The notes under the pieces were generated by a model. The model had not been told where the DNA came from. It saw nothing but the letters and a program-made list of their open reading frames with translations, and searched no databases. Made by a program: the position numbers and the translations under genes. Below, one piece after another: positions 1 to 64,000 of a DNA stretch of 64,000 nucleotides. This DNA is from Pedobacter foliorum. Its GTDB lineage: Bacteria > Bacteroidota > Bacteroidia > Sphingobacteriales > Sphingobacteriaceae. Location of the stretch: NCBI RefSeq assembly GCF_013266735.1, contig NZ_JABSNU010000008.1, positions 62,001 to 126,000 on the forward strand. The letters run 5' to 3'. Each line of letters opens with the position of its first letter. Position 1 is the first letter of the stretch.

Positions 1-92
1 TTTCGCAGTTTTTTTGCCAGTTCGATGCCGCCAAAGCCGCCGCCTACAATTATAATTCTGGGTTTGTTGCCTTTAGGAAAACGTTGCTCCAT
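1..92 (-). CDS. NDH-2-like FAD oxidoreductase, N-terminal fragment
   Basis: This is the first 30 codons of a gene that runs off the left edge. The translation begins MEQRFPKGNKPRIIIVGGGF and continues GGIELAKKL. The stretch IIIVGGGFGGIELAKKL is a dinucleotide-binding Rossmann P-loop (GxGxxG) as found at the N-terminus of type II NADH:quinone dehydrogenases and related FAD/NAD(P)-dependent oxidoreductases. NDH-2 passes electrons from NADH to quinone at the inner membrane face without pumping protons. A -7-like box TATATTTA lies on the minus strand at 108-115. The family call is good; the exact enzyme cannot be fixed from 30 residues. Confidence 0.75.
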   Translation of the reverse strand, partial: MEQRFPKGNKPRIIIVGGGFGGIELAKKLR

Positions 93-127
93 AAAAATCA
101 ATTTTGGTAAATATACATAACAAACAA

Positions 128-152
128 AAAGGCATCCAAAAAGGATGCCTTT
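128..152 (-). terminator. Rho-independent terminator of secDF
   Basis: The arms AAAGGCATCC and GGATGCCTTT form a 10-bp stem with a 5-nt loop. On the minus strand the stem is followed by TTTTTGTTTG. It sits 25 nt downstream of the secDF stop codon and separates secDF from the oxidoreductase gene. Confidence 0.85.
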
Positions 153-176
153 AATTATCATTTGTAAGTAATATAC

Positions 177-3143
177 TTATTTGTTTTTACCAAGATCGAT
201 TACGATAGGTGTAGAGATACATAATGATGAATATGTACCGATGATACGACCAATCAATAAGGCGAAGATGAATCCGCGGATACTAGCTCCACCGAAGATA
301 AAGATTACCAACAATACAAAGAATACAGTTAATGAAGTCAAAATAGTACGACTTAAAGTACTGTTCAATGCAAAGTTGATTAGTTTATTACGTTCCTCAC
401 CATGTAAATCTTCTTTACCACTTTCAGCAAGTTTCTCACGGATACGGTCAAACACAACAACTGTTTCAGTCATGGTATAACCCATTACCGTTAAGATCGC
501 TGCAATGAAATCCTGACCAATTTCTAAAGAGAATGGCAATACACCATCTAAAATTGTGTAGAATGAAAGTACAAGAAGCACATCATGGAACAATGCGATA
601 ACCGCACCTAAACCATAGTTTAGTTTCTTAAACCTTACTACAATATAGAAGAACATCACTAAACAAGAGAACAAGATTGCTCCGTAAGCGCCGTAAACAA
701 TATCGCTCGCAATAATAGGACCTACCTTTTCATTACTTTCAATAGTGTATTTAACACCTGTTTTTGCTAAACCTTCGTGTAAAGCTTTCTCAACTAATTT
801 ATCAGCACCTTGATCTTGATCAGTGATGTGGTAAGTAGTAGTGATTTTTAATTCATTATCAGCACCAGCTGTTTTAACGATAGTTTCCGACTCAGGGAAA
901 GATGCATTTAGACTAGCTTTAACATCTTCAGTATGCATTCCTTTATCGAAGTGAACGATATAAGTTCTACCACCTTTGAAGTCGATACCAAGGTTTAATC
1001 CGCCATTTTTGAAGTAGAAAATAAAACCTAAAACAATGATTGCAGTAGAAATAGAGTAATAAAGTTTTCTATGACCAACAAAGTTGAAAGCAATATTTTT
1101 AAATGCGTGGATAGTGTGTTTGTTACCAAATGTAATGTTAGATTTTTTATCTAATAGGTATTCGAAAACTAAACGAGAGATCAATACCGCACAGAATAGA
1201 GACGATAAGATACCGATACACAATGTAGTTGCGAAACCTTGAACCGGACCACTACCGAAGATGTAAAGGATAGCACCTAATACAAATACTGTAACGTTAG
1301 AGTCAATGATAGATGACATTGCATGTTTGAAACCTTCTTTGATCGCTACCGGAGTTGGTTTACCTAAAGTAAGCTCCTCTCTAACACGCTCAAAAATTAG
1401 AATGTTTGCATCCACTGATAAACCGATTACCAATACGATACCGGCAATACCAGGCAATGTTAATACCGCACCCAGTGATACCAAGATACCCATGATGAAG
1501 AATAAGTTGATTACCAATGCAAGGTTAGCAACCCATCCAGCTTTATTGTAATATAAAGCCATGAACACCAAGATTACGATAAACGCAAGCACGAATGATA
1601 ATAAACCATTGTGGATAGCCGCCTCACCAAGTGAAGGACCAACAACGAATTCACCAACAATTCTAGCCGGAGCTGGAAGTTTACCTGCTTTTAATATGTT
1701 TGCTAAATCCTGAGTATCATTAACTGTAAAGCTACCAGTGATAGAAGAAATACCGTTAGGAATTTCGTTCTGTACAGTAGGAGCAGAGTAAACAGTGTTA
1801 TCTAATACAATAGCAATAGATTTTTTGTTATTTGGATCAGCAGAAGCTTCAGCTGTAATTTTTTTCCATTTTGCAGCACCTTCACCAGTCATGTACATGG
1901 TTACCTCAGGACGACCTTTTTGATCGTAATCATGACGAGCATCACTGATTGCATCACCACCTAAATCTGGTTTACCATCAGATGATAAAGATTTGATTGC
2001 ATACAATTCAAAGATTTTAGCACCACCAGATTGAGCAATGTCCATCGGTTTAACACTCCACATGAATTTGTAGCTATGAGGAATGATAGAAGCAATTTCA
2101 GGTCTTTTAAAGTAAGCGTTTACTTTAGCTGTATCTTTTTGAGCAACCCAACCAACAACTGGTCCCGGACGCAATGAAGGCTGTCCGTTTTGACCTTGGT
2201 AAGTAGGGATGTTTAAAACCGAGAATAATGGGTTAGATTTTGCTGCGGCAGCATTTTTAACACCTGCAGAATCTTTAGTGTCTTTACTTTTTGATAAACC
2301 AGCTAATTTACTTCCTGTTTTTGCAGCAGTAGTATCTGTTGAAGCTTTTGCAGTTGTAGCAGTATCAGCAACTTTTAAAGTTGAAGCAAGAGTTTTGTTG
2401 ATGTTTTCCAAAACTGGATAAACCTCTTCGTTGTTATAAACTTGCCAGAATTGTAATTCTGCCGAACCTTGTAATAATTTATGAACCCTTTCTTTGTCCT
2501 GAACACCTGGCATCTCAATAAGGATACGGTTAGTACCTTCTTGTTTCTGCATGTTCGGGCTCACTACACCAAAACCATCAATACGGCTTCTGATAATAAC
2601 GAATGAACGGTCAATAGCACTAGTAGCTTCTTTTGATAAAAAGCTTTTTACTTCCGAATTGCTGGCATCAGGTTTAAGAAGTTTAGAGTTGTCTTGATTA
2701 GAAAAGAAGTCAGCTAACTTTACACCTGGAGAAAGTTTTTCGAATTCGTTAACAAATAAGTTAATGAAATCTTTTCCACCAGCGTTCAACTGAGTTTGAG
2801 CATTTACTAACGCTTTGTTGAAATTAGCATCATCAGTATTATTAGCTAAAGATTTAACTAATTCTGATAACGAGATTTCCATCGTTACGTTCATACCACC
2901 TTTTAAGTCTAAACCAAGGTTGATTTCTTTTTCTTTACAGAACTGGTAATTAAATCCAAAAAGAGGATATACCGGTACTGTTGCCATCGAATCTAAATAA
3001 GCTTTTTCCTTATCCAGGTCTCCTTTAGCATAAGCTTTTGCGTCTTTTTCAACTTTAGAAGTAACAAAGTTGAATGAGAGAGAATACACACAGACGATAC
3101 CTAAAAGTATCGCCATAAATTTTATAAAACCTTTACCCTGCAT
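177..3143 (-). CDS. secDF: Protein translocase subunit SecDF (fused SecD-SecF)
   Basis: This inner-membrane RND-type protein uses the proton motive force to pull secreted proteins through SecYEG from the periplasmic side. At 988 aa it is a single-chain SecD-SecF fusion, as is usual in Bacteroidota. An N-terminal membrane segment (about residues 8-28) is followed by the SecD signature GLDLKGGMNVTMEI near residue 76 and a large periplasmic domain. A low-complexity Ala/Thr/Lys insert lies near residues 255-300. A block of membrane helices begins near residue 510. SecF starts near residue 690 with its own membrane helix and the matching motif GIDFKGG, and more helices follow to the C-terminus. 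The minus-strand promoter has a TAGATTTG -7 box about 45 nt upstream of the start. The gene is followed by its own terminator and appears monocistronic. Confidence 0.97.
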   Translation of the reverse strand: MQGKGFIKFMAILLGIVCVYSLSFNFVTSKVEKDAKAYAKGDLDKEKAYLDSMATVPVYPLFGFNYQFCKEKEINLGLDLKGGMNVTMEISLSELVKSLANNTDDANFNKALVNAQTQLNAGGKDFINLFVNEFEKLSPGVKLADFFSNQDNSKLLKPDASNSEVKSFLSKEATSAIDRSFVIIRSRIDGFGVVSPNMQKQEGTNRILIEMPGVQDKERVHKLLQGSAELQFWQVYNNEEVYPVLENINKTLASTLKVADTATTAKASTDTTAAKTGSKLAGLSKSKDTKDSAGVKNAAAAKSNPLFSVLNIPTYQGQNGQPSLRPGPVVGWVAQKDTAKVNAYFKRPEIASIIPHSYKFMWSVKPMDIAQSGGAKIFELYAIKSLSSDGKPDLGGDAISDARHDYDQKGRPEVTMYMTGEGAAKWKKITAEASADPNNKKSIAIVLDNTVYSAPTVQNEIPNGISSITGSFTVNDTQDLANILKAGKLPAPARIVGEFVVGPSLGEAAIHNGLLSFVLAFIVILVFMALYYNKAGWVANLALVINLFFIMGILVSLGAVLTLPGIAGIVLVIGLSVDANILIFERVREELTLGKPTPVAIKEGFKHAMSSIIDSNVTVFVLGAILYIFGSGPVQGFATTLCIGILSSLFCAVLISRLVFEYLLDKKSNITFGNKHTIHAFKNIAFNFVGHRKLYYSISTAIIVLGFIFYFKNGGLNLGIDFKGGRTYIVHFDKGMHTEDVKASLNASFPESETIVKTAGADNELKITTTYHITDQDQGADKLVEKALHEGLAKTGVKYTIESNEKVGPIIASDIVYGAYGAILFSCLVMFFYIVVRFKKLNYGLGAVIALFHDVLLVLSFYTILDGVLPFSLEIGQDFIAAILTVMGYTMTETVVVFDRIREKLAESGKEDLHGEERNKLINFALNSTLSRTILTSLTVFFVLLVIFIFGGASIRGFIFALLIGRIIGTYSSLCISTPIVIDLGKNK

Positions 3144-3275
3144 TTGTTTGTAATTATTAGTCTATATGCTATATATTTTTTTAACAAGTCGGCAAATCTA
3201 ATTATTTTTTTAAATAATAGGCCACGTTATGAAAGTTTTTATTATAGGCCTCCAACTATTTGCTTTTAAGATTGT

Positions 3276-3761
3276 TTAATACCGTTCAAGTGTCGAAAAA
3301 GTGTAAGCTACGGCATTTTTTTCGTCTGGCAGGTAATCTTCTGAATTTATCACTTTCCAGTCCGCTTTATCGATCTCCGGAAAGAAAGTGTCCGCATCGT
3401 AAGTTTCGTGAACTGTGGTAAGATGAATGCGATCAGTTTTAGCCAGTGCATCTTTATAAATCTGAGCCCCACCCACAATAAACACTTCTTCGTTCTGATC
3501 ACAAAGCGCCAAAGCTTCGTCTACACTTGTTACCACCTCAACGCCCTCAATGGCCAGATCAGTATTTCTGGTAATAACGATGTTGCGGCGGTTTGGCAAC
3601 GGCCTGCCAATAGAATCATAGGTTTTACGCCCCATAATAATGGTGTGCCCGCTGGTTATTTGCTTAAAGTGCTTTAAATCGGCCGGTAAATGCCATAATA
3701 GCTGATTGTTTTTACCGATGGCATTATTCTGAGCAATTGCTACTACAATTGAAACGATCAT
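3276..3761 (-). CDS. folA: Dihydrofolate reductase
   Basis: This enzyme reduces dihydrofolate to tetrahydrofolate with NADPH and regenerates the cofactor consumed by the thymidylate synthase encoded just upstream. At 161 aa it has the normal length for a chromosomal type I DHFR. Visible family motifs are the N-terminal [20 protein letters not shown] (substrate and Met20-loop region), [19 protein letters not shown] (NADPH site) and FIVGGAQIY. The start codon overlaps the thyA stop by 4 nt (ATGA), which indicates translational coupling in a thyA-folA operon. Confidence 0.97.
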
Positions 3762-4552
3762 ACCGCTACTGCTCCTTTAATATGAGGGTGAGCGTCATAA
3801 TCCTTCAATGTAAAGTCTTCAAATTTAAAATCGAGGATATTTTTAACATCGGGATTGATTTCCATTACAGGCAGTTTTTTAGGGTCTCTGTTTAATTGCA
3901 GTTTGGCCTGCTCAATATGATTGTTGTATAAATGAGCGTCGCCAAGTGTATGAATAAAATCGCCATATTCCAAACCACATACCTGAGCCACCATCATGGT
4001 AAGCAAGGCGTACGAGGCAATGTTAAACGGTACACCTAAAAATATATCGGCACTGCGTTGGTAAAGCTGACAGCTCAATTTGCCATCTGCCACATAGAAT
4101 TGAAAAAAAGCGTGGCAGGGTGGAAGCGCCATATGCTCCACGTCTGCCACGTTCCATGCCGAAACAATAATGCGTCTCGAATCCGGGTTATTTTTAATCG
4201 TGTTAACGATCTGTTCTATTTGATCAATATGTCCACCATCAGGCTTAGGCCATGAGCGCCATTGCGAGCCATATACAGGGCCTAAATTGCCATCTGCATC
4301 AGCCCATTCGTCCCATATTTTTACCCCATTATCTTTTAAATATTTAATGTTGGTATCGCCGCTTAAAAACCAGATCAACTCATGGATGATCGACTTTAAA
4401 TGCAGTTTTTTTGTGGTAACCATAGGGAAGCCTTCCTGCAAATTAAACCTCATCTGATACCCAAATACGCTGATGGTGCCAGTTCCGGTACGATCATGTT
4501 TTTGTGTGCCATGATCAAGCACGTGCTGCATCAAATCTAAATATTGTTTCAT
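3758..4552 (-). CDS. thyA: Thymidylate synthase
   Basis: This enzyme methylates dUMP to dTMP using methylenetetrahydrofolate. At 264 aa it equals the standard bacterial ThyA length. The catalytic cysteine is in [12 protein letters not shown] at about residue 146. The dUMP-binding stretch [18 protein letters not shown] and the N-terminal [11 protein letters not shown] are also present. It is the first gene of a two-gene operon with folA (4-nt overlap). The minus-strand -7 box TACTTTTG lies about 20-30 nt upstream of the start. Confidence 0.98.
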
Positions 4553-4605
4553 CTGATTAATTATAAAAGGCTATTTGATGCAAAAGTACATATTAAATAG
4601 AATCT

Positions 4606-5415
4606 TTAATAAGGTATCTCTAAACCATCCATAATACGCCATTTTGCTACCGCCCTGTATGGATCTGTTTGTACAGGTGGTACAAAAATTCCGGGGCTAA
4701 GTATAGCGCCACAAATAGCTGCAGGGTTAAAATCTTTCTTGTTAAGAACCGTTTTAATACCATTGTAAAGGTAAAAATATTGGAGGTTTATACCTGCAAC
4801 ACAGAGGCAGCCATCCGGAACTTCAAATTTAAATTCCTGAGCTGGTACATGAGTTTGGTTTTTGCCTATTTCAATACTTTGTAATGGGAGCACCCTTTTT
4901 AATGATTGATCGAGTACATACAAATTAACGCTAATGTTGATTGTACATGTGTTTGCCAGATTCGGGAACTTTAATTGAACCGGAATTTCAAAAGCTGGTA
5001 CATATACTGTTAAATCGTTTCCTGATAATGTGGTTTGTGGTTGCACCCATAAGCTATTGGTGACAGGTGATTTGAAGTTAAATTCAAATCCTGCTAGTCT
5101 ACTAAAGCTGGTTTCATTAAAAACGAATTTTCGCGTATCCTTATCATAGCAGTGTGCTAAAATGGATCTGTTCTGGTTTGTTAAGCGATTAACCATACCT
5201 CCATCGTAAAATTGGTCGGTAATTTCTGTCATGCCATAACGAATCGTTTTGGATAATGTGCTTGCAATACCAAATAGATTGGCTGCGCCTTTTGTAGCCG
5301 TGGTTTGTGCCATCGAAGCTGGTTTGGGTTGAACAATAGTTGTATTGTTTCTTCCTTTTTTAAATACGAGACCTCCTATGAGACCTACGATTTGTTTTCC
5401 GTCAAATTTTGCCAT
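4606..5415 (-). CDS. Hypothetical protein, 269 aa, next to the 11-bp repeat arrays
   Basis: I do not recognise a characterised family. The protein has no signal peptide or clear membrane segment. The N-terminus MAKFDGKQIVGLIGGLVFKK recalls, in style only, the glycine-rich N-termini of small Bacteroidota proteins such as DUF6266, but the rest does not obviously match. The middle and C-terminal parts (about residues 100-235) are rich in alternating hydrophobic and polar residues, which suggests beta-sandwich structure. The gene stands alone on the minus strand. Its upstream region carries two opposed arrays of 11-bp repeats, and a possible -7 box GTCCTTTG lies between them and the start. The function is unknown. 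Confidence 0.7.
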   Translation of the reverse strand: MAKFDGKQIVGLIGGLVFKKGRNNTTIVQPKPASMAQTTATKGAANLFGIASTLSKTIRYGMTEITDQFYDGGMVNRLTNQNRSILAHCYDKDTRKFVFNETSFSRLAGFEFNFKSPVTNSLWVQPQTTLSGNDLTVYVPAFEIPVQLKFPNLANTCTINISVNLYVLDQSLKRVLPLQSIEIGKNQTHVPAQEFKFEVPDGCLCVAGINLQYFYLYNGIKTVLNKKDFNPAAICGAILSPGIFVPPVQTDPYRAVAKWRIMDGLEIPY

Positions 5416-5463
5416 TGTAATTTTAATTTAATTGTTAATAATTCAGTTCTCAAAGGACGCGAC

Positions 5464-5507
5464 AGTCAGTCTACCATCATCCCAGACTGGATCCACTGTC
5501 AGTCCAC
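5464..5507 (-). repeat. 11-bp repeat array, minus orientation (degenerate)
   Basis: Read on the minus strand, this is four consecutive 11-bp units: GTGGACTGACA, GTGGATCCAGT, CTGGGATGATG and GTAGACTGACT. The first and last are close to the consensus GTGGACTGAMY, and the inner two have drifted. It points towards the better-conserved plus-strand array at 5525-5568. Exactly 11-bp spacing puts every unit on the same face of the DNA helix. Confidence 0.8.
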
Positions 5508-5524
5508 CTTTTCTCTAGAAAAAC

Positions 5525-5568
5525 GTGGACTCAACGTGGACTGACTGTGGACTGAACGTGGACTGACT
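5525..5568 (+). repeat. 11-bp tandem repeat array, plus orientation
   Basis: There are four perfect-register 11-bp units: GTGGACTCAAC, GTGGACTGACT, GTGGACTGAAC and GTGGACTGACT. The GTGGACT core begins at 5525, 5536, 5547 and 5558. Together with the opposed array at 5464-5507 it fills about 105 bp of the 357-bp gap between the 269-aa hypothetical gene and the lipoprotein at 5773. The rest of this gap (5569-5772) is AT-rich and shows nothing else I can support. Confidence 0.9.
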
Positions 5569-5772
5569 ACCCGATCCTTTTTGTAAGATTTTAAATATAT
5601 GTAGAATTTTATACTTTATGAAATTAAGGTGTTGAATTACAGTTATTTGTGGTGGTTTTTTTAATGTGTTTTTTGATTTGTACTAAAGTTTTGCGTAGAA
5701 ACATTAATTTTAAGTTTTAGCATTAATCAGGTGGGAAATTGGAAGCTGTTTTTTGCTCGTAATTAGAAATGG

Positions 5773-6213
5773 ATGAAAATAATGTTCCTATTTGCAATTG
5801 TATTTTACTTGCTAGGTTGTGCTCGCCCTGGTTATACTCCTGTAGCAGAAAACATGTCTTGCTCAAAAGAGTATAATTCTAAATTAAAAAGAAATATTTA
5901 TCAGTTTGTAGATCAGATGCCTGAACCTCCTGGAGGTTTGCGAGAACTCTTGAGGTATGCTACTAGAAACGTGGATTTTATTAATGATGATGGAACCATT
6001 CAAGGCTCAGTTAAATTTGAGATGATTATTGATGTTGATGGAGCTATTCTCGAAGAAAAGATTACAGGTAAGGAATTTGAAGCTTATACCTCAACAGATA
6101 AAAAGGTGCTCAAAAATATCCGATCAATGCCTAAATGGAAGCCAGGGAAATGTAAAAACCGAAAAGTTCCGGTTCGGGTTGGTTTCCCAATGTCTGTGTG
6201 TTTGAGTCAGTAA
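5773..6213 (+). CDS. Small lipoprotein with TonB C-terminal-like domain
   Basis: This is a 146-aa predicted lipoprotein. The short signal ends in the lipobox YLLGC (Cys at about residue 16). Residues 75-145 have the pattern of a TonB C-terminal-like domain: GSVKFEMIIDVDGAILEEKI followed by LKNIRSMPKWKPGKCKNRKV and a final beta-strand. Such stand-alone domains are common in Bacteroidota surface and envelope proteins, and their exact roles are usually unknown. It ends 25 bp from a convergent lipoprotein gene. An overlapping ATG at 5769 is in another frame and was not used. Confidence 0.8.
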   Translation: MKIMFLFAIVFYLLGCARPGYTPVAENMSCSKEYNSKLKRNIYQFVDQMPEPPGGLRELLRYATRNVDFINDDGTIQGSVKFEMIIDVDGAILEEKITGKEFEAYTSTDKKVLKNIRSMPKWKPGKCKNRKVPVRVGFPMSVCLSQ

Positions 6214-6238
6214 AATACATTAAATCTGGATATAGATT

Positions 6239-7171
6239 TTAAGGGTTTAATTTTACAGTTATAGTTTGGTACTCGAACTGCTGATTGTAGTTTTCCTCTC
6301 TTGTTGCCATTTGGTATGGGTTTGCATTAGGATCCTCCTGTTCATAATCATATTCTAGTTGCGAAGTACGCACGGTGGTTTTAAGTTTTATTGGCATCTT
6401 GTTCTCATTGTAAATGTAGGCGTACGATGCTTGGGCAATTTTTTGACGGTTTACATTTTGTTCTCTATCAGAATAAATACAATTGTTGGGTGATAAAAAA
6501 GCGATAAAATTAAATGCGTCTTGGAAAGAGTATTCGTAATGTAATAGTCTTTCGAAGCCATCGATGCCAAATAGGGGATTCACTGAATTATCATATTGGA
6601 ATGTTGATTCAAATGTTGTTGCGGTAGTGCCTGCCGATTCTTTGATAATATTTCCCCTCTCATCATATGAAAAGCTATAAATAGTGCCACTCTTATAAGT
6701 TCCAGAGGAATTAACCTCACACGCTACTAGTGGGCCCTTTGCGGCTATGCTGTCTTGATATCTGAAGAATAAATGACTGGTAATGTCTTCCTTGTTTTCA
6801 TTGTAATGTTCAATTCTTATAATTCTATTGTTTCTGTAGAAGACCTTGTAGGTGTTTTTAAGCGTCATTTCATTAGACTCATAATTTTGGCCAAACCTGC
6901 GGATCTGCGTGGGTTGATTGTCATTGTAGTCATAAATGAGGTATTCTGTAAGTCCTGTTTTGTTATTAAAACGGTTAATTCTCTTAACCTTGCCAAACTC
7001 ATTGTATTGGTATTCGGTTTTGCCATTGTCTCTTATTATGGCTTTTAAGACTACTTTACTTTCTGTTTTTTGTTCTTGAGCAGCTCCTTTGTGGTTTGTT
7101 TTTTTACAACCACTTAAAACAAACAGTAAGAGTAAAGGTGAAACTATTGAGAATTTTAAAAGTGTTTTCAT
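6239..7171 (-). CDS. Lipoprotein with repeated Tyr-rich strands (YD-repeat/DUF4595-like)
   Basis: This is a 310-aa lipoprotein. The signal peptide ends in LSGC, with the lipidated Cys at about residue 22. The mature part repeats strands such as TEYQYNEFGKVKRINRF, EYLIYDYNDNQPTQIRRF and FSYDERGNIIKES. This resembles YD/RHS-type beta strands and the DUF4595-like lipoproteins of Bacteroidota. It is probably exposed at the outer membrane or in the periplasm, and no enzymatic motif is visible. It is divergent from ispE with a shared 136-bp intergenic region. The fold assignment is tentative; the lipoprotein call is firm. Confidence 0.8.
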   Translation of the reverse strand: MKTLLKFSIVSPLLLLFVLSGCKKTNHKGAAQEQKTESKVVLKAIIRDNGKTEYQYNEFGKVKRINRFNNKTGLTEYLIYDYNDNQPTQIRRFGQNYESNEMTLKNTYKVFYRNNRIIRIEHYNENKEDITSHLFFRYQDSIAAKGPLVACEVNSSGTYKSGTIYSFSYDERGNIIKESAGTTATTFESTFQYDNSVNPLFGIDGFERLLHYEYSFQDAFNFIAFLSPNNCIYSDREQNVNRQKIAQASYAYIYNENKMPIKLKTTVRTSQLEYDYEQEDPNANPYQMATREENYNQQFEYQTITVKLNP

Positions 7172-7307
7172 GAGTTCGCTATTGTGTAAAGCTATGCGGA
7201 AACGCGACGGAATAAAATACCCAATACTGAGTATTTTGAACTTATTACTGATGCACTATGTTTTTGATTTTTGTAAGTTTGCCAGCTTAACAATAAACGC
7301 AAAATCA

Positions 7308-8111
7308 ATGCTTGCATTTGCCAATGCCAAGATCAACCTTGGTCTGTATGTAACTGAAAAACGACCTGATGGGTATCATAACCTCGAAACAGTATTTTAT
7401 CCGATAAAAATAAATGATGTTATAGAAATTACAGACGCTGAGGAAACGACTTGTGAGATAAAAGGAATCGATATACCAGGCAGTGCAGAGGACAATATTT
7501 GCCTAAAAGCATTTGAGCTACTGAAAAAGGACTTTGATTTGCCTTCGCAAAAAATCACATTACTTAAAAATATTCCGGTTGGTGCTGGTTTGGGAGGTGG
7601 CTCATCTGATGCTGCATTTCTTATCAAATTGCTGAATGATAAATTTGAATTGGAGCTAAGTGTTCCTCAAATGGAAGACTATGCAAGGCAATTAGGTGCT
7701 GACTGTGCGTTTTTTATCAGCAATAAGCCTGTTTTTGCTGAGGGGAAAGGGGATGAGTTTAGTGATGTAGAGGTTGATCTTTCGGATTATAGGGTCGTGC
7801 TGGTTAAGCCGCCTGTTCATGTTTCGACTGCAGATGCTTACAGCGGAATTATGCCTCATAACTCTGGCGTGTCGCTAAAGGAGCTGATTCGTTTACCCTT
7901 GAAAGATTGGAAATCAAACTTAAATAATGATTTTGAAAGCACTGTGTTTCTAAAATATCCTGAAATTGCAGCGGTTAAAGATTTGCTTTATCATGAGGGA
8001 GCAATATTTGCTGCCATGAGTGGTAGTGGTTCGTCAGTTTTTGCAATATTTGAAAATGAGGTTCGATTACCTGAATTGGAAAAGAACAACAAAGTGTTTT
8101 ATAACATTTAG
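7308..8111 (+). CDS. ispE: 4-(cytidine 5'-diphospho)-2-C-methyl-D-erythritol kinase
   Basis: This enzyme phosphorylates CDP-methylerythritol in the MEP pathway to isoprenoid precursors. It is a GHMP kinase of 267 aa, a normal length. The N-terminus MLAFANAKINLGLYVTEKRP is the family start, GAGLGGGSSDAAF is the GHMP ATP-binding loop, and AAMSGSGSSVFAIF is the C-terminal glycine motif. The frame stays open upstream to 7089, but that extension overlaps the divergent lipoprotein gene and lacks homology. A -7 box TAAGTTTG at about 7274 lies inside the extension, so the ATG at 7308 is chosen. Confidence 0.96.
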   Translation: MLAFANAKINLGLYVTEKRPDGYHNLETVFYPIKINDVIEITDAEETTCEIKGIDIPGSAEDNICLKAFELLKKDFDLPSQKITLLKNIPVGAGLGGGSSDAAFLIKLLNDKFELELSVPQMEDYARQLGADCAFFISNKPVFAEGKGDEFSDVEVDLSDYRVVLVKPPVHVSTADAYSGIMPHNSGVSLKELIRLPLKDWKSNLNNDFESTVFLKYPEIAAVKDLLYHEGAIFAAMSGSGSSVFAIFENEVRLPELEKNNKVFYNI

Positions 8112-8182
8112 CTATGCGATTGATGCGACGGTATTGTTGCGTTTAAAAAGATAAAATTTAAAAGTTAAAAAGATATTTACAA

Positions 8183-8599
8183 ATGGAAATCAACCTGATA
8201 CGTAAGAACAATAAGTTTAATTTTGAAGCTCAGAACCCAAGTGGTCAAACAGTGGAGTTGGATGCTAAGCCGGAAATTGGTGGCGAAGGCAAAGGTTTTA
8301 GACCAATGGAGATGCTATTGGTAGGTTTGGGTGGCTGCAGCGGAATTGATGTTGTAAATGTGTTAACTAAGCAAAAAGAACCACTTGATGACGTTAAAAT
8401 AAAGATTAAGGCTACTCGTAAGGATCAGGAGATGCCGCCAATATTTGATGTGATCAATATTCACTTTGATCTTTATGGGGCGTTAAATGTTCAGAAAGTT
8501 GAGAGAGCATTGGCTTTAACTTTCGAAAAGTATTGCTCGGTATCGAATATTTTAGAGCGTTCTGCTACGCTTAATTTCACTTACGAAATTCATCAATAA
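8183..8599 (+). CDS. OsmC family peroxiredoxin-like protein
   Basis: This is a 138-aa protein of the OsmC/Ohr fold, which reduces organic hydroperoxides with paired cysteines. Both expected cysteines are visible: one in GLGGCSGIDVVNVL (about residue 53) and one in FEKYCSVSNIL (about residue 118). The N-terminal strands LDAKPEIGGEGKGFRPMEML are typical. It lies 71 bp after ispE and may be co-transcribed, though the gap has no terminator or strong promoter. The physiological substrate is unknown. OsmC-like (YhfA type) is more likely than Ohr. Confidence 0.88.
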   Translation: MEINLIRKNNKFNFEAQNPSGQTVELDAKPEIGGEGKGFRPMEMLLVGLGGCSGIDVVNVLTKQKEPLDDVKIKIKATRKDQEMPPIFDVINIHFDLYGALNVQKVERALALTFEKYCSVSNILERSATLNFTYEIHQ

Positions 8600-8654
8600 G
8601 AAAAATTATTGTCAGTGATCTTCAGTGGTCTGTAAGAAGTTTTTTAAAACGATC

Positions 8655-8885
8655 GTCATGCCGGGATTTACGTTATACCCGTAATTCACGTCATGCTGAG
8701 AGCCTAGCATTAGAAAAAATACAAAAAAGTAGTAATGACAATTTTGTATACTCAGTCGTCATCCTGAATTTATTTTGCTTCGCAGCTTCTTCGAGGTCAG
8801 GACCCCGCAAGAGAAAGGAAGCCTCGCTGGTGCGAGATACCGCTCTTCAGCGGCATGACGACCGCTATATACAACGAGCAGAATA
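8655..8885. repeat. Interspersed repeat cluster (TCATCCTGAAT family)
   Basis: This noncoding block is built from repeat pieces. The 80 bp at 8696-8775 match 55868-55947 with a single difference. It contains GTCATCCTGAATTTATTT, then the variant core TTTGCTTCGCAGCTTCTTCG (shared with 47588-47607), then a hairpin-like GATACCGCTCTTCAGCGGCA and GGCATGACG. Similar pieces occur at 9256-9322, 22321-22359, 22648-22730, 47563-47627 and 55853-56127. There is no ORF. Copies lie between genes and mostly downstream of plus-strand genes. Confidence 0.85.
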
Positions 8886-8967
8886 ACCTCTTTGTCATTG
8901 GTAATTTATTTCAGCATCCCTCAATTGCTAGGCTACATTTCTCTTGAGAGGTCCTGAAATAAATTCA

Positions 8968-9255
8968 CTGTTGTCCGGAGAAAGTTTTATAATAAATTTT
9001 AACCGGACAGCCGACTTACAAATGGCTGCAATATTTGGCTTCTGAAATATTATTTTCCTGAATATTGCAGCTATAAAGAGTTAAGAATGCTAAAACACGA
9101 ATTATAATCTAATTTTCTCCGGACAGCCGGATTTAAATAGGAATTTTAAAAATGGGAAAAACAGAGGGCTTGCTTTTTCAAAAGACAAAAAAAACACTGT
9201 TTTTAGCTTAATTTAAATGATTTAATGGTGTGTTTAGATTTTAACCGGACAACAG
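8968..9255 (+). mobile_element. 288-bp non-autonomous element (MITE), copy 1
   Basis: This element has 11-bp perfect terminal inverted repeats, CTGTTGTCCGG and CCGGACAACAG. It is flanked by a 13-bp direct repeat TGAAATAAATTCA (8955-8967 and 9256-9268), as expected of a target-site duplication. It has no usable ORF. A second copy at 22360-22647 is the reverse complement and differs at one base (C here against T, near 9019). Internal copies of the end motif occur as ACCGGACAGCCG near 9002 and TCCGGACAGCCG near 9118. Its insertion site is the palindromic core of the interspersed repeat. A 13-bp duplication would fit mobilisation by an IS4-type transposase acting in trans, which is an inference. 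Confidence 0.9.
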
Positions 9256-9333
9256 TGAAATAAATTCAGGATGACGGGTGGGCGATGTGTGTGCATCACC
9301 GACATGACGAATTCAGGATGACGATTTTATTTC

Positions 9334-9612
9334 TTAGCTGATGTAATCGCGATCCTCATCGCTCAGCGTGTTTTTATGATCTCCCGATTTTATCGGTGTA
9401 TCAACCCTGTCATAAGTGCTCACGGTAGTTTTCGGTCTGCCGGCCCAGTAGCCAAGTACAAATCCCACAAAAGTACATACACCCACTACCAACAGTTTAG
9501 AAATATCTTTCTTTACAAAAATGAAGTTAAATTCTACGGCGTCTGTATTGATCATTAAAAAAATGGTAATGATGGCTGTGAATGCGATGATAAAAATGGT
9601 TTTGGTCTTCAT
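9334..9612 (-). CDS. LapA-like (DUF1049) small membrane protein
   Basis: This is a 92-aa protein with two membrane helices, at about residues 5-23 and 40-60, joined by a short loop containing FNFIFVKKDISKLLVV. The second helix ends in GFVLGYWAGR. This is the layout of the LapA/DUF1049 family, whose E. coli member helps lipopolysaccharide assembly control at the inner membrane. The tail after residue 62 is polar. It lies 3 bp after the stop of the large peptidase gene and is probably co-transcribed with it. Confidence 0.75.
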   Translation of the reverse strand: MKTKTIFIIAFTAIITIFLMINTDAVEFNFIFVKKDISKLLVVGVCTFVGFVLGYWAGRPKTTVSTYDRVDTPIKSGDHKNTLSDEDRDYIS

Positions 9613-9615
9613 GAC

Positions 9616-12426
9616 TTAAAAGCTATAGTTTAAAATTAATTCTAATATAGGATTTTGGTTATATACTTTGTTTACAAAAACACATCTTGCACCCACGTCA
9701 AAAACCGGTTGATAACGCAGTAGGTTCATACTACTACGCAATTCGAAACCAAAAGTTTTAGGTTCGGCTAAATTTGTGTCACTCCCAATATTCTCGTAAT
9801 GACAAAACAATCCTGCCCTCAGGTTTCTGATGTAGGCCAGGGGGCCAATCTCTGCGTCCGGAAAAACGATAGGAAAGCGGTAGTTGAAAAGTAGCGTGTT
9901 TCTGAGGATGCTTCTTGCCTGGATGTTGCTGTAGCCGTAAACCGTGTTTATTTCCTGGTCGTATTTTCTGATGCCTGATGTGTTTTGGTAATTGAAGTTT
10001 ACCAGGAACGAATGATTTTTTAGCAAACCGGGGAAATATAGAAATCCTTCGAAAGCAAACAGCATACCATTAAGGTGATCATCAAAGGGTTGGTTCATGT
10101 AAGAAATCCTAAAAATTTGAGCCCATTTTGGTGCAATGTCTCTCGGAGCTTGCGCAGTACCGTGATTAAAAGTGAAACTGTATTCCATCGGGAAAATCAG
10201 TTTGTTGATAAAAGTACTTGGCAGATTTTCCGGTTGGTATCTTTGGGTGTAACTGGTAAGTGCGTTGAATGAAAAACTGTAAGTGTCATTTAGCGCGTTT
10301 AAGCTAATTGGAACGGAAGCCTGGAGTTGGACATTGTTTTCTCTCCAGTCTCCCTGCAGAACGCCTGATTTTGCGTTGTAGAAGGTTCTTCTGGGGCGGT
10401 TCCGATAAGTGGCTTGTATGATCGGGTAAAAACTTTTTAGGGTAAAGCCCGCATTGTATTCGAATTTTTTAAGATCACGGTAATAATCCACGCCAGTGAA
10501 AAAGCTGAACGTGCTGAGTAAATTGTCTGAATTTAGTTGCAGTCCTCCGCGGTACTCGTTTTCTATTACCGGAATTACGCTGTGCACGTTGAACAGGTTT
10601 GCTAGTGCTCGGTATGGTTTGGAAATGTAGGTGCTGTCGGGAATGTTGTTGAAAACGCTGCCGGTGTTTTCTTGTTTTTGGACAGCGCCGTCAAAATAAA
10701 CGAAATTGTTTCGGCCAATGGGCTTTGGCGATAATGGCATTTCCGAAATTTGGTAGCCGGTTAGTTCGTAGTTGTTGAAAACGATGGCGGCTGTGCTGTC
10801 GGCCTGAGTTGGATTAAAGGCGCCGTATTTAGAGGCGCTCAGAGCGCTTATCTTTTTTGAAACGGTATCTATACTGTAAATGTTATCGATTCCGTTGTAG
10901 TGCGCGTTAAAAGCTATTCCTCGATTAATGTAAATCGGCCTGCTTATCTGCTGTTGCGTTTCCTTTATCAGCTGTTCTGTTTTTTCTTCTTTGTCGGTTA
11001 CCCATAAGGCTTTTCCTTTTTCGCTTACGCTGATGTAGGTGATGAGGTTTGCGGTAGGATTGTAAGAGGGAGTTTGAAGAATTAGGTTTTCGGGATTTGG
11101 GATGGTGGTTAGGGTGGCGCCGGTTTCTGCGTCAAGCTCTATCAGGTTGCATTTGTTGCTAAGGTCAATTTTTACCGCCACTATCTTTTTTCCATCAGCA
11201 GAAATGGAAGGGGAGAAGATCCGGCTTCTTGTGGTTAGTTTTTTCTGCTTCCCGGTTTTTAGGTTGTAACTACAGATGACACTGTAGCTGCGCTGGCGAT
11301 ATCTTGGGTCGTAACGAATCTCGTCCCAAACAATAACTCCGTTGGCGTAGCTGAACCACGGTTGTTCCTGGTAGCCGATGCTTAACAGTTTGGTTTCGTT
11401 TTTCGCGCTGTCGATGATTGCGAAATGTGCCGTCTCAGCTTTGCTTTGTTTGAGGGTCAGAATTCTGCCGTCTTTAATTTTTACAGGAAGGAAGTAGTTG
11501 GTTGCAAATTTGGATTCGCTGTTTAGAGCAGGGTAGTTTTCGGTTGGTGATTTTTCGCTTTGACTGGTCCATTCTTTCTTCAGAATTTCGGTGGTATGGT
11601 TGTACCATTTTTTGGTTCCCATTTTGGTGAACTTTTTTAAGCTGTTGGAAAAGGGGTAAAGTCTGACTGGTCTTTTGCGAATGTCGGTGAGTAGACTGTC
11701 GAAAATGTTTTTTCCAAATTCCTTTCTGATGTTCGAAGCCATCAGGTACCCAAGTTGGTAGTATCCGGGGGTGATGTCTTTTTCTGATCCGAAGCTCGCT
11801 TTGCTGTAAGAGAATTTCTTGCCTTCGAGTAGGCTGGCTCGGTAAGGCATAACCCATGAAGGTTGCCTGCCGCGACCGGCATTTGTAAGTGCCGTTTCGA
11901 TGGTGACTGCATCGCCTTCGAAAAACCAAAGTGGGATGCTAACTCCAAACCAGGCGAAGTAAACATACTCAGGAAAAGGGTAGGCTTTTCCGCCGGTTAA
12001 TTTGTCGTATTGAGCAACGTGTCGGAGCTCATGAACGGCCAGGTTATTTAGCCAATCCTGACTGTCGAATTGCTGCGGTGGGGTGGTGTAAAATTCAGAC
12101 TTTTTTGGGGCGAGTTGAACGAAGCCATTTGCGATCACTCCGCGGTTTTGAAGGATCAGTGGGATGGTGGTTTTTTGCCTTCCCAGACTGCCGCCAACAT
12201 GGGGATAAATGTAGCCGAGCGTATTGGCCATTCTTTGGGCTTCTTTTTCAAGTTCGCTCGGAAAGATGATCTTAAACCCCGAGGTATTTATTTGTCTCCA
12301 TTTTACACTAAGTGGGTTTTGGTCTCCTCCGAAAATCTGAGCAAAAGCACTATGTGAAATGATGCTTAATGTTACTGTAATTATTAATTTGAATATCAGT
12401 TGTTTAATATCTTTATTTTGCGTCAT
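9616..12426 (-). CDS. Large envelope protein: MA-type metallopeptidase, beta-propeller and outer-membrane barrel
   Basis: This is a 936-aa exported protein. The signal peptide ends near ISHSAFAQ (about residue 30). Residues 45-290 form a gluzincin-like domain with the zinc motif HELRH at 132-136 and a third ligand candidate, Glu170 in LWFFEGDAV. Residues 330-560 contain TolB/WD40-like blades (for example SPSISADGKKIVAVKI). The last 330 residues alternate hydrophobic and aromatic strands and end in ILNYSF, a C-terminal Phe typical of outer-membrane barrels. It therefore probably sits in the outer membrane with a catalytic domain in the periplasm or at the surface. The substrate is unknown. A TATTTTAG -7-like box lies about 12 nt before the ATG. 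Confidence 0.8.
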   Translation of the reverse strand: MTQNKDIKQLIFKLIITVTLSIISHSAFAQIFGGDQNPLSVKWRQINTSGFKIIFPSELEKEAQRMANTLGYIYPHVGGSLGRQKTTIPLILQNRGVIANGFVQLAPKKSEFYTTPPQQFDSQDWLNNLAVHELRHVAQYDKLTGGKAYPFPEYVYFAWFGVSIPLWFFEGDAVTIETALTNAGRGRQPSWVMPYRASLLEGKKFSYSKASFGSEKDITPGYYQLGYLMASNIRKEFGKNIFDSLLTDIRKRPVRLYPFSNSLKKFTKMGTKKWYNHTTEILKKEWTSQSEKSPTENYPALNSESKFATNYFLPVKIKDGRILTLKQSKAETAHFAIIDSAKNETKLLSIGYQEQPWFSYANGVIVWDEIRYDPRYRQRSYSVICSYNLKTGKQKKLTTRSRIFSPSISADGKKIVAVKIDLSNKCNLIELDAETGATLTTIPNPENLILQTPSYNPTANLITYISVSEKGKALWVTDKEEKTEQLIKETQQQISRPIYINRGIAFNAHYNGIDNIYSIDTVSKKISALSASKYGAFNPTQADSTAAIVFNNYELTGYQISEMPLSPKPIGRNNFVYFDGAVQKQENTGSVFNNIPDSTYISKPYRALANLFNVHSVIPVIENEYRGGLQLNSDNLLSTFSFFTGVDYYRDLKKFEYNAGFTLKSFYPIIQATYRNRPRRTFYNAKSGVLQGDWRENNVQLQASVPISLNALNDTYSFSFNALTSYTQRYQPENLPSTFINKLIFPMEYSFTFNHGTAQAPRDIAPKWAQIFRISYMNQPFDDHLNGMLFAFEGFLYFPGLLKNHSFLVNFNYQNTSGIRKYDQEINTVYGYSNIQARSILRNTLLFNYRFPIVFPDAEIGPLAYIRNLRAGLFCHYENIGSDTNLAEPKTFGFELRSSMNLLRYQPVFDVGARCVFVNKVYNQNPILELILNYSF

Positions 12427-12917
12427 TTATCATGTTTGCTAAAATAATTAGTATTTGTAAGTTTTTATCAGTTGATATTGGTGATTTTTTAATTTATTTA
12501 AAAGTATTTAATTTACTGATTTTTAAATAAATATATTTATGTGTTTAAAGTGATGTAATTCTGATTTTTGTGAATTATTAGCGCTGAAATGATTGGTTTT
12601 TGATTTCTGGAGCTAATTTATTTCAGGTTGTCGGAATCTGCTGTTAAGGTACACTAATTACGCTTAAAATGCAACAAAAATTCTTCGTTAAAATTTGATG
12701 ATGTATACGGAAATGGTAAATGTGTTGCTGTAAAATACTGGAGAAATGCGCGGTATTTTGAAGCGAAATGGGTTGAGTTATAGCGCTTGGTTTTGGCTTC
12801 TGTTTACACTTTGATGTGAGCGTTGTTGGTGAGTTTTACTGTGCAGGATTACCCTCCTCCCCTCTCGTTAGAAGGGGCAGGTTGCTAGTGTAAATTCCTT
12901 CTTTTTTTGTAGATGGG
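12427..12917. other. Intergenic region with no recognisable gene
   Basis: This 491-bp AT-rich gap lies between the peptidase gene start and the remains of the EamA gene. Apart from the peptidase promoter close to 12440, I see no ORF, RNA gene or repeat copy. A short imperfect hairpin, CCCCTCTCGTTAGAAGGGG at about 12857, lies downstream of the EamA remnant on the minus strand but lacks a clear T-run. Confidence 0.6.
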
Positions 12918-13574
12918 CTATAAGAAAACTGAGCCTAAAATGAGGGTGGATCCGAGGTAAAATCCGGTAGATATTGCCTCTTTGGTTCCGAAGAAAATGA
13001 AGGCTAAAATGATGCCGTATACGGGCTCGAGGTTGGTGATGGGTGCTACCCTAAAAGCCGACAAAGTACGCATCGCCGACACGCCTGCAACATAGGCGAG
13101 GGCGGTGCAAATGGTACCTAAAACGGTCAGGTAAATCCAGTCGGTAACAGTCAAATTGAATGTCTCGGTAAGTAGCGTTTTGTCGAACAAACGATACAGT
13201 GTGATCCAGAAAAAAGCTCCTGAAATCTCATAAAATCCAATGATTTTATGGTCGATTTTTTGAACTAATGTGGAGTTTATGGTGGCGAATAAGCTGGATC
13301 CAAGGGCTGAAGTAAGCCCGAAAATGATGCCTAAAGTGTACTTTTATTCGAATTTAAAGATAAGATAGATGCCTGTAATGATGGTTAAACCTACGATGGC
13401 ATTCTGTATCAGGACACGTTGTTTCTTTATTAGAGGCTCTAAAATGGCCGTAAAAAGAGTAAATGATATCAATAGTATTAGAGCGCCGAGGATGCCTGTA
13501 AAGCCTTATATGAACACAGTGAAATGTAAGATTAAAAGGTTTTTGGTTACAGATGTTTCTGGTGTAACCGGCAC
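12918..13574 (-). pseudogene. EamA/DMT-family permease, degenerate
   Basis: The frame reads through from a GTG at 13574 with two in-frame TAA stops, at 13506-13508 and 13344-13346. The first segment, LHFTVFI*GFTGILGALI, is the typical N-terminus of EamA permeases, where the stop replaces the usual Trp. It then jumps directly to LISFTLFTAILEPLIKKQR, so roughly 60-80 residues (helices 2-3) are missing. The rest, ending AMRTLSAFRVAPITNLEPVY and the last two helices, looks intact. EamA proteins are 10-helix inner-membrane drug/metabolite exporters. With two stops and a deletion this copy is very unlikely to work. It begins 1 bp after the lptF/G-like gene, so it was once the end of that operon. 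Confidence 0.88.
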
Positions 13575-13575
13575 A

Positions 13576-14679
13576 TTATTTAGGGGCTTTTCTCAATAAA
13601 TAGTAGCCTAACAAGCCAAAAAATATGGTTGGGGCGAGTACTGCAAATAACGGAGAGGCGCCTCCTTTTAGGGAGAACATCTTGGCAAATTGGTTCATTA
13701 CAATATAGGCAAAGCTTAATAATATGCCTATTCCAAGAGGTAAACCAACACCTCCACGTACCTTGCGAGATGATAATGCTACACCAATTAGGGTTAAAAC
13801 AAAGGCTGAAAGCGGGTGTAAGTACCGTTTGTACTGTTCAAACAACAGATCGTTCCAAATACCGGTTCCTCTGGTCTTTTCTTTTCTGATTTTGTCTGAT
13901 AACTCTTTGTTACTCAGGTTTTCGTAGATGTTGTCGTAGGCCGAGAAATCATCTGGTCTCATGTCAAGTATAGTGTCCTTTGGTTTTACCAATTCTCTAA
14001 CAAAGGTTTCTTTTAAGCCATTGATATACCTTACGGAATAATTGGTAAGCTTCCATGATCTTTTTAAAGAATCATACTGTATTTCCTCTGCAACAAGCTT
14101 TTTAGTAAGTACATCGCCTTTAAAATTATCAAGGGAGAACCTTGATCCTTTCTTTGTTTTGTTGTCAAAACTATCCATATAGATGTAGGTATTCGCATCT
14201 AATTTCATGTGGATATTGTTCTTGCTTGGTGATGCATTCTTCTTTACATAGGTGTTTTCGAAGCTATTTTTAAGCTGATTTGTATAGGGAAGAATGAAAA
14301 GATTTGAAGCCAGATTTACAGAAAATATGACGAATGCAGATACAAAATAGGGTAAAAGGAAGCGGTTAAAGCTTACTCCTCCACTTAGAATTGGTACAAT
14401 TTCGGTCTGATCGGCCATCTTTGCGGTAAAGAAAATTACGGCAATAAAATTGATCAGGGGCGAGAGCATATTCACGTAAAAGGGGATGGAGCCTGCGTAA
14501 TACAGTGTTACAACCTGCCAAAAGGTAAGGTTTGCACTTAAAAAGTCATCCAGTTTCTCCGACAAGTCAAAAATAATGATGATCACCACAAATAAGGTCA
14601 GGGTATACAGAAATGTACCCAGATACTTACTGATAATGTACCAGTCGATGATTTTAATCCTGTCTTTAAAGAAACTCAT
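13576..14679 (-). CDS. LptF/LptG family permease (YjgP/YjgQ)
   Basis: This is a 367-aa inner-membrane permease of the LPS export ABC complex, which extracts LPS and hands it to the periplasmic bridge. Three N-terminal helices (about residues 15-120) include the typical YISKYLGTFLYTLTLF start. A periplasmic beta-jellyroll-like domain (about 130-260) follows, then three C-terminal helices including GGVGLPLGIGILLSFAYIV. Bacteroidota usually carry two such genes, and I cannot tell F from G. The ATG directly follows the tgt stop with no gap, so translation is probably coupled. Confidence 0.92.
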   Translation of the reverse strand: MSFFKDRIKIIDWYIISKYLGTFLYTLTLFVVIIIIFDLSEKLDDFLSANLTFWQVVTLYYAGSIPFYVNMLSPLINFIAVIFFTAKMADQTEIVPILSGGVSFNRFLLPYFVSAFVIFSVNLASNLFILPYTNQLKNSFENTYVKKNASPSKNNIHMKLDANTYIYMDSFDNKTKKGSRFSLDNFKGDVLTKKLVAEEIQYDSLKRSWKLTNYSVRYINGLKETFVRELVKPKDTILDMRPDDFSAYDNIYENLSNKELSDKIRKEKTRGTGIWNDLLFEQYKRYLHPLSAFVLTLIGVALSSRKVRGGVGLPLGIGILLSFAYIVMNQFAKMFSLKGGASPLFAVLAPTIFFGLLGYYLLRKAPK

Positions 14680-15810
14680 TTACAATTTATTCCCTAAGAT
14701 AGTTACCATTTTGTTTTTCCACGCATAAAACTCGCCTGCGATGATTTTTTCGCGAGCTTGTTTAACCAACCACAGGTAAAAATGTAGGTTATGTAGGGTA
14801 GCTATTTGTGCGCCTAGCATCTCTTTTGAGTGCATTAGATGTCTTAAATAGGCTTTAGAGTAAACTTGGTCTGCATATAGATCGCTATCAGCTTCAATTG
14901 GCGAGAAGTCGTTTGCCCACTTCTTGTTACCTATGTTAATGATACCGTTTTTAGTGAAAAGCATACCATTTCTGGCATTTCTTGTAGGCATTACGCAATC
15001 AAACATATCTACTCCTAACGCAATATTCTCTAAAATATTGATAGGAGTACCTACGCCCATTAAATAACGAGGTTTTTCGTATGGTAAAATATCGCATACA
15101 ACCTCTGTCATACCATACATTTCTTCAGCAGGTTCACCAACAGATAAGCCACCTATTGCATTGCCCTCACGGTCCATAGATGCAATAAATTCTGCTGATT
15201 TTTTCCTTAAATCTTTATAAACTGAACCCTGTACGATAGGGAAAAGGGTTTGATTGAAGCCGTACTTAGGCTCTGTGGAGTCGAATCTGTCACAGCAACG
15301 CTTTAACCAGCGGTGTGTCATGTGAATAGATGAAGCTGCATATTTATAATCGCATGGGTATGGTGTGCATTCATCAAAAGCCATAATGATATCGGCTCCG
15401 ATGGTACGCTGTATATCCATTGCATATTCTGGTGTAAACAGGTGTTTTGAACCATCTATATGCGAACGAAAGGTAACTCCTTCTTCTTTGATTTTTCTTA
15501 CTTTACTCAAAGAATATACTTGATAACCACCACTATCTGTTAAAATAGGACGGTCCCAACCGATAAATTTATGTAATCCGCCGGCTTGTTCCAGAACATC
15601 CAGTCCTGGTCTAAGGTATAAATGGTAGGTGTTTCCAAGAATTATTTTGGCATCGATATCTTCTTCAAGCTCTCTTTGGTGTACTGCTTTAACTGTTCCT
15701 GCGGTACCTACGGGCATGAAAATTGGAGTTTGTATCTCTCCGTGATCTGTTGTAACTGTCCCTGCTCTTGCTTTTGAATGTATATCTTTTGCCTCTAAAC
15801 TAAACTTCAT
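14680..15810 (-). CDS. tgt: tRNA-guanine transglycosylase lacking the usual zinc cysteines
   Basis: This enzyme swaps guanine-34 for preQ1 in tRNAs of the GUN anticodon type, the key step of queuosine synthesis. At 376 aa it has the standard bacterial length. Asp92 (LTDSGGYQVYS) and the nucleophile Asp271 (VDMFDCVMPTRNARNG) are present. The C-terminal zinc site of E. coli Tgt (CxCxxC plus His) is altered: aligned on YSKAYLRHL, the three Cys positions are Ser309, Leu311 and Asp314, while the His (340) remains. The start at 15810 (MKFSLEAKD) is used because the upstream extension to 15879 contains no homology and a TACTTTTG -7 box precedes it. Confidence 0.96.
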   Translation of the reverse strand: MKFSLEAKDIHSKARAGTVTTDHGEIQTPIFMPVGTAGTVKAVHQRELEEDIDAKIILGNTYHLYLRPGLDVLEQAGGLHKFIGWDRPILTDSGGYQVYSLSKVRKIKEEGVTFRSHIDGSKHLFTPEYAMDIQRTIGADIIMAFDECTPYPCDYKYAASSIHMTHRWLKRCCDRFDSTEPKYGFNQTLFPIVQGSVYKDLRKKSAEFIASMDREGNAIGGLSVGEPAEEMYGMTEVVCDILPYEKPRYLMGVGTPINILENIALGVDMFDCVMPTRNARNGMLFTKNGIINIGNKKWANDFSPIEADSDLYADQVYSKAYLRHLMHSKEMLGAQIATLHNLHFYLWLVKQAREKIIAGEFYAWKNKMVTILGNKL

Positions 15811-15970
15811 CTGTGTATGATTATTTGATTTTTTACACCTATTAATATATACGTTTAAAAATCTGCGCAAAAGTAGCAAAAAACCAGCTATTTACGGTCT
15901 AAATTTTTTATCAACATAAATGTGCATTACAGATTAAAAATGAGAAATTTGCCGGTTACAAAAATACATC

Positions 15971-17092
15971 GTGGAATTAACCTTAATTGAGAGTTGCCTG
16001 CTCGGCGCTTTAATCTTTTGCTTTTTAGTACAGCTATATTTTAGTCTCTTTGTTCACTTAAAACTAGCTTTAGTTAAAATAGATGATCTTCCTGAAACAG
16101 GTAGGAAGCCATTAAGCGTTGTGGTTTGTGCCAGAAACGAGGTTAATAACCTTACGGAGTACCTTCCGTCGGTTCTTGAACAGAATTATCCTGATTATGA
16201 GGTTGTTGTTGTGAATGATAGATCGTGGGATGGAACGCGTGAATTATTGGAATCATTTCAGAAACAGTATAAGCATTTAAAAGTTGTTCAGGTAAATGAA
16301 GGCGAAAAGTTTATTGCAGGTAAGAAATTTGCAGTTACCATGGGTATTAAAGCAGCATCGAATGAGTGGTTGGTTTTTACAGATGCTGATTGTTTGCCAG
16401 CTTCTCAAGACTGGTTATTGGGTATGCAACAGCCGGAAGATGATAGCGTAGATATTCTTTTAGGGTACTCGCCTTATATGAAAAAGAGAGGGATATTGAA
16501 CGCATTAATTCGTTTTGAGACTTTTTTTACAGCAGTAAATTACCTTTCATTTGCACTAAAAGGTATGCCTTATATGGGTGTTGGCCGAAATATGGCATAT
16601 AAAAAATCGTTGTTCTTTAAGAATAAGGGCTTCGCTGCGCACATGCATATTCCCTCTGGTGATGACGATTTATTTGTAAATGCGCATGCTACAAAGAACA
16701 ATACAGCGATCTCTATCAATAAAGATGCTCATGTTTGGAGTGAGCCCAATACAAGTTTTGGTGCTTATTTGAGACAAAAGAAGAGACATTTTGGTGCTGG
16801 TAAGATGTACAAAGGGAAACATAAGTTCATTTTGTCGTCGCAGATTATCATTCAGTTCCTGTTTTATGCTTTCTTTACAGCATTATTGTTTTTTAAAGCT
16901 ACCTTATATATAGCATTAGGAGTTTTTGCTTTGAGTATTATAATAAGGTGTTTTGTTTATCCTCGCCTTTTAAAGCGGTTAAGTTATGGTAATTTGAGCT
17001 TCTGGTTTCCTATTTTGGATATTCTATTGTTCATTTTTCTAGTGTTTAACGGCATTGTGTCTATATTTGTTAAAAAAGTCCAGTGGAAATAA
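15971..17092 (+). CDS. Glycosyltransferase family 2, membrane-anchored
   Basis: This is a 373-aa GT-A type transferase. An N-terminal helix (about residues 8-28) leads into the nucleotide-sugar domain with SVVVCARNEVNNL, VVVNDRSWDGT and the metal-binding VFTDADCLPAS. A later QKKRHFGAGKMYKG block resembles the acceptor-side R/QxxRW-type region of processive GT2 enzymes. Two or three helices close the C-terminus (about 285-370). The product is unknown; cell-surface glycan or glycolipid synthesis is likely. The start is GTG. Its last 10 nt overlap rsmG. Confidence 0.88.
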   Translation: MELTLIESCLLGALIFCFLVQLYFSLFVHLKLALVKIDDLPETGRKPLSVVVCARNEVNNLTEYLPSVLEQNYPDYEVVVVNDRSWDGTRELLESFQKQYKHLKVVQVNEGEKFIAGKKFAVTMGIKAASNEWLVFTDADCLPASQDWLLGMQQPEDDSVDILLGYSPYMKKRGILNALIRFETFFTAVNYLSFALKGMPYMGVGRNMAYKKSLFFKNKGFAAHMHIPSGDDDLFVNAHATKNNTAISINKDAHVWSEPNTSFGAYLRQKKRHFGAGKMYKGKHKFILSSQIIIQFLFYAFFTALLFFKATLYIALGVFALSIIIRCFVYPRLLKRLSYGNLSFWFPILDILLFIFLVFNGIVSIFVKKVQWK

Positions 17093-17715
17093 AGTCTACT
17101 CTTATACAGAAATATTTTAAAGAGCTAACTGATCAGCAGATAGCTCAGTTCGATCAATTGTATGAATTGTACAGTTTTTGGAACTCCCAGATCAATGTAA
17201 TTTCAAGAAAAGACATTGATGAATTGTATGAACGCCATATTCTTCATTCACTTGGAATCGCTAAATTTTGCACTTTTAAAGCAGGAGAGCGGGTATTGGA
17301 TGTTGGTACCGGAGGTGGTTTCCCTGGAATTCCCTTGGCTATTCTTTTCCCTGAAACTCAGTTTCATCTGGTAGATTCTATCGGTAAAAAGATTAAAGTA
17401 GTTACTGAAGTGGCTTTGGCATTGGGTTTAACAAACGTTAAGGCCAGTCATTTAAGAGCCGAACAGATCGCTGATAAGTATGATTTTGTGGTTTCGAGAG
17501 CGGTTACAAGGCTTATAGACTTTTACCCTTGGGTAAAAGGTAAGTTTAATAAGGATTCAAAAAACGCCATTGCTAACGGTATACTGTATTTAAAGGGAGG
17601 TGATTTGAAGGAAGAGATTTCTGAATCACGACTAAAAGCGGAATTATATCCGCTTTCAGCTTACTTTGAAGAAGAGTTTTTTGAAACCAAGTACGTGGTT
17701 TACATACCTCAGTAA
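17083..17715 (+). CDS. rsmG: 16S rRNA (guanine-527-N7)-methyltransferase
   Basis: This enzyme methylates G527 of 16S rRNA with S-adenosylmethionine. At 210 aa it is a normal RsmG. The SAM-binding motif LDVGTGGGFPGIPLAI sits at about residues 71-86, followed by FHLVDSIGKKIKVV and the RAVTRL motif. The GTG start inside the preceding glycosyltransferase gene is the only start that keeps the conserved N-terminal LYELYSFWNSQINVISRKDI. The 10-nt overlap suggests translational coupling. Confidence 0.95.
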   Translation: MEIKSTLIQKYFKELTDQQIAQFDQLYELYSFWNSQINVISRKDIDELYERHILHSLGIAKFCTFKAGERVLDVGTGGGFPGIPLAILFPETQFHLVDSIGKKIKVVTEVALALGLTNVKASHLRAEQIADKYDFVVSRAVTRLIDFYPWVKGKFNKDSKNAIANGILYLKGGDLKEEISESRLKAELYPLSAYFEEEFFETKYVVYIPQ

Positions 17716-17718
17716 GGT

Positions 17719-19143
17719 TTAGTTAGTTGGCTTTGCCTCGAAGGTAACTGTGCCTTTTTGTACTGTATTAACTCCGTTTTTTGTCGGTTTACCTTGTAGG
17801 TCAGTTGCTACCGTTCCTCTTCCTGTAAAAGTTATTTTTTGAGTCTTTACAGCCTTTGTTTGTTCTCCATTGGTGATAAGTACAACATCTTGATTGGTTC
17901 CGCTAATGCTTATTGATGTTGGTTCATCTTTTTTTGGCTCTGCAGGTGGTGGAGGTGGAGGCACAGGTTTATCTGGGGTTACAATTGGTGGCGGGAACTT
18001 TACTTCCTTAAGTGATTTAGCCTTTTTATGTTTTGCCGGTGGATCTGGAGTTACAATAGGTGGGGGGAATTTTACTGGTGGGAATTTGACATTACCCGCT
18101 GGTTTTTTTGGCCTTGGTGCAGCTGGCGGATCAGGTGTTACAATTGGAGGTGGGAATTTTACTGGTTTAGCTTTTGTTCCTGATTTAGTCCTAACGGTTT
18201 CCAATTCAGTTGCTTTTTTCTTAGACGTATCCTGTTTTACGGATTGCGTAGACTCGTATTTCTCCGGATACAAGTCTATCATCGCATAATCTTTAGTAAA
18301 CGCCATGGTGGACGCGCAAAGCATTCCTCCGGCAATTGGCAGTGCAAACAGGAGTTTGAGCCTCGCTCTTCCTGCTGATCTTTCTTTGTTTAACATGTTA
18401 ATTCTCCTTTTTAATATTGATTGATTGAATATTTGATTGGCGAGTTGATTGGGTACAATTCCGAAGGAGTTCTGAATCAGAAACATAGCGTAATCATGTT
18501 TATGAATATCATTGTCCGTGGTAATGTCGTCAGCGATGTATTCATGTAAAAGCTTAATGTCCTTTTTAATGAAATAGGTAATAGGGTTAAACCATGCGAT
18601 TATTTGAACAATTTCAAAGAAAATGATATCCAAGCTGTGTTTCTGTTGTATATGGACCATTTCGTGCTTAAGAATGGTATGCTTTTCAGCTACAGATGGA
18701 TTTAAAAATAGTAGGTTAAAGAATGAAAATGCAGCATGTGAATGATTTAGTTCTACATAGGTGACTTTCCCTGCTTTCTGTTTTTTAGCATTAAAGGATA
18801 GTAAAATGATCTTGTATATGCTAATGGCCATTTTTACTGTAAAAAATGCAGCGATACTTAGGTAACAAAAGATCAGCAGATCGGTTACTGTGAGTGCTTT
18901 ACTTGTTTCAGTTACCTGGGCTACCTGAACAGATAAGATTCTGGCTTCCTGTTGATTATTTAAAAGATTATTAAGGTAACCTACCTGCAAAAGTGGGATA
19001 ATAAAAGCCACAATACTGGTTACAATAAGATAGCCTCTATTTAAGGAATAGAAAGTCTCTTTATGTAAAAACAAACGGTAAAACCCGTAAAACGCAGCTA
19101 AATACAGATTAGCCTCCAGCAGATAGTACAACCAGTTCATCAT
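17719..19143 (-). CDS. M56 (BlaR1/MecR1-type) metallopeptidase with Pro-rich repeat tail
   Basis: This is a 474-aa membrane sensor-protease. It has two N-terminal helices, a third near residues 85-110, and a cytoplasmic loop with the zinc motif HEMVH at 160-164 and HEYIADD near 205. A fourth helix lies near residue 265. Beyond it are three copies of KFPPPIVTPDPP(A) separated by Lys/Pro-rich linkers, then a Thr-rich tail. In BlaR1 systems the protease cleaves or inactivates the BlaI repressor after sensing a signal; here there is no penicillin-binding sensor domain, so the signal is unknown. The start overlaps the blaI-like stop by 4 nt (ATGA). The gene is convergent with rsmG. Confidence 0.9.
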   Translation of the reverse strand: MMNWLYYLLEANLYLAAFYGFYRLFLHKETFYSLNRGYLIVTSIVAFIIPLLQVGYLNNLLNNQQEARILSVQVAQVTETSKALTVTDLLIFCYLSIAAFFTVKMAISIYKIILLSFNAKKQKAGKVTYVELNHSHAAFSFFNLLFLNPSVAEKHTILKHEMVHIQQKHSLDIIFFEIVQIIAWFNPITYFIKKDIKLLHEYIADDITTDNDIHKHDYAMFLIQNSFGIVPNQLANQIFNQSILKRRINMLNKERSAGRARLKLLFALPIAGGMLCASTMAFTKDYAMIDLYPEKYESTQSVKQDTSKKKATELETVRTKSGTKAKPVKFPPPIVTPDPPAAPRPKKPAGNVKFPPVKFPPPIVTPDPPAKHKKAKSLKEVKFPPPIVTPDKPVPPPPPPAEPKKDEPTSISISGTNQDVVLITNGEQTKAVKTQKITFTGRGTVATDLQGKPTKNGVNTVQKGTVTFEAKPTN

Positions 19144-19508
19144 TTCTTGTTTTTAAGTTTTTCAGCGAGTTGGATCAATTCATCAAGCTCGTCCATATCC
19201 ATGTTTTTCTCTTTTACAAGGAATGATACCAAGCTCTGGTAAGAGTTTTCGAAGTAATTGTTCATTACTTTATCAAATGCAAAGTGTTTGTATTCTTCCT
19301 CAGTTATAATAGGGAAGTAGATATGGGTATTACCAATAGCTTTATGATCAATAAACCCTTTACCTTCTAATACTCTGATTACAGTTGACACCGTATTGTA
19401 TGCTGGTTTTGGTGGGGTCATTTTGTCTATTACTTCCTTCACCAAGCCCTCTTTTATCTCCCATAAAATTAGCATTACCTGTTCTTCCGCCTTTGTAAGT
19501 TCTCTCAT
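19140..19508 (-). CDS. BlaI/MecI/CopY family repressor
   Basis: This is a 122-aa winged-helix repressor. The N-terminal MRELTKAEEQVMLILWEIKE and KPAYNTVSTVIRVLEGKGFI form the DNA-binding helices, and the C-terminal half forms the dimerisation helices, which the partner M56 protease would act on. It is the first gene of a two-gene operon with the M56 peptidase. Direct and inverted ACTA/TAGT elements lie 33-72 nt upstream (19541-19580), a probable self-regulation site. Confidence 0.92.
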   Translation of the reverse strand: MRELTKAEEQVMLILWEIKEGLVKEVIDKMTPPKPAYNTVSTVIRVLEGKGFIDHKAIGNTHIYFPIITEEEYKHFAFDKVMNNYFENSYQSLVSFLVKEKNMDMDELDELIQLAEKLKNKK

Positions 19509-19540
19509 TACGTATTATATATTGTTGTTAATTAAAGGTA

Positions 19541-19580
19541 CTACTATTTTTATAGTTTACAAACTATTTTTGTAGTTTGT
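19541..19580. promoter_or_regulatory. Candidate BlaI-like operator
   Basis: Two dyads stand side by side: CTACTATTTTTATAGTT and AACTATTTTTGTAGTTT. Both have ACTA/TAGT half-sites. They lie between the blaI-like gene (minus) and dprA (plus). The same half-site type forms the perfect palindrome upstream of the second BlaI/M56 pair (35594-35629). The assignment is based on position and symmetry only. Confidence 0.6.
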
Positions 19581-19653
19581 TTTTAATGTGTTGATTGTTA
19601 GTTGTTTATTTTGAGTTGTTGGTTGGTGGGTAAATAAATATATAATTTAGCCC

Positions 19654-20745
19654 ATGAGTTTAATTTACAAAATTGGCCTTACATTGATTAAGAGTGTAGG
19701 GCATGTAACAGCCAAAAGCTTACTGGAGCATTTTGGTAGCGCAGAGGCTATATTTAAAGCGAGTAAAAAGGAATTGCTGCAAATTCCCGGTATAGGGCCT
19801 GTTACGGCTGAGCAGATTCTAGCCAATGATGCTTTAAAAACTGCCGAAGTACAATTGAAATTTATCAAAAAGCATAAGGTTGAATCATTGTTTTATACTG
19901 ATGATAACTATCCTAAAAGGTTAAAACACTGCTTTGATGCGCCAGTATTGTTATATTATAAAGGTACTGCAGACCTTAATCATAGTAGGATTATTAGTGT
20001 AGTTGGTACCAGAAAGGCCACAGAGTACGGCAGAGAGCTCTGTAAGCAACTGGCTGTAACCTTAGCTGATTATGACGTAGTTATCGTTAGTGGACTCGCA
20101 TACGGCATTGATATAGCTGCCCATAAAGAAAGTCTGTATCAAAATATCCCGACAATTGGTGTTCTAGCGCACGGACTGGATAGGGTTTATCCTTCTTTAC
20201 ATCAGCCAATAGCACAAAAGATGGTGCTAAATGGCGGTTTGTTAACGGAATTTCCATTGTATACCAATCCTGATAAAGAGAATTTTCCGAAGAGAAATCG
20301 CATTATTGCAGGGCTTGCAGATGCTACAATTGTAGTGGAGGCAACGGCCAAAGGAGGAGCTTTAATTACCGCAGATATCGCCAATTCGTACAATAGGGAT
20401 GTTTATGCTTTTCCAGGCAGGACAACAGATGTGAGCTCTGAAGGCTGTAATTTCCTGATTAAAACGAATAGGGCTGCACTCGTTAATCACGCAAAAGACC
20501 TGGCTTATTATCTTGGATGGGATGAGGTAAAGTCGAAAAAGACTAAACAAACCCAATTATTAATAGGGCTTTCTGAAGAAGAACAGAAAATTGTGGATCT
20601 ATTGCAGGTATCTGCGGTAAGGATTGATGACCTGGCCATACAATCTGAAATACCCCAGAGTAAGCTTGCGATGCATCTGTTAAGCCTTGAAATGCAGGGG
20701 ATTCTGATTTCTTTACCGGGTAAGTTGTATAAATTGAGTGGCTAA
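19654..20745 (+). CDS. dprA: DNA-processing protein DprA
   Basis: This protein binds incoming single-stranded DNA in natural transformation and loads RecA on it. At 363 aa it is a full-length DprA. An N-terminal helix-hairpin-helix region (LLQIPGIGPVTAEQIL) precedes the Rossmann-like domain with VVGTRKATEYG, SGLAYGIDIAAH and PKRNRIIAGLADATIVVEA. A C-terminal winged-helix (about residues 300-360) follows. A -7-like box TAATTTAG ends 3 nt before the ATG, so the transcript may have almost no leader. Confidence 0.95.
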   Translation: MSLIYKIGLTLIKSVGHVTAKSLLEHFGSAEAIFKASKKELLQIPGIGPVTAEQILANDALKTAEVQLKFIKKHKVESLFYTDDNYPKRLKHCFDAPVLLYYKGTADLNHSRIISVVGTRKATEYGRELCKQLAVTLADYDVVIVSGLAYGIDIAAHKESLYQNIPTIGVLAHGLDRVYPSLHQPIAQKMVLNGGLLTEFPLYTNPDKENFPKRNRIIAGLADATIVVEATAKGGALITADIANSYNRDVYAFPGRTTDVSSEGCNFLIKTNRAALVNHAKDLAYYLGWDEVKSKKTKQTQLLIGLSEEEQKIVDLLQVSAVRIDDLAIQSEIPQSKLAMHLLSLEMQGILISLPGKLYKLSG

Positions 20746-20895
20746 GGTTCGGTGTTTACCTATATATTTAATTGTTTGTTAGTCTATTGGAGTACTAGAT
20801 TAAAATAATATACTGTGTATTTCGTTATTTCAATATTAAATTATGAATTTCTATTTGTAAATAAAATTCCAATCTTCAATCTGTATTTTTGTGTC

Positions 20896-22257
20896 ATGTG
20901 GTACAACAATATTTTAGAAACCATTGGTAATACACCATTGGTAAAATTGAATAACATTACGAAGGATATTCCGGCTACGATATTGGCTAAAATTGAGACA
21001 ACCAACCCTGGTAACTCAATAAAAGATCGTATGGCTGTGAAAATGATAGAAGACGCTGAAAAAAGTGGCAAATTGAAACCAGGCGGAACTATTATAGAGG
21101 GAACATCCGGAAATACCGGTATGGGACTAGCTATGGCTGCTATTATTAAAGGTTACAAGTGTATTTTTACTACCACTGATAAGCAATCAAAGGAAAAGGT
21201 GGATGCTTTGCGCGCGTTTGGAGCTGAGGTAATCGTATGTCCAACTAACGTTGAGCCAGAGGATCCAAGATCTTATTATTCAGTCTCTACGCGTTTGGAA
21301 CGCGAGGTTCCTAACTCATGGAAGCCTAATCAGTATGATAATTTATCTAACTCTCAGGCGCACTATGAGCAAACAGGGCCAGAGATTTGGGCACAAACGG
21401 AAGGGAAAATTACCCATTTGGTAGTAGGAGTTGGTACCGGGGGTACTATTTCAGGTACTGGAAAATACCTTAAAGAGCAGAATCCTAACATTAAAGTATG
21501 GGGTATTGATACTTATGGTTCTGTGTTTAAAAAGTATAAAGAAACTGGAATTTTTGATAAAAATGAGATCTATCCTTATATCACAGAGGGTATTGGAGAA
21601 GATTTTCTGCCAAAGAATGTTGATTTTGATGTAATTGACCTTTTTGAAAAGGTAACGGATAAAGATGCTGCCTTGATGACACGTGATATAGCACGCAAAG
21701 AAGGGATTTTTGTGGGTAATTCGGCAGGTTCTGCGGTTGCGGGATTGCTGCAATTAAAGGATAAATTGAAACCTGAAGATGTTGTTGTGATCATATTTCA
21801 TGACCATGGTAGCAGGTACATGGGAAAAATGTATAATGAAGATTGGCTAAGAGAGCGTGGTTTCTTAAAAGATGAGAAACTTACTGCCGCTACGATTATC
21901 GATAAAAAAGACAAAACAGAAATTGTAACTATAGATTGTGAAAAGACTATTCTTGAGGCAATTAATACAATGCACATGTTAAATATTTCTCAAATTCCGG
22001 TTACTCAAAAAGAAATGGTTGTGGGTAAGTTGGCTGAGGGTGATATATTAAAGGCCTTAATGGAAAATCCTTCATTGAAATCAGCTAAGGTTCAGGAGAT
22101 TATGTCATCTGGCTTTCCTTTTGTTGATCTCAACACATCAATTGATAGGATTTCTGCGTTAATAAATAAAGAAAATAGCGCAGTGTTGGTTGAAACTGAA
22201 GGGGGTAAGATTGAAATTATCACTCAGTATGACATCATCAATGCTATTTCTGCTTAA
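20896..22257 (+). CDS. PLP-dependent cystathionine beta-synthase-type enzyme with CBS pair
   Basis: This is a 453-aa enzyme. The first 330 residues form a fold type II PLP domain with the lysine in NPGNSIKDRMAVKM, the phosphate loop GTSGNTGMG and GVGTGGTISGTG. The last 120 residues hold a pair of CBS domains (for example LNISQIPVT), which in related enzymes bind adenosyl ligands. It makes cystathionine from serine and homocysteine, or cysteine from (O-acetyl)serine; sequence alone does not decide. The ATG at 20896 (MWYNNILETIGNTPLVK) is preferred over an extension to 20815, because a -7 box TATTTTTG ends 4 nt before it. Confidence 0.93.
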   Translation: MWYNNILETIGNTPLVKLNNITKDIPATILAKIETTNPGNSIKDRMAVKMIEDAEKSGKLKPGGTIIEGTSGNTGMGLAMAAIIKGYKCIFTTTDKQSKEKVDALRAFGAEVIVCPTNVEPEDPRSYYSVSTRLEREVPNSWKPNQYDNLSNSQAHYEQTGPEIWAQTEGKITHLVVGVGTGGTISGTGKYLKEQNPNIKVWGIDTYGSVFKKYKETGIFDKNEIYPYITEGIGEDFLPKNVDFDVIDLFEKVTDKDAALMTRDIARKEGIFVGNSAGSAVAGLLQLKDKLKPEDVVVIIFHDHGSRYMGKMYNEDWLRERGFLKDEKLTAATIIDKKDKTEIVTIDCEKTILEAINTMHMLNISQIPVTQKEMVVGKLAEGDILKALMENPSLKSAKVQEIMSSGFPFVDLNTSIDRISALINKENSAVLVETEGGKIEIITQYDIINAISA

Positions 22258-22287
22258 ATAAGCAACCGAGACAAAACCACTATACAA

Positions 22288-22316
22288 TAAAAAAGCCCCG
22301 ATTTGGGGCTTTTTTA
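22288..22316 (+). terminator. Rho-independent terminator
   Basis: The stem AAAAAGCCCC / GGGGCTTTTT has a short ATTT-type loop and is followed by more T residues. It lies about 30 nt after the cystathionine beta-synthase-like stop. The A-run upstream makes it usable in both directions. Confidence 0.92.
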
Positions 22317-22359
22317 TTTATCGTTATCCTGAATTTATCGTCATCCTGAATTTATTTCA

Positions 22360-22647
22360 CTGTTGTCCGGTTAAAATCTAAACACACCATTAAATCATTT
22401 AAATTAAGCTAAAAACAGTGTTTTTTTTGTCTTTTGAAAAAGCAAGCCCTCTGTTTTTCCCATTTTTAAAATTCCTATTTAAATCCGGCTGTCCGGAGAA
22501 AATTAGATTATAATTCGTGTTTTAGCATTCTTAACTCTTTATAGCTGCAATATTCAGGAAAATAATATTTCAGAAGCCAAATATTGCAACCATTTGTAAG
22601 TCGGCTGTCCGGTTAAAATTTATTATAAAACTTTCTCCGGACAACAG
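22360..22647 (-). mobile_element. 288-bp non-autonomous element (MITE), copy 2
   Basis: This is the reverse complement of the element at 8968-9255, of identical length and with one base difference over 288. The ends are CTGTTGTCCGG / CCGGACAACAG. The 13-bp duplication here is TGAATTTATTTCA (22347-22359 and 22648-22660), which is the complement of the duplication of copy 1, so both copies have the same orientation relative to the repeat core they entered. Outer flanks differ between the two copies. The whole gap 22258-22740 consists of the terminator, this element and repeat pieces. Confidence 0.9.
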
Positions 22648-22740
22648 TGAATTTATTTCAGGATCTCGCACATGCAAGGCTTCCTTTCTCTTGTGAGGTC
22701 CTGAAATAAATTCAGGATGACGATGAACATAATAAAGCTT

Positions 22741-24066
22741 TTAATGTGTTGGAGCAGAAGCTTCGATACGCGTAATTTGCGCACCTAATGCACGTAAACG
22801 AATATCAATATCTTGATAACCGCGTTCAATTTGCTCTATATTGAAGATTGTAGATTTTCCTTCAGCAGATAATGCAGCAATTAACAACGAAACTCCGGCA
22901 CGTATATCAGGAGAGGTCATACTGATACCTCTAAGTTTATATTTCTTATCGATACCGTTAACTGTTGCTCTGTGAGGGTCGCAAAGGATGATTTGAGCAC
23001 CCATATCAATTAGTTTATCCACAAAAAACAGTCTGCTTTCAAACATTTTCTGGTGAATAAGTAAGTTTCCTCTTGCTTGCGTGGCAACAACTAACACAAT
23101 ACTTAAAAGATCGGGAGTGAAGCCAGGCCATGGAGAATCGGCAATTGTAAGCATTGAACCGTCTATAAATGACTCAATTACATAGTGCTTTTGAGAAGGA
23201 ATAAAGATATCATCACCTCTTAATTCAAATTTGATACCCAATTTTCTGAATACATCAGGGATTACACCAAGCTCAGAATAACATACATTTTTAATGGTGA
23301 TTTCTGACTCAGTCATTGCTGCTAATCCTATGAATGAACCTATTTCAATCATATCAGGAAGCATCCTGTGTTCAGTACCACCAAGTTTTTCAACTCCTTC
23401 AATAGTAAGAAGGTTAGAACCAACACCGGTGATTTTTGCCCCCATGCGGTTTAGCATTTTACAAAGCTGTTGTAAATATGGCTCACATGCGGCGTTGTAA
23501 ATGGTAGTAACACCTTTAGCAAGAACAGCTGCCATAACGATATTAGCTGTACCGGTTACTGATGCCTCGTCTAATAATATATATGCACCTTGAAGGTTTG
23601 TTGCATCTACATTAAAGAACTCTTTTTTAGAATCGTACACAAATTTAGCGCCTAGTTTTTCAAAGCCTAAAAAGTGAGTGTCTAATCTTCTTCTGCCTAT
23701 TTTATCGCCGCCCGGTTTAGGGATTGCGGCAGTTCCAAAGCGGCCTAAAAGTGGACCAACTATCATGATTGAACCTCTTAAACCACCACCTTTAGCTTTA
23801 AAGGTATCAGATAAGAAGAATTTAAGGTCAATATTTTTAGCTTCAAAGGTGTAAGTGTCTTTTGATAAGCGCTCAATGGTTACACCCATGTCGCCTAACA
23901 ATTCAATAAGCTTGTTTACATCTTTGATGTCTGGAATATTACTGATGGTAATTTTCTGATCTGTTAATAGAACAGCGGCAATGATTTGCAATGCCTCATT
24001 TTTTGCTCCCTGAGGGTGAATTTCACCCTTTAACTTCTTTCCACCAATTATTTCAAATGCGTTCAT
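22741..24066 (-). CDS. murA: UDP-N-acetylglucosamine 1-carboxyvinyltransferase, Asp variant
   Basis: This enzyme transfers enolpyruvate from PEP to UDP-GlcNAc, the first committed step of peptidoglycan synthesis. At 441 aa it has the normal length. Lys22 (QGAKNEALQI) is present. The loop that in E. coli carries Cys115 (GGCAIG) reads GGDKIGRRRLDTH here, with Asp121 at the Cys position. MurA enzymes with Asp there are active and not alkylated by fosfomycin, as known for Mycobacterium and Chlamydia. The gene is followed by the interspersed repeat and lies 38 bp after the DUF4290 gene, so the two are probably co-transcribed. Confidence 0.97.
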   Translation of the reverse strand: MNAFEIIGGKKLKGEIHPQGAKNEALQIIAAVLLTDQKITISNIPDIKDVNKLIELLGDMGVTIERLSKDTYTFEAKNIDLKFFLSDTFKAKGGGLRGSIMIVGPLLGRFGTAAIPKPGGDKIGRRRLDTHFLGFEKLGAKFVYDSKKEFFNVDATNLQGAYILLDEASVTGTANIVMAAVLAKGVTTIYNAACEPYLQQLCKMLNRMGAKITGVGSNLLTIEGVEKLGGTEHRMLPDMIEIGSFIGLAAMTESEITIKNVCYSELGVIPDVFRKLGIKFELRGDDIFIPSQKHYVIESFIDGSMLTIADSPWPGFTPDLLSIVLVVATQARGNLLIHQKMFESRLFFVDKLIDMGAQIILCDPHRATVNGIDKKYKLRGISMTSPDIRAGVSLLIAALSAEGKSTIFNIEQIERGYQDIDIRLRALGAQITRIEASAPTH

Positions 24067-24104
24067 ACTACTATTAAGGATCTAAATTTTAAAATTGGTA
24101 AGGA

Positions 24105-24779
24105 TTAATGTTTTTGTTTAGGATTGTTGTTACGTTGCTGACGGTTGTTGTTGTTTTGTCTGCCTTTATTGTTGTTGTTGTTTTGTCTGCCACGGTTGTT
24201 GTTATTAGAAGGTCTGCTAACAACAGGCTTAAATTCAACTTTATTTAGGTTAACATTCTCATCCAGTTCTAGTTGACCGGCAGATAGTTCACGTAAATTT
24301 TTGAAGATGGTTTCATCAGCTACGCTATCTTTATTCCAGGTAACATAAGCCATTTTCATGAAGTTTGCTATGCCTTGTACCATTGCCGCTCTGCGTTCCG
24401 GTTCATCAACAGCTATCGCTTTTTCAATCATTACTTCAACAGTTTTGCCGTAATGTTTGTATTTGATTCTTTGCTGAGGATAACCAATATGGTCAGGTTT
24501 TATTAAAGCTGCTTCAGGAGTAGGCTTAGGATATGGGCTATCCACATCTATCTTATAGCCAGATATGATGTGTAAATGATCCCATAGTTTATGTTTAAAG
24601 TCGGCAACATCACGTAAATGGGGATTCAGAAAGCCCATTAGGTCGATTACTGCCTGTGCATATTTATTACGTTCTTCACGATCGGGTAATTCTATAATGT
24701 ACTTAACCATGTTTTGTACATTACGGCCGTATTCGGCTAGAATTAATTCGTTTCTTGTGGTATTATAGTCGAAATTCAT
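24105..24779 (-). CDS. DUF4290 protein with Asn/Arg-rich tail
   Basis: This 224-aa protein matches the Bacteroidota-specific DUF4290 family. Typical segments are NLTTR-like N-terminus NFDYNTTRNELILAEYGRN, DLMGFLNPHLRDVADFKHKL and IKYKHYGKTVEVMIEKA. The last 40 residues are a low-complexity tail of Asn, Gln, Arg and Lys that looks like an RNA- or nucleic-acid-binding or disordered tail. No function is known. It immediately precedes murA on the same strand. The domain call is confident; the role is unknown. Confidence 0.88.
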   Translation of the reverse strand: MNFDYNTTRNELILAEYGRNVQNMVKYIIELPDREERNKYAQAVIDLMGFLNPHLRDVADFKHKLWDHLHIISGYKIDVDSPYPKPTPEAALIKPDHIGYPQQRIKYKHYGKTVEVMIEKAIAVDEPERRAAMVQGIANFMKMAYVTWNKDSVADETIFKNLRELSAGQLELDENVNLNKVEFKPVVSRPSNNNNRGRQNNNNNKGRQNNNNRQQRNNNPKQKH

Positions 24780-24909
24780 TTAATTTATTTCTATGAAGTA
24801 GTCGTTCAGGAATAACGGCTAAATGTCCATTTTTATATAATTCTTGTTAGGATTATTTATAAGCGTTATGATTCTGTCTAAGTTAATACAGATTTAGCAA
24901 ATATATATC

Positions 24910-27231
24910 TTATTTAACAATTCGCAATTTAGCAAATTTTAATAATAACTGCTTATTACCCAGTCCCTGAAAAAATACTGTTGCCTTAACGTCAGGTAAA
25001 GTGCCCTCTAAACTTACTATTTTACCGAATCCAAATTTCTCATGTTCTACATCCATACCATTTTGGAATAGATTTGCTGCGTCCGGAGCAAAGCCAGGAG
25101 TAGGCACGTGTGCCTTTGGTAGTAATGAAGTTGTTTTAGGCCTTGTAGGAGGGGTACTAGTGGTAGCAGATCCTGAACCTGAGCTTGACATTCCAGGTTT
25201 TGGCTTGCTAAAACTATCTCTTTGCTGGGTCCAGCTTTTACGCTCGCCATCAAAACTGTCTTGTCCTAAGCTACTTTTTGCTGGCTTGACCACCTCAATC
25301 TCTAAAAACTTTGCATTGATTTCATTGATGAAGCGACTTGGTTCACAGTTTGTTAAAGTACCCCAACGATATCTAGATGTTGCGTACGTTAAAGTCAATT
25401 TTGTCTCGGCTCTTGTTACTGCTACATAAAATAAGCGCCTTTCTTCTTCCAGATCGGTACGTGAATTTATGCTCATTTGCGAAGGGAAGAGGTTTTCCTC
25501 CAGTCCTACAACAAATACGTTTTTAAACTCAAGCCCTTTTGAAGAGTGTATTGTCATCAAAGAAACAGTATCTTTTTCTTTTTCGTCTTGTCTATCATCA
25601 TTGGTTAACAATGCAATATCCTGCATGAAAATAGCAAGACTTCTGTCTTCAATGTCTTCACGTTCAGCGAATTCTTTAACTCCATTCAATAATTCCTGGA
25701 TGTTTTCGTATCTGCTACGCCCTTCAATGCTATCGTCGGTATGCAGTTCTTTTAAAATTCCAGAGTGTTGAGCAATGTATAGCGCAGTTTCGTAAGCATC
25801 CAATTTCTTTGCTTCAGCAGAAAAGCTTTGTATCATCATAGCAAAATCATTCAACTGATTTGCTATTCTACCTTCTATATATTGTTGAGGATTACATACT
25901 ACTTGCCACATGGTGATGTCATGCTTGTCGGCAGCAACGATGATTTTCTCAACGGTAGTATCTCCAAGTCCACGACGAGGATAATTGATTACCCTTTTTA
26001 TGGCCTCTTCATCACTAGGATTAAAGGTTAAACGGAAGTAAGCAATTAAATCTTTTATCTCTTTACGCTGATAGAATGAGAGGCCTCCATATATTTTGTA
26101 AGGCACATTTAGTTTCCTTAAGCCTTCCTCCATAGCCCTTGATTGGGCATTTGTTCTATACAGAATGGCAAAGTCATTAAATTTAAGTCCTTTTGAACTG
26201 CGATCCTGAACAATTGCTTCAGCAACTAATTTACCTTCTTCATTATCTGTAAATGCACGCTGAACTTTAATTCTATCACCTTCTTCATTATCAGAAAATA
26301 CGTTCTTTTCTAATTGGTTTTTATTGTTTGCAATGATGCTATTGGCTACTTCAACAATATTTTGTGTAGAACGGTAGTTTTGCTCTAACTTATAAACTTG
26401 TAACTCAGGATAATCACGTTCAAAGTTTAATATGTTTTGGATATTTGCACCCCTAAAGGCATAAATACTTTGCGCATCATCACCCACAACACAGATATTC
26501 TGATATGCAGCAGCCAGTTTTTTAACAATAGTATATTGAGAAAAGTTGGTATCCTGGTACTCATCAACCATCAGGTATTTAAATTTCTGCTGGTATTTAT
26601 TTAATACATCCGGATGATTTTTAAGCAGAACATTGGTTTTGAATAGTAAATCATCAAAATCCATGGCCCCCGCTTTAAAGCATCGCTTGGTGTAGGTTTC
26701 GTAAATTGAACCCATCATTGGGCGTTTATTGCTTACATCTTCAGCTTGAATTTCAGCGCTTTGAAGGTATTCGGAGTAAGAAACAAGGTTGTTTTTAGCA
26801 GAAGAGATTCTACCGTAAACAAAATTTGCATTATACAACTTATCATCAAGCTGCATCTCTTTTAATATAGATCTGATCAGACTTTTGCTGTCGTCAGTAT
26901 CATATATAGTAAAGTTTGATGGATAGCCGATTTTTTCAGCTTCAACCCTTAGTATTTTAGAAAACACAGAGTGAAAAGTACCCATCCAGATGTTTTTTGC
27001 TTCTGGACCAACCACTTTCATGATCCTCTCACGCATATCTTTGGACGCCTTATTGGTAAAGGTAAGTACGAGGATATTAAAAGGATCTACACCCTTTTCA
27101 ATCAAATGAGCTACTCTATACGTAATTACACGTGTTTTTCCAGAACCAGCACCTGCAACTATCATTGCCGGGCCTTGTGTGTTTTCTACTGCTGCGCGTT
27201 GTTGGGGGTTTAAACCTGCTAAATAATCCAA
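24910..27231 (-). CDS. ATP-dependent DNA helicase, UvrD/PcrA type
   Basis: This is a 773-aa superfamily 1A helicase acting in repair and replication-restart. Motifs in order are QQRAAVENTQGPAMIVAG and GAGSGKTRVITYRVAHL (Q motif and Walker A), LVLTFTNKASKDMRERI, MVDEYQDTN (Walker B), VVGDDAQSIYAFRGAN, LEQNYRST, VSLMTIHSSKGLEFKNVFV and EERRLFYVAVTRAE. The C-terminal 120 residues are Ser/Pro-rich and end in a Tudor-like segment (VEHEKFGFGKIVSLEG), as in PcrA. PcrA or UvrD are both possible names. Confidence 0.95.
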   Translation of the reverse strand: MDYLAGLNPQQRAAVENTQGPAMIVAGAGSGKTRVITYRVAHLIEKGVDPFNILVLTFTNKASKDMRERIMKVVGPEAKNIWMGTFHSVFSKILRVEAEKIGYPSNFTIYDTDDSKSLIRSILKEMQLDDKLYNANFVYGRISSAKNNLVSYSEYLQSAEIQAEDVSNKRPMMGSIYETYTKRCFKAGAMDFDDLLFKTNVLLKNHPDVLNKYQQKFKYLMVDEYQDTNFSQYTIVKKLAAAYQNICVVGDDAQSIYAFRGANIQNILNFERDYPELQVYKLEQNYRSTQNIVEVANSIIANNKNQLEKNVFSDNEEGDRIKVQRAFTDNEEGKLVAEAIVQDRSSKGLKFNDFAILYRTNAQSRAMEEGLRKLNVPYKIYGGLSFYQRKEIKDLIAYFRLTFNPSDEEAIKRVINYPRRGLGDTTVEKIIVAADKHDITMWQVVCNPQQYIEGRIANQLNDFAMMIQSFSAEAKKLDAYETALYIAQHSGILKELHTDDSIEGRSRYENIQELLNGVKEFAEREDIEDRSLAIFMQDIALLTNDDRQDEKEKDTVSLMTIHSSKGLEFKNVFVVGLEENLFPSQMSINSRTDLEEERRLFYVAVTRAETKLTLTYATSRYRWGTLTNCEPSRFINEINAKFLEIEVVKPAKSSLGQDSFDGERKSWTQQRDSFSKPKPGMSSSGSGSATTSTPPTRPKTTSLLPKAHVPTPGFAPDAANLFQNGMDVEHEKFGFGKIVSLEGTLPDVKATVFFQGLGNKQLLLKFAKLRIVK

Positions 27232-27394
27232 AATCCGTTCCTGTTCTGCTTTGAGGGTATAATACTTAAGAAATTAATCTTTTTAGGTTACAAATCTACA
27301 TTTTTTAGTAGTTGTTTCAAAAAGTATCTGGTACTGTTTACTGTTTTTGCTTTGGGTGATTTTAGGCAGGAAACTGAAGTTTTTTACTCTATTT

Positions 27395-27583
27395 TTATTT
27401 AGATAGGCTTTTTAATAGCTCCTTAGCTGGAACAGATTTGACATTTCCATCTTTATCGCCAATGATTAAACTTTCGTTATTGGCTGCTGAAGATTCAGCA
27501 AGTTTACGGAGCGCCTTGTTAACACCATTAATTATGATAACAGATAATTCATTAAGATCTGTTTTATTACCCTTAATTATCAT
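27395..27583 (-). CDS. Small partner protein of the zeta-like ATPase (62 aa)
   Basis: This is a 62-aa acidic/basic protein with no recognised family. A helix-like first half (NELSVIIINGVNKALRKLAE) is followed by a strand-turn motif IIGDKDGNVKSVPAKELLKS. It overlaps the zeta-like gene by 11 nt, so the two are surely co-expressed. The pattern (helix, then a D-G-x-V-x-x-V/I-P segment) is reminiscent of small proteins encoded next to other COG4185 ATPases. It is a candidate antitoxin, but the order toxin first, partner second is not the classical one. Confidence 0.6.
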   Translation of the reverse strand: MIIKGNKTDLNELSVIIINGVNKALRKLAESSAANNESLIIGDKDGNVKSVPAKELLKSLSK

Positions 27584-28151
27584 TGCTTTGAGTTATAATG
27601 GTTTGCCAAATGTCGTTATTTTTTATTTCTGCTCCCAATTTACTTGAGCCTTGAGCAATAATCTCAGAAGCTAAGTCCATATTGTCGATTACGAGCCAAT
27701 TATTACATATTGGAATATACAATTTTAATAGGTTTTTAATACCTCTAAAATATCTACGCTGAATTACATCTCTTGGTATATCATGACCTCCATTACTTAC
27801 ACGTTTTGCGACACGTTTTATTGCCATCAAAGGCGAGTTTAACCAAAAATAAAGTAATGTGACTTCAAAGCCTTTTTCTTGTGCTTTCTTAACCAAGGGA
27901 ACGTAACTTCTGGTTGCTAATGTTGTTTCAAATGCAAAATCAGCACCTTCATTTAGTAATTCTTGGATACGGTTTAACATTATTCTGCCTGCTTCAAAAG
28001 CTACCCCTTCCGGATTAAATGGTGAAATGCCAGCCGCTATATTATCAGCATTGACGAATTCTTTGCAGTTCAGTATTTCGGGTAATATGGTATAGCTAGC
28101 TATGGTTTTACCTGCGCCATTGTATCCTGATATAATGTATAGATTAGGCAT
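27573..28151 (-). CDS. Zeta-toxin-like P-loop kinase (COG4185)
   Basis: This is a 192-aa P-loop protein. Walker A is GYNGAGKT at residues 9-16, FVNADNIAAGISPF at about 32-45 matches the zeta-type substrate-binding Asp region, and FAFETTLA lies near residue 73. The hallmark RVSNGGHDIPRDVIQRRY and NLLKLY end the core. Zeta toxins phosphorylate UDP-N-acetylglucosamine, which PezT-type studies show blocks peptidoglycan synthesis; this shorter COG4185 group is less studied and need not be toxic. It is followed by an overlapping 62-aa partner gene. Confidence 0.85.
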   Translation of the reverse strand: MPNLYIISGYNGAGKTIASYTILPEILNCKEFVNADNIAAGISPFNPEGVAFEAGRIMLNRIQELLNEGADFAFETTLATRSYVPLVKKAQEKGFEVTLLYFWLNSPLMAIKRVAKRVSNGGHDIPRDVIQRRYFRGIKNLLKLYIPICNNWLVIDNMDLASEIIAQGSSKLGAEIKNNDIWQTIITQSNDN

Positions 28152-28387
28152 ACGTTACTTTATTTTCTCTAGACATAGGTAAGTAGGAGTGTGACATAGT
28201 TAGTATAATTACTAAGTTACCAAATATTGAAGAGGTGAACCAAATTTTAGGATATGAAAATGCGACATAGTGTCTTAAAATGAGACCAAATGTGGAATAA
28301 ATGAGATTTTATAGGTCATTTAGATTTAATAGATTAACTACTTTTGACAATAGGTTGCCAAATTAAACCAACACACAACTTTATTTT

Positions 28388-29539
28388 ATGAGTTCAATTT
28401 CTAATCCAATCCCCGAACGCATCGTTTGGGCGGATGTACTTCGCTTTATTGCTATGTTTATGGTAATAAGTGTGCATTGTACTGATCCCTTTAACATATC
28501 TCCTGCAGCGAGGTTAAATCCTGAATATAATTTCTGGGGCACAATTTATGGATCTGTTTTAAGACCATGCGTTCCATTGTTTGTGATGCTTACCGGGATG
28601 TTGTTGTTACCTGTAAGACAGGAGATAGGGCCCTTTTATAAGAAAAGATTAACGAGAGTAATATATCCTTTTTTAATCTGGTCTGTTCTTTATAGTTTGT
28701 TTCCATGGTTTACAGGCGTTCTTGGCCTTGAACCATCTGTTATCACTAAGTTTTTTGTTTATGCAGGCGATTCGCCATCACAAGCTTTTAGCGATAGTTT
28801 GCACAATATTTTAATGATTCCATTCAATTTTACACCTTTAAGTACCCACATGTGGTACATATATATGTTGGTTGGATTATATTTATTTATGCCAATCTTT
28901 TCTGCCTGGATAAAGGAAGCTACCGATAAGCAAAAGAGAATGTACCTGTATTTTTGGGGAGCCACGCTTTTTATGCCATATCTACATGAATATGTAGCTA
29001 AATATATGCTGGGTTCTTGTCCATGGAATGGGTCGTTTGATATGCTTTATTATTTTGCGGGTTTTAACGGGTACCTGCTTTTAGGCCATTATTTATCGAA
29101 GGGCAACGATTGGAGTATCTCAAAAACATTGCTGATTAGCGGGGCTTTATTTGCAGTGGGTTATGCCATTACCTATGTTGGCTTTGGTAAGATGGTGGCC
29201 GATCCTAAATCAACCGAAGAGCAGATTGAATTGTTCTTCCTTTACTGTACTCCAAACGTGTTTTTAATGACCATTTCGGTTTTTCTGGTAGCTAAGAAGA
29301 TTAGAATTAGCAGCCCATTCTGGATTAATGTTTTTGCTAATCTTACTAAATTTGGCTTTGGAATTTATATGGTTCATTATTTCCTGGTAGGACCAAGCTT
29401 TATGGTCGTAGATTTCCTTAAGGTTCCAATTCCTATCCAGATTCCTGTAGCGGCGAGTATTACTTTTGCTGGTGCATGGTTGTTTACCGCGCTTGTTTAT
29501 AGGATATTACCGATAAAAGCTAAATGGATAATGGGTTAA
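28388..29539 (+). CDS. Membrane acyltransferase, family 3 (OatA/WecH-like)
   Basis: This is a 383-aa integral membrane protein with about ten helices. The N-terminal VWADVLRFIAMFMVISVHCT carries the conserved Arg and His (R-x10-H) of acyltransferase-3 proteins, which move acetyl or other acyl groups onto surface carbohydrates or peptidoglycan. A loop RPCVPLFVMLTGMLLLPV and later helices fit the family. A -7 box TACTTTTG lies at about 28339. It stands alone, so the acceptor is unknown. Confidence 0.88.
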   Translation: MSSISNPIPERIVWADVLRFIAMFMVISVHCTDPFNISPAARLNPEYNFWGTIYGSVLRPCVPLFVMLTGMLLLPVRQEIGPFYKKRLTRVIYPFLIWSVLYSLFPWFTGVLGLEPSVITKFFVYAGDSPSQAFSDSLHNILMIPFNFTPLSTHMWYIYMLVGLYLFMPIFSAWIKEATDKQKRMYLYFWGATLFMPYLHEYVAKYMLGSCPWNGSFDMLYYFAGFNGYLLLGHYLSKGNDWSISKTLLISGALFAVGYAITYVGFGKMVADPKSTEEQIELFFLYCTPNVFLMTISVFLVAKKIRISSPFWINVFANLTKFGFGIYMVHYFLVGPSFMVVDFLKVPIPIQIPVAASITFAGAWLFTALVYRILPIKAKWIMG

Positions 29540-29546
29540 TCTTTAA

Positions 29547-31079
29547 TTACATCCAATCCTTTTTGGAGACCTCGATTTTATAGGTCCAATAATTTACCAA
29601 ACTTTTAATATGGGTGTAATTCCCGTATTTGAAATGAATTACACCGGCTGCAGTGTGGATGATCAAATGACCGACATCTGCAGCCTTATGCCAGAAATAC
29701 TGTTTGGCTGTTATTGCCTGAATCTTATGGGGTTCAATGATTTCATGTTCTACATCCCAAATGCCGCTTCTTTTAATGATGAAATTCTCATCAACATATA
29801 ATCTATGTCGTCTGAATTCGAAATACAGCATTACACCAACTACCATTATATATGGTATAATTATTAATAAGTAATTTCTTAAAATTGGAAGGGCATAAGT
29901 GCTTAGTAATACAAATACTGCAATTGGAAACGCAATCCATATCATAGTTTGTAAAAAGATGAACCGGTAATTTGGCTTTAGTTCTGCACCGTTTACTGGA
30001 ACCTGACCAAGGATCATATTTAAAACCTCATCACGTTCTAACTCATTGCAACCGGGGATTTCAATGTCGGATTTTTTGCTGTCCTCTTTATCAGCAGAAT
30101 CAAAAGAAGCCTGCTTTATTTTCATGTTCAGCAGATCGAACTTCTTTTGGAAATAGTTCTGACTGTAGGCGCTTAACTGTACTTTATTCGGGGTTAATAG
30201 TACGTTTTTATGGGTAAACAATCCTGAACTTATGGCAAGAGCCCTTTTTTGTTTAATGATCTTGAAGTTGAAATACTTTATAAATGTCCTTATAATATTA
30301 GTGCCTAAAATGATGATTATGGCAAATATTGCCAGAAAACACATGGAGAAAAAGGTGATGCCCTGGTTCAGCATTTGAGTAAACTGTTCGCGCTCAATCT
30401 CTAAGGCATCGGTGTAATCCTTAAACAATTGAAGTGTTCCGAAAATAAAACCAGTTAATAATAATAGACTGGCCCCATAATTAGAGGTTATACCAATTTT
30501 AAGTAAGGTATTGGTGCTTAATTTAAGAAGGGGTGAAGTGATTTCTACGGTCTTGTCACTTATTTCTGGACTGGTATTCTCTTCTTCTACCTGATCGCGA
30601 CTAAGTAGTTTTTGCTTAAGTATGGTAGCTGTGGCATGATCAATAGCTTTTATTGTAGCCTCTTTCTTTTCGCTTCCCGCGGTATCAATTTCCAGACTAT
30701 AAACTCCAACTACTTGCTGCAATAGATTTTGATTTATATTAACCTGTTGGATCTTATTCAGTTGAATGGTTAGGGATGTTTTGCTGAAAATGCCACTATT
30801 TATGATGAATTCCTGTTTCTTCTCATCCAGAAAAAAGGTGAATTTTTGGTAGCTGAAATAGGCATAGAATGCAAGGACGATGGTTAACAGACATAGCGAA
30901 ACAATAAGAATCATTGCTAAATGCCCAGAATCCTTTGATTTAACTATAATCAAGATAAGGGGAAGCGCCAAAGCTCTTACTATTTTTTGAAAGCCATTGG
31001 CAAACATGATGATAATGCCTGCTGCTGATTGCTTTCGGGGCTCAGAAAAATCGTATTCCCTGTTAGTTGCTTCGGACAT
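29547..31079 (-). CDS. PH-domain membrane protein (YdbT-like)
   Basis: This is a 510-aa membrane protein with three bacterial PH (bPH_2, formerly DUF304) domains. Repeated pairs of membrane helices lie near residues 15-70, 200-270 and 375-420, each followed by a PH-like module: KQEFIINSGIFSKTSLTIQLNKIQQVN, ALAISSGLFTHKNVLLTPNKVQ and NFIIKRSGIWDVEHEIIEPHKIQAI. The B. subtilis homologues YdbS/YdbT are linked to envelope stress and bacteriocin resistance. Its start follows the upstream gene's stop by only 2 bp, forming an operon. Confidence 0.85.
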   Translation of the reverse strand: MSEATNREYDFSEPRKQSAAGIIIMFANGFQKIVRALALPLILIIVKSKDSGHLAMILIVSLCLLTIVLAFYAYFSYQKFTFFLDEKKQEFIINSGIFSKTSLTIQLNKIQQVNINQNLLQQVVGVYSLEIDTAGSEKKEATIKAIDHATATILKQKLLSRDQVEEENTSPEISDKTVEITSPLLKLSTNTLLKIGITSNYGASLLLLTGFIFGTLQLFKDYTDALEIEREQFTQMLNQGITFFSMCFLAIFAIIIILGTNIIRTFIKYFNFKIIKQKRALAISSGLFTHKNVLLTPNKVQLSAYSQNYFQKKFDLLNMKIKQASFDSADKEDSKKSDIEIPGCNELERDEVLNMILGQVPVNGAELKPNYRFIFLQTMIWIAFPIAVFVLLSTYALPILRNYLLIIIPYIMVVGVMLYFEFRRHRLYVDENFIIKRSGIWDVEHEIIEPHKIQAITAKQYFWHKAADVGHLIIHTAAGVIHFKYGNYTHIKSLVNYWTYKIEVSKKDWM

Positions 31080-31081
31080 CG

Positions 31082-31597
31082 TTAATCAGCTTCATTTATT
31101 TGTTTCATGAGTAATTCTTTAATGCTTTTGGCTTTCTCGATTTCAATTCCGGGAATATGTAAGCTACCGGAGCTACCACCTGCGGTGAAAATTCTTAATT
31201 CGCCTAGTCCGTATATTCTGGAAAACAAGCCTTCATCTAAAGCAATATGTTGTATTCTGGAGAAAGGAACTACAGTAGTAGATAGGGCTATGATTCCACT
31301 GGTGTACATAATGTCTTTTTCCCTAACTGCAAATCCCCTTTTTTTAAGGCTAGCACGGTAAAGAGTTATCATTAACAAGGCAAAAACAACATAAATCCCT
31401 AGTATTATATATAGGTATGCTCTTATATCAGCATTAAATATTAACACTGCTGTAATTCCAATACCAACAATTAGTAAAAAGATAAAGATATTTATCAGCA
31501 TTACATTCCAATACTTCTGGCTTAGGGAATTTAACGGTACTTCTTCATACTTCGGTAATGATCCGGTATCTAATGTTTCATTGGTAAATTCCTTCAT
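31082..31597 (-). CDS. PH-domain membrane protein (YdbS-like)
   Basis: This is a 171-aa protein with two membrane helices (about residues 30-80) followed by one bPH_2 domain with the segments VREKDIMYTSGIIALSTTVVPF, RIQHIALDEGLFSRIYGLGEL and IFTAGGSSGSLHIPGI. It is the short partner of the YdbT-like protein downstream, and the two-gene arrangement is typical. The exact role is not known. Confidence 0.85.
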   Translation of the reverse strand: MKEFTNETLDTGSLPKYEEVPLNSLSQKYWNVMLINIFIFLLIVGIGITAVLIFNADIRAYLYIILGIYVVFALLMITLYRASLKKRGFAVREKDIMYTSGIIALSTTVVPFSRIQHIALDEGLFSRIYGLGELRIFTAGGSSGSLHIPGIEIEKAKSIKELLMKQINEAD

Positions 31598-31972
31598 TCC
31601 TGCGTTTTTGATGTGCTGAACGAAGTTAAGGAATTATTTGACTAGAGTAGTATGGTTATCTTTTACCTTGTATAATAATTATTGGTATAAATTTAAAAAT
31701 AGTTCTTGCTAATTTGTAACGGAATAGTTACCTTTATCGTGAGAGCGTTAATTTAAGGGGGTAAGTCTTAGGATTTATCCCTTTTCTTTTTGCCGCCATT
31801 CTAAAGTCGGCAATCCAAAGTCTAAAATAGAGTACGCTGAGTACCATCAACTGGTATAATTTAATTAGTTTTGCTACCACAAAATAAGGACTAATAATGG
31901 CTTATTTTTCTATAAAATAACCTAAAAGTGCTTTAAACTAACTTAATAAAAATTCGTAAAAACTAATCTGTT
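31598..31972. promoter_or_regulatory. Divergent intergenic region with promoter of the M20 peptidase
   Basis: In this 375-bp AT-rich gap between the PH-domain operon (minus) and the M20 peptidase (plus), a TAGTTTTG -7 box at about 31868 would give a leader of roughly 100 nt for the peptidase. No ORF, repeat or RNA element is evident in the rest. Confidence 0.5.
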
Positions 31973-33346
31973 ATGCAAGAAATCAAAAAATATGTTGAAG
32001 AAAACAAGCAACGCTTTTTAGATGAGTTGTTTGAATTGTTACGTTTCCCGTCGGTTAGTGCTGATCCAAAATATAAAGGAGATGTACTAAAAACTGCCGA
32101 TTATGTTGCTCAAAAACTTAAAGATGCTGGTGCCGATAAAGTAGAGATTTGTGAAACAGCAGGCTATCCAATCGTTTACGGTGAGAAAATTGTTGATGAG
32201 AGTCTTCCTACAGTATTAATTTACGGGCACTATGATGTGCAGCCGGCAGATCCGTTGGAATTATGGAAAACTCCTCCGTTTGAGCCTACAATACGTGATG
32301 GAAAGATTTATGCTCGTGGCGCTTGTGATGATAAAGGTCAGTTTTACATGCATGTAAAAGCTTTTGAATTGATGATGAAGACCAATACCCTGGCATGTAA
32401 TGTTAAATTCATGATTGAGGGTGAGGAGGAAGTAGGCTCAGCAAATCTTGGCATTTTTGTAAATGCTAATGTAGAGCGTTTAAAAGCTGATGTGGTGTTG
32501 ATTTCTGATACATCAATGATTAGTATGGAAAACCCTTCAATTGAAACCGGATTACGTGGTTTAGCCTATATGGAGGTTGAAGTTGTTGGTCCTAACCGTG
32601 ATTTACACTCAGGTGTGTATGGTGGTGCTGTAGCAAATCCAATTACTATATTGTGCAAAATGATTGCTTCATTACATGATGAGAACAATCACATTACTAT
32701 ACCAGCTTTTTATAATAAAGTGGTTGAGCTTACTGATGGGGAGAAGACAGCTTTAAACTCGGCTCCATTTGATTTGCAAGAATATAAAAAAGACCTTGAA
32801 ATTGATGCTGAGTGGGGGGAGAAAGGTTATTCGACATTAGAGCGTACAGGAACCAGACCTACTTTAGAGGTAAATGGTATTTGGGGTGGTTATATAGGAG
32901 AGGGTGCTAAAACTGTACTTCCGTCAAAAGCGAATGCTAAAATTTCTATGCGTTTGGTGCCTCACCAAAGTTCAGATGAAATAGCGGAGATCTTTACCAA
33001 ACATTTCGAAAGCATTGCTCCTGATTATGTTAAGGTTAAAGTTACTGCACATCATGGCGGTGAACCAGTAGTAACACCTACTGATAGTATAGCTTATAGA
33101 GCTGCTGAACAGGCTATTGTTGATTCTTTTGGCAAAAAACCAATCCCTACACGTGGCGGAGGAAGTATTCCAATTGTTGCATTGTTTGAAAGTGCTTTAG
33201 GTATTAAATCTGTGCTTTTTGGCTTTGGTTTGGATAGCGATGCCCTACACTCGCCAAATGAGAAATATGATATTTATAACTATTACAAAGGAATTGAAAC
33301 ATTGCCTTTGTTCCATAAGTACTTTGCGGAATTGAGTAAAGGGTAG
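31973..33346 (+). CDS. M20 family dipeptidase
   Basis: This is a 457-aa di-zinc peptidase of the M20 carnosinase/dipeptidase group. The metal ligands and catalytic residues are visible in order: LIYGHYDVQPADP (His, Asp), ARGACDDKGQ (bridging Asp), MIEGEEEVGS (catalytic Glu and ligand Glu), LISDTSMIS (Asp) and the C-terminal HSPNEKYDI (His). A lid/dimerisation domain occupies about residues 200-360. It acts in cytosolic dipeptide breakdown; the substrate range is unknown. The gene is followed by a branched bidirectional terminator. Confidence 0.93.
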   Translation: MQEIKKYVEENKQRFLDELFELLRFPSVSADPKYKGDVLKTADYVAQKLKDAGADKVEICETAGYPIVYGEKIVDESLPTVLIYGHYDVQPADPLELWKTPPFEPTIRDGKIYARGACDDKGQFYMHVKAFELMMKTNTLACNVKFMIEGEEEVGSANLGIFVNANVERLKADVVLISDTSMISMENPSIETGLRGLAYMEVEVVGPNRDLHSGVYGGAVANPITILCKMIASLHDENNHITIPAFYNKVVELTDGEKTALNSAPFDLQEYKKDLEIDAEWGEKGYSTLERTGTRPTLEVNGIWGGYIGEGAKTVLPSKANAKISMRLVPHQSSDEIAEIFTKHFESIAPDYVKVKVTAHHGGEPVVTPTDSIAYRAAEQAIVDSFGKKPIPTRGGGSIPIVALFESALGIKSVLFGFGLDSDALHSPNEKYDIYNYYKGIETLPLFHKYFAELSKG

Positions 33347-33374
33347 TTGCCTTTTGACTTCGGTCCGCCTATTT

Positions 33375-33457
33375 AATAAAAACACCAATATTCCTTCTCT
33401 CCTCACAGCAGTGAAAAACTGCTGCGCATGTCGATCAGGAACATTGGTGTTTTTATT
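33375..33457. terminator. Branched bidirectional terminator
   Basis: The outer 15-bp perfect stem AATAAAAACACCAAT / ATTGGTGTTTTTATT encloses an inner hairpin CAGCAGT-GAAAA-ACTGCTG (33406-33424). The A-run and T-run flank the outer stem on both sides, so it can stop transcripts from the M20 peptidase (plus) and from the M56 peptidase (minus). Confidence 0.85.
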
Positions 33458-33494
33458 TATAGTGCTTTATCCTAAGACTGATTTTATTTAATCT

Positions 33495-35129
33495 TTAGTG
33501 TCCGGCTAGTATCTTCGTAACGATAACAATTAGCCCTTTTCTGGCACTTTCATTGTATTCAGTAACAGCCTTGTCTCCCTTAAATACACGAATTGTTTTT
33601 AGACCTCTTGGGTATATTACCTCATCAAGTTTAAATCCATTTTTGGTTTTTTTGTAACTTGCTTCCTTACCGTCAACAAGAATTACAGGGTCTGTAAGCG
33701 GAGTTCCAGCTAGGTAGTTCACAATTTTTCCAGCTTCTTCTTTTGTCTCATCCTGAGCGATAAACATTGGCAGTTGTTTAGTATATCCACCAAATAACAT
33801 GTTTGCTTTACTATTTAATAATTTTTTGTCGCTTGGATATTTATCCTCGTTACCTGAATAGATGAAGCCTTTATAGAAATGATATGTGCCTTTTGTCAGT
33901 GATACTGTATCATTAAATTCGTTAAGGTAAGCCAAATATTCATCCTGCCATTCAAAATTATCAGATTCTAACATTTTAAAATTACCAGCTTTCTTATTCT
34001 CATTAACCTCAAAGGATATAATGATTATGCCCTCCTTGAAGTTTCGGCCAGTTCCCTCCCTTTTGAAATTGTGGGTATAATCACTCAGGTTAATCGGAAT
34101 ATCTTGGCGACGAGATTCTAACTCCTTTAATTGTGAAGCATTGTTTTTTTTCTTCTTATTTTTCATCTTAAGAGCAGAGGTAGTCTCGATCTCGCGCTTT
34201 AAATTCCCGATTGGATTGATGTCGGTTTTGGGATGATTTATAATGATTGGGACTACCTTGTCGGTAATCTTAGTGATGATTTTCGCTTCAGCACCGGTGG
34301 CTGATGAAAAAATAACCATACCTGCAAAAAGAGGTACTGAGAGCCCATACTTCAGTATGGCAACCTTACGAGATTTTGTTTTGTGTAACATAATGATTCT
34401 CCTTTTTAATAATGATTGATTATAAAAACTGTTTGTTAATTGCTGAGGTTGGGTATCAAAAACATTGGAGACCAGCAAGAGCGCATATGCTGATTTACTT
34501 TCCAATGTTGAGGCGGCAGTTTCGTCTGCAATAAATTCATGTATATTTTTAACAGCATTTTTATAGAGGTAGGCGATAGGATTGAACCAGTTCATAGCGG
34601 TAAAAAGCTCAAAGAAAATCACATCGGCAGAGTGCCATTGTTTTGCATGTACCAGCTCATGTTTCATGATGGTTTCCTGACCTTCTAATTCATTATCTAC
34701 AGAAATCGTATTAAAAAAGCTAAATGCTTGTCTCTTACTACCTCGTTTTAAAATTTGGTTTAGTAGATAGAGCTTTCTTAAAAAATTGATCAAAAAGATC
34801 GCGGTTACCAAGCCGTAGATTATCAAAAACCATTCTACTGCGGACAGGGAAGATTCTTCTGCTTTAAGTGTTGTTATAATAGTGGTCGTTTGGGAGACTG
34901 TAACCGCAGCTTCTATGTTTTGAGCTAATTGCTGTACCTTTTCAGTAACAAATAGTTCCTTTATCCAATCTGCACGTAAAAGCGGAATAAAAAGAGCGAG
35001 TGCAGCTGAACCAACCAAATAGAAGCGGTTTAGCCTAAAGAAAGTCTCATTACGAAGTAATACAAGATAAAAAAGATAAAAGAGGAGCAGGTAGAGATTT
35101 ACCTGCAAGAGGTAGGTTAGGGCGTTCAT
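33495..35129 (-). CDS. M56 (BlaR1-type) metallopeptidase with TonB-plug-like tail
   Basis: This is a 544-aa membrane protease. It has N-terminal helices at about residues 5-25, 35-52 and 98-120, a zinc motif HELVH at 157-161, and FIADE near residue 200. A further helix near residue 260 crosses the membrane to a large C-terminal region. There the last 75 residues (VILVDGKEASYKKT, TIRVFKGDKAVTEY, GLIVIVTK) follow the pattern of the plug domain of TonB-dependent receptors. It differs from the M56 peptidase at 17.7 kb, which has a proline repeat tail instead. The sensed signal is unknown. The start overlaps the blaI-like stop by 4 nt. Confidence 0.88.
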   Translation of the reverse strand: MNALTYLLQVNLYLLLFYLFYLVLLRNETFFRLNRFYLVGSAALALFIPLLRADWIKELFVTEKVQQLAQNIEAAVTVSQTTTIITTLKAEESSLSAVEWFLIIYGLVTAIFLINFLRKLYLLNQILKRGSKRQAFSFFNTISVDNELEGQETIMKHELVHAKQWHSADVIFFELFTAMNWFNPIAYLYKNAVKNIHEFIADETAASTLESKSAYALLLVSNVFDTQPQQLTNSFYNQSLLKRRIIMLHKTKSRKVAILKYGLSVPLFAGMVIFSSATGAEAKIITKITDKVVPIIINHPKTDINPIGNLKREIETTSALKMKNKKKKNNASQLKELESRRQDIPINLSDYTHNFKREGTGRNFKEGIIIISFEVNENKKAGNFKMLESDNFEWQDEYLAYLNEFNDTVSLTKGTYHFYKGFIYSGNEDKYPSDKKLLNSKANMLFGGYTKQLPMFIAQDETKEEAGKIVNYLAGTPLTDPVILVDGKEASYKKTKNGFKLDEVIYPRGLKTIRVFKGDKAVTEYNESARKGLIVIVTKILAGH

Positions 35130-35500
35130 TTTTGGTTCTTTTTAAGGTCTTCAATTAGTTTTAGTATTTCATCAGCTTCTTTTAAGTCTACCTTTTCTTG
35201 CTTTAGAAAGAAGGAAAACATCTTTTCAACAGAATTACCGAAATAGCTATTCAACAATTTGCCTGTAGCAAATTCCTTATACTCATCTATACTGATAATA
35301 GGGAAGTACCGATGAGTAGTGCCAAATGCCTCATGATTTACAAAACCCTTACCTTCTAATATTCTGATGATTGTAGATACTGTTGTGGTTGCAGGCTTGG
35401 GATCTGGAAGGTATTCTATTACATCCTTTACAAAAGCTTGTTTAAGTTCCCATAGCACTTGCATGATCTGTTCTTCTGCCTTGGTCAATTCTTTCATCAT
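35126..35500 (-). CDS. BlaI/MecI/CopY family repressor, second copy
   Basis: This is a 124-aa winged-helix repressor, clearly paralogous to the one at 19.1 kb (shared MRELTKAEEQ-type start, KPATTTVSTIIRILEGKGF, FGTTHRYFPIISIDEY). It is translationally coupled to the M56 protease. A perfect 36-bp palindrome lies 94-129 nt upstream and is the obvious operator candidate. Confidence 0.92.
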   Translation of the reverse strand: MMKELTKAEEQIMQVLWELKQAFVKDVIEYLPDPKPATTTVSTIIRILEGKGFVNHEAFGTTHRYFPIISIDEYKEFATGKLLNSYFGNSVEKMFSFFLKQEKVDLKEADEILKLIEDLKKNQK

Positions 35501-35593
35501 TGGAGCTGGTATAAATATATTTGGTTAACATTTAATTTTAATCCTAATTCAATGTATTAAAACATAGTGGGTTAGAATATAAATCTAATATAG

Positions 35594-35629
35594 AACTAAT
35601 ATTTTAGTTGCGCAACTAAAATATTAGTT
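35594..35629. promoter_or_regulatory. Perfect 36-bp palindrome, candidate BlaI-like operator
   Basis: The left arm is AACTAATATTTTAGTTGC and the right arm is its exact reverse complement. Each arm itself is a dyad, ACTAATATTTTAGT, so the site can be read as two adjacent repressor sites. It lies between the second blaI-like gene (minus) and the GH25 gene (plus), and could control both. Confidence 0.7.
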
Positions 35630-35690
35630 TCTTCAAATATTTTTTTTACAGCCATCCAAAATTGGCTATATAATGTATTTTTGCAGCATC

Positions 35691-36593
35691 ATGCCGCCAG
35701 CACAAAGAAAAACACCTGTTTCGCAAAAGACAGCCATTCCCCGAAAAACTACTGTACCGCGTAAAAAAGCTGCTCCAAGAAAAAAGCAAGTGAAGAAAAA
35801 GCCCTGGTCTATGCAGGTTAAGTTCTTGCTTGTGGTCGTATTGCTTGTTCTACTGTCTCCTTTTTATTATGCCTATATTATTAGAGGGTTTACTTCAACA
35901 TGGAGGTGGCTAAAGGATCTGGGAGAGGATCCTGCTTATCGTACTTATAGGAGTTTTAATATCCGGATACCAAAGAATTACAATATACATGGCATAGATG
36001 TTTCTTATTATCAGGGTAAAATTGATTGGAAAAGGGTTAGGGCAATGGAAGAAGATGACGTGCGCGTACACTTTGCATTTATAAAGGCTACAGAAGGGAT
36101 GCTGAGTGTTGATCCTTACTTTCAACGAAACTGGCGTGAAGCAGCTAAGGTAGGTATTGTCTGTGGAGCATACCATTTTTTCAGACCCCAGAAATCTGGT
36201 AGCTGGCAGGCTAAGTTCTTTCTGCAAACGGTAAAATTTGAAGCTGGTGATCTTCCTCCAGTTGTTGATATTGAACAATTAAATGGGACTTCTCCTGCTA
36301 ATATGAGAGCTCAATTAAAGGAGTTTGTTTCTTATGTAGAAAAGAAAGAGCAAGTGAAGCCGATTATTTATACCGGTTTGTCATTTTACAACGATTATCT
36401 TAAAGGGTATTTTGATGATTATCCTTTATGGATTGCACATTATCACCAACCTAAGCTTAAAGTTAATGATGCCACTAAATGGTTCTTTTGGCAGCATTCT
36501 GATAAAGCCAGAATCTCTGGCATTAACCATGCGGTGGATTTTAATGTTTTTAAAGGTGACAGTACCACTTTTACACAAATGTTGATTAAATAA
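35691..36593 (+). CDS. GH25 lysozyme, membrane-anchored
   Basis: This is a 300-aa muramidase of glycoside hydrolase family 25. A Lys/Arg/Pro-rich N-terminus (about 40 residues) precedes one membrane helix (FLLVVVLLVLLSPFYY), so the enzyme is anchored and faces the periplasm. The catalytic domain shows GIDVSYYQGKIDW (Asp), FAFIKATEG (Glu) and PPVVDIEQL (Asp-x-Glu). It cuts the MurNAc-GlcNAc bond of peptidoglycan. An ORF start at 35673 is possible, but a -7 box TATTTTTG (35676-35683) overlaps it, so the ATG at 35691 is chosen. Confidence 0.92.
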   Translation: MPPAQRKTPVSQKTAIPRKTTVPRKKAAPRKKQVKKKPWSMQVKFLLVVVLLVLLSPFYYAYIIRGFTSTWRWLKDLGEDPAYRTYRSFNIRIPKNYNIHGIDVSYYQGKIDWKRVRAMEEDDVRVHFAFIKATEGMLSVDPYFQRNWREAAKVGIVCGAYHFFRPQKSGSWQAKFFLQTVKFEAGDLPPVVDIEQLNGTSPANMRAQLKEFVSYVEKKEQVKPIIYTGLSFYNDYLKGYFDDYPLWIAHYHQPKLKVNDATKWFFWQHSDKARISGINHAVDFNVFKGDSTTFTQMLIK

Positions 36594-36710
36594 AATTCTT
36601 TCTGAGTTTAGAAAGCTTTCTTTTATCATAAAGAAAAATAAGTGCAGATATAAAAATATATTGAATCATTATTTCTAATATTACTAAAAATTAGTTTTAA
36701 ATATTGGGAT

Positions 36711-37244
36711 ATGCAGGAGCTGGTCATTCGCATTCGGGAAAATGAGGACGAATCTGCATTTAATGAGCTTTATGAGAGGTATGCACATAAGTTTTTCCAA
36801 TTCGCACAATCATTTGTGGGAGAGCGAGAGATTGCCGAAGAAATTGTAAATGATGTATTGGTAAAGCTTTGGATGGAACGTAATAAAAACCTGCACATTA
36901 AAAATATGCAGGTTTATCTTTATGCATCCATCAAGAATGGCTGTTTAAATCATTTGCGTAGTGTATCTTCAAAAAAAAATAATGAGATTAAGGTAACTGA
37001 GGCTTATTACTTCCATCTGTCTATAGATCCATCTCAAATACTGATTAGTAAAGAACTATCTGACAATATGCTAAAGGCTATCAATGAACTACCTGCCAGA
37101 TGCAAACTCATTTTTAAAATGGTAAAGGAAGACGATCTCTCTTGTAAAGAGGTGGCGACTATCCTTGGGTTATCCGACAAGACCATTTTTGCACAACTAT
37201 CTATTGCGCTTAAAAAATTAGACTCAGCAATTCACAGTAAATAG
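36711..37244 (+). CDS. ECF RNA polymerase sigma factor (FecI-like)
   Basis: This is a 177-aa sigma-70 ECF factor. Region 2 spans about residues 10-80 (FNELYERYAHKFFQFAQSF, EEIVNDVLVKLW), and region 4 spans about 115-170 (INELPARCKLIFKMVKEDDL, SCKEVATILGLSDKTIFAQL). It belongs to the Bacteroidota group that works with FecR-type anti-sigma proteins to turn on SusC/SusD genes. Its partner FecR is not next to it but 4.2 kb downstream, after an inserted receptor/two-component block. Confidence 0.93.
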   Translation: MQELVIRIRENEDESAFNELYERYAHKFFQFAQSFVGEREIAEEIVNDVLVKLWMERNKNLHIKNMQVYLYASIKNGCLNHLRSVSSKKNNEIKVTEAYYFHLSIDPSQILISKELSDNMLKAINELPARCKLIFKMVKEDDLSCKEVATILGLSDKTIFAQLSIALKKLDSAIHSK

Positions 37245-37258
37245 ATATTAAAGTAATA

Positions 37259-39487
37259 CTACGGTGTTGTAGTCAGCACGCGGTTTTGTTCATCCATGGC
37301 ACCGTTCCTGTCCCTAAGCCTTTTATTATCCTTTGCATTTTTACTGATCTTGTAACTGAAAGACAGGATTACCGTCCTGCTGTCTCCACGGTTTTTATAA
37401 CTGGCACCAGATCCTGCTACATTTATGATTTTTCCACGGGTAATTGCTGAATAAAACAAATCGCTGCCGCTGATGCCAATTGAGCCATTTCCTTTAAACA
37501 ATTGTTGTTTAATGCCGGCTCGCCATGCCATTATTCCCTTAGTTGTATTCTGTCCTGAAAATGATCTACCCCCCCAGTTCATAACTAGTTCTGCTGTGCA
37601 ACTTTTGCTGATCGCAAAATGATTGAACCAGTTGAATGAATACGCAAAAAATGTGGTGTCTATACGTTTATCATCCAAAAGCACGTTCATATGAATCCGT
37701 TCTGGGTTTATCGAAAAATCAGCATTCCACCATTTAAATACGTCTTTATTATAGGTTACCATTATTCCGGCAATCTGGAGGTTACCGGTATTCTCTAGGC
37801 GTTTTACATACACGTCATTCATAGGCCGAATTACGGATCCGCTGATGTTGGACAGGTCGGAGTAATATAGTATCGTGTTCAGTTGCTCTTTGAATACATG
37901 TGTAAACTCAAATGTATTTGTAAAATCGGGTTTTAAAAATGGATTTCCTACTACTTGATTGTAACGCTGCACCAACGAAAGGAAGGGGTTAAGACGATCA
38001 TATCCAGGACGCCCAATTCGTCTGCCATAACTGAAAAAAAACTGGTTGGTATTTGTGGTGTCTGGTTTAAAAGAGATAAACAGTGTAGGGAAAGCATTTA
38101 GATAACTTCGGTGGAAGGAAGAGTCGGCAACCATAGCATTTCCAAGCTGGTGCCCATTAGATTGTGTATGCTCCGCTCTTAAACCAGCCTTTACTCCAAA
38201 TTTGCCAATTTCTTTAAATCCTTCCAGGTAAGCTGCAGAGATCGTTTCCTTATAATAGAATTGGTTGCTGCGGTTATAGTCAACTTGCTCAGCGAGCTCT
38301 TCGCCCGTAAAATAATTGGCTTTGTTGTCCGTGCTAACTTTGCTGATTTTTAGGCCCATATTGAGCTTGATCCTGTTTTTTAGCGGTATGGCTAAATCTG
38401 TCTTTGCCGAATAGATATTGATTTGCCTCGGTAACATACCGCGTATCCTTTCTTTATTCAATAGTTCACCCTGTGGAGTAAATGTGTGGTTACTAAATAT
38501 CTGGTCAATTTGTGTATGGTATTGGCCATAATCCAGATCTACACCCAGTTCTGTACCTAGTGAATCAAACTGGTGTACCATATTCAAATTCATCAGTTGG
38601 TTTCGGAATTTATTATTGGCGTCATTTGCCGAGAAGATTGAAGAATCCAGCTGATGCGCAGCATTGAAAATCCTGTTGCGGTTTTCTCCTCGCTCAGTTA
38701 CTGAATTCCTGGTAGCGTTTGCTATAAATCCAATAGTGGTCTTCTTGTTGAGGTAATAATCTGCTCCAAGTTTGATGTTTCCATTACTGCGGGTATAAAC
38801 GATTTCACTTTCTTGATCTAATGTTGTCATGGGTGTTCCATCAGGGTTCAGAAAACGCCTGAGGGACGAGGCATTTTCGAAGTCTTTGGGACTACCGGCC
38901 CCGACATTGGCGAACAGGTTTAGCTTACCTACCCTATAGTTCATATTTAAAGAGCCGTTCGCTTTTCGATAGACGCCTGTTCCCAAATTACCGGATAGGG
39001 AAGCATTATATCCTGGTTGGTTGTTTTTTTTGGTAATAATATTAATCACTCCACCACTGCCTGCTGCATCATATTTGGCAGGCGGATTGGGCATTAACTC
39101 GATCTTGTCTAGCAGGTCGGTTGGCAGGGACTTAAGATAAGCGGCAAGGTCTGCACCTGATAGGTAAGTTGGTTTACCATCTACATAAATGGTTGCACCT
39201 TTACCCATCAGGTTAATGTTTCCATCATCGTTTACGCGCAGTCCGGGCAACCGTCCTAGCAAATCAAAAGCATCGATTCCTGCAGTGCTAATGAAACCCG
39301 AAACGTTGACTATTGTCCGATCTATTTTTCGTTCTATCATTTTTTTTCGGGTATTGATGATGACCTCTTTTAGTAGTTTCGTTTTAGTTACCGTGTCCTT
39401 TTTCAAAGTATCATTCTGTGTTTTTTTGTCTTGTGCCTTTGTAGTAAGAGCCCCGATAAAGAAGAAGAGAATAAAGTATTTTTTCAT
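37259..39487 (-). CDS. Outer-membrane TonB-dependent receptor-like barrel (OMP_b-brl_3)
   Basis: This is a 742-aa outer-membrane protein. The signal peptide ends at about residue 18 (TTKAQ). It lacks the CarboxypepD-like N-terminal domain that usual Bacteroidota members carry. A plug follows (LLGRLPGLRVNDDGNINLMG, ATIYVDGKPTY, SGGVINIITK), then a long 14-22-strand-type barrel ending in VILSFSYK with a short polar tail. It probably takes up or exports a small ligand. It is divergent from the LytS-like kinase with a 140-bp shared region, suggesting the kinase/regulator pair controls it. Confidence 0.88.
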   Translation of the reverse strand: MKKYFILFFFIGALTTKAQDKKTQNDTLKKDTVTKTKLLKEVIINTRKKMIERKIDRTIVNVSGFISTAGIDAFDLLGRLPGLRVNDDGNINLMGKGATIYVDGKPTYLSGADLAAYLKSLPTDLLDKIELMPNPPAKYDAAGSGGVINIITKKNNQPGYNASLSGNLGTGVYRKANGSLNMNYRVGKLNLFANVGAGSPKDFENASSLRRFLNPDGTPMTTLDQESEIVYTRSNGNIKLGADYYLNKKTTIGFIANATRNSVTERGENRNRIFNAAHQLDSSIFSANDANNKFRNQLMNLNMVHQFDSLGTELGVDLDYGQYHTQIDQIFSNHTFTPQGELLNKERIRGMLPRQINIYSAKTDLAIPLKNRIKLNMGLKISKVSTDNKANYFTGEELAEQVDYNRSNQFYYKETISAAYLEGFKEIGKFGVKAGLRAEHTQSNGHQLGNAMVADSSFHRSYLNAFPTLFISFKPDTTNTNQFFFSYGRRIGRPGYDRLNPFLSLVQRYNQVVGNPFLKPDFTNTFEFTHVFKEQLNTILYYSDLSNISGSVIRPMNDVYVKRLENTGNLQIAGIMVTYNKDVFKWWNADFSINPERIHMNVLLDDKRIDTTFFAYSFNWFNHFAISKSCTAELVMNWGGRSFSGQNTTKGIMAWRAGIKQQLFKGNGSIGISGSDLFYSAITRGKIINVAGSGASYKNRGDSRTVILSFSYKISKNAKDNKRLRDRNGAMDEQNRVLTTTP

Positions 39488-39627
39488 AGCTAATTTATAT
39501 GGTTATTCTGTCCAAATTACTTTTGATGAGGTGTTGTAAAGAGTATAATCGTTGAACCCTTGAATCACCTCGATCAACGCCTGAAAATTCACAGTTTATT
39601 TTTTAGTAAATAATGTAGTTTTGAATT

Positions 39628-40647
39628 ATGAAGAAGAAGACAGGGATACTAGTTGTTGCTTTCCTGGTGTTTTACAGTATGATACATCTTGGGTGGTATT
39701 TGCCAGATCTTTACAATGGCAAATTTAGCCTGGTAGATGAGCGAAGTTATGATGTGCGTTTAGCTAGTTTAGTGGTTGATGTAATACTGTCTTTTCTGTT
39801 TGTCTGGAGTACTTACTATACTTTATATATATTCTATCCCGTAAGAAAATATTTGCTCCTGGCAGTTACCTTAATTGCTACTTTCATCGCTTGCTTCATC
39901 ATCAGTTATATAGGCTCCCGATGGTTTTCAGAGGATCATGTCCGTTTATCGCAGTTTTTTAGGGGGCAAATTTTGTACAGTGCCTTCTATGTGGTTTTTG
40001 CTATGGTGTTTTATTTTGTGCAATATGCACAGTTTAAGGAATTGCGGGAACGGGAGCTGGCTGTTCAAAACCGGGATTCGTCGCTGGCTTTTCTCCGTTC
40101 GCAAATTAATCCTCATTTTTTATTCAATAACCTTAATAATATCTATTCATTAGTCTACCATCAATCAGATCAATCTTTGGCAGCTATTTCCGGCTTATCG
40201 GAATTACTGCGATATATGTTGTATGATACCAGTGAGACAATTAGTTTGGAAAAGGATGTTTATTATCTGGAAAAATATATTGAATTAGAGCAGTTACGCT
40301 TTGAAAAACCTTGTAAACTCAATTTTAACTATACTAGCACTTCTTTGGTTCAATTGCCTCCATTTTTGCTCATCCCTTTTATAGAAAATGCATTTAAGCA
40401 TGGAGCAATTGCTTATGACCATGCCTGGCTGGACGTCAGTATCTGTACTACACCTGATCGTGGGATGATTTTTAGCTGTACCAATGATATTGGTGTAAAG
40501 AACAAAGATCATGTCGGAGGAATAGGGATTGAAAATGTCCGTAAGCGCTTAGAGTTACTTTATCCCGGTAATCACCGTTTGGATATTGAAGATGAGGATA
40601 ATACCTTTAAGGTCGAATTGAAATTGGGTGCATATGAAAACCGTTAA
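39628..40647 (+). CDS. LytS/YpdA-type sensor histidine kinase
   Basis: This is a 339-aa membrane histidine kinase. Four helices occupy about residues 5-145. The phospho-acceptor box RSQINPHFLFNNLNNIYSL is at about 155-173, and the ATPase part has FLLIPFIENAFKHGA (N box) and GGIGIENVRKRLELLYP (G box). It has no separate sensor domain, so the signal is probably membrane-linked. It overlaps its response regulator by 14 nt. A TAGTTTTG -7 box ends 4 nt before the ATG, so the mRNA may be leaderless. Confidence 0.92.
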   Translation: MKKKTGILVVAFLVFYSMIHLGWYLPDLYNGKFSLVDERSYDVRLASLVVDVILSFLFVWSTYYTLYIFYPVRKYLLLAVTLIATFIACFIISYIGSRWFSEDHVRLSQFFRGQILYSAFYVVFAMVFYFVQYAQFKELRERELAVQNRDSSLAFLRSQINPHFLFNNLNNIYSLVYHQSDQSLAAISGLSELLRYMLYDTSETISLEKDVYYLEKYIELEQLRFEKPCKLNFNYTSTSLVQLPPFLLIPFIENAFKHGAIAYDHAWLDVSICTTPDRGMIFSCTNDIGVKNKDHVGGIGIENVRKRLELLYPGNHRLDIEDEDNTFKVELKLGAYENR

Positions 40648-41350
40648 TTCCATATCCTGCGTTGTTGTAGACGATGAATTTCCAGCGGTGAAGTTGTTGG
40701 CAGACTATGTGCAAAGAAGTAGCGGACTTGAGCTGCTACTCAAAACAACTTCTGCACTGGAGGCTCTTGGCTTCATCAATGATAATCAGGTCGACCTGGT
40801 TTTTATGGACGTGCAAATGCCTGAACTTAGTGGCATGGAGTTGATGAACATCATCAAAAGCTCAAATACTAAAGTTATTCTCACAACGGCCTATTCAGAT
40901 TATGCTGTGGCAGGATATGAGCAAGATGTGGTAGATTACCTACTTAAGCCCATTACTTTTGAGCGCTTCCTGATGTCAGTCAATAAAGCCCGGGCACGCA
41001 TATCCAATGAAAAAGCGATCACGATGCAAAGTCAGGTAGCAATCCCCTTATATATTTTTTTAAAAACGGAATACCGTATCCAAAAGGTTTCCCTCGCTTC
41101 AATTCAATATATCGAAGGACTTGGTGATTACATTAACCTGCACACTACGAACGGAAAAATTCTATCTCTGGAGCGTATGAAGAATATAGAAGAAACTCTT
41201 CCTCCAAGTTTTCTTCGGATTCATAAGTCTTATATCATCAATATCGACCAAATTGACTTTATAGAAAAAGGTCGCATCATCATCAATAAAGAATATCTTC
41301 CTATTGGCGACTCTTATAAAGAGAAAGTAAAACGCCATTTAGGTTTATAG
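40634..41350 (+). CDS. LytTR-type response regulator
   Basis: This is a 238-aa regulator. The receiver domain has DDE-type acidic residues and the phospho-acceptor Asp in LVFMDVQMPELSGMEL (about residue 58), plus LTTAYSDYAVAGY and LLKPITFERF. The LytTR DNA-binding domain follows from about residue 135 (SLASIQYIEGLGDYINLHT, RIHKSYIINIDQI). It is coupled to the kinase by a 14-nt overlap. The ATG at 40634 is preferred over the GTG two codons earlier. Confidence 0.92.
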   Translation: MKTVNSISCVVVDDEFPAVKLLADYVQRSSGLELLLKTTSALEALGFINDNQVDLVFMDVQMPELSGMELMNIIKSSNTKVILTTAYSDYAVAGYEQDVVDYLLKPITFERFLMSVNKARARISNEKAITMQSQVAIPLYIFLKTEYRIQKVSLASIQYIEGLGDYINLHTTNGKILSLERMKNIEETLPPSFLRIHKSYIINIDQIDFIEKGRIIINKEYLPIGDSYKEKVKRHLGL

Positions 41351-41434
41351 TCGCAGCGGAGAAAAAATATTTTTATTTCTTTTAGGAATATCGATGTACT
41401 CAGGTGTCTTTACCTTAGAACACTATTTATACAT

Positions 41435-42505
41435 ATGATAAAATCCAGGTTTATTGAATTAATGGCTAAAAGCATATCTAAATCTGCAACAGTAGAAGAA
41501 TTAGATGAGCTCGAAGTTTTTTTTGTTCATTTTCCGGAATATAGAAAGATGCAGGCTTTTACCGATGCATTAACAACAGAGGAAAAACAATCTGATACTT
41601 TAGTTAAGCAAAAGGTTATTAATAAAAAGATTGATGGCCTTTGGGATAGAATCAGAGTAGAAGAAAGTATTGTAATGCCTGTTAAAGAGGCAAAGATAAT
41701 GCCTTTAATGTATTGGAAATGGATAGCTGCGGTATTAATTGTGGGTGTCTTAGCTGTATTCTTCTACGTAAGAAAGCCAACTGCTCCAGATCAGTTTGCA
41801 GGTTCAGAAATGCATCGGATCGACGTTCCTTTTGGGAAAACCAAAGAATTGAAATTGTCGGACGGTACAAAAGTTAAATTGAATGCCGGAAGTACATTTA
41901 TTTATCCGGAAGTGTTTTCAGCAACAAGCAGGGAGGTTAGTCTTAAAGGGGAAGGTTTTTTTCAAGTAGAAAAAAATCCGAAAAGACCGTTCCTGGTACA
42001 TACAGAAAAGTTTATTGTAAAGGTATTGGGTACTGTCTTTAATGTTAAGGCTTATTCAACGGATAAAAAGACAGAAACCACATTGCTTAGTGGGAAAATT
42101 CTGGTTGAATTAAATGATAAGCCTGAAAAGAAGATTGTAATGCTACCCAATGAAAAGCTCACTGTTGCTAATGATTTAGATCATGGTGCAAAGACTAATA
42201 CAAAAGAAGCTGTGCTGGAATATCAACTGGAAAGGTTATCCGAAGCCAATACGCAGGATGTTAAAGAGATCGCCTGGTTAAGCAATAAAATGATTTTTAC
42301 GAATGAGAATTTTGAAGAGGTTGCTAAGCAGATAGAAAGGCGATTTGATGTGAAAGTTGCATTTGACGATGAAACCTTGAAAAAAGAGGAGATCAGTGGG
42401 GTGTTCGAAGAAGAATCACTAGAACAGGCACTCTCATTGATAAAAATGACTACACCATTTAAGTTTAGAAAAGACAAGGGAGTGATCCATCTCTCTGCAC
42501 CATAA
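41435..42505 (+). CDS. FecR-type anti-sigma factor (DUF4974)
   Basis: This is a 356-aa single-pass protein. The cytoplasmic N-terminus holds the sigma factor, the membrane helix is at about residues 87-105 (WKWIAAVLIVGVLAVFFYV), and the periplasmic FecR domain has RIDVPFGKTKELKLSDGTKV and LGTVFNVKAY. The C-terminal DUF4974 domain (KMIFTNENFEEVAKQIERRF, LSLIKMTTPF) is present. It should work with the SusC STN domain and the sigma factor at 36.7 kb. A TACCTTAG -7-like box lies at about 41411. Confidence 0.93.
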   Translation: MIKSRFIELMAKSISKSATVEELDELEVFFVHFPEYRKMQAFTDALTTEEKQSDTLVKQKVINKKIDGLWDRIRVEESIVMPVKEAKIMPLMYWKWIAAVLIVGVLAVFFYVRKPTAPDQFAGSEMHRIDVPFGKTKELKLSDGTKVKLNAGSTFIYPEVFSATSREVSLKGEGFFQVEKNPKRPFLVHTEKFIVKVLGTVFNVKAYSTDKKTETTLLSGKILVELNDKPEKKIVMLPNEKLTVANDLDHGAKTNTKEAVLEYQLERLSEANTQDVKEIAWLSNKMIFTNENFEEVAKQIERRFDVKVAFDDETLKKEEISGVFEEESLEQALSLIKMTTPFKFRKDKGVIHLSAP

Positions 42506-42549
42506 ACGCTAATAATTAACCAATAATAAAAAACCAAATTAAACTAAAA

Positions 42550-42579
42550 ATGAAGAAATTTTATCTGACCGATTCCTGA
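42550..42579 (+). other. Candidate 9-codon leader ORF before susC
   Basis: ATG starts the short frame MKKFYLTDS and a TGA stops it. It is followed by a 22-nt hairpin (42598-42619, GGGAAGAA / TTCTTCCC with a 6-nt loop) and another (AGAGTAAG 42645-42652 / CTTACTCT 42666-42673) before the SusC start. No T-run follows the first hairpin. It could be a leader peptide with an attenuator-like structure or a chance ORF. Confidence 0.35.
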
Positions 42580-42700
42580 AGATCCGCAAATAAATAAGGG
42601 AAGAATTGCAGTTCTTCCCCTTAAAAATCCGGATTTAATTCACAAGAGTAAGCGTTGTAAATGGACTTACTCTATTCCTTAATTTTCAAAAACAAATGTA

Positions 42701-45700
42701 ATGAAAAAGATTACAAAAGCTTTTGCGTGGCTTTATATGCAACCACCTTTTAAAACAATTTTGCTAATGAAAGGAGCATTATTACTAATTATGTTCACCT
42801 GTTTACAGGTTTCGGCGAATGTTTACTCTCAGGAAAAGTTCTCACTTGATTTAAAACAGACAGAAGTAAGTAACATTCTGACAAAAATTCAAAAACAAAG
42901 TAATTATCGATTTTTTTACAATTACTCCAGCATTAAGAAACTGGGTAAGGTAAATCTGCAGGTAAAAGATGCGAGTATCCACGCAATTCTGGAAGCACTA
43001 ATGGGCGATAAATTGCCTTATAAAATAGCAGATGACCACGTGGTCATCATCTATGAAGCCGGTGCCCCTGCAGCTCAAGCTCTTATAAAAGGTAAAGTTG
43101 TTGATTCAAAAGGAGAAACCCTTATAGGGGTTAGCGTTAAATTGCAAGGAACTAATATTGGTGCTACAACCGATGTTAATGGTGAGTTTGTAATTAATGC
43201 TCCTGAAAATGGGATTTTAGAATTCAGTTATGTTGGCTATGAAAAACAGACTGTTCAGTTAACAGGGAAACCTAATTTGACCATTACTATGGTTGAAACC
43301 AACTCTAACTTAGATGAGATAGTAGTTGTAGGTTATGGTACCTCTAAAAAAATTGACGTTACCGGGTCAATAGCAAGTATTAAAGGTAGTGATATTCAGA
43401 ATTTACCTGTAAGCACAGTAGCCCAGGCATTAGATGGAAGAGCAACAGGTGTTAGTATTGTACGTAATGATGGATCACCTGGGGCAGCGCCAAGTATTCG
43501 TATTAGGGGTACAGGTACTATAAATAATGCCAATCCATTGGTGGTAATTGATGGGGTACCTTCAACAAATCCGGATGCATTGAGTGATGTGAATCCAAAT
43601 GATATCGCTTCTGTTGATATATTAAAGGATGCATCATCAAGTGCTATTTATGGAACAAGAGCAGCCAACGGGGTTATTTTGGTAACCACCAAGAAAGGCA
43701 GCTATAGTCAGAAATTAGCTACATCCATCAATGCATACACAGGAGTTTCTAAATCGACTAAATATATTGACTTGCTAACTGCACCTGATTTGTATAAGCT
43801 TAAAAGAGAAAGATATACTAATGATGGGGTTGCAATTGAAGCGCCTTGGGAGGATGCTTACTACGCTACTCAACGCACAGATTGGCAGAAAGCCATACTG
43901 GGCAGTGGAAAAGTAAGCAATATTGATGTTAACCTTCAGGGAGGTAATGATGTTTCTACTTACTACTTCTCCACTTCTTTTTATGATGAAAAAGGTATTA
44001 TTGATCAATCTTATTTTAAGCGTTTTAGTACCCGTATTAATTCAGAGCACAAAATTAAACCCTGGTTGAAAGTAGGCCAAAACCTTCAGTTAACTTATGT
44101 AGAAAACAATGGTTTTAATAACAGTAGCTCTCAGACTGGACTACTCTTTTCAGCATTGAGGTTTAATCCTGCTATTCCTACTGTGAACGATGATGGAACA
44201 TATGGAACATCAAAGGCTTTTGCTAATCAGTTGGGTGATATTAATAATCCTTACTCAACAATTCATCAGGCTGATGCTTATAACCGTAAATATAGGGCTA
44301 TAGTTAATGTGTTTGCCGAAATTCCTATTTATGAAGACCTAAAATTCCGCGCTAATTATGGTTTTGATGGTACAATTGGTCGTACTTATTCATTTAATAT
44401 AGAAGACCAAAACCAAGCTAGACAAACTACAAGTTCAACGTTAACAGAAGGAGAGTCGGATAATTACTCACAATTGCTCGATCTTGTTCTTACCTATGAC
44501 AAAGTAATCAGTAAAAGCCACATTACTTTTATGGGTGGATATTCCAATCAAAGTTATAGAGGAAGCTTTTTCTCAGCCGGAAGAGTAGGCTATGATGATA
44601 CCTCAAAAGGTCAGCGGACTTTAAATAAAGGAAATGCATTTTTAAATGCTGATGGTGGTTATGATGATCCATGGGGTTTGGAATCGGTTTTTGCAAGAGG
44701 ATTTTATGACTATGATGGCCGTTTTTTAGCAACATTGACTTTCAGAGCAGATGGATCATCAAGATTTGCTGCAGGAAACCGCTGGGGTTATTATCCTGCT
44801 TTCTCTTTGGGATGGAGGTTGTCTAATGAGAAATTCATGAAGGATATTACTTGGATCAGTAATTTAAAGTTAACAGGAGGATGGGGTGAGTTAGGTAACC
44901 AGAATGTCGACGCCTTTCAGTATGTAAGTAAAATTCTTGTGGGTAATACTTATGGTACAAATGGTTATACTTTTGGAGGCGTTGGCGTTAACGGTGCTGC
45001 AGTAATAAAAAGTGCCAATCCGGATATTGCATGGGAGCGGGCTGCAATGACTAATGTGAGTTTGGAAGCCGGGTTTTTAGATAACAAACTAAGTACTACA
45101 ATCACTTATTTTGATAAAAACACAAAACAAATGCTTGTTCCTGCCTTATTGATAGGAACAACTGGAAAAATACAAGCACCTGATATTAACATTGGGAATA
45201 TGAACAATAGAGGGATAGAAGCTGAGGTGAATTACCAGTCTGGTGATAGTTTTAAATATTCCTTTGGTGTAAATGGTTCCTTCATTAAAAATAAAGTAAC
45301 TAAGCTGTATGGTGTAAATGCCTTTATCCCTTCATTAGTGTATGGCCGTTCAAGTCAGGAAATTTCAAGAACTTATGAAGGTCAATCTATAGCTTCTTTT
45401 TACGGATGGAAAACCGCAGGACTGTATCAAACTCAAGCTGATGTTGACAATGATCCTTATTTGAAAAATGACTCTAGAAAAGGCAGTATAAAACCAGGAG
45501 ATGTTCGTTTTGTTGACATTAACGGAGATGGAATAATTGATGGGGGAGATAGAACCTATCTGGGAAATCCTAATCCAAAAGCAACTTTGGGCTTCCAAAC
45601 CAGTTTGTCTTACAAAGGATTTGACTTAGCAGCAAACTTAACAGGTGTATTTGGGGTGAGTTTATATAATGCCGACAGAATGCAAGGCATAGATCCAACA

Positions 45701-46072
45701 TACTCTTTTAATCTTTATGCAGAATCATTAAATAGGTGGACTGGTCCTGGAACCAGCAATTCAATGCCTCGTATGACACTAGACCGTGCAAACGAGAACT
45801 ACCGTACTTCTGATCTTTTTGTTGAGAGTGGCAATTATGTTAGCCTGAAAAACTTAACAATCGGCTATACATTGCCTGATTTTATCATTAAAAAAGCCAC
45901 TTTTAGCAGCTTAAGAGTGTATGTAACTGGTCAGAATTTATTTATGATTACCAATTATTCAGGTTTTACTCCTGAGCTGGGTTATACAGACGGTAACAAA
46001 CAGAGAGGTGTTGATGTTGCACAATATCCATCTGTACGTTCATTCACATTTGGTTTAACTCTTAAAATCTAA
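42701..46072 (+). CDS. SusC-type TonB-dependent receptor with STN domain
   Basis: This is a 1123-aa outer-membrane transporter of the SusC/RagA type. An N-terminal signal with cleavage near VSANVYSQ is followed by an STN domain (about residues 50-120, FSLDLKQTEVSNILTKIQKQ), a CarboxypepD_reg-like domain (about 125-205, GKVVDSKGETLIGVSVKLQG), a plug (GYGTSKKIDVTGSIASIKG, NPLVVIDGVPST, SSSAIYGTRAANGVILVTTK) and a 22-strand barrel. It imports bound ligand with TonB energy and, through its STN domain, signals to the FecR/sigma pair. The ligand is unknown; no glycoside hydrolase is encoded nearby. Confidence 0.95.
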   Translation: MKKITKAFAWLYMQPPFKTILLMKGALLLIMFTCLQVSANVYSQEKFSLDLKQTEVSNILTKIQKQSNYRFFYNYSSIKKLGKVNLQVKDASIHAILEALMGDKLPYKIADDHVVIIYEAGAPAAQALIKGKVVDSKGETLIGVSVKLQGTNIGATTDVNGEFVINAPENGILEFSYVGYEKQTVQLTGKPNLTITMVETNSNLDEIVVVGYGTSKKIDVTGSIASIKGSDIQNLPVSTVAQALDGRATGVSIVRNDGSPGAAPSIRIRGTGTINNANPLVVIDGVPSTNPDALSDVNPNDIASVDILKDASSSAIYGTRAANGVILVTTKKGSYSQKLATSINAYTGVSKSTKYIDLLTAPDLYKLKRERYTNDGVAIEAPWEDAYYATQRTDWQKAILGSGKVSNIDVNLQGGNDVSTYYFSTSFYDEKGIIDQSYFKRFSTRINSEHKIKPWLKVGQNLQLTYVENNGFNNSSSQTGLLFSALRFNPAIPTVNDDGTYGTSKAFANQLGDINNPYSTIHQADAYNRKYRAIVNVFAEIPIYEDLKFRANYGFDGTIGRTYSFNIEDQNQARQTTSSTLTEGESDNYSQLLDLVLTYDKVISKSHITFMGGYSNQSYRGSFFSAGRVGYDDTSKGQRTLNKGNAFLNADGGYDDPWGLESVFARGFYDYDGRFLATLTFRADGSSRFAAGNRWGYYPAFSLGWRLSNEKFMKDITWISNLKLTGGWGELGNQNVDAFQYVSKILVGNTYGTNGYTFGGVGVNGAAVIKSANPDIAWERAAMTNVSLEAGFLDNKLSTTITYFDKNTKQMLVPALLIGTTGKIQAPDINIGNMNNRGIEAEVNYQSGDSFKYSFGVNGSFIKNKVTKLYGVNAFIPSLVYGRSSQEISRTYEGQSIASFYGWKTAGLYQTQADVDNDPYLKNDSRKGSIKPGDVRFVDINGDGIIDGGDRTYLGNPNPKATLGFQTSLSYKGFDLAANLTGVFGVSLYNADRMQGIDPTYSFNLYAESLNRWTGPGTSNSMPRMTLDRANENYRTSDLFVESGNYVSLKNLTIGYTLPDFIIKKATFSSLRVYVTGQNLFMITNYSGFTPELGYTDGNKQRGVDVAQYPSVRSFTFGLTLKI

Positions 46073-46077
46073 TCTCC

Positions 46078-47559
46078 ATGAAAACAAAATATATAATATG
46101 TACATGCTTATTTATGGTGGCGGTTTCCACTGCATGTAAGAAAAATCTGGACCTTACTCAAAAAGGTGTTTACAATACAGGTAACTATTTTAGGAACGAA
46201 ACAGATGCAATAAATACCATTTCCGGTATTTACAATCTATTGGCACAGGAAGATTACATTTCTCATGCTGAGACAACATTTGATGTTGCGTCGGATGATT
46301 ATTGGCGCTCAGGTGACCATGCTGAGGATGAGGCGATAGAAAATTTAACTTATAATGCTTCAAACGCACAGGTGAATTTTAGCTGGACTTATAAATACGA
46401 GATGGTTAATCGTTCAACAAATGCGATTATCAATATTCCGAAAATTACTAGTATCACCCCGTCGATAAAAGATCGCAGTATGGGAGAAGCCTATTTTTTC
46501 AGAGCTTTCGGCTACTGGCGGTTAATGGTAATTTATGGTGATGTACCTATAGTTAGTGAGGAGAATTATGCTAAAAGTAACTTTAACCTTCCAAAATCGT
46601 CTACTGAAGAGGTTCGTAAACAAATTGAAACAGATCTTTTAAAGGCAATAGACTTGTTGCCGGAGAGTTATGGTGGTTCGGATTTTGGAAGGGTAAGTAA
46701 AGGTACAGCCTTAGGATTGCTAACTAAGCTGTATATGTATTGGGAAAAACTACCTGAAGCAATCACTACCGGTGAGAAATTAATTAGCAACAGTAAATAT
46801 GCTTTGGCAACAACTTATCAGGAAAACTTTACCAGAGCGAATAAGAACAGTACGGAAGTTCTAATGTCAGTACAAGGACTTCAAAATATTCTTTCTAATG
46901 ATTATACTGTCTATTACATTCCAAGAGCTTGGGGTGGTTATGGATTTAGTCAACCACTTAAAGGGCTTGCGGATGAATTTGAAGCAAATGATTCACGTAA
47001 ATCTGCTACGCTATTAAGTGTCGGAGATAAGGTGGATTTAGGTGATGGTAAAGGTCTGACTGAGTTTACATCGGATTTATCATCTACTGGTTTTAGTTTT
47101 AGAAAGTACGCGGTATTTTTCCCCGCCGGTTCTTCAGAAGGAAATGGTGTAGATCATAATTACGCAGTACCATTAATGCGCTCTTCAGATATCTATCTTT
47201 TAGTTGCCGAAGCAAAAATCCGTACACAGGGAGCCGGAGCCGGAGATGCTTTGATTAACCAGGTGAGACGCAGAGCTTCGTTATTATTACCTCCGGTGGT
47301 AAATGCAGGTATGACAGAATTGATCCATGAAAGACGTGTGGAATTGGCAGGAGAGGGCGAAAGGCATCAGGATTTAATGAGATGGGATAAAAAGAATTTA
47401 GTTGATATTGCTGCAATATATAATCTGGCTAAGTCAAAAGCTCCCGTTGATCAAGGGAAAACAGTGACCTTTATCAGACCAAAGCATTATTATTATCCGA
47501 TTCCTCAGGTTGAGATTGATAAAAGTAATGGTGTGTTAAAGCAAAATGTAAACTACTAG
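46078..47559 (+). CDS. SusD-type outer-membrane ligand-binding lipoprotein
   Basis: This is a 493-aa lipoprotein. The signal peptide ends at VSTACKKN (lipidated Cys near residue 20). RagB/SusD domains cover the whole chain, with TPR-like helices (YFFRAFGYWRLMVIYGDVPI) and the C-terminal LIHERRVELAGEGERHQDLM and YYYPIPQVEIDKS. It caps the SusC channel and captures ligand at the surface. It begins 5 bp after susC. Confidence 0.95.
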   Translation: MKTKYIICTCLFMVAVSTACKKNLDLTQKGVYNTGNYFRNETDAINTISGIYNLLAQEDYISHAETTFDVASDDYWRSGDHAEDEAIENLTYNASNAQVNFSWTYKYEMVNRSTNAIINIPKITSITPSIKDRSMGEAYFFRAFGYWRLMVIYGDVPIVSEENYAKSNFNLPKSSTEEVRKQIETDLLKAIDLLPESYGGSDFGRVSKGTALGLLTKLYMYWEKLPEAITTGEKLISNSKYALATTYQENFTRANKNSTEVLMSVQGLQNILSNDYTVYYIPRAWGGYGFSQPLKGLADEFEANDSRKSATLLSVGDKVDLGDGKGLTEFTSDLSSTGFSFRKYAVFFPAGSSEGNGVDHNYAVPLMRSSDIYLLVAEAKIRTQGAGAGDALINQVRRRASLLLPPVVNAGMTELIHERRVELAGEGERHQDLMRWDKKNLVDIAAIYNLAKSKAPVDQGKTVTFIRPKHYYYPIPQVEIDKSNGVLKQNVNY

Positions 47560-47562
47560 TTC

Positions 47563-47627
47563 TACTCATCGTCATCCTGAAATAAATTTGCTTCGCAGCT
47601 TCTTCGAGGTCAGGATGACGATGAGTA
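47563..47627. repeat. Interspersed repeat hairpin overlapping the NagX-like gene 5' end
   Basis: A perfect 18-bp inverted repeat, TACTCATCGTCATCCTGA / TCAGGATGACGATGAGTA, encloses the variant core TTTGCTTCGCAGCTTCTTCG shared with the cluster at 8.7 kb. It starts 3 bp after the SusD stop. It can act as a structured end for the susCD transcript. Two ATG codons (47615 and 47621) lie in its right arm. Confidence 0.88.
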
Positions 47628-47656
47628 AATATATTCTAAAATTATACGACTCTTTT

Positions 47657-48775
47657 ATGCAAGAAAGATTCACTACCCTGGATATTTTCAGAGGGATGAC
47701 CATCTGTTTCATGATCATTGTAAATTCCCCAGGTTCCGGAGCAACGCAATGGGCTCCTTTAGATCATGCGGCATGGTTTGGTTTTACACCAACCGATTTG
47801 GTTTTTCCATCATTTCTATTTGCTGTTGGAAATGCTTTGAGCTTTTCTAAAAAGAAATTTGAGAGCGACAGTAGCTTCCTGTTTAAAGTATTCAAACGAT
47901 CTGCAATCATCTTTTTGTTAGGTTATTTGATGTATTGGTTCCCTTTTATGCACAGGGATAATGGCGAATGGGTGTTTAACTCGATCAGTAATACCCGCAT
48001 TATGGGAGTGTTACAACGCATTGCTCTTTGTTATTTATTTGGGTCTTTAATTGTTCATTATTGTTCAAAGAAATCAGCTTTGATCATTTCAATAATTCTT
48101 CTTTTCGGGTATTGGCTGTTTTTATTGTTATTTGGAGAGCAAGGTCAAGAATATACTATGCTTGGCAATGCCGGTACTCGTTTGGATATCTTCATTCTGG
48201 GTGATGCGCATCTTTATCATGATAAAGGAGGGCCGATTGCATTTGATCCGGAAGGGTTATTAAGTACATTAACGGGTATTGTGAATGTAATAGGTGGTTA
48301 CCTCGCAGGAGCGTATATTCAGCAAAAAGGAAGGAATTACGAATCAGTTGCTAAATTACTTCTTGTTGGTGCATTGTTGATTTTTGGTTCCTTATTTTGG
48401 GGTCAATTTTTTCCAATAGCTAAAAAACTTTGGACCAGTTCATTTGTGTTGCTTACTATAGGTTTAGACCTGGTTATTATAGCCGTTCTCATTTACGCTG
48501 TGGAGATTAAGAAGATTAAATGGGGAAATAACTTTTTTCTTGTATTCGGCAGAAACTCACTGGCTATCTATCTTTTGTCGGAACTATTATTGGTGATTTT
48601 TCAGTTGATATGGGTGAAACCTGGTGTCAGTTTTTATAATTGGATCAACAATGTTATTTATCAGCCGTTATTTCCAGGTGCTTTCGGTACACTGGTTTTT
48701 GCGGTGAGTTTTATGATGCTTTGCTGGTTTGTTGGTTATCTCATGGATAAAAGGGAGATTTACATCAAAATTTAA
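47657..48775 (+). CDS. NagX/heparan-N-acetyltransferase-like membrane protein (DUF5009)
   Basis: This is a 372-aa protein with about ten membrane helices. The N-terminal ERFTTLDIFRGMTICFMIIV (LDxFRG motif), then NSPGSGATQWAPLDHA and the conserved FGFTPTDLVFPSFLF are typical of the heparan-alpha-glucosaminide acetyltransferase / NagX group, which acetylate amino sugars across the membrane. It lies downstream of susCD, fitting sugar handling. The start MQERFTT is chosen since the family N-terminus begins there. Starts at 47621, 47615 or 47588 would lie in the repeat hairpin, but a start at 47621 cannot be excluded. Confidence 0.85.
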   Translation: MQERFTTLDIFRGMTICFMIIVNSPGSGATQWAPLDHAAWFGFTPTDLVFPSFLFAVGNALSFSKKKFESDSSFLFKVFKRSAIIFLLGYLMYWFPFMHRDNGEWVFNSISNTRIMGVLQRIALCYLFGSLIVHYCSKKSALIISIILLFGYWLFLLLFGEQGQEYTMLGNAGTRLDIFILGDAHLYHDKGGPIAFDPEGLLSTLTGIVNVIGGYLAGAYIQQKGRNYESVAKLLLVGALLIFGSLFWGQFFPIAKKLWTSSFVLLTIGLDLVIIAVLIYAVEIKKIKWGNNFFLVFGRNSLAIYLLSELLLVIFQLIWVKPGVSFYNWINNVIYQPLFPGAFGTLVFAVSFMMLCWFVGYLMDKREIYIKI

Positions 48776-48788
48776 ATCTACTAAGGTA

Positions 48789-49211
48789 ATGAACATCAGA
48801 GAAGCAGAACTTAAGGACGCCGCGGCTATTCAGGTTTTATTGGAACAGCTTGGCTACCCTACAGACGATGGGTTTATTGCTAAAAGGCTAGGCGAGCTAT
48901 CTAAGTTGACTGATCATTTCGATATCGTTTATGAACTGAATGAAGAAGTACTTGGCTTTGTTTCCCTTCATTTCATTCCTCAGATAGCTTTTGAAGCTGA
49001 TTATGCAGTAATTAGCTTCTTTATTGTAGATGATAATTCGAGAAGCCTGGGAATTGGTAAAGAGCTGGAAGAGTATTGCACCTCATTGGCTGTTGAAAGG
49101 AAATGTAAGCGAATTCTGGTCCATAGCAATGCAAGGCGAACAGATGCACACAGGTTTTATTTAAGGCAAGGTTTTGTTGAATATCCAAAGGATTTTGTAA
49201 AGTTCTTGTAG
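48789..49211 (+). CDS. GNAT family N-acetyltransferase
   Basis: This is a 140-aa GNAT protein. The N-terminal IREAELKDAAAIQVLLEQLG, the central SFFIVDDNSRSLGIGKELEE with the acetyl-CoA pyrophosphate loop, and HRFYLRQGFVEYPKDF are all family features. The substrate is unknown. The ATG at 48789 starts the domain; an upstream extension to 48729 overlaps the NagX-like gene and was not used. It lies 13 bp after that gene and is probably co-transcribed. Confidence 0.9.
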   Translation: MNIREAELKDAAAIQVLLEQLGYPTDDGFIAKRLGELSKLTDHFDIVYELNEEVLGFVSLHFIPQIAFEADYAVISFFIVDDNSRSLGIGKELEEYCTSLAVERKCKRILVHSNARRTDAHRFYLRQGFVEYPKDFVKFL

Positions 49212-49224
49212 TTGATAACGAACC

Positions 49225-49827
49225 TTATTCATAAATCCATAGTAACATATCTTTTTGCCCTGATTTAATTAGCTCATCTATTTTGCGCATAGTTGCATTT
49301 GCAATTACCGGACAACCATAACTCACATTAAATACTGGGAGAGGATAACTTTCAAAGGCAGGGACGTGTGTGTAAGAATGTAACACTACGATCCTCTTAA
49401 AAGCATTGCTGTTTGTTTTTTCAAGACCATGCATTTTGTAATGAACATTAATACCCCAGTTGCTATATGCTCTTTTGCCTAGTTTATATTTACCGAGTGA
49501 AGTGCAATTACTCCCGATTTTATTGCTGTAAACCGGTTTGTTTGCTGAACTGCCCCCACCATTTCCATGTGCACAAACACCTTTAATAACTACCTCTTTT
49601 TTCTTGAAATCATAAACGAAAAGGCGGTTTTTGCCAGAATGTATACTCATGTCAACCATAATGCAATAGGAAGTATTCATTTTATGAGTTTTCGAATATT
49701 TTAAAGCTTCTTCAACCTTACTTTCAAATTTTATATTCTCATTCAAGGCATATTTATACGACTCAGCTTTTCCTGATAGAAATATAGATAGCGTGATTAA
49801 AAGTAAGAAGATACTTCTTTTTTGCAT
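49225..49827 (-). CDS. Murein L,D-transpeptidase-like protein (YkuD_2)
   Basis: This is a 200-aa secreted protein with a signal peptide (about residues 1-21). The YkuD_2-type catalytic region shows VVLHSYTHVP (His) and VSYGCPVI with Ser-x-Gly-Cys, the catalytic Cys of L,D-transpeptidases, near residue 175. An NGGGSSANKPVYSN segment is also typical. It may cross-link or edit peptidoglycan in the periplasm. It is convergent with the acetyltransferase gene and divergent from the OmpA-like gene. Confidence 0.88.
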   Translation of the reverse strand: MQKRSIFLLLITLSIFLSGKAESYKYALNENIKFESKVEEALKYSKTHKMNTSYCIMVDMSIHSGKNRLFVYDFKKKEVVIKGVCAHGNGGGSSANKPVYSNKIGSNCTSLGKYKLGKRAYSNWGINVHYKMHGLEKTNSNAFKRIVVLHSYTHVPAFESYPLPVFNVSYGCPVIANATMRKIDELIKSGQKDMLLWIYE

Positions 49828-49902
49828 GGAATAAATATACAGTTTTCCTTAATGGCATAGAGATTGCAGCTTTGATCTTTTGACTAACAAATTAATAGGA
49901 TT

Positions 49903-50778
49903 ATGAAATTTTCCAGTTTAATACCAGTAGTACTAGTCGCGGCCGTACTAACCCAAGGCTGTGTAAGTAACAAAAAGTATAACGATCTCCAATCTAATTA
50001 TGATCAGTTGAAGGAAAAGACTAAGGATTTGAATCAGAAATATCAAACCAGTCAGCAGGATCTTTCCGGATCATCAACAAGAGTAAAAAGTTTAGAAGAG
50101 CAAATCGCATCTGAAAAGGCAAATTCAGCTTCATTACAGTCGGCGCTCGACAAATGCTTGAGTTCTACCAGCCAAGGGAATGTAAACATTTCTAAATTGG
50201 TGGATGAGATTAATGCCTCTAATAAATACATCCAGCATCTTGTGAATACTAAAAACACAAGTGATTCACTTAATTTGGTGTTAACCAACAACCTTACTCG
50301 TTCATTGAGCAGGGATGAAATGAGAGATGTGGATGTAAAAGTGCTTAAGGGAGTAGTTTATATCTCTTTATCAGATAATATGCTCTATAAGTCTGGTAGC
50401 TACGAGATTTCGGATAAAGCAGGGGAGACACTAAGTAAGATTGCCAAAATCATTAAAGATTACCAAAGTTATGATGTGTTGATTGAAGGTAACACAGATA
50501 ATGTGCCTATCTCGCAACCAAATATTCGTAATAACTGGGATCTAAGTGCTTTAAGGGCATCTTCAGTTGTTCAATCATTACAGAACAATTATGGAGTTGA
50601 TCCGAAACGTTTAACGGCAGGTGGTAGAGGTGAGTATAATCCGATTGCAGGAAATGATTCACCGGATGGTAAGGCAAGAAACAGACGTACTCAGATTATT
50701 ATAACCCCTAAATTGGATCAGTTTATGGAGTTAATAGGTAAAGCCCCTGAACAGGCAACTGAACCAGCAAAACAGTAA
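49903..50778 (+). CDS. OmpA-family lipoprotein (Pal-like) with coiled coil
   Basis: This is a 291-aa outer-membrane lipoprotein. The lipobox AVLTQGC gives a lipidated Cys near residue 20. A heptad-rich coiled coil (about residues 25-85) is followed by an OmpA C-terminal domain (about 145-270) with IEGNTDNVPI, NWDLSALRASSVVQSL and GGRGEYNPIA, the peptidoglycan-binding part with the Asp/Arg pair. It anchors the outer membrane to the cell wall. A strong terminator follows. Confidence 0.93.
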   Translation: MKFSSLIPVVLVAAVLTQGCVSNKKYNDLQSNYDQLKEKTKDLNQKYQTSQQDLSGSSTRVKSLEEQIASEKANSASLQSALDKCLSSTSQGNVNISKLVDEINASNKYIQHLVNTKNTSDSLNLVLTNNLTRSLSRDEMRDVDVKVLKGVVYISLSDNMLYKSGSYEISDKAGETLSKIAKIIKDYQSYDVLIEGNTDNVPISQPNIRNNWDLSALRASSVVQSLQNNYGVDPKRLTAGGRGEYNPIAGNDSPDGKARNRRTQIIITPKLDQFMELIGKAPEQATEPAKQ

Positions 50779-50786
50779 TTGTAATA

Positions 50787-50822
50787 AAAATGCCTGATGA
50801 AATCGTTCATCAGGCATTTTTT
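50787..50822 (+). terminator. Rho-independent terminator after the OmpA-like gene
   Basis: The stem AAATGCCTGATGAA / TTCATCAGGCATTT has an ATCG loop and is followed by six T residues. It starts 9 nt after the stop codon. The stem is long and near-perfect. Confidence 0.93.
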
Positions 50823-50844
50823 CTAACTCGCACATTTCGATATC

Positions 50845-51273
50845 TTATTTTTGGCTTTGTTCAAAATTTACCATCCATTGGATGCCGAATTTGTCTTTAA
50901 AACTTCCAAAATAAGCACCCCAGAAAGTATCTTCAAGAGGCATTTCAACTTTTCCTCCTGATGATAATCCATTAAAAAGACGCTCAGTTTCTTCTCTGCT
51001 CTCAGGATGAAGTGAGATTTGAATATTGTTTCCTTCGTTTAGTACATGTCCGCAAGAAGGAAGGATATCTGAAGCCATCAATGTCGTATGTCCATCAATG
51101 GGCAAGGAGATATGCATAATTCCGTTTCTTTCATTTTCTGGTAGTTGCGAAGCTTCGGGTGCTTCAGTCATTCTATGAACGGCGCTAAATTCTCCGCCAA
51201 AAACAGATTTGTAAAAATTAAAAGCTTCTTCAGTTTTTCCGTCGAAGTTTAAATAAGGATTCATTTTAGCCAT
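50845..51273 (-). CDS. VOC-superfamily PhnB-like protein
   Basis: This is a 142-aa protein of the vicinal-oxygen-chelate fold, PhnB/3-demethylubiquinone-type group. The N-terminal NPYLNFDGKTEEAFNFYKSV, NERNGIMHISLPI and C-terminal WGAYFGSFKDKFGIQWMVNF are typical. Its function is unknown. A close homologue lies at 52326-52742 (shared MNPWI/NPYLNF start, GNAEEAFTFYKSVFGGEF), so the two arose by duplication. Confidence 0.9.
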   Translation of the reverse strand: MAKMNPYLNFDGKTEEAFNFYKSVFGGEFSAVHRMTEAPEASQLPENERNGIMHISLPIDGHTTLMASDILPSCGHVLNEGNNIQISLHPESREETERLFNGLSSGGKVEMPLEDTFWGAYFGSFKDKFGIQWMVNFEQSQK

Positions 51274-51468
51274 GTTTTCTAAGTTTTATGTAAGGTCAAA
51301 AATTGTTTTGGTTGTTAAACAAATTTATAGAATACAGATGGGAGCTAAGCGGTGCGAAAAGGTCAATTTTAGGGGTCGTTTGCGACAAGCTTCAATCTGT
51401 ATATTTGGTTAACGGTAAAATAACATTTTAGAAGTACCTTTGGTTCTTAATTTCGTATTGTTTGTGCC

Positions 51469-51651
51469 ATGATTAGATTAAATAACGAGACACCATCAAG
51501 TGTATTACAAGATGTTAAAATTGGTAACCTGGTTACCGATACATTTAGTAAAACCGGATTGGTAGAGAAAATTGAGATTACTGATGACGGCCTATACCGG
51601 ATTTATAAGTTTATTCTTGTAACCGGACGAAGCATTACCATTAAAAAGTAG
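51469..51651 (+). CDS. Small conserved-looking protein, 60 aa
   Basis: This is a 60-aa soluble protein with no recognised family. The chain MIRLNNETPSSVLQDVKIGN then VTDTFSKTGLVEKIEITDDG and YKFILVTGRSITIKK looks like a small beta-rich fold. It stands alone on the plus strand, convergent with the HAD gene (2-bp gap), and has a TTTG box 4 nt before the ATG. Nothing more can be said about its role. Confidence 0.6.
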   Translation: MIRLNNETPSSVLQDVKIGNLVTDTFSKTGLVEKIEITDDGLYRIYKFILVTGRSITIKK

Positions 51652-51653
51652 CC

Positions 51654-52316
51654 CTAATTTGTAATCAGCTTGCTTATCGTATCATAAGATAAACCTTTAT
51701 AGTCATGTATATAATGGTCGCAGGGCGGAAGTTCTTCTTTGGTATGTGAAGTAAGTACGCCTACTACTTTCATACCTGCGTTTAAAGCTGCTGAAATTCC
51801 TGAAAATGAATCCTCAAATACAATACACCGGTTAGGAGATACCCCAAGGTTTTTTGCAGAAGTAAGGTAAACTTCAGGATCAGGCTTGTGCTTTTTTACA
51901 TCTTCACTAGCCATTATTGAACCTAGTGTTTCTCTGATGGGCACTTTGCTAAGTATCAGTTCGAGATTGGCATATGGGGCTGATGTGGCAACTCCGATTT
52001 TTGCGCCATTATTTTTTAGATCATTGATGAATTGAACAAGACCATCAATAGGTTCTACATGCGGCTCATATATTTTTCTGAAAAGACCTTCTTTTTCTTG
52101 TTCTAATTGTAGTAGTTCTTCGCCTTCAATTTTTCTCTTTAAGAAATGACTTAAGATATAGCTGTTCGACTTGCCAAACATGTGTTGTGCAAATTCTTCA
52201 TCTGTAGGGGCTAGGCTTCTTGTCGAAAAAAACTCACGGAAAGCAAGGGAGTGATAAGGGTTGGTATGACATATTACGCCGTCCATGTCAAAAATGACTG
52301 CAATTTCTTTATTCAT
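51654..52316 (-). CDS. HAD-superfamily beta-phosphoglucomutase-like hydrolase
   Basis: This is a 220-aa HAD hydrolase. Motif I is FDMDGVICHT (nucleophile Asp), motif II is VATSAPYANLEL (Thr/Ser), motif III is KKHKPDPEVY (Lys) and motif IV is CIVFEDSFSGISAA (acidic pair). The helical cap is present. It fits a beta-phosphoglucomutase or sugar-phosphatase; which substrate is unclear. It is followed on the same strand, in transcription order, by no close gene, and is preceded 9 bp upstream by a VOC protein gene. Confidence 0.92.
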   Translation of the reverse strand: MNKEIAVIFDMDGVICHTNPYHSLAFREFFSTRSLAPTDEEFAQHMFGKSNSYILSHFLKRKIEGEELLQLEQEKEGLFRKIYEPHVEPIDGLVQFINDLKNNGAKIGVATSAPYANLELILSKVPIRETLGSIMASEDVKKHKPDPEVYLTSAKNLGVSPNRCIVFEDSFSGISAALNAGMKVVGVLTSHTKEELPPCDHYIHDYKGLSYDTISKLITN

Positions 52317-52325
52317 GCAGCAAAG

Positions 52326-52742
52326 TTAACACTCTACAATCCATTCAATGCCATATTTATCCCTGAACATTCCGGCATAGGTACCCCATGGACTGTCGCC
52401 GATGGCCCCTTCCACTTCTCCGCCTGCTGATAATCCGTTAAATATTTTATCTGCTTCTTCACGGCTTTCGGCATTCACGTGTATTTTAGATCGGTTTTCA
52501 TTTTCGCTTACGCGCCCCAAAAATCCGGGAACATCGTTGGCTATTAACACGTTGTTTTTGCCAAGCGGCAAGCCGATGTACATTATTTTATTTGCCTCAT
52601 CTTCGGGTACCTCAAACTCGGGGCCTGATAAGTCTTTAAAACGGATGATTTTTGTAAACTCGCCGCCAAAAACTGATTTGTAAAAAGTGAATGCTTCTTC
52701 AGCATTGCCATTGAAGTTGATCCAGGGATTAATTGCTCTCAT
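52326..52742 (-). CDS. VOC-superfamily PhnB-like protein, second copy
   Basis: This is a 138-aa VOC-fold protein starting MRAINPWINFNGNAEEAFTF, with YIGLPLGKNNVLIANDV and a C-terminal WGTYAGMFRDKYGIEWIVEC. The frame stays open upstream to 52838, but that part overlaps the CpxP-like gene's end in another frame and is lysine-rich without homology, so the ATG at 52742 is chosen. Its function is unknown. It is a paralogue of the gene at 50845. Confidence 0.9.
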   Translation of the reverse strand: MRAINPWINFNGNAEEAFTFYKSVFGGEFTKIIRFKDLSGPEFEVPEDEANKIMYIGLPLGKNNVLIANDVPGFLGRVSENENRSKIHVNAESREEADKIFNGLSAGGEVEGAIGDSPWGTYAGMFRDKYGIEWIVEC

Positions 52743-52755
52743 AATTTCCTTTATT

Positions 52756-53130
52756 TTATTCAGTTTTTTTCTTGGCGTCTTTTTTATCTGCTTTCTTTTC
52801 AGCTTTAAATTCTTTGTAAGCTTTGCGCTGAGTATCATTTAAGACAGCATTTATTTTAGTGTCTCTTTCATCTTTAACGGCTTTTATAGCAGCTTTGTCT
52901 TTCTTTTCTCCTTTAGGATTGCTGTCCTTTATTTTTTTAAAACTCTCCATATTAATTGCCTGTACTTTTGTTTTTTGATCGGCAGTTAGCGATAGCTTTT
53001 TAGTTAACTCCTCAGTTGCAAACTGGGCTTTTTCTTCAGGTGTCTTTTTTACCTTTTTATCACCTTGTTGTGCAAATGCCATAGTACCCATACTGATGAA
53101 TAGTATCGCTGTAAAGATTAATTTTTTCAT
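52756..53130 (-). CDS. Secreted CpxP/Spy-like or DUF4890-like small protein
   Basis: This is a 124-aa secreted protein. The signal peptide cleaves near MAFAQQ (about residue 20). The mature part is very Lys/Glu-rich and helical: ATEELTKKLSLTADQKTKVQ and TKINAVLNDTQRKAYKEFK match the LTxxQ motifs of Spy/CpxP periplasmic chaperone-like proteins. It may be an envelope-stress protein. The start at MKKLIF (53130) is preferred over a Met two codons upstream. Confidence 0.82.
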   Translation of the reverse strand: MKKLIFTAILFISMGTMAFAQQGDKKVKKTPEEKAQFATEELTKKLSLTADQKTKVQAINMESFKKIKDSNPKGEKKDKAAIKAVKDERDTKINAVLNDTQRKAYKEFKAEKKADKKDAKKKTE

Positions 53131-53261
53131 ATACAATTTTTATTATTCTAGAGTTATAGAGACATAAATATAAGAATGGTTTAATTGAAAATAGTATTAA
53201 TTATTAATCCGTAATACTTTGGTGTGTTTATTGCTATGCAGATGTTTTAATAATTTTATAC

Positions 53262-55844
53262 ATGCTTAAAAAGATATCAATTGTTGTTATAGGTTTATTC
53301 GTTGTTCTGTTTGCTGCTGCGGCCGCTATTCCTTTATTCTTTAAAAAGGAGATTGATGCAAAGATTAAATCGTCAATTAACGAGAGCGTAAACGCTAAAG
53401 TAGATTTTAAGGATCTGGACTTAACCTTGATCAGTTCGTTCCCTAACATGGGAATAAAGATCAACAACCTAACTGTTTTAGGTATTGATAGTTTTGCTAA
53501 GGACACATTGGCAAACATTAAACAACTTCAATTGAATGTGAATTTAATGAGTGTGATTAAGGGAGAAACCTATGAAATAAAGTCAATTAACCTTGAAGAA
53601 CCAAGAATTTTGGCAAAGGTCCTGAAAAGTGGGCAGGCTAACTGGGATATTGCAAAGAAAGATAGCATTGTTGCCGGAACTGATACTGCTAAAACGGCTT
53701 TTAAAGTAGCCTTGCAGAAATATGCAATTGAAAAAGGTAAGATTATTTATGATGATGCTTCTTTAGGTTTCTTCATGGAAATGGATAATTTAAACCATAC
53801 TGGTACAGGGGATTTTACACAAGATTTGTTTACCCTTAAAACCCAGTCTGATATAGAAAAGTTAACAGTTAAATATGGAGGTATCCCGTATTTGAATAAA
53901 GTAAAGCTTGATGCTGATCTTCCTCTTGATATTGACATGAAGAATATGAAGTTCACTTTTGCTGAGAATAAAATTAAACTGAATGAATTGTTGTTGTCAG
54001 CAGTAGGGTATCTGGCAATGCCAAACGACAAGGATATTGTTATGGACTTTAAGTTTGATGCAAAGCAATCGGAGCTTAAAAACTTCCTTTCTTTGATCCC
54101 TGCAATCTATGCAAGCAACTTTAAGGACATGGATGCAACTGGTAAATTTGCAATGGACGGAAATGCAAAGGGTACTTATAATGAGAAGTCGTTACCTGCA
54201 TTTAATGTTAATCTTTCTATAGAAAATGGTAAGATAAAATATCCTTCATTGCCATCTGCAATTAACAACATACAAGTTAAATCTCAGATCAGTAATCCTG
54301 ATGGAGTAATGGATCATACCGTTGTAAATGTACCTGCATTTCACATGGAGTTTGGTCAGGCGCCTATTGATGGAAGGTTGTTGTTGAAAAATCCGACTAC
54401 TGATCCTTTTGTGGATTTAGCACTTAAAGGAAAGCTTGATTTAAAACAACTAACTGCTATTTTCCCGATGAAGGATATGACATTAAGCGGGATTTTGGAT
54501 GCAGATGTACAGGCTGCAGGTCGTAAGTCATCAATTGATAAAGGACAGTATGAGGCTTTTAAAGCTTCAGGACAAATGGTAGCAAGCAATTTCAATTATG
54601 CGGGTAAAAATGTGCCAATGCCAGTTAGTGTGCCTTCTGCAAAAATGACCTTTAGCCCTAAGAATATTAACCTAAGTAATCTGACGGCTAAAGTTGGCAA
54701 GAGTGATTTTACAGCCAATGGTACCGTTAATAATTACTTAAGCTATTTCTTTAAAAAGAATCAGGCATTACAGGGAACATTTAATGTTTCATCAAATTTA
54801 ATTGATGTAAACGAGTTGATGGGGCCAAAAAGTGCTGCTGAAACAGAGAAAAAGAGCGATTCGAAATTGTCTGTATTTGAAGTGCCTGGTAATATCGATT
54901 TTGACATGACTGCAAAAGCAGGTCGTGTTTTGTATGATAATTACGACATTACTAATGCAAAGGGTGCTTTGGAAGTTAAAAATAAGACCATATACTTTAA
55001 AGATATGGGCATGAACATGCTTGATGGTACAGTAAAAATGAACGGTTCATACGCAACAATAGACCCAAAAAAACCAAAGGTTGATGTGGATTTTGGGATA
55101 GAGAAAATGGACATCCAAAAGGCTTTCACAGCCTTTAATACTGTAAAATTATTGGCACCGGTTGCCAAATTTGCTAAGGGAGTATTCTCTACTAATTTAA
55201 AATTCAATTCGGATCTTGATCAGAATATGATGCCTGTTTATTCTTCTATAAATGCTGAAGGATTAACTAATATTATTCAAGCAGTGCTTGATGGATTTGA
55301 GCCATTAAATAAACTGGCTTCTGCTTTAAGTTCTGATAAATTTAAAAAACTGGAGTTAAACAATGTATTAACCAAGTTTAAAATTAAAGATGGCCGTTTA
55401 AATGTTGCGCCTTTTGATATTAAAAAGGAAGGTGTTTTAATGAATGTTCAGGGTTCAAATGGTTTGGATCAGAGTATGGATTATCAATTGGGCTTAAATG
55501 TGCCTAGAGCTATGTTGGGTGCAAAGGCAAATGAAACTGCAAATGCTTTCATTGCAAAATTGAATAGTAAAGCAGGAACTAATGTGGCTATGAGTGAAAC
55601 GATTAAGGTGAATGCGGTGTTGGGTGGAACGATTTTAAAACCTACCATTAGCCTTAAATATGGTGCAGGAGATACAAAAGCAGGCGCAAAAGATGCCGTT
55701 AATCAGGTTGTTGCGGAGAAGAAAGAAGAAATTAAAGCGGTTGCACAAGCTAAGGTTGATACGATAAAGGCACAAGCAACTGAAAAAGCTAAAAACGCTA
55801 TTGCTGATAAGATTAATGGTCTTTTCAAGAAGAAAAGCCAATAA
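53262..55844 (+). CDS. AsmA-family envelope protein
   Basis: This is an 860-aa protein with one N-terminal membrane helix (about residues 6-24) and a long periplasmic domain. The N-terminal AsmA domain (DAKIKSSINESVNAKVDFKD, GIKINNLTVLG) and C-terminal AsmA_2 part (NLKFNSDLDQNM) belong to the VPS13/AsmA-like bridge family, thought to move or order phospholipids between membranes. The end is Ala/Lys-rich and coiled-coil-like. The gene stands alone. Confidence 0.9.
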   Translation: MLKKISIVVIGLFVVLFAAAAAIPLFFKKEIDAKIKSSINESVNAKVDFKDLDLTLISSFPNMGIKINNLTVLGIDSFAKDTLANIKQLQLNVNLMSVIKGETYEIKSINLEEPRILAKVLKSGQANWDIAKKDSIVAGTDTAKTAFKVALQKYAIEKGKIIYDDASLGFFMEMDNLNHTGTGDFTQDLFTLKTQSDIEKLTVKYGGIPYLNKVKLDADLPLDIDMKNMKFTFAENKIKLNELLLSAVGYLAMPNDKDIVMDFKFDAKQSELKNFLSLIPAIYASNFKDMDATGKFAMDGNAKGTYNEKSLPAFNVNLSIENGKIKYPSLPSAINNIQVKSQISNPDGVMDHTVVNVPAFHMEFGQAPIDGRLLLKNPTTDPFVDLALKGKLDLKQLTAIFPMKDMTLSGILDADVQAAGRKSSIDKGQYEAFKASGQMVASNFNYAGKNVPMPVSVPSAKMTFSPKNINLSNLTAKVGKSDFTANGTVNNYLSYFFKKNQALQGTFNVSSNLIDVNELMGPKSAAETEKKSDSKLSVFEVPGNIDFDMTAKAGRVLYDNYDITNAKGALEVKNKTIYFKDMGMNMLDGTVKMNGSYATIDPKKPKVDVDFGIEKMDIQKAFTAFNTVKLLAPVAKFAKGVFSTNLKFNSDLDQNMMPVYSSINAEGLTNIIQAVLDGFEPLNKLASALSSDKFKKLELNNVLTKFKIKDGRLNVAPFDIKKEGVLMNVQGSNGLDQSMDYQLGLNVPRAMLGAKANETANAFIAKLNSKAGTNVAMSETIKVNAVLGGTILKPTISLKYGAGDTKAGAKDAVNQVVAEKKEEIKAVAQAKVDTIKAQATEKAKNAIADKINGLFKKKSQ

Positions 55845-55852
55845 GATATGAT

Positions 55853-56127
55853 ATGTTCGTTGTCATTCTGAGAGCCTAGCATTAGAAAAAATACAAAAAA
55901 GTAGTAATGACAATTTTGTATACTCGGTCGTCATCCTGAATTTATTTCAGGACCTCGCAAGAGAAAGAAAACCTTACTAGTGTGAGATACCGCCCTTCGG
56001 CGGCATGACGAACGCATTAGCAGAGTGTTTAAAAAACAATCTGTCATTCTGAATTTATTTCAGAATCCCTCAAGAGAAAGAAAGCCTTACTTGTGCGAGA
56101 TTTTGAAATAAATTCAGAATGACGATT
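55853..56127. repeat. Interspersed repeat cluster (TCATCCTGAAT family)
   Basis: This fills the 302-bp gap between the AsmA gene and the epimerase gene. It holds the 80-bp block 55868-55947 (one mismatch to 8696-8775), an intact core CCTGAATTTATTTCAGG at 55936-55952, the hairpin-like ATACCGCCCTTCGGCGGCAT, and a second inverted pair TCATTCTGAATTTATTTCAG (56043) / TGAAATAAATTCAGAATGA (56104). No ORF is present. No element is inserted in this copy. Confidence 0.85.
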
Positions 56128-56146
56128 TTAATCCAATTAGTTGTTT

Positions 56147-57244
56147 TTACACTACCCATTTTTCGCAGGTTTTCAGGAATTTAGGATCAGCATCTGCTCC
56201 GATTCCTGGAGTGTCTGGGACATCTACATGAAATCCATTGTAAGTGATACCCCCAATTACGGGATCAATGAGGTGACCAAGCAAGCAGGAATCCAGATCA
56301 AAGAATACTACATTCGGGCTTGCCAAGGCAAAATGCATATTTGCACTAATTCCTATTCTACTTTCCAACATCCCACCAATCATACATTTTGTGCCGGTTT
56401 GCAATGCTATTTCGTGAATTTTTTGCGCCTCGAGTATTCCTCCTGATTTGGAGAACTTTATGTTCAAATAATCTGTTGAACCGCTGTTTATAAGTTTGCG
56501 GGCATCGTGATGGTTGTAGCAACTTTCATCAGCCATTATCTTAATGGGAGAGTTTGCTTTTAGCTCTGATAATTTATCGTCAAACCAGGTGCGCATAGGT
56601 TGTTCGCAAAATTGGATGTCTAAATCCCCCATTGCATCAAGTGCAAATAAAGCATCATCAAAACTCCATCCTTGGTTTGCATCTAGTCTGAGTATTGTCT
56701 CGGTACCCACGGCTTGCCTGATTAACCTTACCCGGTCTATGTCGCTGTGCACATCTTTGCCAAGTTTTATCTTGATGATATTACAGCCTCTGGCTTTAAA
56801 GCCTATTGCAGCTGCAGCCATGTTTTCTGGTGAATCGATACCTATCGTCATGTCTGTTTCTACAGTCCGTTTCTCGCCACCCAGGAATTTATAGAGTGGT
56901 TGTTTGTCATGTTTGGCGGCAATGTCAAATAAAGCCATGTCAAATGCACTTTTGATGGTGCTGTTGTGAGCAGCATATCCCAAAAGTTCATTCATTCTAT
57001 CGGGGATTTCCAGCGGGTTTTTACCTCTAAGTATCGTCGCAAATTCCTTTGCCATTGCAAGGCAGGTATCCTGACTTTCGCCAACAATCATTGGAAAGGC
57101 AGAGCATTCTCCAATTCCGCAGATATTGTTGCTTGTATATATTTTAATAAGTACATTCTGAGCGAAATACATAGTGCCTGTAGCAATTGTAAATGGCTCT
57201 GTTGGTATGCTGAAACGATAAATTTCGGTGTGAGTAATCTTCAT
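56147..57244 (-). CDS. Enolase-superfamily dipeptide epimerase-like enzyme
   Basis: This is a 365-aa enolase-superfamily enzyme (muconate-lactonising subgroup). Lys acid/base in IIKIKLG (KxK), metal ligands in LRLDANQGW (Asp), QFCEQPM (Glu) and IMADESC (Asp), and the second Lys in NIKFSKSGG are all present. The closest fit is a dipeptide epimerase such as L-Ala-D/L-Glu epimerase used in murein peptide recycling, but the true dipeptide cannot be told. It is divergent from the DUF255 gene, with overlapping promoters (TACTTTTA on the minus strand, TACCTTTA on the plus). Confidence 0.88.
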   Translation of the reverse strand: MKITHTEIYRFSIPTEPFTIATGTMYFAQNVLIKIYTSNNICGIGECSAFPMIVGESQDTCLAMAKEFATILRGKNPLEIPDRMNELLGYAAHNSTIKSAFDMALFDIAAKHDKQPLYKFLGGEKRTVETDMTIGIDSPENMAAAAIGFKARGCNIIKIKLGKDVHSDIDRVRLIRQAVGTETILRLDANQGWSFDDALFALDAMGDLDIQFCEQPMRTWFDDKLSELKANSPIKIMADESCYNHHDARKLINSGSTDYLNIKFSKSGGILEAQKIHEIALQTGTKCMIGGMLESRIGISANMHFALASPNVVFFDLDSCLLGHLIDPVIGGITYNGFHVDVPDTPGIGADADPKFLKTCEKWVV

Positions 57245-57295
57245 GTTGTCAGAGGTATACTATAAAAGTACAACTTATCTTTTTACCTTTATAGT

Positions 57296-59320
57296 ATGAA
57301 CTTGGAACCCAATAATTTAATTAAAGCCTCATCACCTTACTTATTGCAGCATGCCTACAACCCCGTAAATTGGTACGAGTGGGGAGAGGAAGCTTTGCAA
57401 AAGGCTAAAAATGAAAATAAATTAATATTGGTTAGTATAGGCTATTCAGCATGCCACTGGTGTCATGTTATGGAGCGCGAGAGTTTTGAAAAACACGAAG
57501 TTGCCGAGGTAATGAATCAGCATTTTGTGTGCATAAAAGTGGATAGGGAAGAGCGCCCTGATATTGATCAGATTTACATGATGGCCATACAATTAATGAC
57601 AGGTAGTGGTGGTTGGCCGTTAAACTGTATTTGTTTGCCAGATCAAAGACCAATTTATGGTGGCACCTATTTTAAAAAGGACGATTGGATTAGTGTTTTA
57701 TTGAGCGTTGCTAATTTGTGGGCTCATGAACCGGAGAAGGCGCATCAATATGCTGATCGACTTACCGATGGAATCCGTAATTCAGAGAAGGTTATTCCTA
57801 ATGTTAGGGTTGATGGATATACCAAAGCTCATTTAGCTGAAATTATAGAGCCCTGGAAAAGGCATTTTGATATGGCCGACGGTGGTTATAACCGTGCTCC
57901 AAAGTTTCCATTGCCAAATAACTGGCAGTTTATGCTAAGGTATAGTCGACTGATGCAAGACGACGCTACTCATGTATCTACCATGCTGACACTTGAAAAA
58001 ATGGCACTTGGCGGTATTTATGATCATATTGGAGGAGGCTTTGCCAGATACTCAGTTGATGGAAGATGGCATGTTCCTCATTTTGAAAAAATGCTTTATG
58101 ATAACGGTCAGCTGATAAGTCTATATGCCGAAGCCTATCAATACTCTAAGCACTTATTATTTAGAGATGTGGTAGTGGAGACGATCGAGTGGCTGGAAAG
58201 AGAAATGACCTCGCCGGAAGGCTTGTTTTACTCTGCTCTGGATGCCGATAGTGAGGGTGTAGAAGGTAAGTTTTATATATGGGATAAAGAAGAATTTGAT
58301 GCTGTGGTAGGAGAGGGTGCACACTTACTGGCAAATTATTATAACGTTACAGAATCTGGAAACTGGGAGGACGAAGAAACCAACATCCTGTTGAGGAAAT
58401 TTACGGAAGAAGAATATGCTGATGTAAAAGGAATAACTGTAATGGAGCTTCAGCAAAAAATAAAGGACGCAAAAGCGAAGTTATTGGAAGTTCGTAGCAA
58501 AAGAGTGCGACCAGGATTAGATGATAAATGCCTTACCTCCTGGAATGCAATGGCTATAAAAGGCTTAGCTGAAAGCTCAGGTATATTAGCTGTTCCACAT
58601 TATTATGAATTGGCAAAAAGAGCAGCCGATTTTATTCTAACTAATTTACGTACTCTGGATGGAGGCTTGTACCGTAATTTTAAGAACGGAAAGGTAACTA
58701 TTCCGGGCTTTTTAGATGATTATGCTTTGTTTATTGACGCCTTAATTGCACTTTATCAATGCGATTCTGATGAGCGCTGGCTTAATAAGGCTAAACAATT
58801 AGCTGATTATGTGCTTGCAAATTTTGAAGATCCGGATAGTCCGATGTTGTTTTATACCTCTGCAAGTGGCGAAGTTTTAATTGCCCGTAAGCACGAAATA
58901 ATGGATAATGTTGTTCCATCCTCAAATTCAGTTATGGCACAAAATTTACATCTTTTAGGGCTGTTGTTTGATGAAGAACGATATATAGAGAAGGCTTCCG
59001 CAATGCTTACGTCTGTGCATCCGCAAATAAAAACATATGGTTCGGCATATTCAAACTGGGCAATTCAATTGCTTAATGAAGTGCATGGAATTAATGAGAT
59101 TGCGATAACAGGCAGTAATGCAGCTGAGGTAAAAAAGGAGTTGAATACACATTACATCCCTAATAAAATTACATTGGCAGGAACAAATTCAACCTTACCT
59201 TTGTTAAAAGATAAGCAAAGCATTGAAACAAAAATCTATATTTGCCGAAATAAAGCATGCCAGTTGCCGGTAACTACCGTTGATGAAGCATTACAATTGA
59301 TAACTAAAATAACATCATAA
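57296..59320 (+). CDS. DUF255 thioredoxin-domain protein (YyaL/SSP411-like)
   Basis: This is a 674-aa protein. An N-terminal thioredoxin-like domain carries [11 protein letters not shown] (CxxC) near residues 48-58, followed by an (alpha/alpha)6-barrel domain of the type seen in N-acylglucosamine epimerase-like folds ([40 protein letters not shown]). The human homologue is SPATA20. The role is not known. The stop overlaps the next start by 1 nt (TAATG). A TACCTTTA -7-like box ends 4 nt before the ATG. Confidence 0.92.
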
Positions 59321-59820
59321 TGAGTATTAAACCCAATACAGTAGTATCATTAACGTACGAATTGCATACGACTAATGAAGAAGGACAACAAGTTTTTGTA
59401 GAGAAAGCAGATGAGCAAAATGCATTAGTATTTCTTTATGGTACAGGAATGATGTTGCCAAAATTTGAAGAGCATTTAGATGGTCTAAATGTTGGAGATG
59501 AATATAGCTTTGAGCTTAGTGCTGCTGATGGTTACGGTGAATTAGATCCGGGTGCTTTTGCTGACTTGCCAAAAGATATGTTTAAAGATGTTGACTTACC
59601 TGCTGTAGGTGATGTTATTCCATTACAAGATAATCAAGGTAACCACTTCAGAGCTGGTGTTACTGGTGTTCATGAAGATATTATCACCGTTAATTTGAAC
59701 CACCCAATGGCTGGTAAAAACTTAATCTTTGCTGGTAAAATTTTAACTGTACGTGAGGCAACCGAAGAAGAATTGAGTCATGGTCATGCACATGGTGCTG
59801 ATGGTCATTCAGGTCATTAA
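59320..59820 (+). CDS. SlyD-like FKBP peptidyl-prolyl isomerase with His-rich tail
   Basis: This is a 166-aa protein. The FKBP core (VVSLTYELHTTNEEGQ, GTGMMLPKFEEHLDGLNVGD) has a flap domain inserted after residue 75 (ELSAADGYGELDPGAFADLP), as in SlyD. The C-terminus LSHGHAHGADGHSGH is rich in His, as in E. coli SlyD, which binds nickel and zinc. It helps protein folding and may buffer metal. It is coupled to the DUF255 gene and convergent with the Fur-like gene. Confidence 0.92.
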   Translation: MSIKPNTVVSLTYELHTTNEEGQQVFVEKADEQNALVFLYGTGMMLPKFEEHLDGLNVGDEYSFELSAADGYGELDPGAFADLPKDMFKDVDLPAVGDVIPLQDNQGNHFRAGVTGVHEDIITVNLNHPMAGKNLIFAGKILTVREATEEELSHGHAHGADGHSGH

Positions 59821-59836
59821 TAGCTAATAGCTTAAA

Positions 59837-59908
59837 AGCCCCTTACCTTATTTTTCTCCCTGGATTCAGAAATCGGATCCGGATGTCGAAAAATAAGGTA
59901 AGGGGTTT
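59837..59908. terminator. Long bidirectional terminator between slyD-like and fur-like genes
   Basis: The arms CCCCTTACCTTATTTTTC (59839-59856) and GAAAAATAAGGTAAGGGG (59888-59905) form an 18-bp perfect stem flanked by A and T runs. It lies between two convergent genes and can end both transcripts. Confidence 0.92.
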
Positions 59909-59909
59909 T

Positions 59910-60335
59910 TTAATGTATAGCGCTGCTGTTGCACTTTTCGCAAATACCGTAGGCCGTTGAGGTCACAGTAGTTGCAGTAAAGCCATTAGGCATTTTAATC
60001 CTTGGCACATTAACCTCTAAACAATAAATTTTAAAGCAGGTTGTACAGTTAAAGTGGACGTGTTCATCATGGTGGTGATGTTCCGTACAGGAAGCCGAGC
60101 AGATTGCATAATTAGCAGTCCCGTTCATATCCATTATCCTGTGAAGAATCCCCTTGTCTTCGTAAGTATTCAGTATCCTGTATAAGGTAACGCGATCTAT
60201 CTCTTTACCCAGTTTTTTTTCAAGCTCAGGTTGCGAAATAGCAGCAGTATCCAAAGCAATTTCCTCTAGTACACGCACCCTTTGTTTGGTGTGTTTTAAA
60301 TCATGTGTTCTTAATATGTTGGCCGGATCTATCAT
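59910..60335 (-). CDS. Fur-family regulator, probable Zur
   Basis: This is a 141-aa metal-sensing repressor. The N-terminal winged helix (LKHTKQRVRVLEEIA, IDRVTLYRILNTYEDKGIL) is followed by the metal-binding domain with a His-rich loop (CTEHHHHDEHVHFNCTTCF) and a structural zinc site, CTTC and CEKC. The neighbours (CobW GTPase, MerC-like, ABC permease with His loop) favour Zur over Fur or PerR. It is the last gene of the minus-strand group and lies 11 bp after the DUF3299-like gene. The likely operators are the dyads at 62802, 63298 and 63338. Confidence 0.88.
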   Translation of the reverse strand: MIDPANILRTHDLKHTKQRVRVLEEIALDTAAISQPELEKKLGKEIDRVTLYRILNTYEDKGILHRIMDMNGTANYAICSASCTEHHHHDEHVHFNCTTCFKIYCLEVNVPRIKMPNGFTATTVTSTAYGICEKCNSSAIH

Positions 60336-60346
60336 CTTTTGTCGAT

Positions 60347-60787
60347 TTATATAGGTTTGGCAGCAGTTAATACAATTGGAGGATTATCCATTGCATTACC
60401 GGTATTCAATTTTAAAGTTCCTTTAACCGTTATGGTTTGGTACGTGAATTTTATTGGTTCTGTCAGCTCTACCAATACCATAATTGGAACTCCATTTTTT
60501 CCACAGAAATAGCACTGATTAATGGGTAAAGTAGATAGCATGAACCTGGTTTGTTTCATCCCGTCTTTAATAGGAACGATGTATCCTTCCAACTCAAATG
60601 GCTTATTCGCAAATTTCTTGATGTTGTTATTATAAATCGCAAACATCTCTGTGTCCTTAACGATTTTAAAATCCACACTACCAATAACATCCCAATTGTC
60701 GGACATCACCTGATCATCAGGATTGTGTTGTGCCTTAACCGCGAGACCAGTAAAAAGCAATAAGGCAAGAACAATGTTTTTTATCAT
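60347..60787 (-). CDS. DUF3299-like secreted protein of the metal cluster
   Basis: This is a 146-aa secreted protein with a signal peptide ending near VKAQH (about residue 20). The remainder fits the DUF3299 pattern: FELEGYIVPIKDGMKQTRFM, then LPINQCYFCGKNGVPIMVLV with a Cys-x-x-Cys pair, then a strand-rich end. In other bacteria such proteins are encoded with FtsX-type ABC genes in zinc-regulated clusters (for example the Vibrio zrg genes). It probably binds metal or assists the transporter in the periplasm. Confidence 0.78.
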   Translation of the reverse strand: MIKNIVLALLLFTGLAVKAQHNPDDQVMSDNWDVIGSVDFKIVKDTEMFAIYNNNIKKFANKPFELEGYIVPIKDGMKQTRFMLSTLPINQCYFCGKNGVPIMVLVELTEPIKFTYQTITVKGTLKLNTGNAMDNPPIVLTAAKPI

Positions 60788-60798
60788 GATATTGTGTT

Positions 60799-62010
60799 TT
60801 AATTCTTTGATAATATTTTAGAAATGTTCGATCTGTAAGCCTGTACAGCAGGTATGATAGCAGCAAATATACCAATAGCAAGTCCGGCAACAAATAAATA
60901 TGCTTCTTCACCCAGAAAAATGAGTCCGGATAATCGGGCCTGACTGCTTTCTTGATTACTGCCTATAAATTGTAATGCCAAATGACCCAATACTATTCCA
61001 ATTATTGTGCCCGCTAAAGTCAGCATAATGCCTTCTGCAATTACAATTAGAAACAACTTGCCTCTGGATGCACCCAGCGTACGCATAATGGCCAGGTCAT
61101 AACTTCTTTCCTTTAATGAATTGTATAGATTCACAAATACACTTATCGCTGCAATAAACATAATAAGTACAGCAAACCATTGTAAAGTATCTACTCCAAC
61201 ACCTATTAAAGAAAATAACCTTGTGCTTTCCTGAGCTGGTGAAGCAGCCTGCATATTTGTAGATTCATTTACCATCCGTGGAAACATCACCACCGACATT
61301 GGCGAACGGTACTGAATTAGTAAAGAGGTGATTTCTTTGTTTTCAATTTCTGGAGCTTCACTTTTTTCATCATGATTATGCGCTTTCTCTTCTTCATGAT
61401 CGTGCATTTTCCAAACGCTTGATATATTGGTTAATATCAGATTGTCTGTTACATTTCCTTGCGGTGCTAAAATACCTGCGACTTTGTAGGCATGCGTTTT
61501 ATGAACATCAGTGCTGCCCGTAAGGCCATGTGCACCATAAAAAGTATCACCTATTTTAAGTTTTAGGTTTTCAGCAACTGAGGTTCCAATAGTGGTTTCA
61601 AAATCATTTTGCCAGAACTTACCCTCTTTAACTTTAAGCTTATAGATGCCAACAAAATTTCTATCGGTACCCACAATGCGAACCCCGTTGTAATTATCTC
61701 CTAATGCCAAAGGTACCGCCTTTTTAACAAAAGGGCTCCTGGCAAGTTCTTGAGCTTCTTTCAATGGGATATTGCCAGTAGGGAAATCGATGTAATAGAT
61801 GCTGCTCAATATAAGCTGTAGGGGACTGCCTTTGGCTCCAACTACCAAATCTATGTCCTTCGAATTGTTTTCCAGCTTATCGCTAATTTGTGTTGAGGCA
61901 AGTAGTAATATGGTTAATATACCCGTTCCAAAGGCAATCAGCATAATGTTTAGTGCTGATGACAATGGTTTAGACCATATGCTTTTCCAGCTTATTTTTA
62001 AAGGACTCAT
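60799..62010 (-). CDS. FtsX-type ABC permease with His-rich loop
   Basis: This is a 403-aa membrane protein with one N-terminal and three C-terminal helices and a large periplasmic MacB-like domain (about residues 45-270). The C-terminal FtsX domain has the NLYNSLKERSYDLAIMRTLG motif. The periplasmic part includes a His/Glu/Asp-rich stretch, HDHEEEKAHNHDEKSEAPEI (about residues 203-222), absent from ordinary LolC/E-type permeases and suited to binding zinc. It overlaps the ATPase stop by 4 nt. Confidence 0.88.
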   Translation of the reverse strand: MSPLKISWKSIWSKPLSSALNIMLIAFGTGILTILLLASTQISDKLENNSKDIDLVVGAKGSPLQLILSSIYYIDFPTGNIPLKEAQELARSPFVKKAVPLALGDNYNGVRIVGTDRNFVGIYKLKVKEGKFWQNDFETTIGTSVAENLKLKIGDTFYGAHGLTGSTDVHKTHAYKVAGILAPQGNVTDNLILTNISSVWKMHDHEEEKAHNHDEKSEAPEIENKEITSLLIQYRSPMSVVMFPRMVNESTNMQAASPAQESTRLFSLIGVGVDTLQWFAVLIMFIAAISVFVNLYNSLKERSYDLAIMRTLGASRGKLFLIVIAEGIMLTLAGTIIGIVLGHLALQFIGSNQESSQARLSGLIFLGEEAYLFVAGLAIGIFAAIIPAVQAYRSNISKILSKN

Positions 62011-62636
62011 GATAGTTCGTAAGTATTTGTAAATGCATCCTTAACTCTTTTGTCGTGCGTAGCCACAATAAGTGTAGCCTGATTAATGCCTGATTGATCT
62101 ATTAAAAGCTCCAGCACTGCTGCAGCATTTTTATCATCCAGACTTGATGTTGGTTCATCAGCAATCAGTAGGGTAGGTCTGTTAATTACCGCCCTTGCAA
62201 TAGATACGCGTTGTAATTGTCCATGACTCAATTCGCTTGGATAAGCATTCTTTTTATCGGCTATGCCTAAAGAGGTTAATACTTCCTTTACCCGATTTAA
62301 GTCGGTAGGAAGATTGGCAAAGCTTTGTGCCATAACCAGGTTTTCCTTTATGCTAAGGCTTTTTATCAGGTGAGGACGTTGGAAAATAATACCAATATTC
62401 CTGCCTCTAAACTGATCCAGATCTTTTGATGATAAATCATAAATAGAAGTGCCATCAATTATAACACTACCTTGCTGAGGCTTCAAAATGCCCGTTAAAA
62501 TATGAAGCAATGTAGTTTTGCCGCTTCCGGACGCACCGAGCAGCAGCCATTGAGATCCATCATCAACCTGCCAGTCTTTAAAGCCAATCTTGTGGCCGTT
62601 CTGATAGTTATGAGATACTGCATTTAATGCAATCAT
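62007..62636 (-). CDS. ABC transporter ATPase (LolD/MacB-type) of the metal cluster
   Basis: This is a 209-aa ATPase. Walker A is LLGASGSGKTTLLH (about residues 33-46), the Q-loop is IIFQRPHL, the signature is LSHGQLQRVSIARAV, Walker B is LLIADEPTSSLDD, and the H-loop is IVATHDKRV. It powers the FtsX-like permease. Such cassettes normally act mechanically on periplasmic proteins or lipoproteins rather than pumping solutes. The start lies 2 bp after the stop of the 45-aa lipoprotein gene. Confidence 0.92.
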   Translation of the reverse strand: MIALNAVSHNYQNGHKIGFKDWQVDDGSQWLLLGASGSGKTTLLHILTGILKPQQGSVIIDGTSIYDLSSKDLDQFRGRNIGIIFQRPHLIKSLSIKENLVMAQSFANLPTDLNRVKEVLTSLGIADKKNAYPSELSHGQLQRVSIARAVINRPTLLIADEPTSSLDDKNAAAVLELLIDQSGINQATLIVATHDKRVKDAFTNTYELS

Positions 62637-62638
62637 AC

Positions 62639-62776
62639 TTATTTCCTTATTTTAATGTGGCTTTTTAAATAGTTCATGTAAAGTTGTTTGCCATTTACTT
62701 TATCATGTTTGCAACCTGGGTTTATCATGCTTATAAAAAGCAGAAACGCACCAAATATCAGCTTTTTGTTCATCAT
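62639..62776 (-). CDS. Tiny lipoprotein, 45 aa, possible truncated cytochrome c
   Basis: This short ORF reads MMNKKLIFGAFLLFISMINP then GCKHDKVNGKQLYMNYLKSH and IKIRK. The lipobox INPGC gives Cys22. The segment NGKQLYMNYLKSH looks like the start of a c-type cytochrome (GKQLYxxNCxxCH), but the CxxCH haem motif is broken, so it may be a decayed or shortened copy. It lies 2 bp before the ATPase start and downstream of a promoter with a TGCAATTTCATTGCA dyad, so it is the first gene of the operon. Whether it is translated as a working protein is unknown. Confidence 0.55.
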   Translation of the reverse strand: MMNKKLIFGAFLLFISMINPGCKHDKVNGKQLYMNYLKSHIKIRK

Positions 62777-62801
62777 CCGCGTCGTTTGTAAAGTTAGTAA
62801 A

Positions 62802-62816
62802 TGCAATTTCATTGCA
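62802..62816. promoter_or_regulatory. Candidate Zur operator 1
   Basis: TGCAATTTCATTGCA is a 15-bp dyad (TGCAAT-N3-ATTGCA). On the minus strand it sits between a TTTG -33-like box and a TAACTTTA -7-like box, 26 nt upstream of the tiny lipoprotein start. A bound repressor would block the operon. The same dyad type occurs twice at the CobW/MerC promoters. Confidence 0.7.
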
Positions 62817-62863
62817 AAAAAGTATTCATGTAAAGTAATTGCTACTGCCCGTTAACCTCAATT

Positions 62864-63244
62864 TTACTTGTGGCTGCAAGTGCGACTGTATTTCCAGTTT
62901 ATGTAATGCGCTCCGGCAATGGTAAAACCACCCATTGGGATCAATATGGCTTCTATACTTTCTATTAAATGATGTCCGATTGCTATCAATCCAAACCCTG
63001 TTGCTAATACCATTATGGGCAATAGTTTTTTGTGTTTAGGGTAGGAGGTACTCAATGAGTACACACCTATGATGAGCGATAAGCCTATCATAACAAGCTC
63101 TACCCAGCTATGGGCTAAAAAGTTTAGGCCAAATAGGGGGAGTGCGGTAAGCACGAAAGGCAAAACTGCACAATGAACTGCGCAGGCTAAGGAGGCTGTC
63201 ATTCCTAGTTGATCTAATTTTTCGGATTTAATAAAGTGCTTCAT
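62864..63244 (-). CDS. MerC-domain membrane protein
   Basis: This is a 126-aa protein with four predicted membrane helices. The N-terminal ASLACAVHCAVLPFVLTALP carries the Cys/His pattern (CAVHC) of MerC-family proteins, which bring Hg or, in this type of cluster, possibly zinc through the membrane. The start MKHFIKSEK at 63244 is chosen; the longer frame to 63364 runs across the divergent promoter and into the GTPase start. It is in the same orientation as the Zur operon but has its own promoter (TATATTTG on the minus strand, about 63287-63294). Confidence 0.82.
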   Translation of the reverse strand: MKHFIKSEKLDQLGMTASLACAVHCAVLPFVLTALPLFGLNFLAHSWVELVMIGLSLIIGVYSLSTSYPKHKKLLPIMVLATGFGLIAIGHHLIESIEAILIPMGGFTIAGAHYINWKYSRTCSHK

Positions 63245-63297
63245 GTTGTTTAAATGTATTGTTCTCTCAGTGTTTAAATCGTGCTTGCAAATATAAA

Positions 63298-63312
63298 CGC
63301 AATTTAGTTGCA
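63298..63312. promoter_or_regulatory. Candidate Zur operator 2
   Basis: CGCAATTTAGTTGCA is a 15-bp dyad (one imperfect position) midway between the divergent promoters of the MerC-like gene and the CobW GTPase, next to both -7 boxes. It matches the dyads at 62802 and 63338 in length and half-sites. Confidence 0.65.
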
Positions 63313-63337
63313 TTTGTGATAAATAATGAAATATATT

Positions 63338-63352
63338 TGCAACATGATTGCA
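63338..63352. promoter_or_regulatory. Candidate Zur operator 3, across the GTPase start codon
   Basis: TGCAACATGATTGCA is a 15-bp dyad with the ATG start codon of the CobW GTPase at its centre. It directly follows the -7 box TATATTTG (63332-63339). A protein bound here would block initiation. Confidence 0.6.
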
Positions 63353-64000
63353 TTTGAGAAACAAAGAAAATTACCAGTAACCGTTCTAAGTGGCTTTCTT
63401 GGTAGCGGTAAAACCACTTTATTAAATCATATCCTTAATAATAAAGAGGATTTAAAAGTCGCACTGATCGTAAATGATATGAGTGAGATTAATATCGATG
63501 CCAGAACTGTTCAGAACGAGCACAAGTTGTCGAGAACTGAAGAGCGGCTTGTGGAAATGAGTAATGGATGCATTTGCTGCACCTTAAGGGAGGACCTGAT
63601 TGCTGAAGTGGAAAAACTAGCCAAAGAGGATCGCTTTGATTACCTGATTATTGAAAGCACAGGGATATCTGAGCCAATTCCGGTAGCTCAGACTTTTAAT
63701 TATGTTGATGAAAATCTCGGTATAGATCTTAGTCAATTCAGCAGACTAGACACCATGGTGACTGTAGTGGATTGTCATAATTTTAAAAAGGACTTCGGTA
63801 CTAATGAAATGTTGACGGATAGGGACTGGGTTGATGATCAGGCTGATGGACGGACTATAGTAAATCTGTTAACAGACCAGATAGAGTTTGCTAATGTGAT
63901 TATCCTCAACAAAACTGACCTGGTTAGCGAAGAAGATCTGAAGCTGCTAAGGGCCGTGATCAGAAGGCTTAACCCCTCTGCAAAACAGATAGAAAGTACA
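63344..64000 (+). CDS. CobW/COG0523 metallochaperone GTPase, 3'-truncated
   Basis: The first 219 codons run to the window edge. Walker A is GFLGSGKT (residues 17-24), the conserved metal-binding motif is CICC (76-79), LIIESTGISEP lies near residue 105, and NKTDL (G4) near 200. COG0523 GTPases such as ZigA, YciC and ZagA are zinc-responsive and hand zinc to target enzymes. It is divergent from the MerC-like gene. A -7 box ends 4 nt before the ATG, so the mRNA may have no leader, and an operator dyad spans the start. The C-terminal part is outside the window. Confidence 0.9.
   Translation, partial: MIAFEKQRKLPVTVLSGFLGSGKTTLLNHILNNKEDLKVALIVNDMSEINIDARTVQNEHKLSRTEERLVEMSNGCICCTLREDLIAEVEKLAKEDRFDYLIIESTGISEPIPVAQTFNYVDENLGIDLSQFSRLDTMVTVVDCHNFKKDFGTNEMLTDRDWVDDQADGRTIVNLLTDQIEFANVIILNKTDLVSEEDLKLLRAVIRRLNPSAKQIEST

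Follow-up and report, generated by a model that had tools for sequence, protein, structure and literature searches.

IS-derived MITEs of bacteria are short and non-coding, have inverted termini, a target duplication and the ends of a full-length IS, and occur as several near-identical copies. The closest precedent for the element described here is ISRm22 of Sinorhizobium meliloti, an autonomous IS of an alphaproteobacterium which, in the accessible part of its description, belongs to the IS4 family, carries 6-bp direct repeats as reported, and has all reported copies inserted in REPs at the palindrome axis (PMC1525189). The available part of PMC2266710 places ISRm22 in subgroup IS4Sa, and IS insertion into REPs at one fixed position is already established in the same portions of both sources (PMC1525189, PMC2266710). 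On the side of the repeats, the accessible text of PMC3733652 defines CGTC REPs by a CGTC/TGTC tag, an 8-9-bp stem starting with AT, a 4-5-bp loop and an arrangement in inverted pairs, and lists Bacteroidetes among the phyla that carry them; the name Pedobacter has 0 occurrences in that text. The associations with other transposase genes described there are few and fortuitous, whereas here a transposon targets the repeat systematically.

In Pedobacter foliorum, a 292-bp MITE tied to an IS4-family IS very probably inserts at the centre of a REP palindrome with a 9-bp duplication. As far as the accessible parts of the ISRm22 papers allow comparison, the two systems share the IS4 family, the subgroup as judged by ends, size and duplication, and the position at the REP palindrome axis; the present one differs in comprising a MITE together with an IS, in belonging to the Bacteroidota, in its 9-bp duplications, in the REP sequence and in a habit common to several species. 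Near-complete restriction to one REP type also sets this MITE apart from the usual IS-derived MITEs. Titles and abstracts of the open literature gave no description of the element (subscription papers and ISfinder lay outside this search). It is a clean new example of the known REP-insertion habit, not a new kind of element.

The MITE in the window and in its genome

The window, the whole 64,000-nucleotide stretch that was analysed (G000:C42:62001-126000), belongs to an assembly of 6.08 Mb in 43 contigs, here G000, and carries two copies of the MITE (Table 1). Their ends, CTGTTGTCCGG / CCGGACAACAG, lie at 8968/9255 and 22360/22647, the copies differ by a single base in 288 (position 59, C/T), and the repeats on both sides of the element are exact: TGAAATAAATTCA around copy 1 and its reverse complement TGAATTTATTTCA around copy 2. 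The earlier note had placed both copies correctly and had also described the single change and the reverse-complement relation of the duplications. The outer termini read CACTGTTGTCCGG...CCGGACAACAGTG, that is CACTG...CAGTG, beginning with CA and finishing with TG. Each copy sits at the centre of the repeat core CCTGAAATAAATTCAGG. With up to one mismatch allowed, CTGTTGTCCGG has 5 matches in the window against 0.43 expected, and the 17-bp REP core, with up to two mismatches, has 7 against 0.15; these excesses exclude chance. No ORF that overlaps copy 1 is longer than 33 codons (the next has 31), and there is no transposase gene, as the claim of a non-autonomous element implied; the element is short, has inverted termini and a target duplication, and is in these respects a MITE. 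Both copies lie between converging long ORFs, with the plus-strand frames ending at 8599 and 22257 and the minus-strand frames at 9616 and 22741, respectively. Searches of plasmid and phage collections with the MITE, and of Rfam with window positions 8600-9600, gave no match.

Table 1. Positions of the MITE copies, their target duplications and the REP sequences in the window
Feature	Position	Strand	Remark
MITE copy 1, 292 bp, CACTGTTGTCCGG...CCGGACAACAGTG	8966..9257	+	ends deduced from relatives whose targets do not provide both TG and CA
9-bp target duplication AAATAAATT, left copy (REP loop and 2 stem bp on each side)	8957..8965	.	
9-bp target duplication AAATAAATT, right copy	9258..9266	.	
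Split REP, half without CGTC tag (GGTCCTG side)	8951..8956	-	302 unsplit cores elsewhere in the genome
Split REP, CGTC-tagged half (CAGGATGACG on +)	9267..9276	-	
Internal variant 1 of terminal motif (CCGGACAGCC)	9003..9012	.	one base different in G043, absent or merged in G009
Internal variant 2 of terminal motif (CCGGACAGCC)	9119..9128	.	invariant in 5 aligned rows
MITE copy 2, 292 bp	22358..22649	-	one substitution relative to copy 1
9-bp target duplication AATTTATTT, left copy	22349..22357	.	
9-bp target duplication AATTTATTT, right copy	22650..22658	.	
Split REP, CGTC-tagged half	22339..22348	+	
Split REP, untagged half (CAGGAT)	22659..22664	+	
Intact REP that forms an inverted pair with the REP of copy 2 (CCTGAAATAAATTCAGGATGACG)	22700..22722	-	
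Further intact, unoccupied REP core	55935..55951	.	

We found 13 copies in G000, 8 whole and 5 partial, the latter all cut by contig ends. All 13 lie at the centre of CTGAA-N5-TTCAG, as the proposal of palindrome targeting predicted. The genome holds 302 intact cores of this pattern, compared to 2 matches for a reversed-pattern control, so the placement is not random; 13/315 sites, about 4%, are occupied. Five of the 8 whole copies are mutually identical, which indicates recent spread; two others have one base changed and one has an indel. Relative to the loop, 11 copies face one way and 2 the other (two-sided binomial p 0.022, with copies that are possibly not independent); the same relative orientation proposed for the two window copies is correct for them and does not extend to the genome as a rule. 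Among the loci examined, there were no tandem insertions sharing one duplication.

The target repeat bears the CGTC tag (CGTCATCCTGAATTTATTTCAGGA..) and frequently occurs in inverted pairs; it may belong with the CGTC REPs of the accessible text of PMC3733652, which it resembles in tag, in a 5-bp loop, in this pairing and, for part of the palindromes counted below, in a stem of ~8 bp beginning with AT. In 400 kb of G000 there are 22 cores with a minimum separation of 54 bp, and 7/21 successive spacings are 54-55 bp. Since cores never lie closer than 54 bp there, the doubled core around the MITE arose by duplication and is foreign to unoccupied repeats; empty repeats with two cores, which would have contradicted the earlier reading, did not appear. 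Likewise, none of the cores in 1.29 Mb examined (overlapping loci counted repeatedly) had the same 9-mer twice within 20 bp and no element. In 400 kb of the genome, 17/22 TGAA-type 8-5-8 palindromes (≤1 mismatch) are GTC-tagged and 7/22 have AT at both outer ends. A search of G000 for a Y1_Tnp (RAYT-type) gene gave no match (the control detects Y1_Tnp in 5/14 known genomes).

In its five longest blocks of alignment with G000, the sister genome G156 shows 94-97% identity. Opposite window positions 8615-9333 and 22322-22727, its contig C43 has 28 and 17 bp, respectively, in place of REP and MITE; at the copy 1 locus another palindrome (TGTCATGCCGGCCTACACCGGCATGA) occupies the place. At a third locus (L007) the gap is filled by about 1.5 kb of other sequence with neither core nor element end, and the two flanks of a fourth (L002) align 15 kb apart in G156. 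We found no orthologous locus at which the REP is present but unoccupied; in G156 the two window loci and L007 lack both REP and MITE. The joint absence points to fast REP turnover by some other route, though G000 has no Y1_Tnp match.

Length of the element and of its target duplication

The earlier note had described a 288-bp element with 13-bp duplications. Indeed, in perfect REPs the direct repeat flanking the element on each side is 13 bp, TGAAN5TTCA, as would be expected if a 288-bp element made a true 13-bp duplication, like the IS4 subgroup with duplications of 10-13 bp. This reading is extremely unlikely, as it is refuted by four insertions that show a 9-bp duplication: those in G043 (TAACTCTTC), G009 (ATGAAGGAT), contig C17 of G002 (TATTTTATT) and contig C4 of G104 (AACGCAGTG). 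In all four, CA and TG remain on the element even though at least one of them is missing from the target. The element is thus 292 bp long, CACTGTTGTCCGG...CCGGACAACAGTG, and the duplication is 9 bp, correcting both proposed lengths; the apparent 13 bp arise because the next two bases of the REP equal the outer TG/CA of the element. This documents a pitfall, in which target flanks equal to the outer bases of an element disguise a 9-bp duplication as one of 13 bp.

Full-length partners in congeneric genomes

The terminus CACTGTTGTCCGG is present in 20/145 genomes of the genus, and in nine genomes besides G000 the palindrome is occupied by elements that share the MITE ends. Full-length copies with paired ends, 1364-1385 bp long, were found in G041 (four), G104 (one) and G002 (one), so that an IS with the same termini, as the earlier note had sought, does exist in congeneric species. 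The transposase frame is unbroken in 4/6 of these copies, giving 401-405 aa when counted from the matched start; in the other two, both from G041, it is broken. All four unbroken proteins match the NCBIfam IS4 model NF033592, with 198.3, 211.1, 213.5 and 213.5 bits against a cut-off of 115, and Pfam, run on one transposase, gave matches to DDE_Tnp_1 and DUF4372. By motif match, all four also carry YREK (Y-x2-R-x3-E-x6-K) from residue 300, hence E307, together with D131 and D201. The D-D-E spacing and the YREK motif define the IS4 family in the accessible part of PMC2266710; with the NF033592 matches, they assign the partner transposase to this family. The 9-bp target duplication corresponds to about one helix turn, as in the IS4 family.

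For subgroup IS4Sa, the accessible part of PMC2266710 gives ends CA------T, a length of 1150-1750 bp and a duplication of 8-10 bp. With CACTGTTGT, 1364-1385 bp and 9 bp, respectively, the partner IS agrees with this table in each entry, and its ends, size and duplication would fit IS4Sa. The IS4-type transposition suggested earlier is therefore supported as to family, by the partner IS of the congeners, and not as to the subgroup with 10-13-bp duplications.

The first 18 bp of the left MITE end equal an end in G001, G004, G041 and G122. On the right, the first 20 bp equal an end in G001 and G004, where the elements concerned are cut by contig ends, and the first 14-17 bp recur in the complete IS copies of G041 and G002. 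The sharing of ends is as expected if the MITE were an IS-derived element with a diverged interior.

Transposase matches at E≤0.001 occur in 21/145 genomes, many of them distant or fragmentary; in G107 the protein is 45% identical and its element is cut by a contig end. G000 itself has no transposase match at E≤0.001, and a search of its assembly with the IS4 model found nothing (the control detects IS4 in 6/14 known genomes); the partner is accordingly assigned from other species. So the MITE is either an orphan in G000 or has its partner in unassembled sequence, and the five copies at contig ends leave room for the latter. Plasmid collections contained only transposase matches of <60% identity, the best 34%.

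The MITE itself aligns with relatives in G043, at 73% identity, in G104, where there are two copies, and in G009, at 71% identity across half the length. The two internal CCGGACAGCC copies are variants of the terminal motif, the second being invariant across the five aligned rows. By eye, the 175-bp relative in G009 (L036) resembles a deletion between the internal CCGGACAGCC repeats of a longer form. Two short G002 loci, L077 (G002:C8:240374-240492, 119 bp, containing Ns) and L078 (G002:C29:67005-67042, 38 bp), have flanking 9-mers that are inverted, not direct, and are either fold-back products or scaffolding artefacts.

Target choice and competing readings

In 12 genomes we counted the ends that match the 13-bp terminus exactly and are preceded, ahead of CTG, by 62 or more bases; 99/114 lie in CTGAA-N5-TT and 104/114 in AA-N5-TT. 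These 114 are ends, two of which may share one insertion, so that insertions are fewer; many ends outside G000, found by exact 13-mer, sit at contig breaks, with just one side visible. By genome, the ends in CTGAA-N5-TT number 20/20 in G000, 28/35 in G001, 14/16 in G002, 10/10 in G004, 0/2 in G009, 1/1 in G031, 8/8 in G041, 0/2 in G043, 6/8 in G104, 1/1 in G114, 10/10 in G122 and 1/1 in G157. Restriction to the REP core is complete in G000 (13/13 copies) and incomplete in G001, G002 and G104; copies at unrelated sites, which would speak against targeting, are thus absent from G000 and few in other species (15/114 ends outside CTGAA-N5-TT).

Several choices shape this count. Six genomes (G011, G014, G047, G058, G177 and G178) each have a single exact 13-mer, 0/6 in CTGAA-N5-TT. 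These matches were attributed to chance, since what follows the 13-mer does not look like an element by eye; including them would give 99/120. The single-end genomes G031, G114 and G157 were kept, since the sequence behind the end resembles other element ends, and G031 and G157 have a transposase fragment near it; keeping these three (3/3 fit) slightly favours the reading of REP preference. One G002 end, the 115th, with a flank identical to another, was merged. A mutated end in G000 (L003, TACTG in place of CACTG), the 21st of that genome, was left out of the 20 counted ends and included in the 13/13 copies. A search of G000 and six other genomes with a shorter 11-mer brought up no additional element end besides L003; its bare matches, 16 spread over five of the six and 3 in G000, were put down to chance.

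CTGAA and TT hardly vary from site to site, a constancy that is due in part to the REP family itself, and the loop varies: an earlier pass over 106 ends gave 25 different loop 5-mers, with TTTAT and ATAAA accounting for 67/106 (reverse complements counted separately). By eye, five of the seven G001 exceptions look like degenerate copies of the same repeat. A contrast element in G151 and G038 with the same 13-bp end shows 0/16 ends in CTGAA-N5-TT, a figure to be read against the only 23 such sites in G151. In G151 it is about 600 bp long and has CATTGTTGTCCGG as its other end wherever that end is visible. Two of its copies can be read across both junctions and point to duplications of 10 bp, exact in one copy and with a mismatch in the other. 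The transposase of the partner IS had no match in G151.

The site could have been inherited instead of chosen, if element and REP had spread as a single block, whether through recombination or within a composite repeat. Both window copies do lie in the same REP core, and REP and MITE are absent together from the G156 loci examined, as such a block would be. Against it, the copies differ in what lies outside the REP or REP pair (70-bp flanks), 2/13 G000 copies are oppositely oriented, 302 cores in G000 have no element, and the four elements of G104 occupy four distinct loop sequences, each exactly duplicated. We therefore regard joint spread as highly improbable. Recognition of any hairpin or cruciform of this geometry, irrespective of REP sequence, is a stronger contender and still unlikely. 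It draws on the variable loops, on the G009 target, ATCCCGAT-GAAGG-ATCGGGAT, a 5-loop palindrome that is not of the TGAA type, and on the remaining two G001 exceptions, which fit TTCCCAA-CCTGA-TTGGGAA if both one-sided ends belong to one insertion.

Palindrome counts in 400 kb of G000 weigh against this hairpin reading. Only 21/72 perfect 7-5-7 palindromes are TGAA-type and the other 51 are used by 0/13 copies; with up to one mismatch there are 328 8-5-8 palindromes (a shuffled control has 219), and of these 328, 22 are TGAA-type and the other 306 are again used by 0/13. If any perfect 7-5-7 palindrome were used equally, the chance of 13/13 TGAA-type targets would be about 0.29 to the 13th power, 1e-7, which favours recognition of a symmetric sequence in double-stranded DNA. 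In addition, the G043 and G002-C17 insertions, read from both sides, show no palindrome by eye; these two show that neither REP sequence nor palindrome is strictly needed. Structure may nonetheless help target choice, since different 5-loop palindromes occasionally serve as targets, in G009 and perhaps also in G001.

Under the favoured reading, insertion of the MITE into a REP chosen by its sequence, the element would move by DDE transposition, the REP would be read as a symmetric double-stranded sequence with one transposase subunit per half-site, and the transposase would formerly have been supplied by an IS now missing from G000. Since CA/TG come with the element, insertion would leave TGAA-N5-TTCA on both sides but break the longer CTGAA-N5-TTCAG, so that a site would probably be consumed by its insertion.

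A wider picture, to which we assign a low probability, is a genus-wide, REP-dedicated two-part system in which an IS4Sa-like transposase clade and a MITE family dock harmlessly in CGTC-REP arrays, each insertion consuming its site, and in which the clade may also shape or spread the REPs. The insertions offer a clean natural record of how IS4-family elements choose their targets, with a near-fixed palindrome and a variable loop; together with the contrast element, which has the same 13-bp end but does not favour the REP, they make what governs this choice directly testable. By landing in REPs, a gene-less transposon can spread yet stay between genes.
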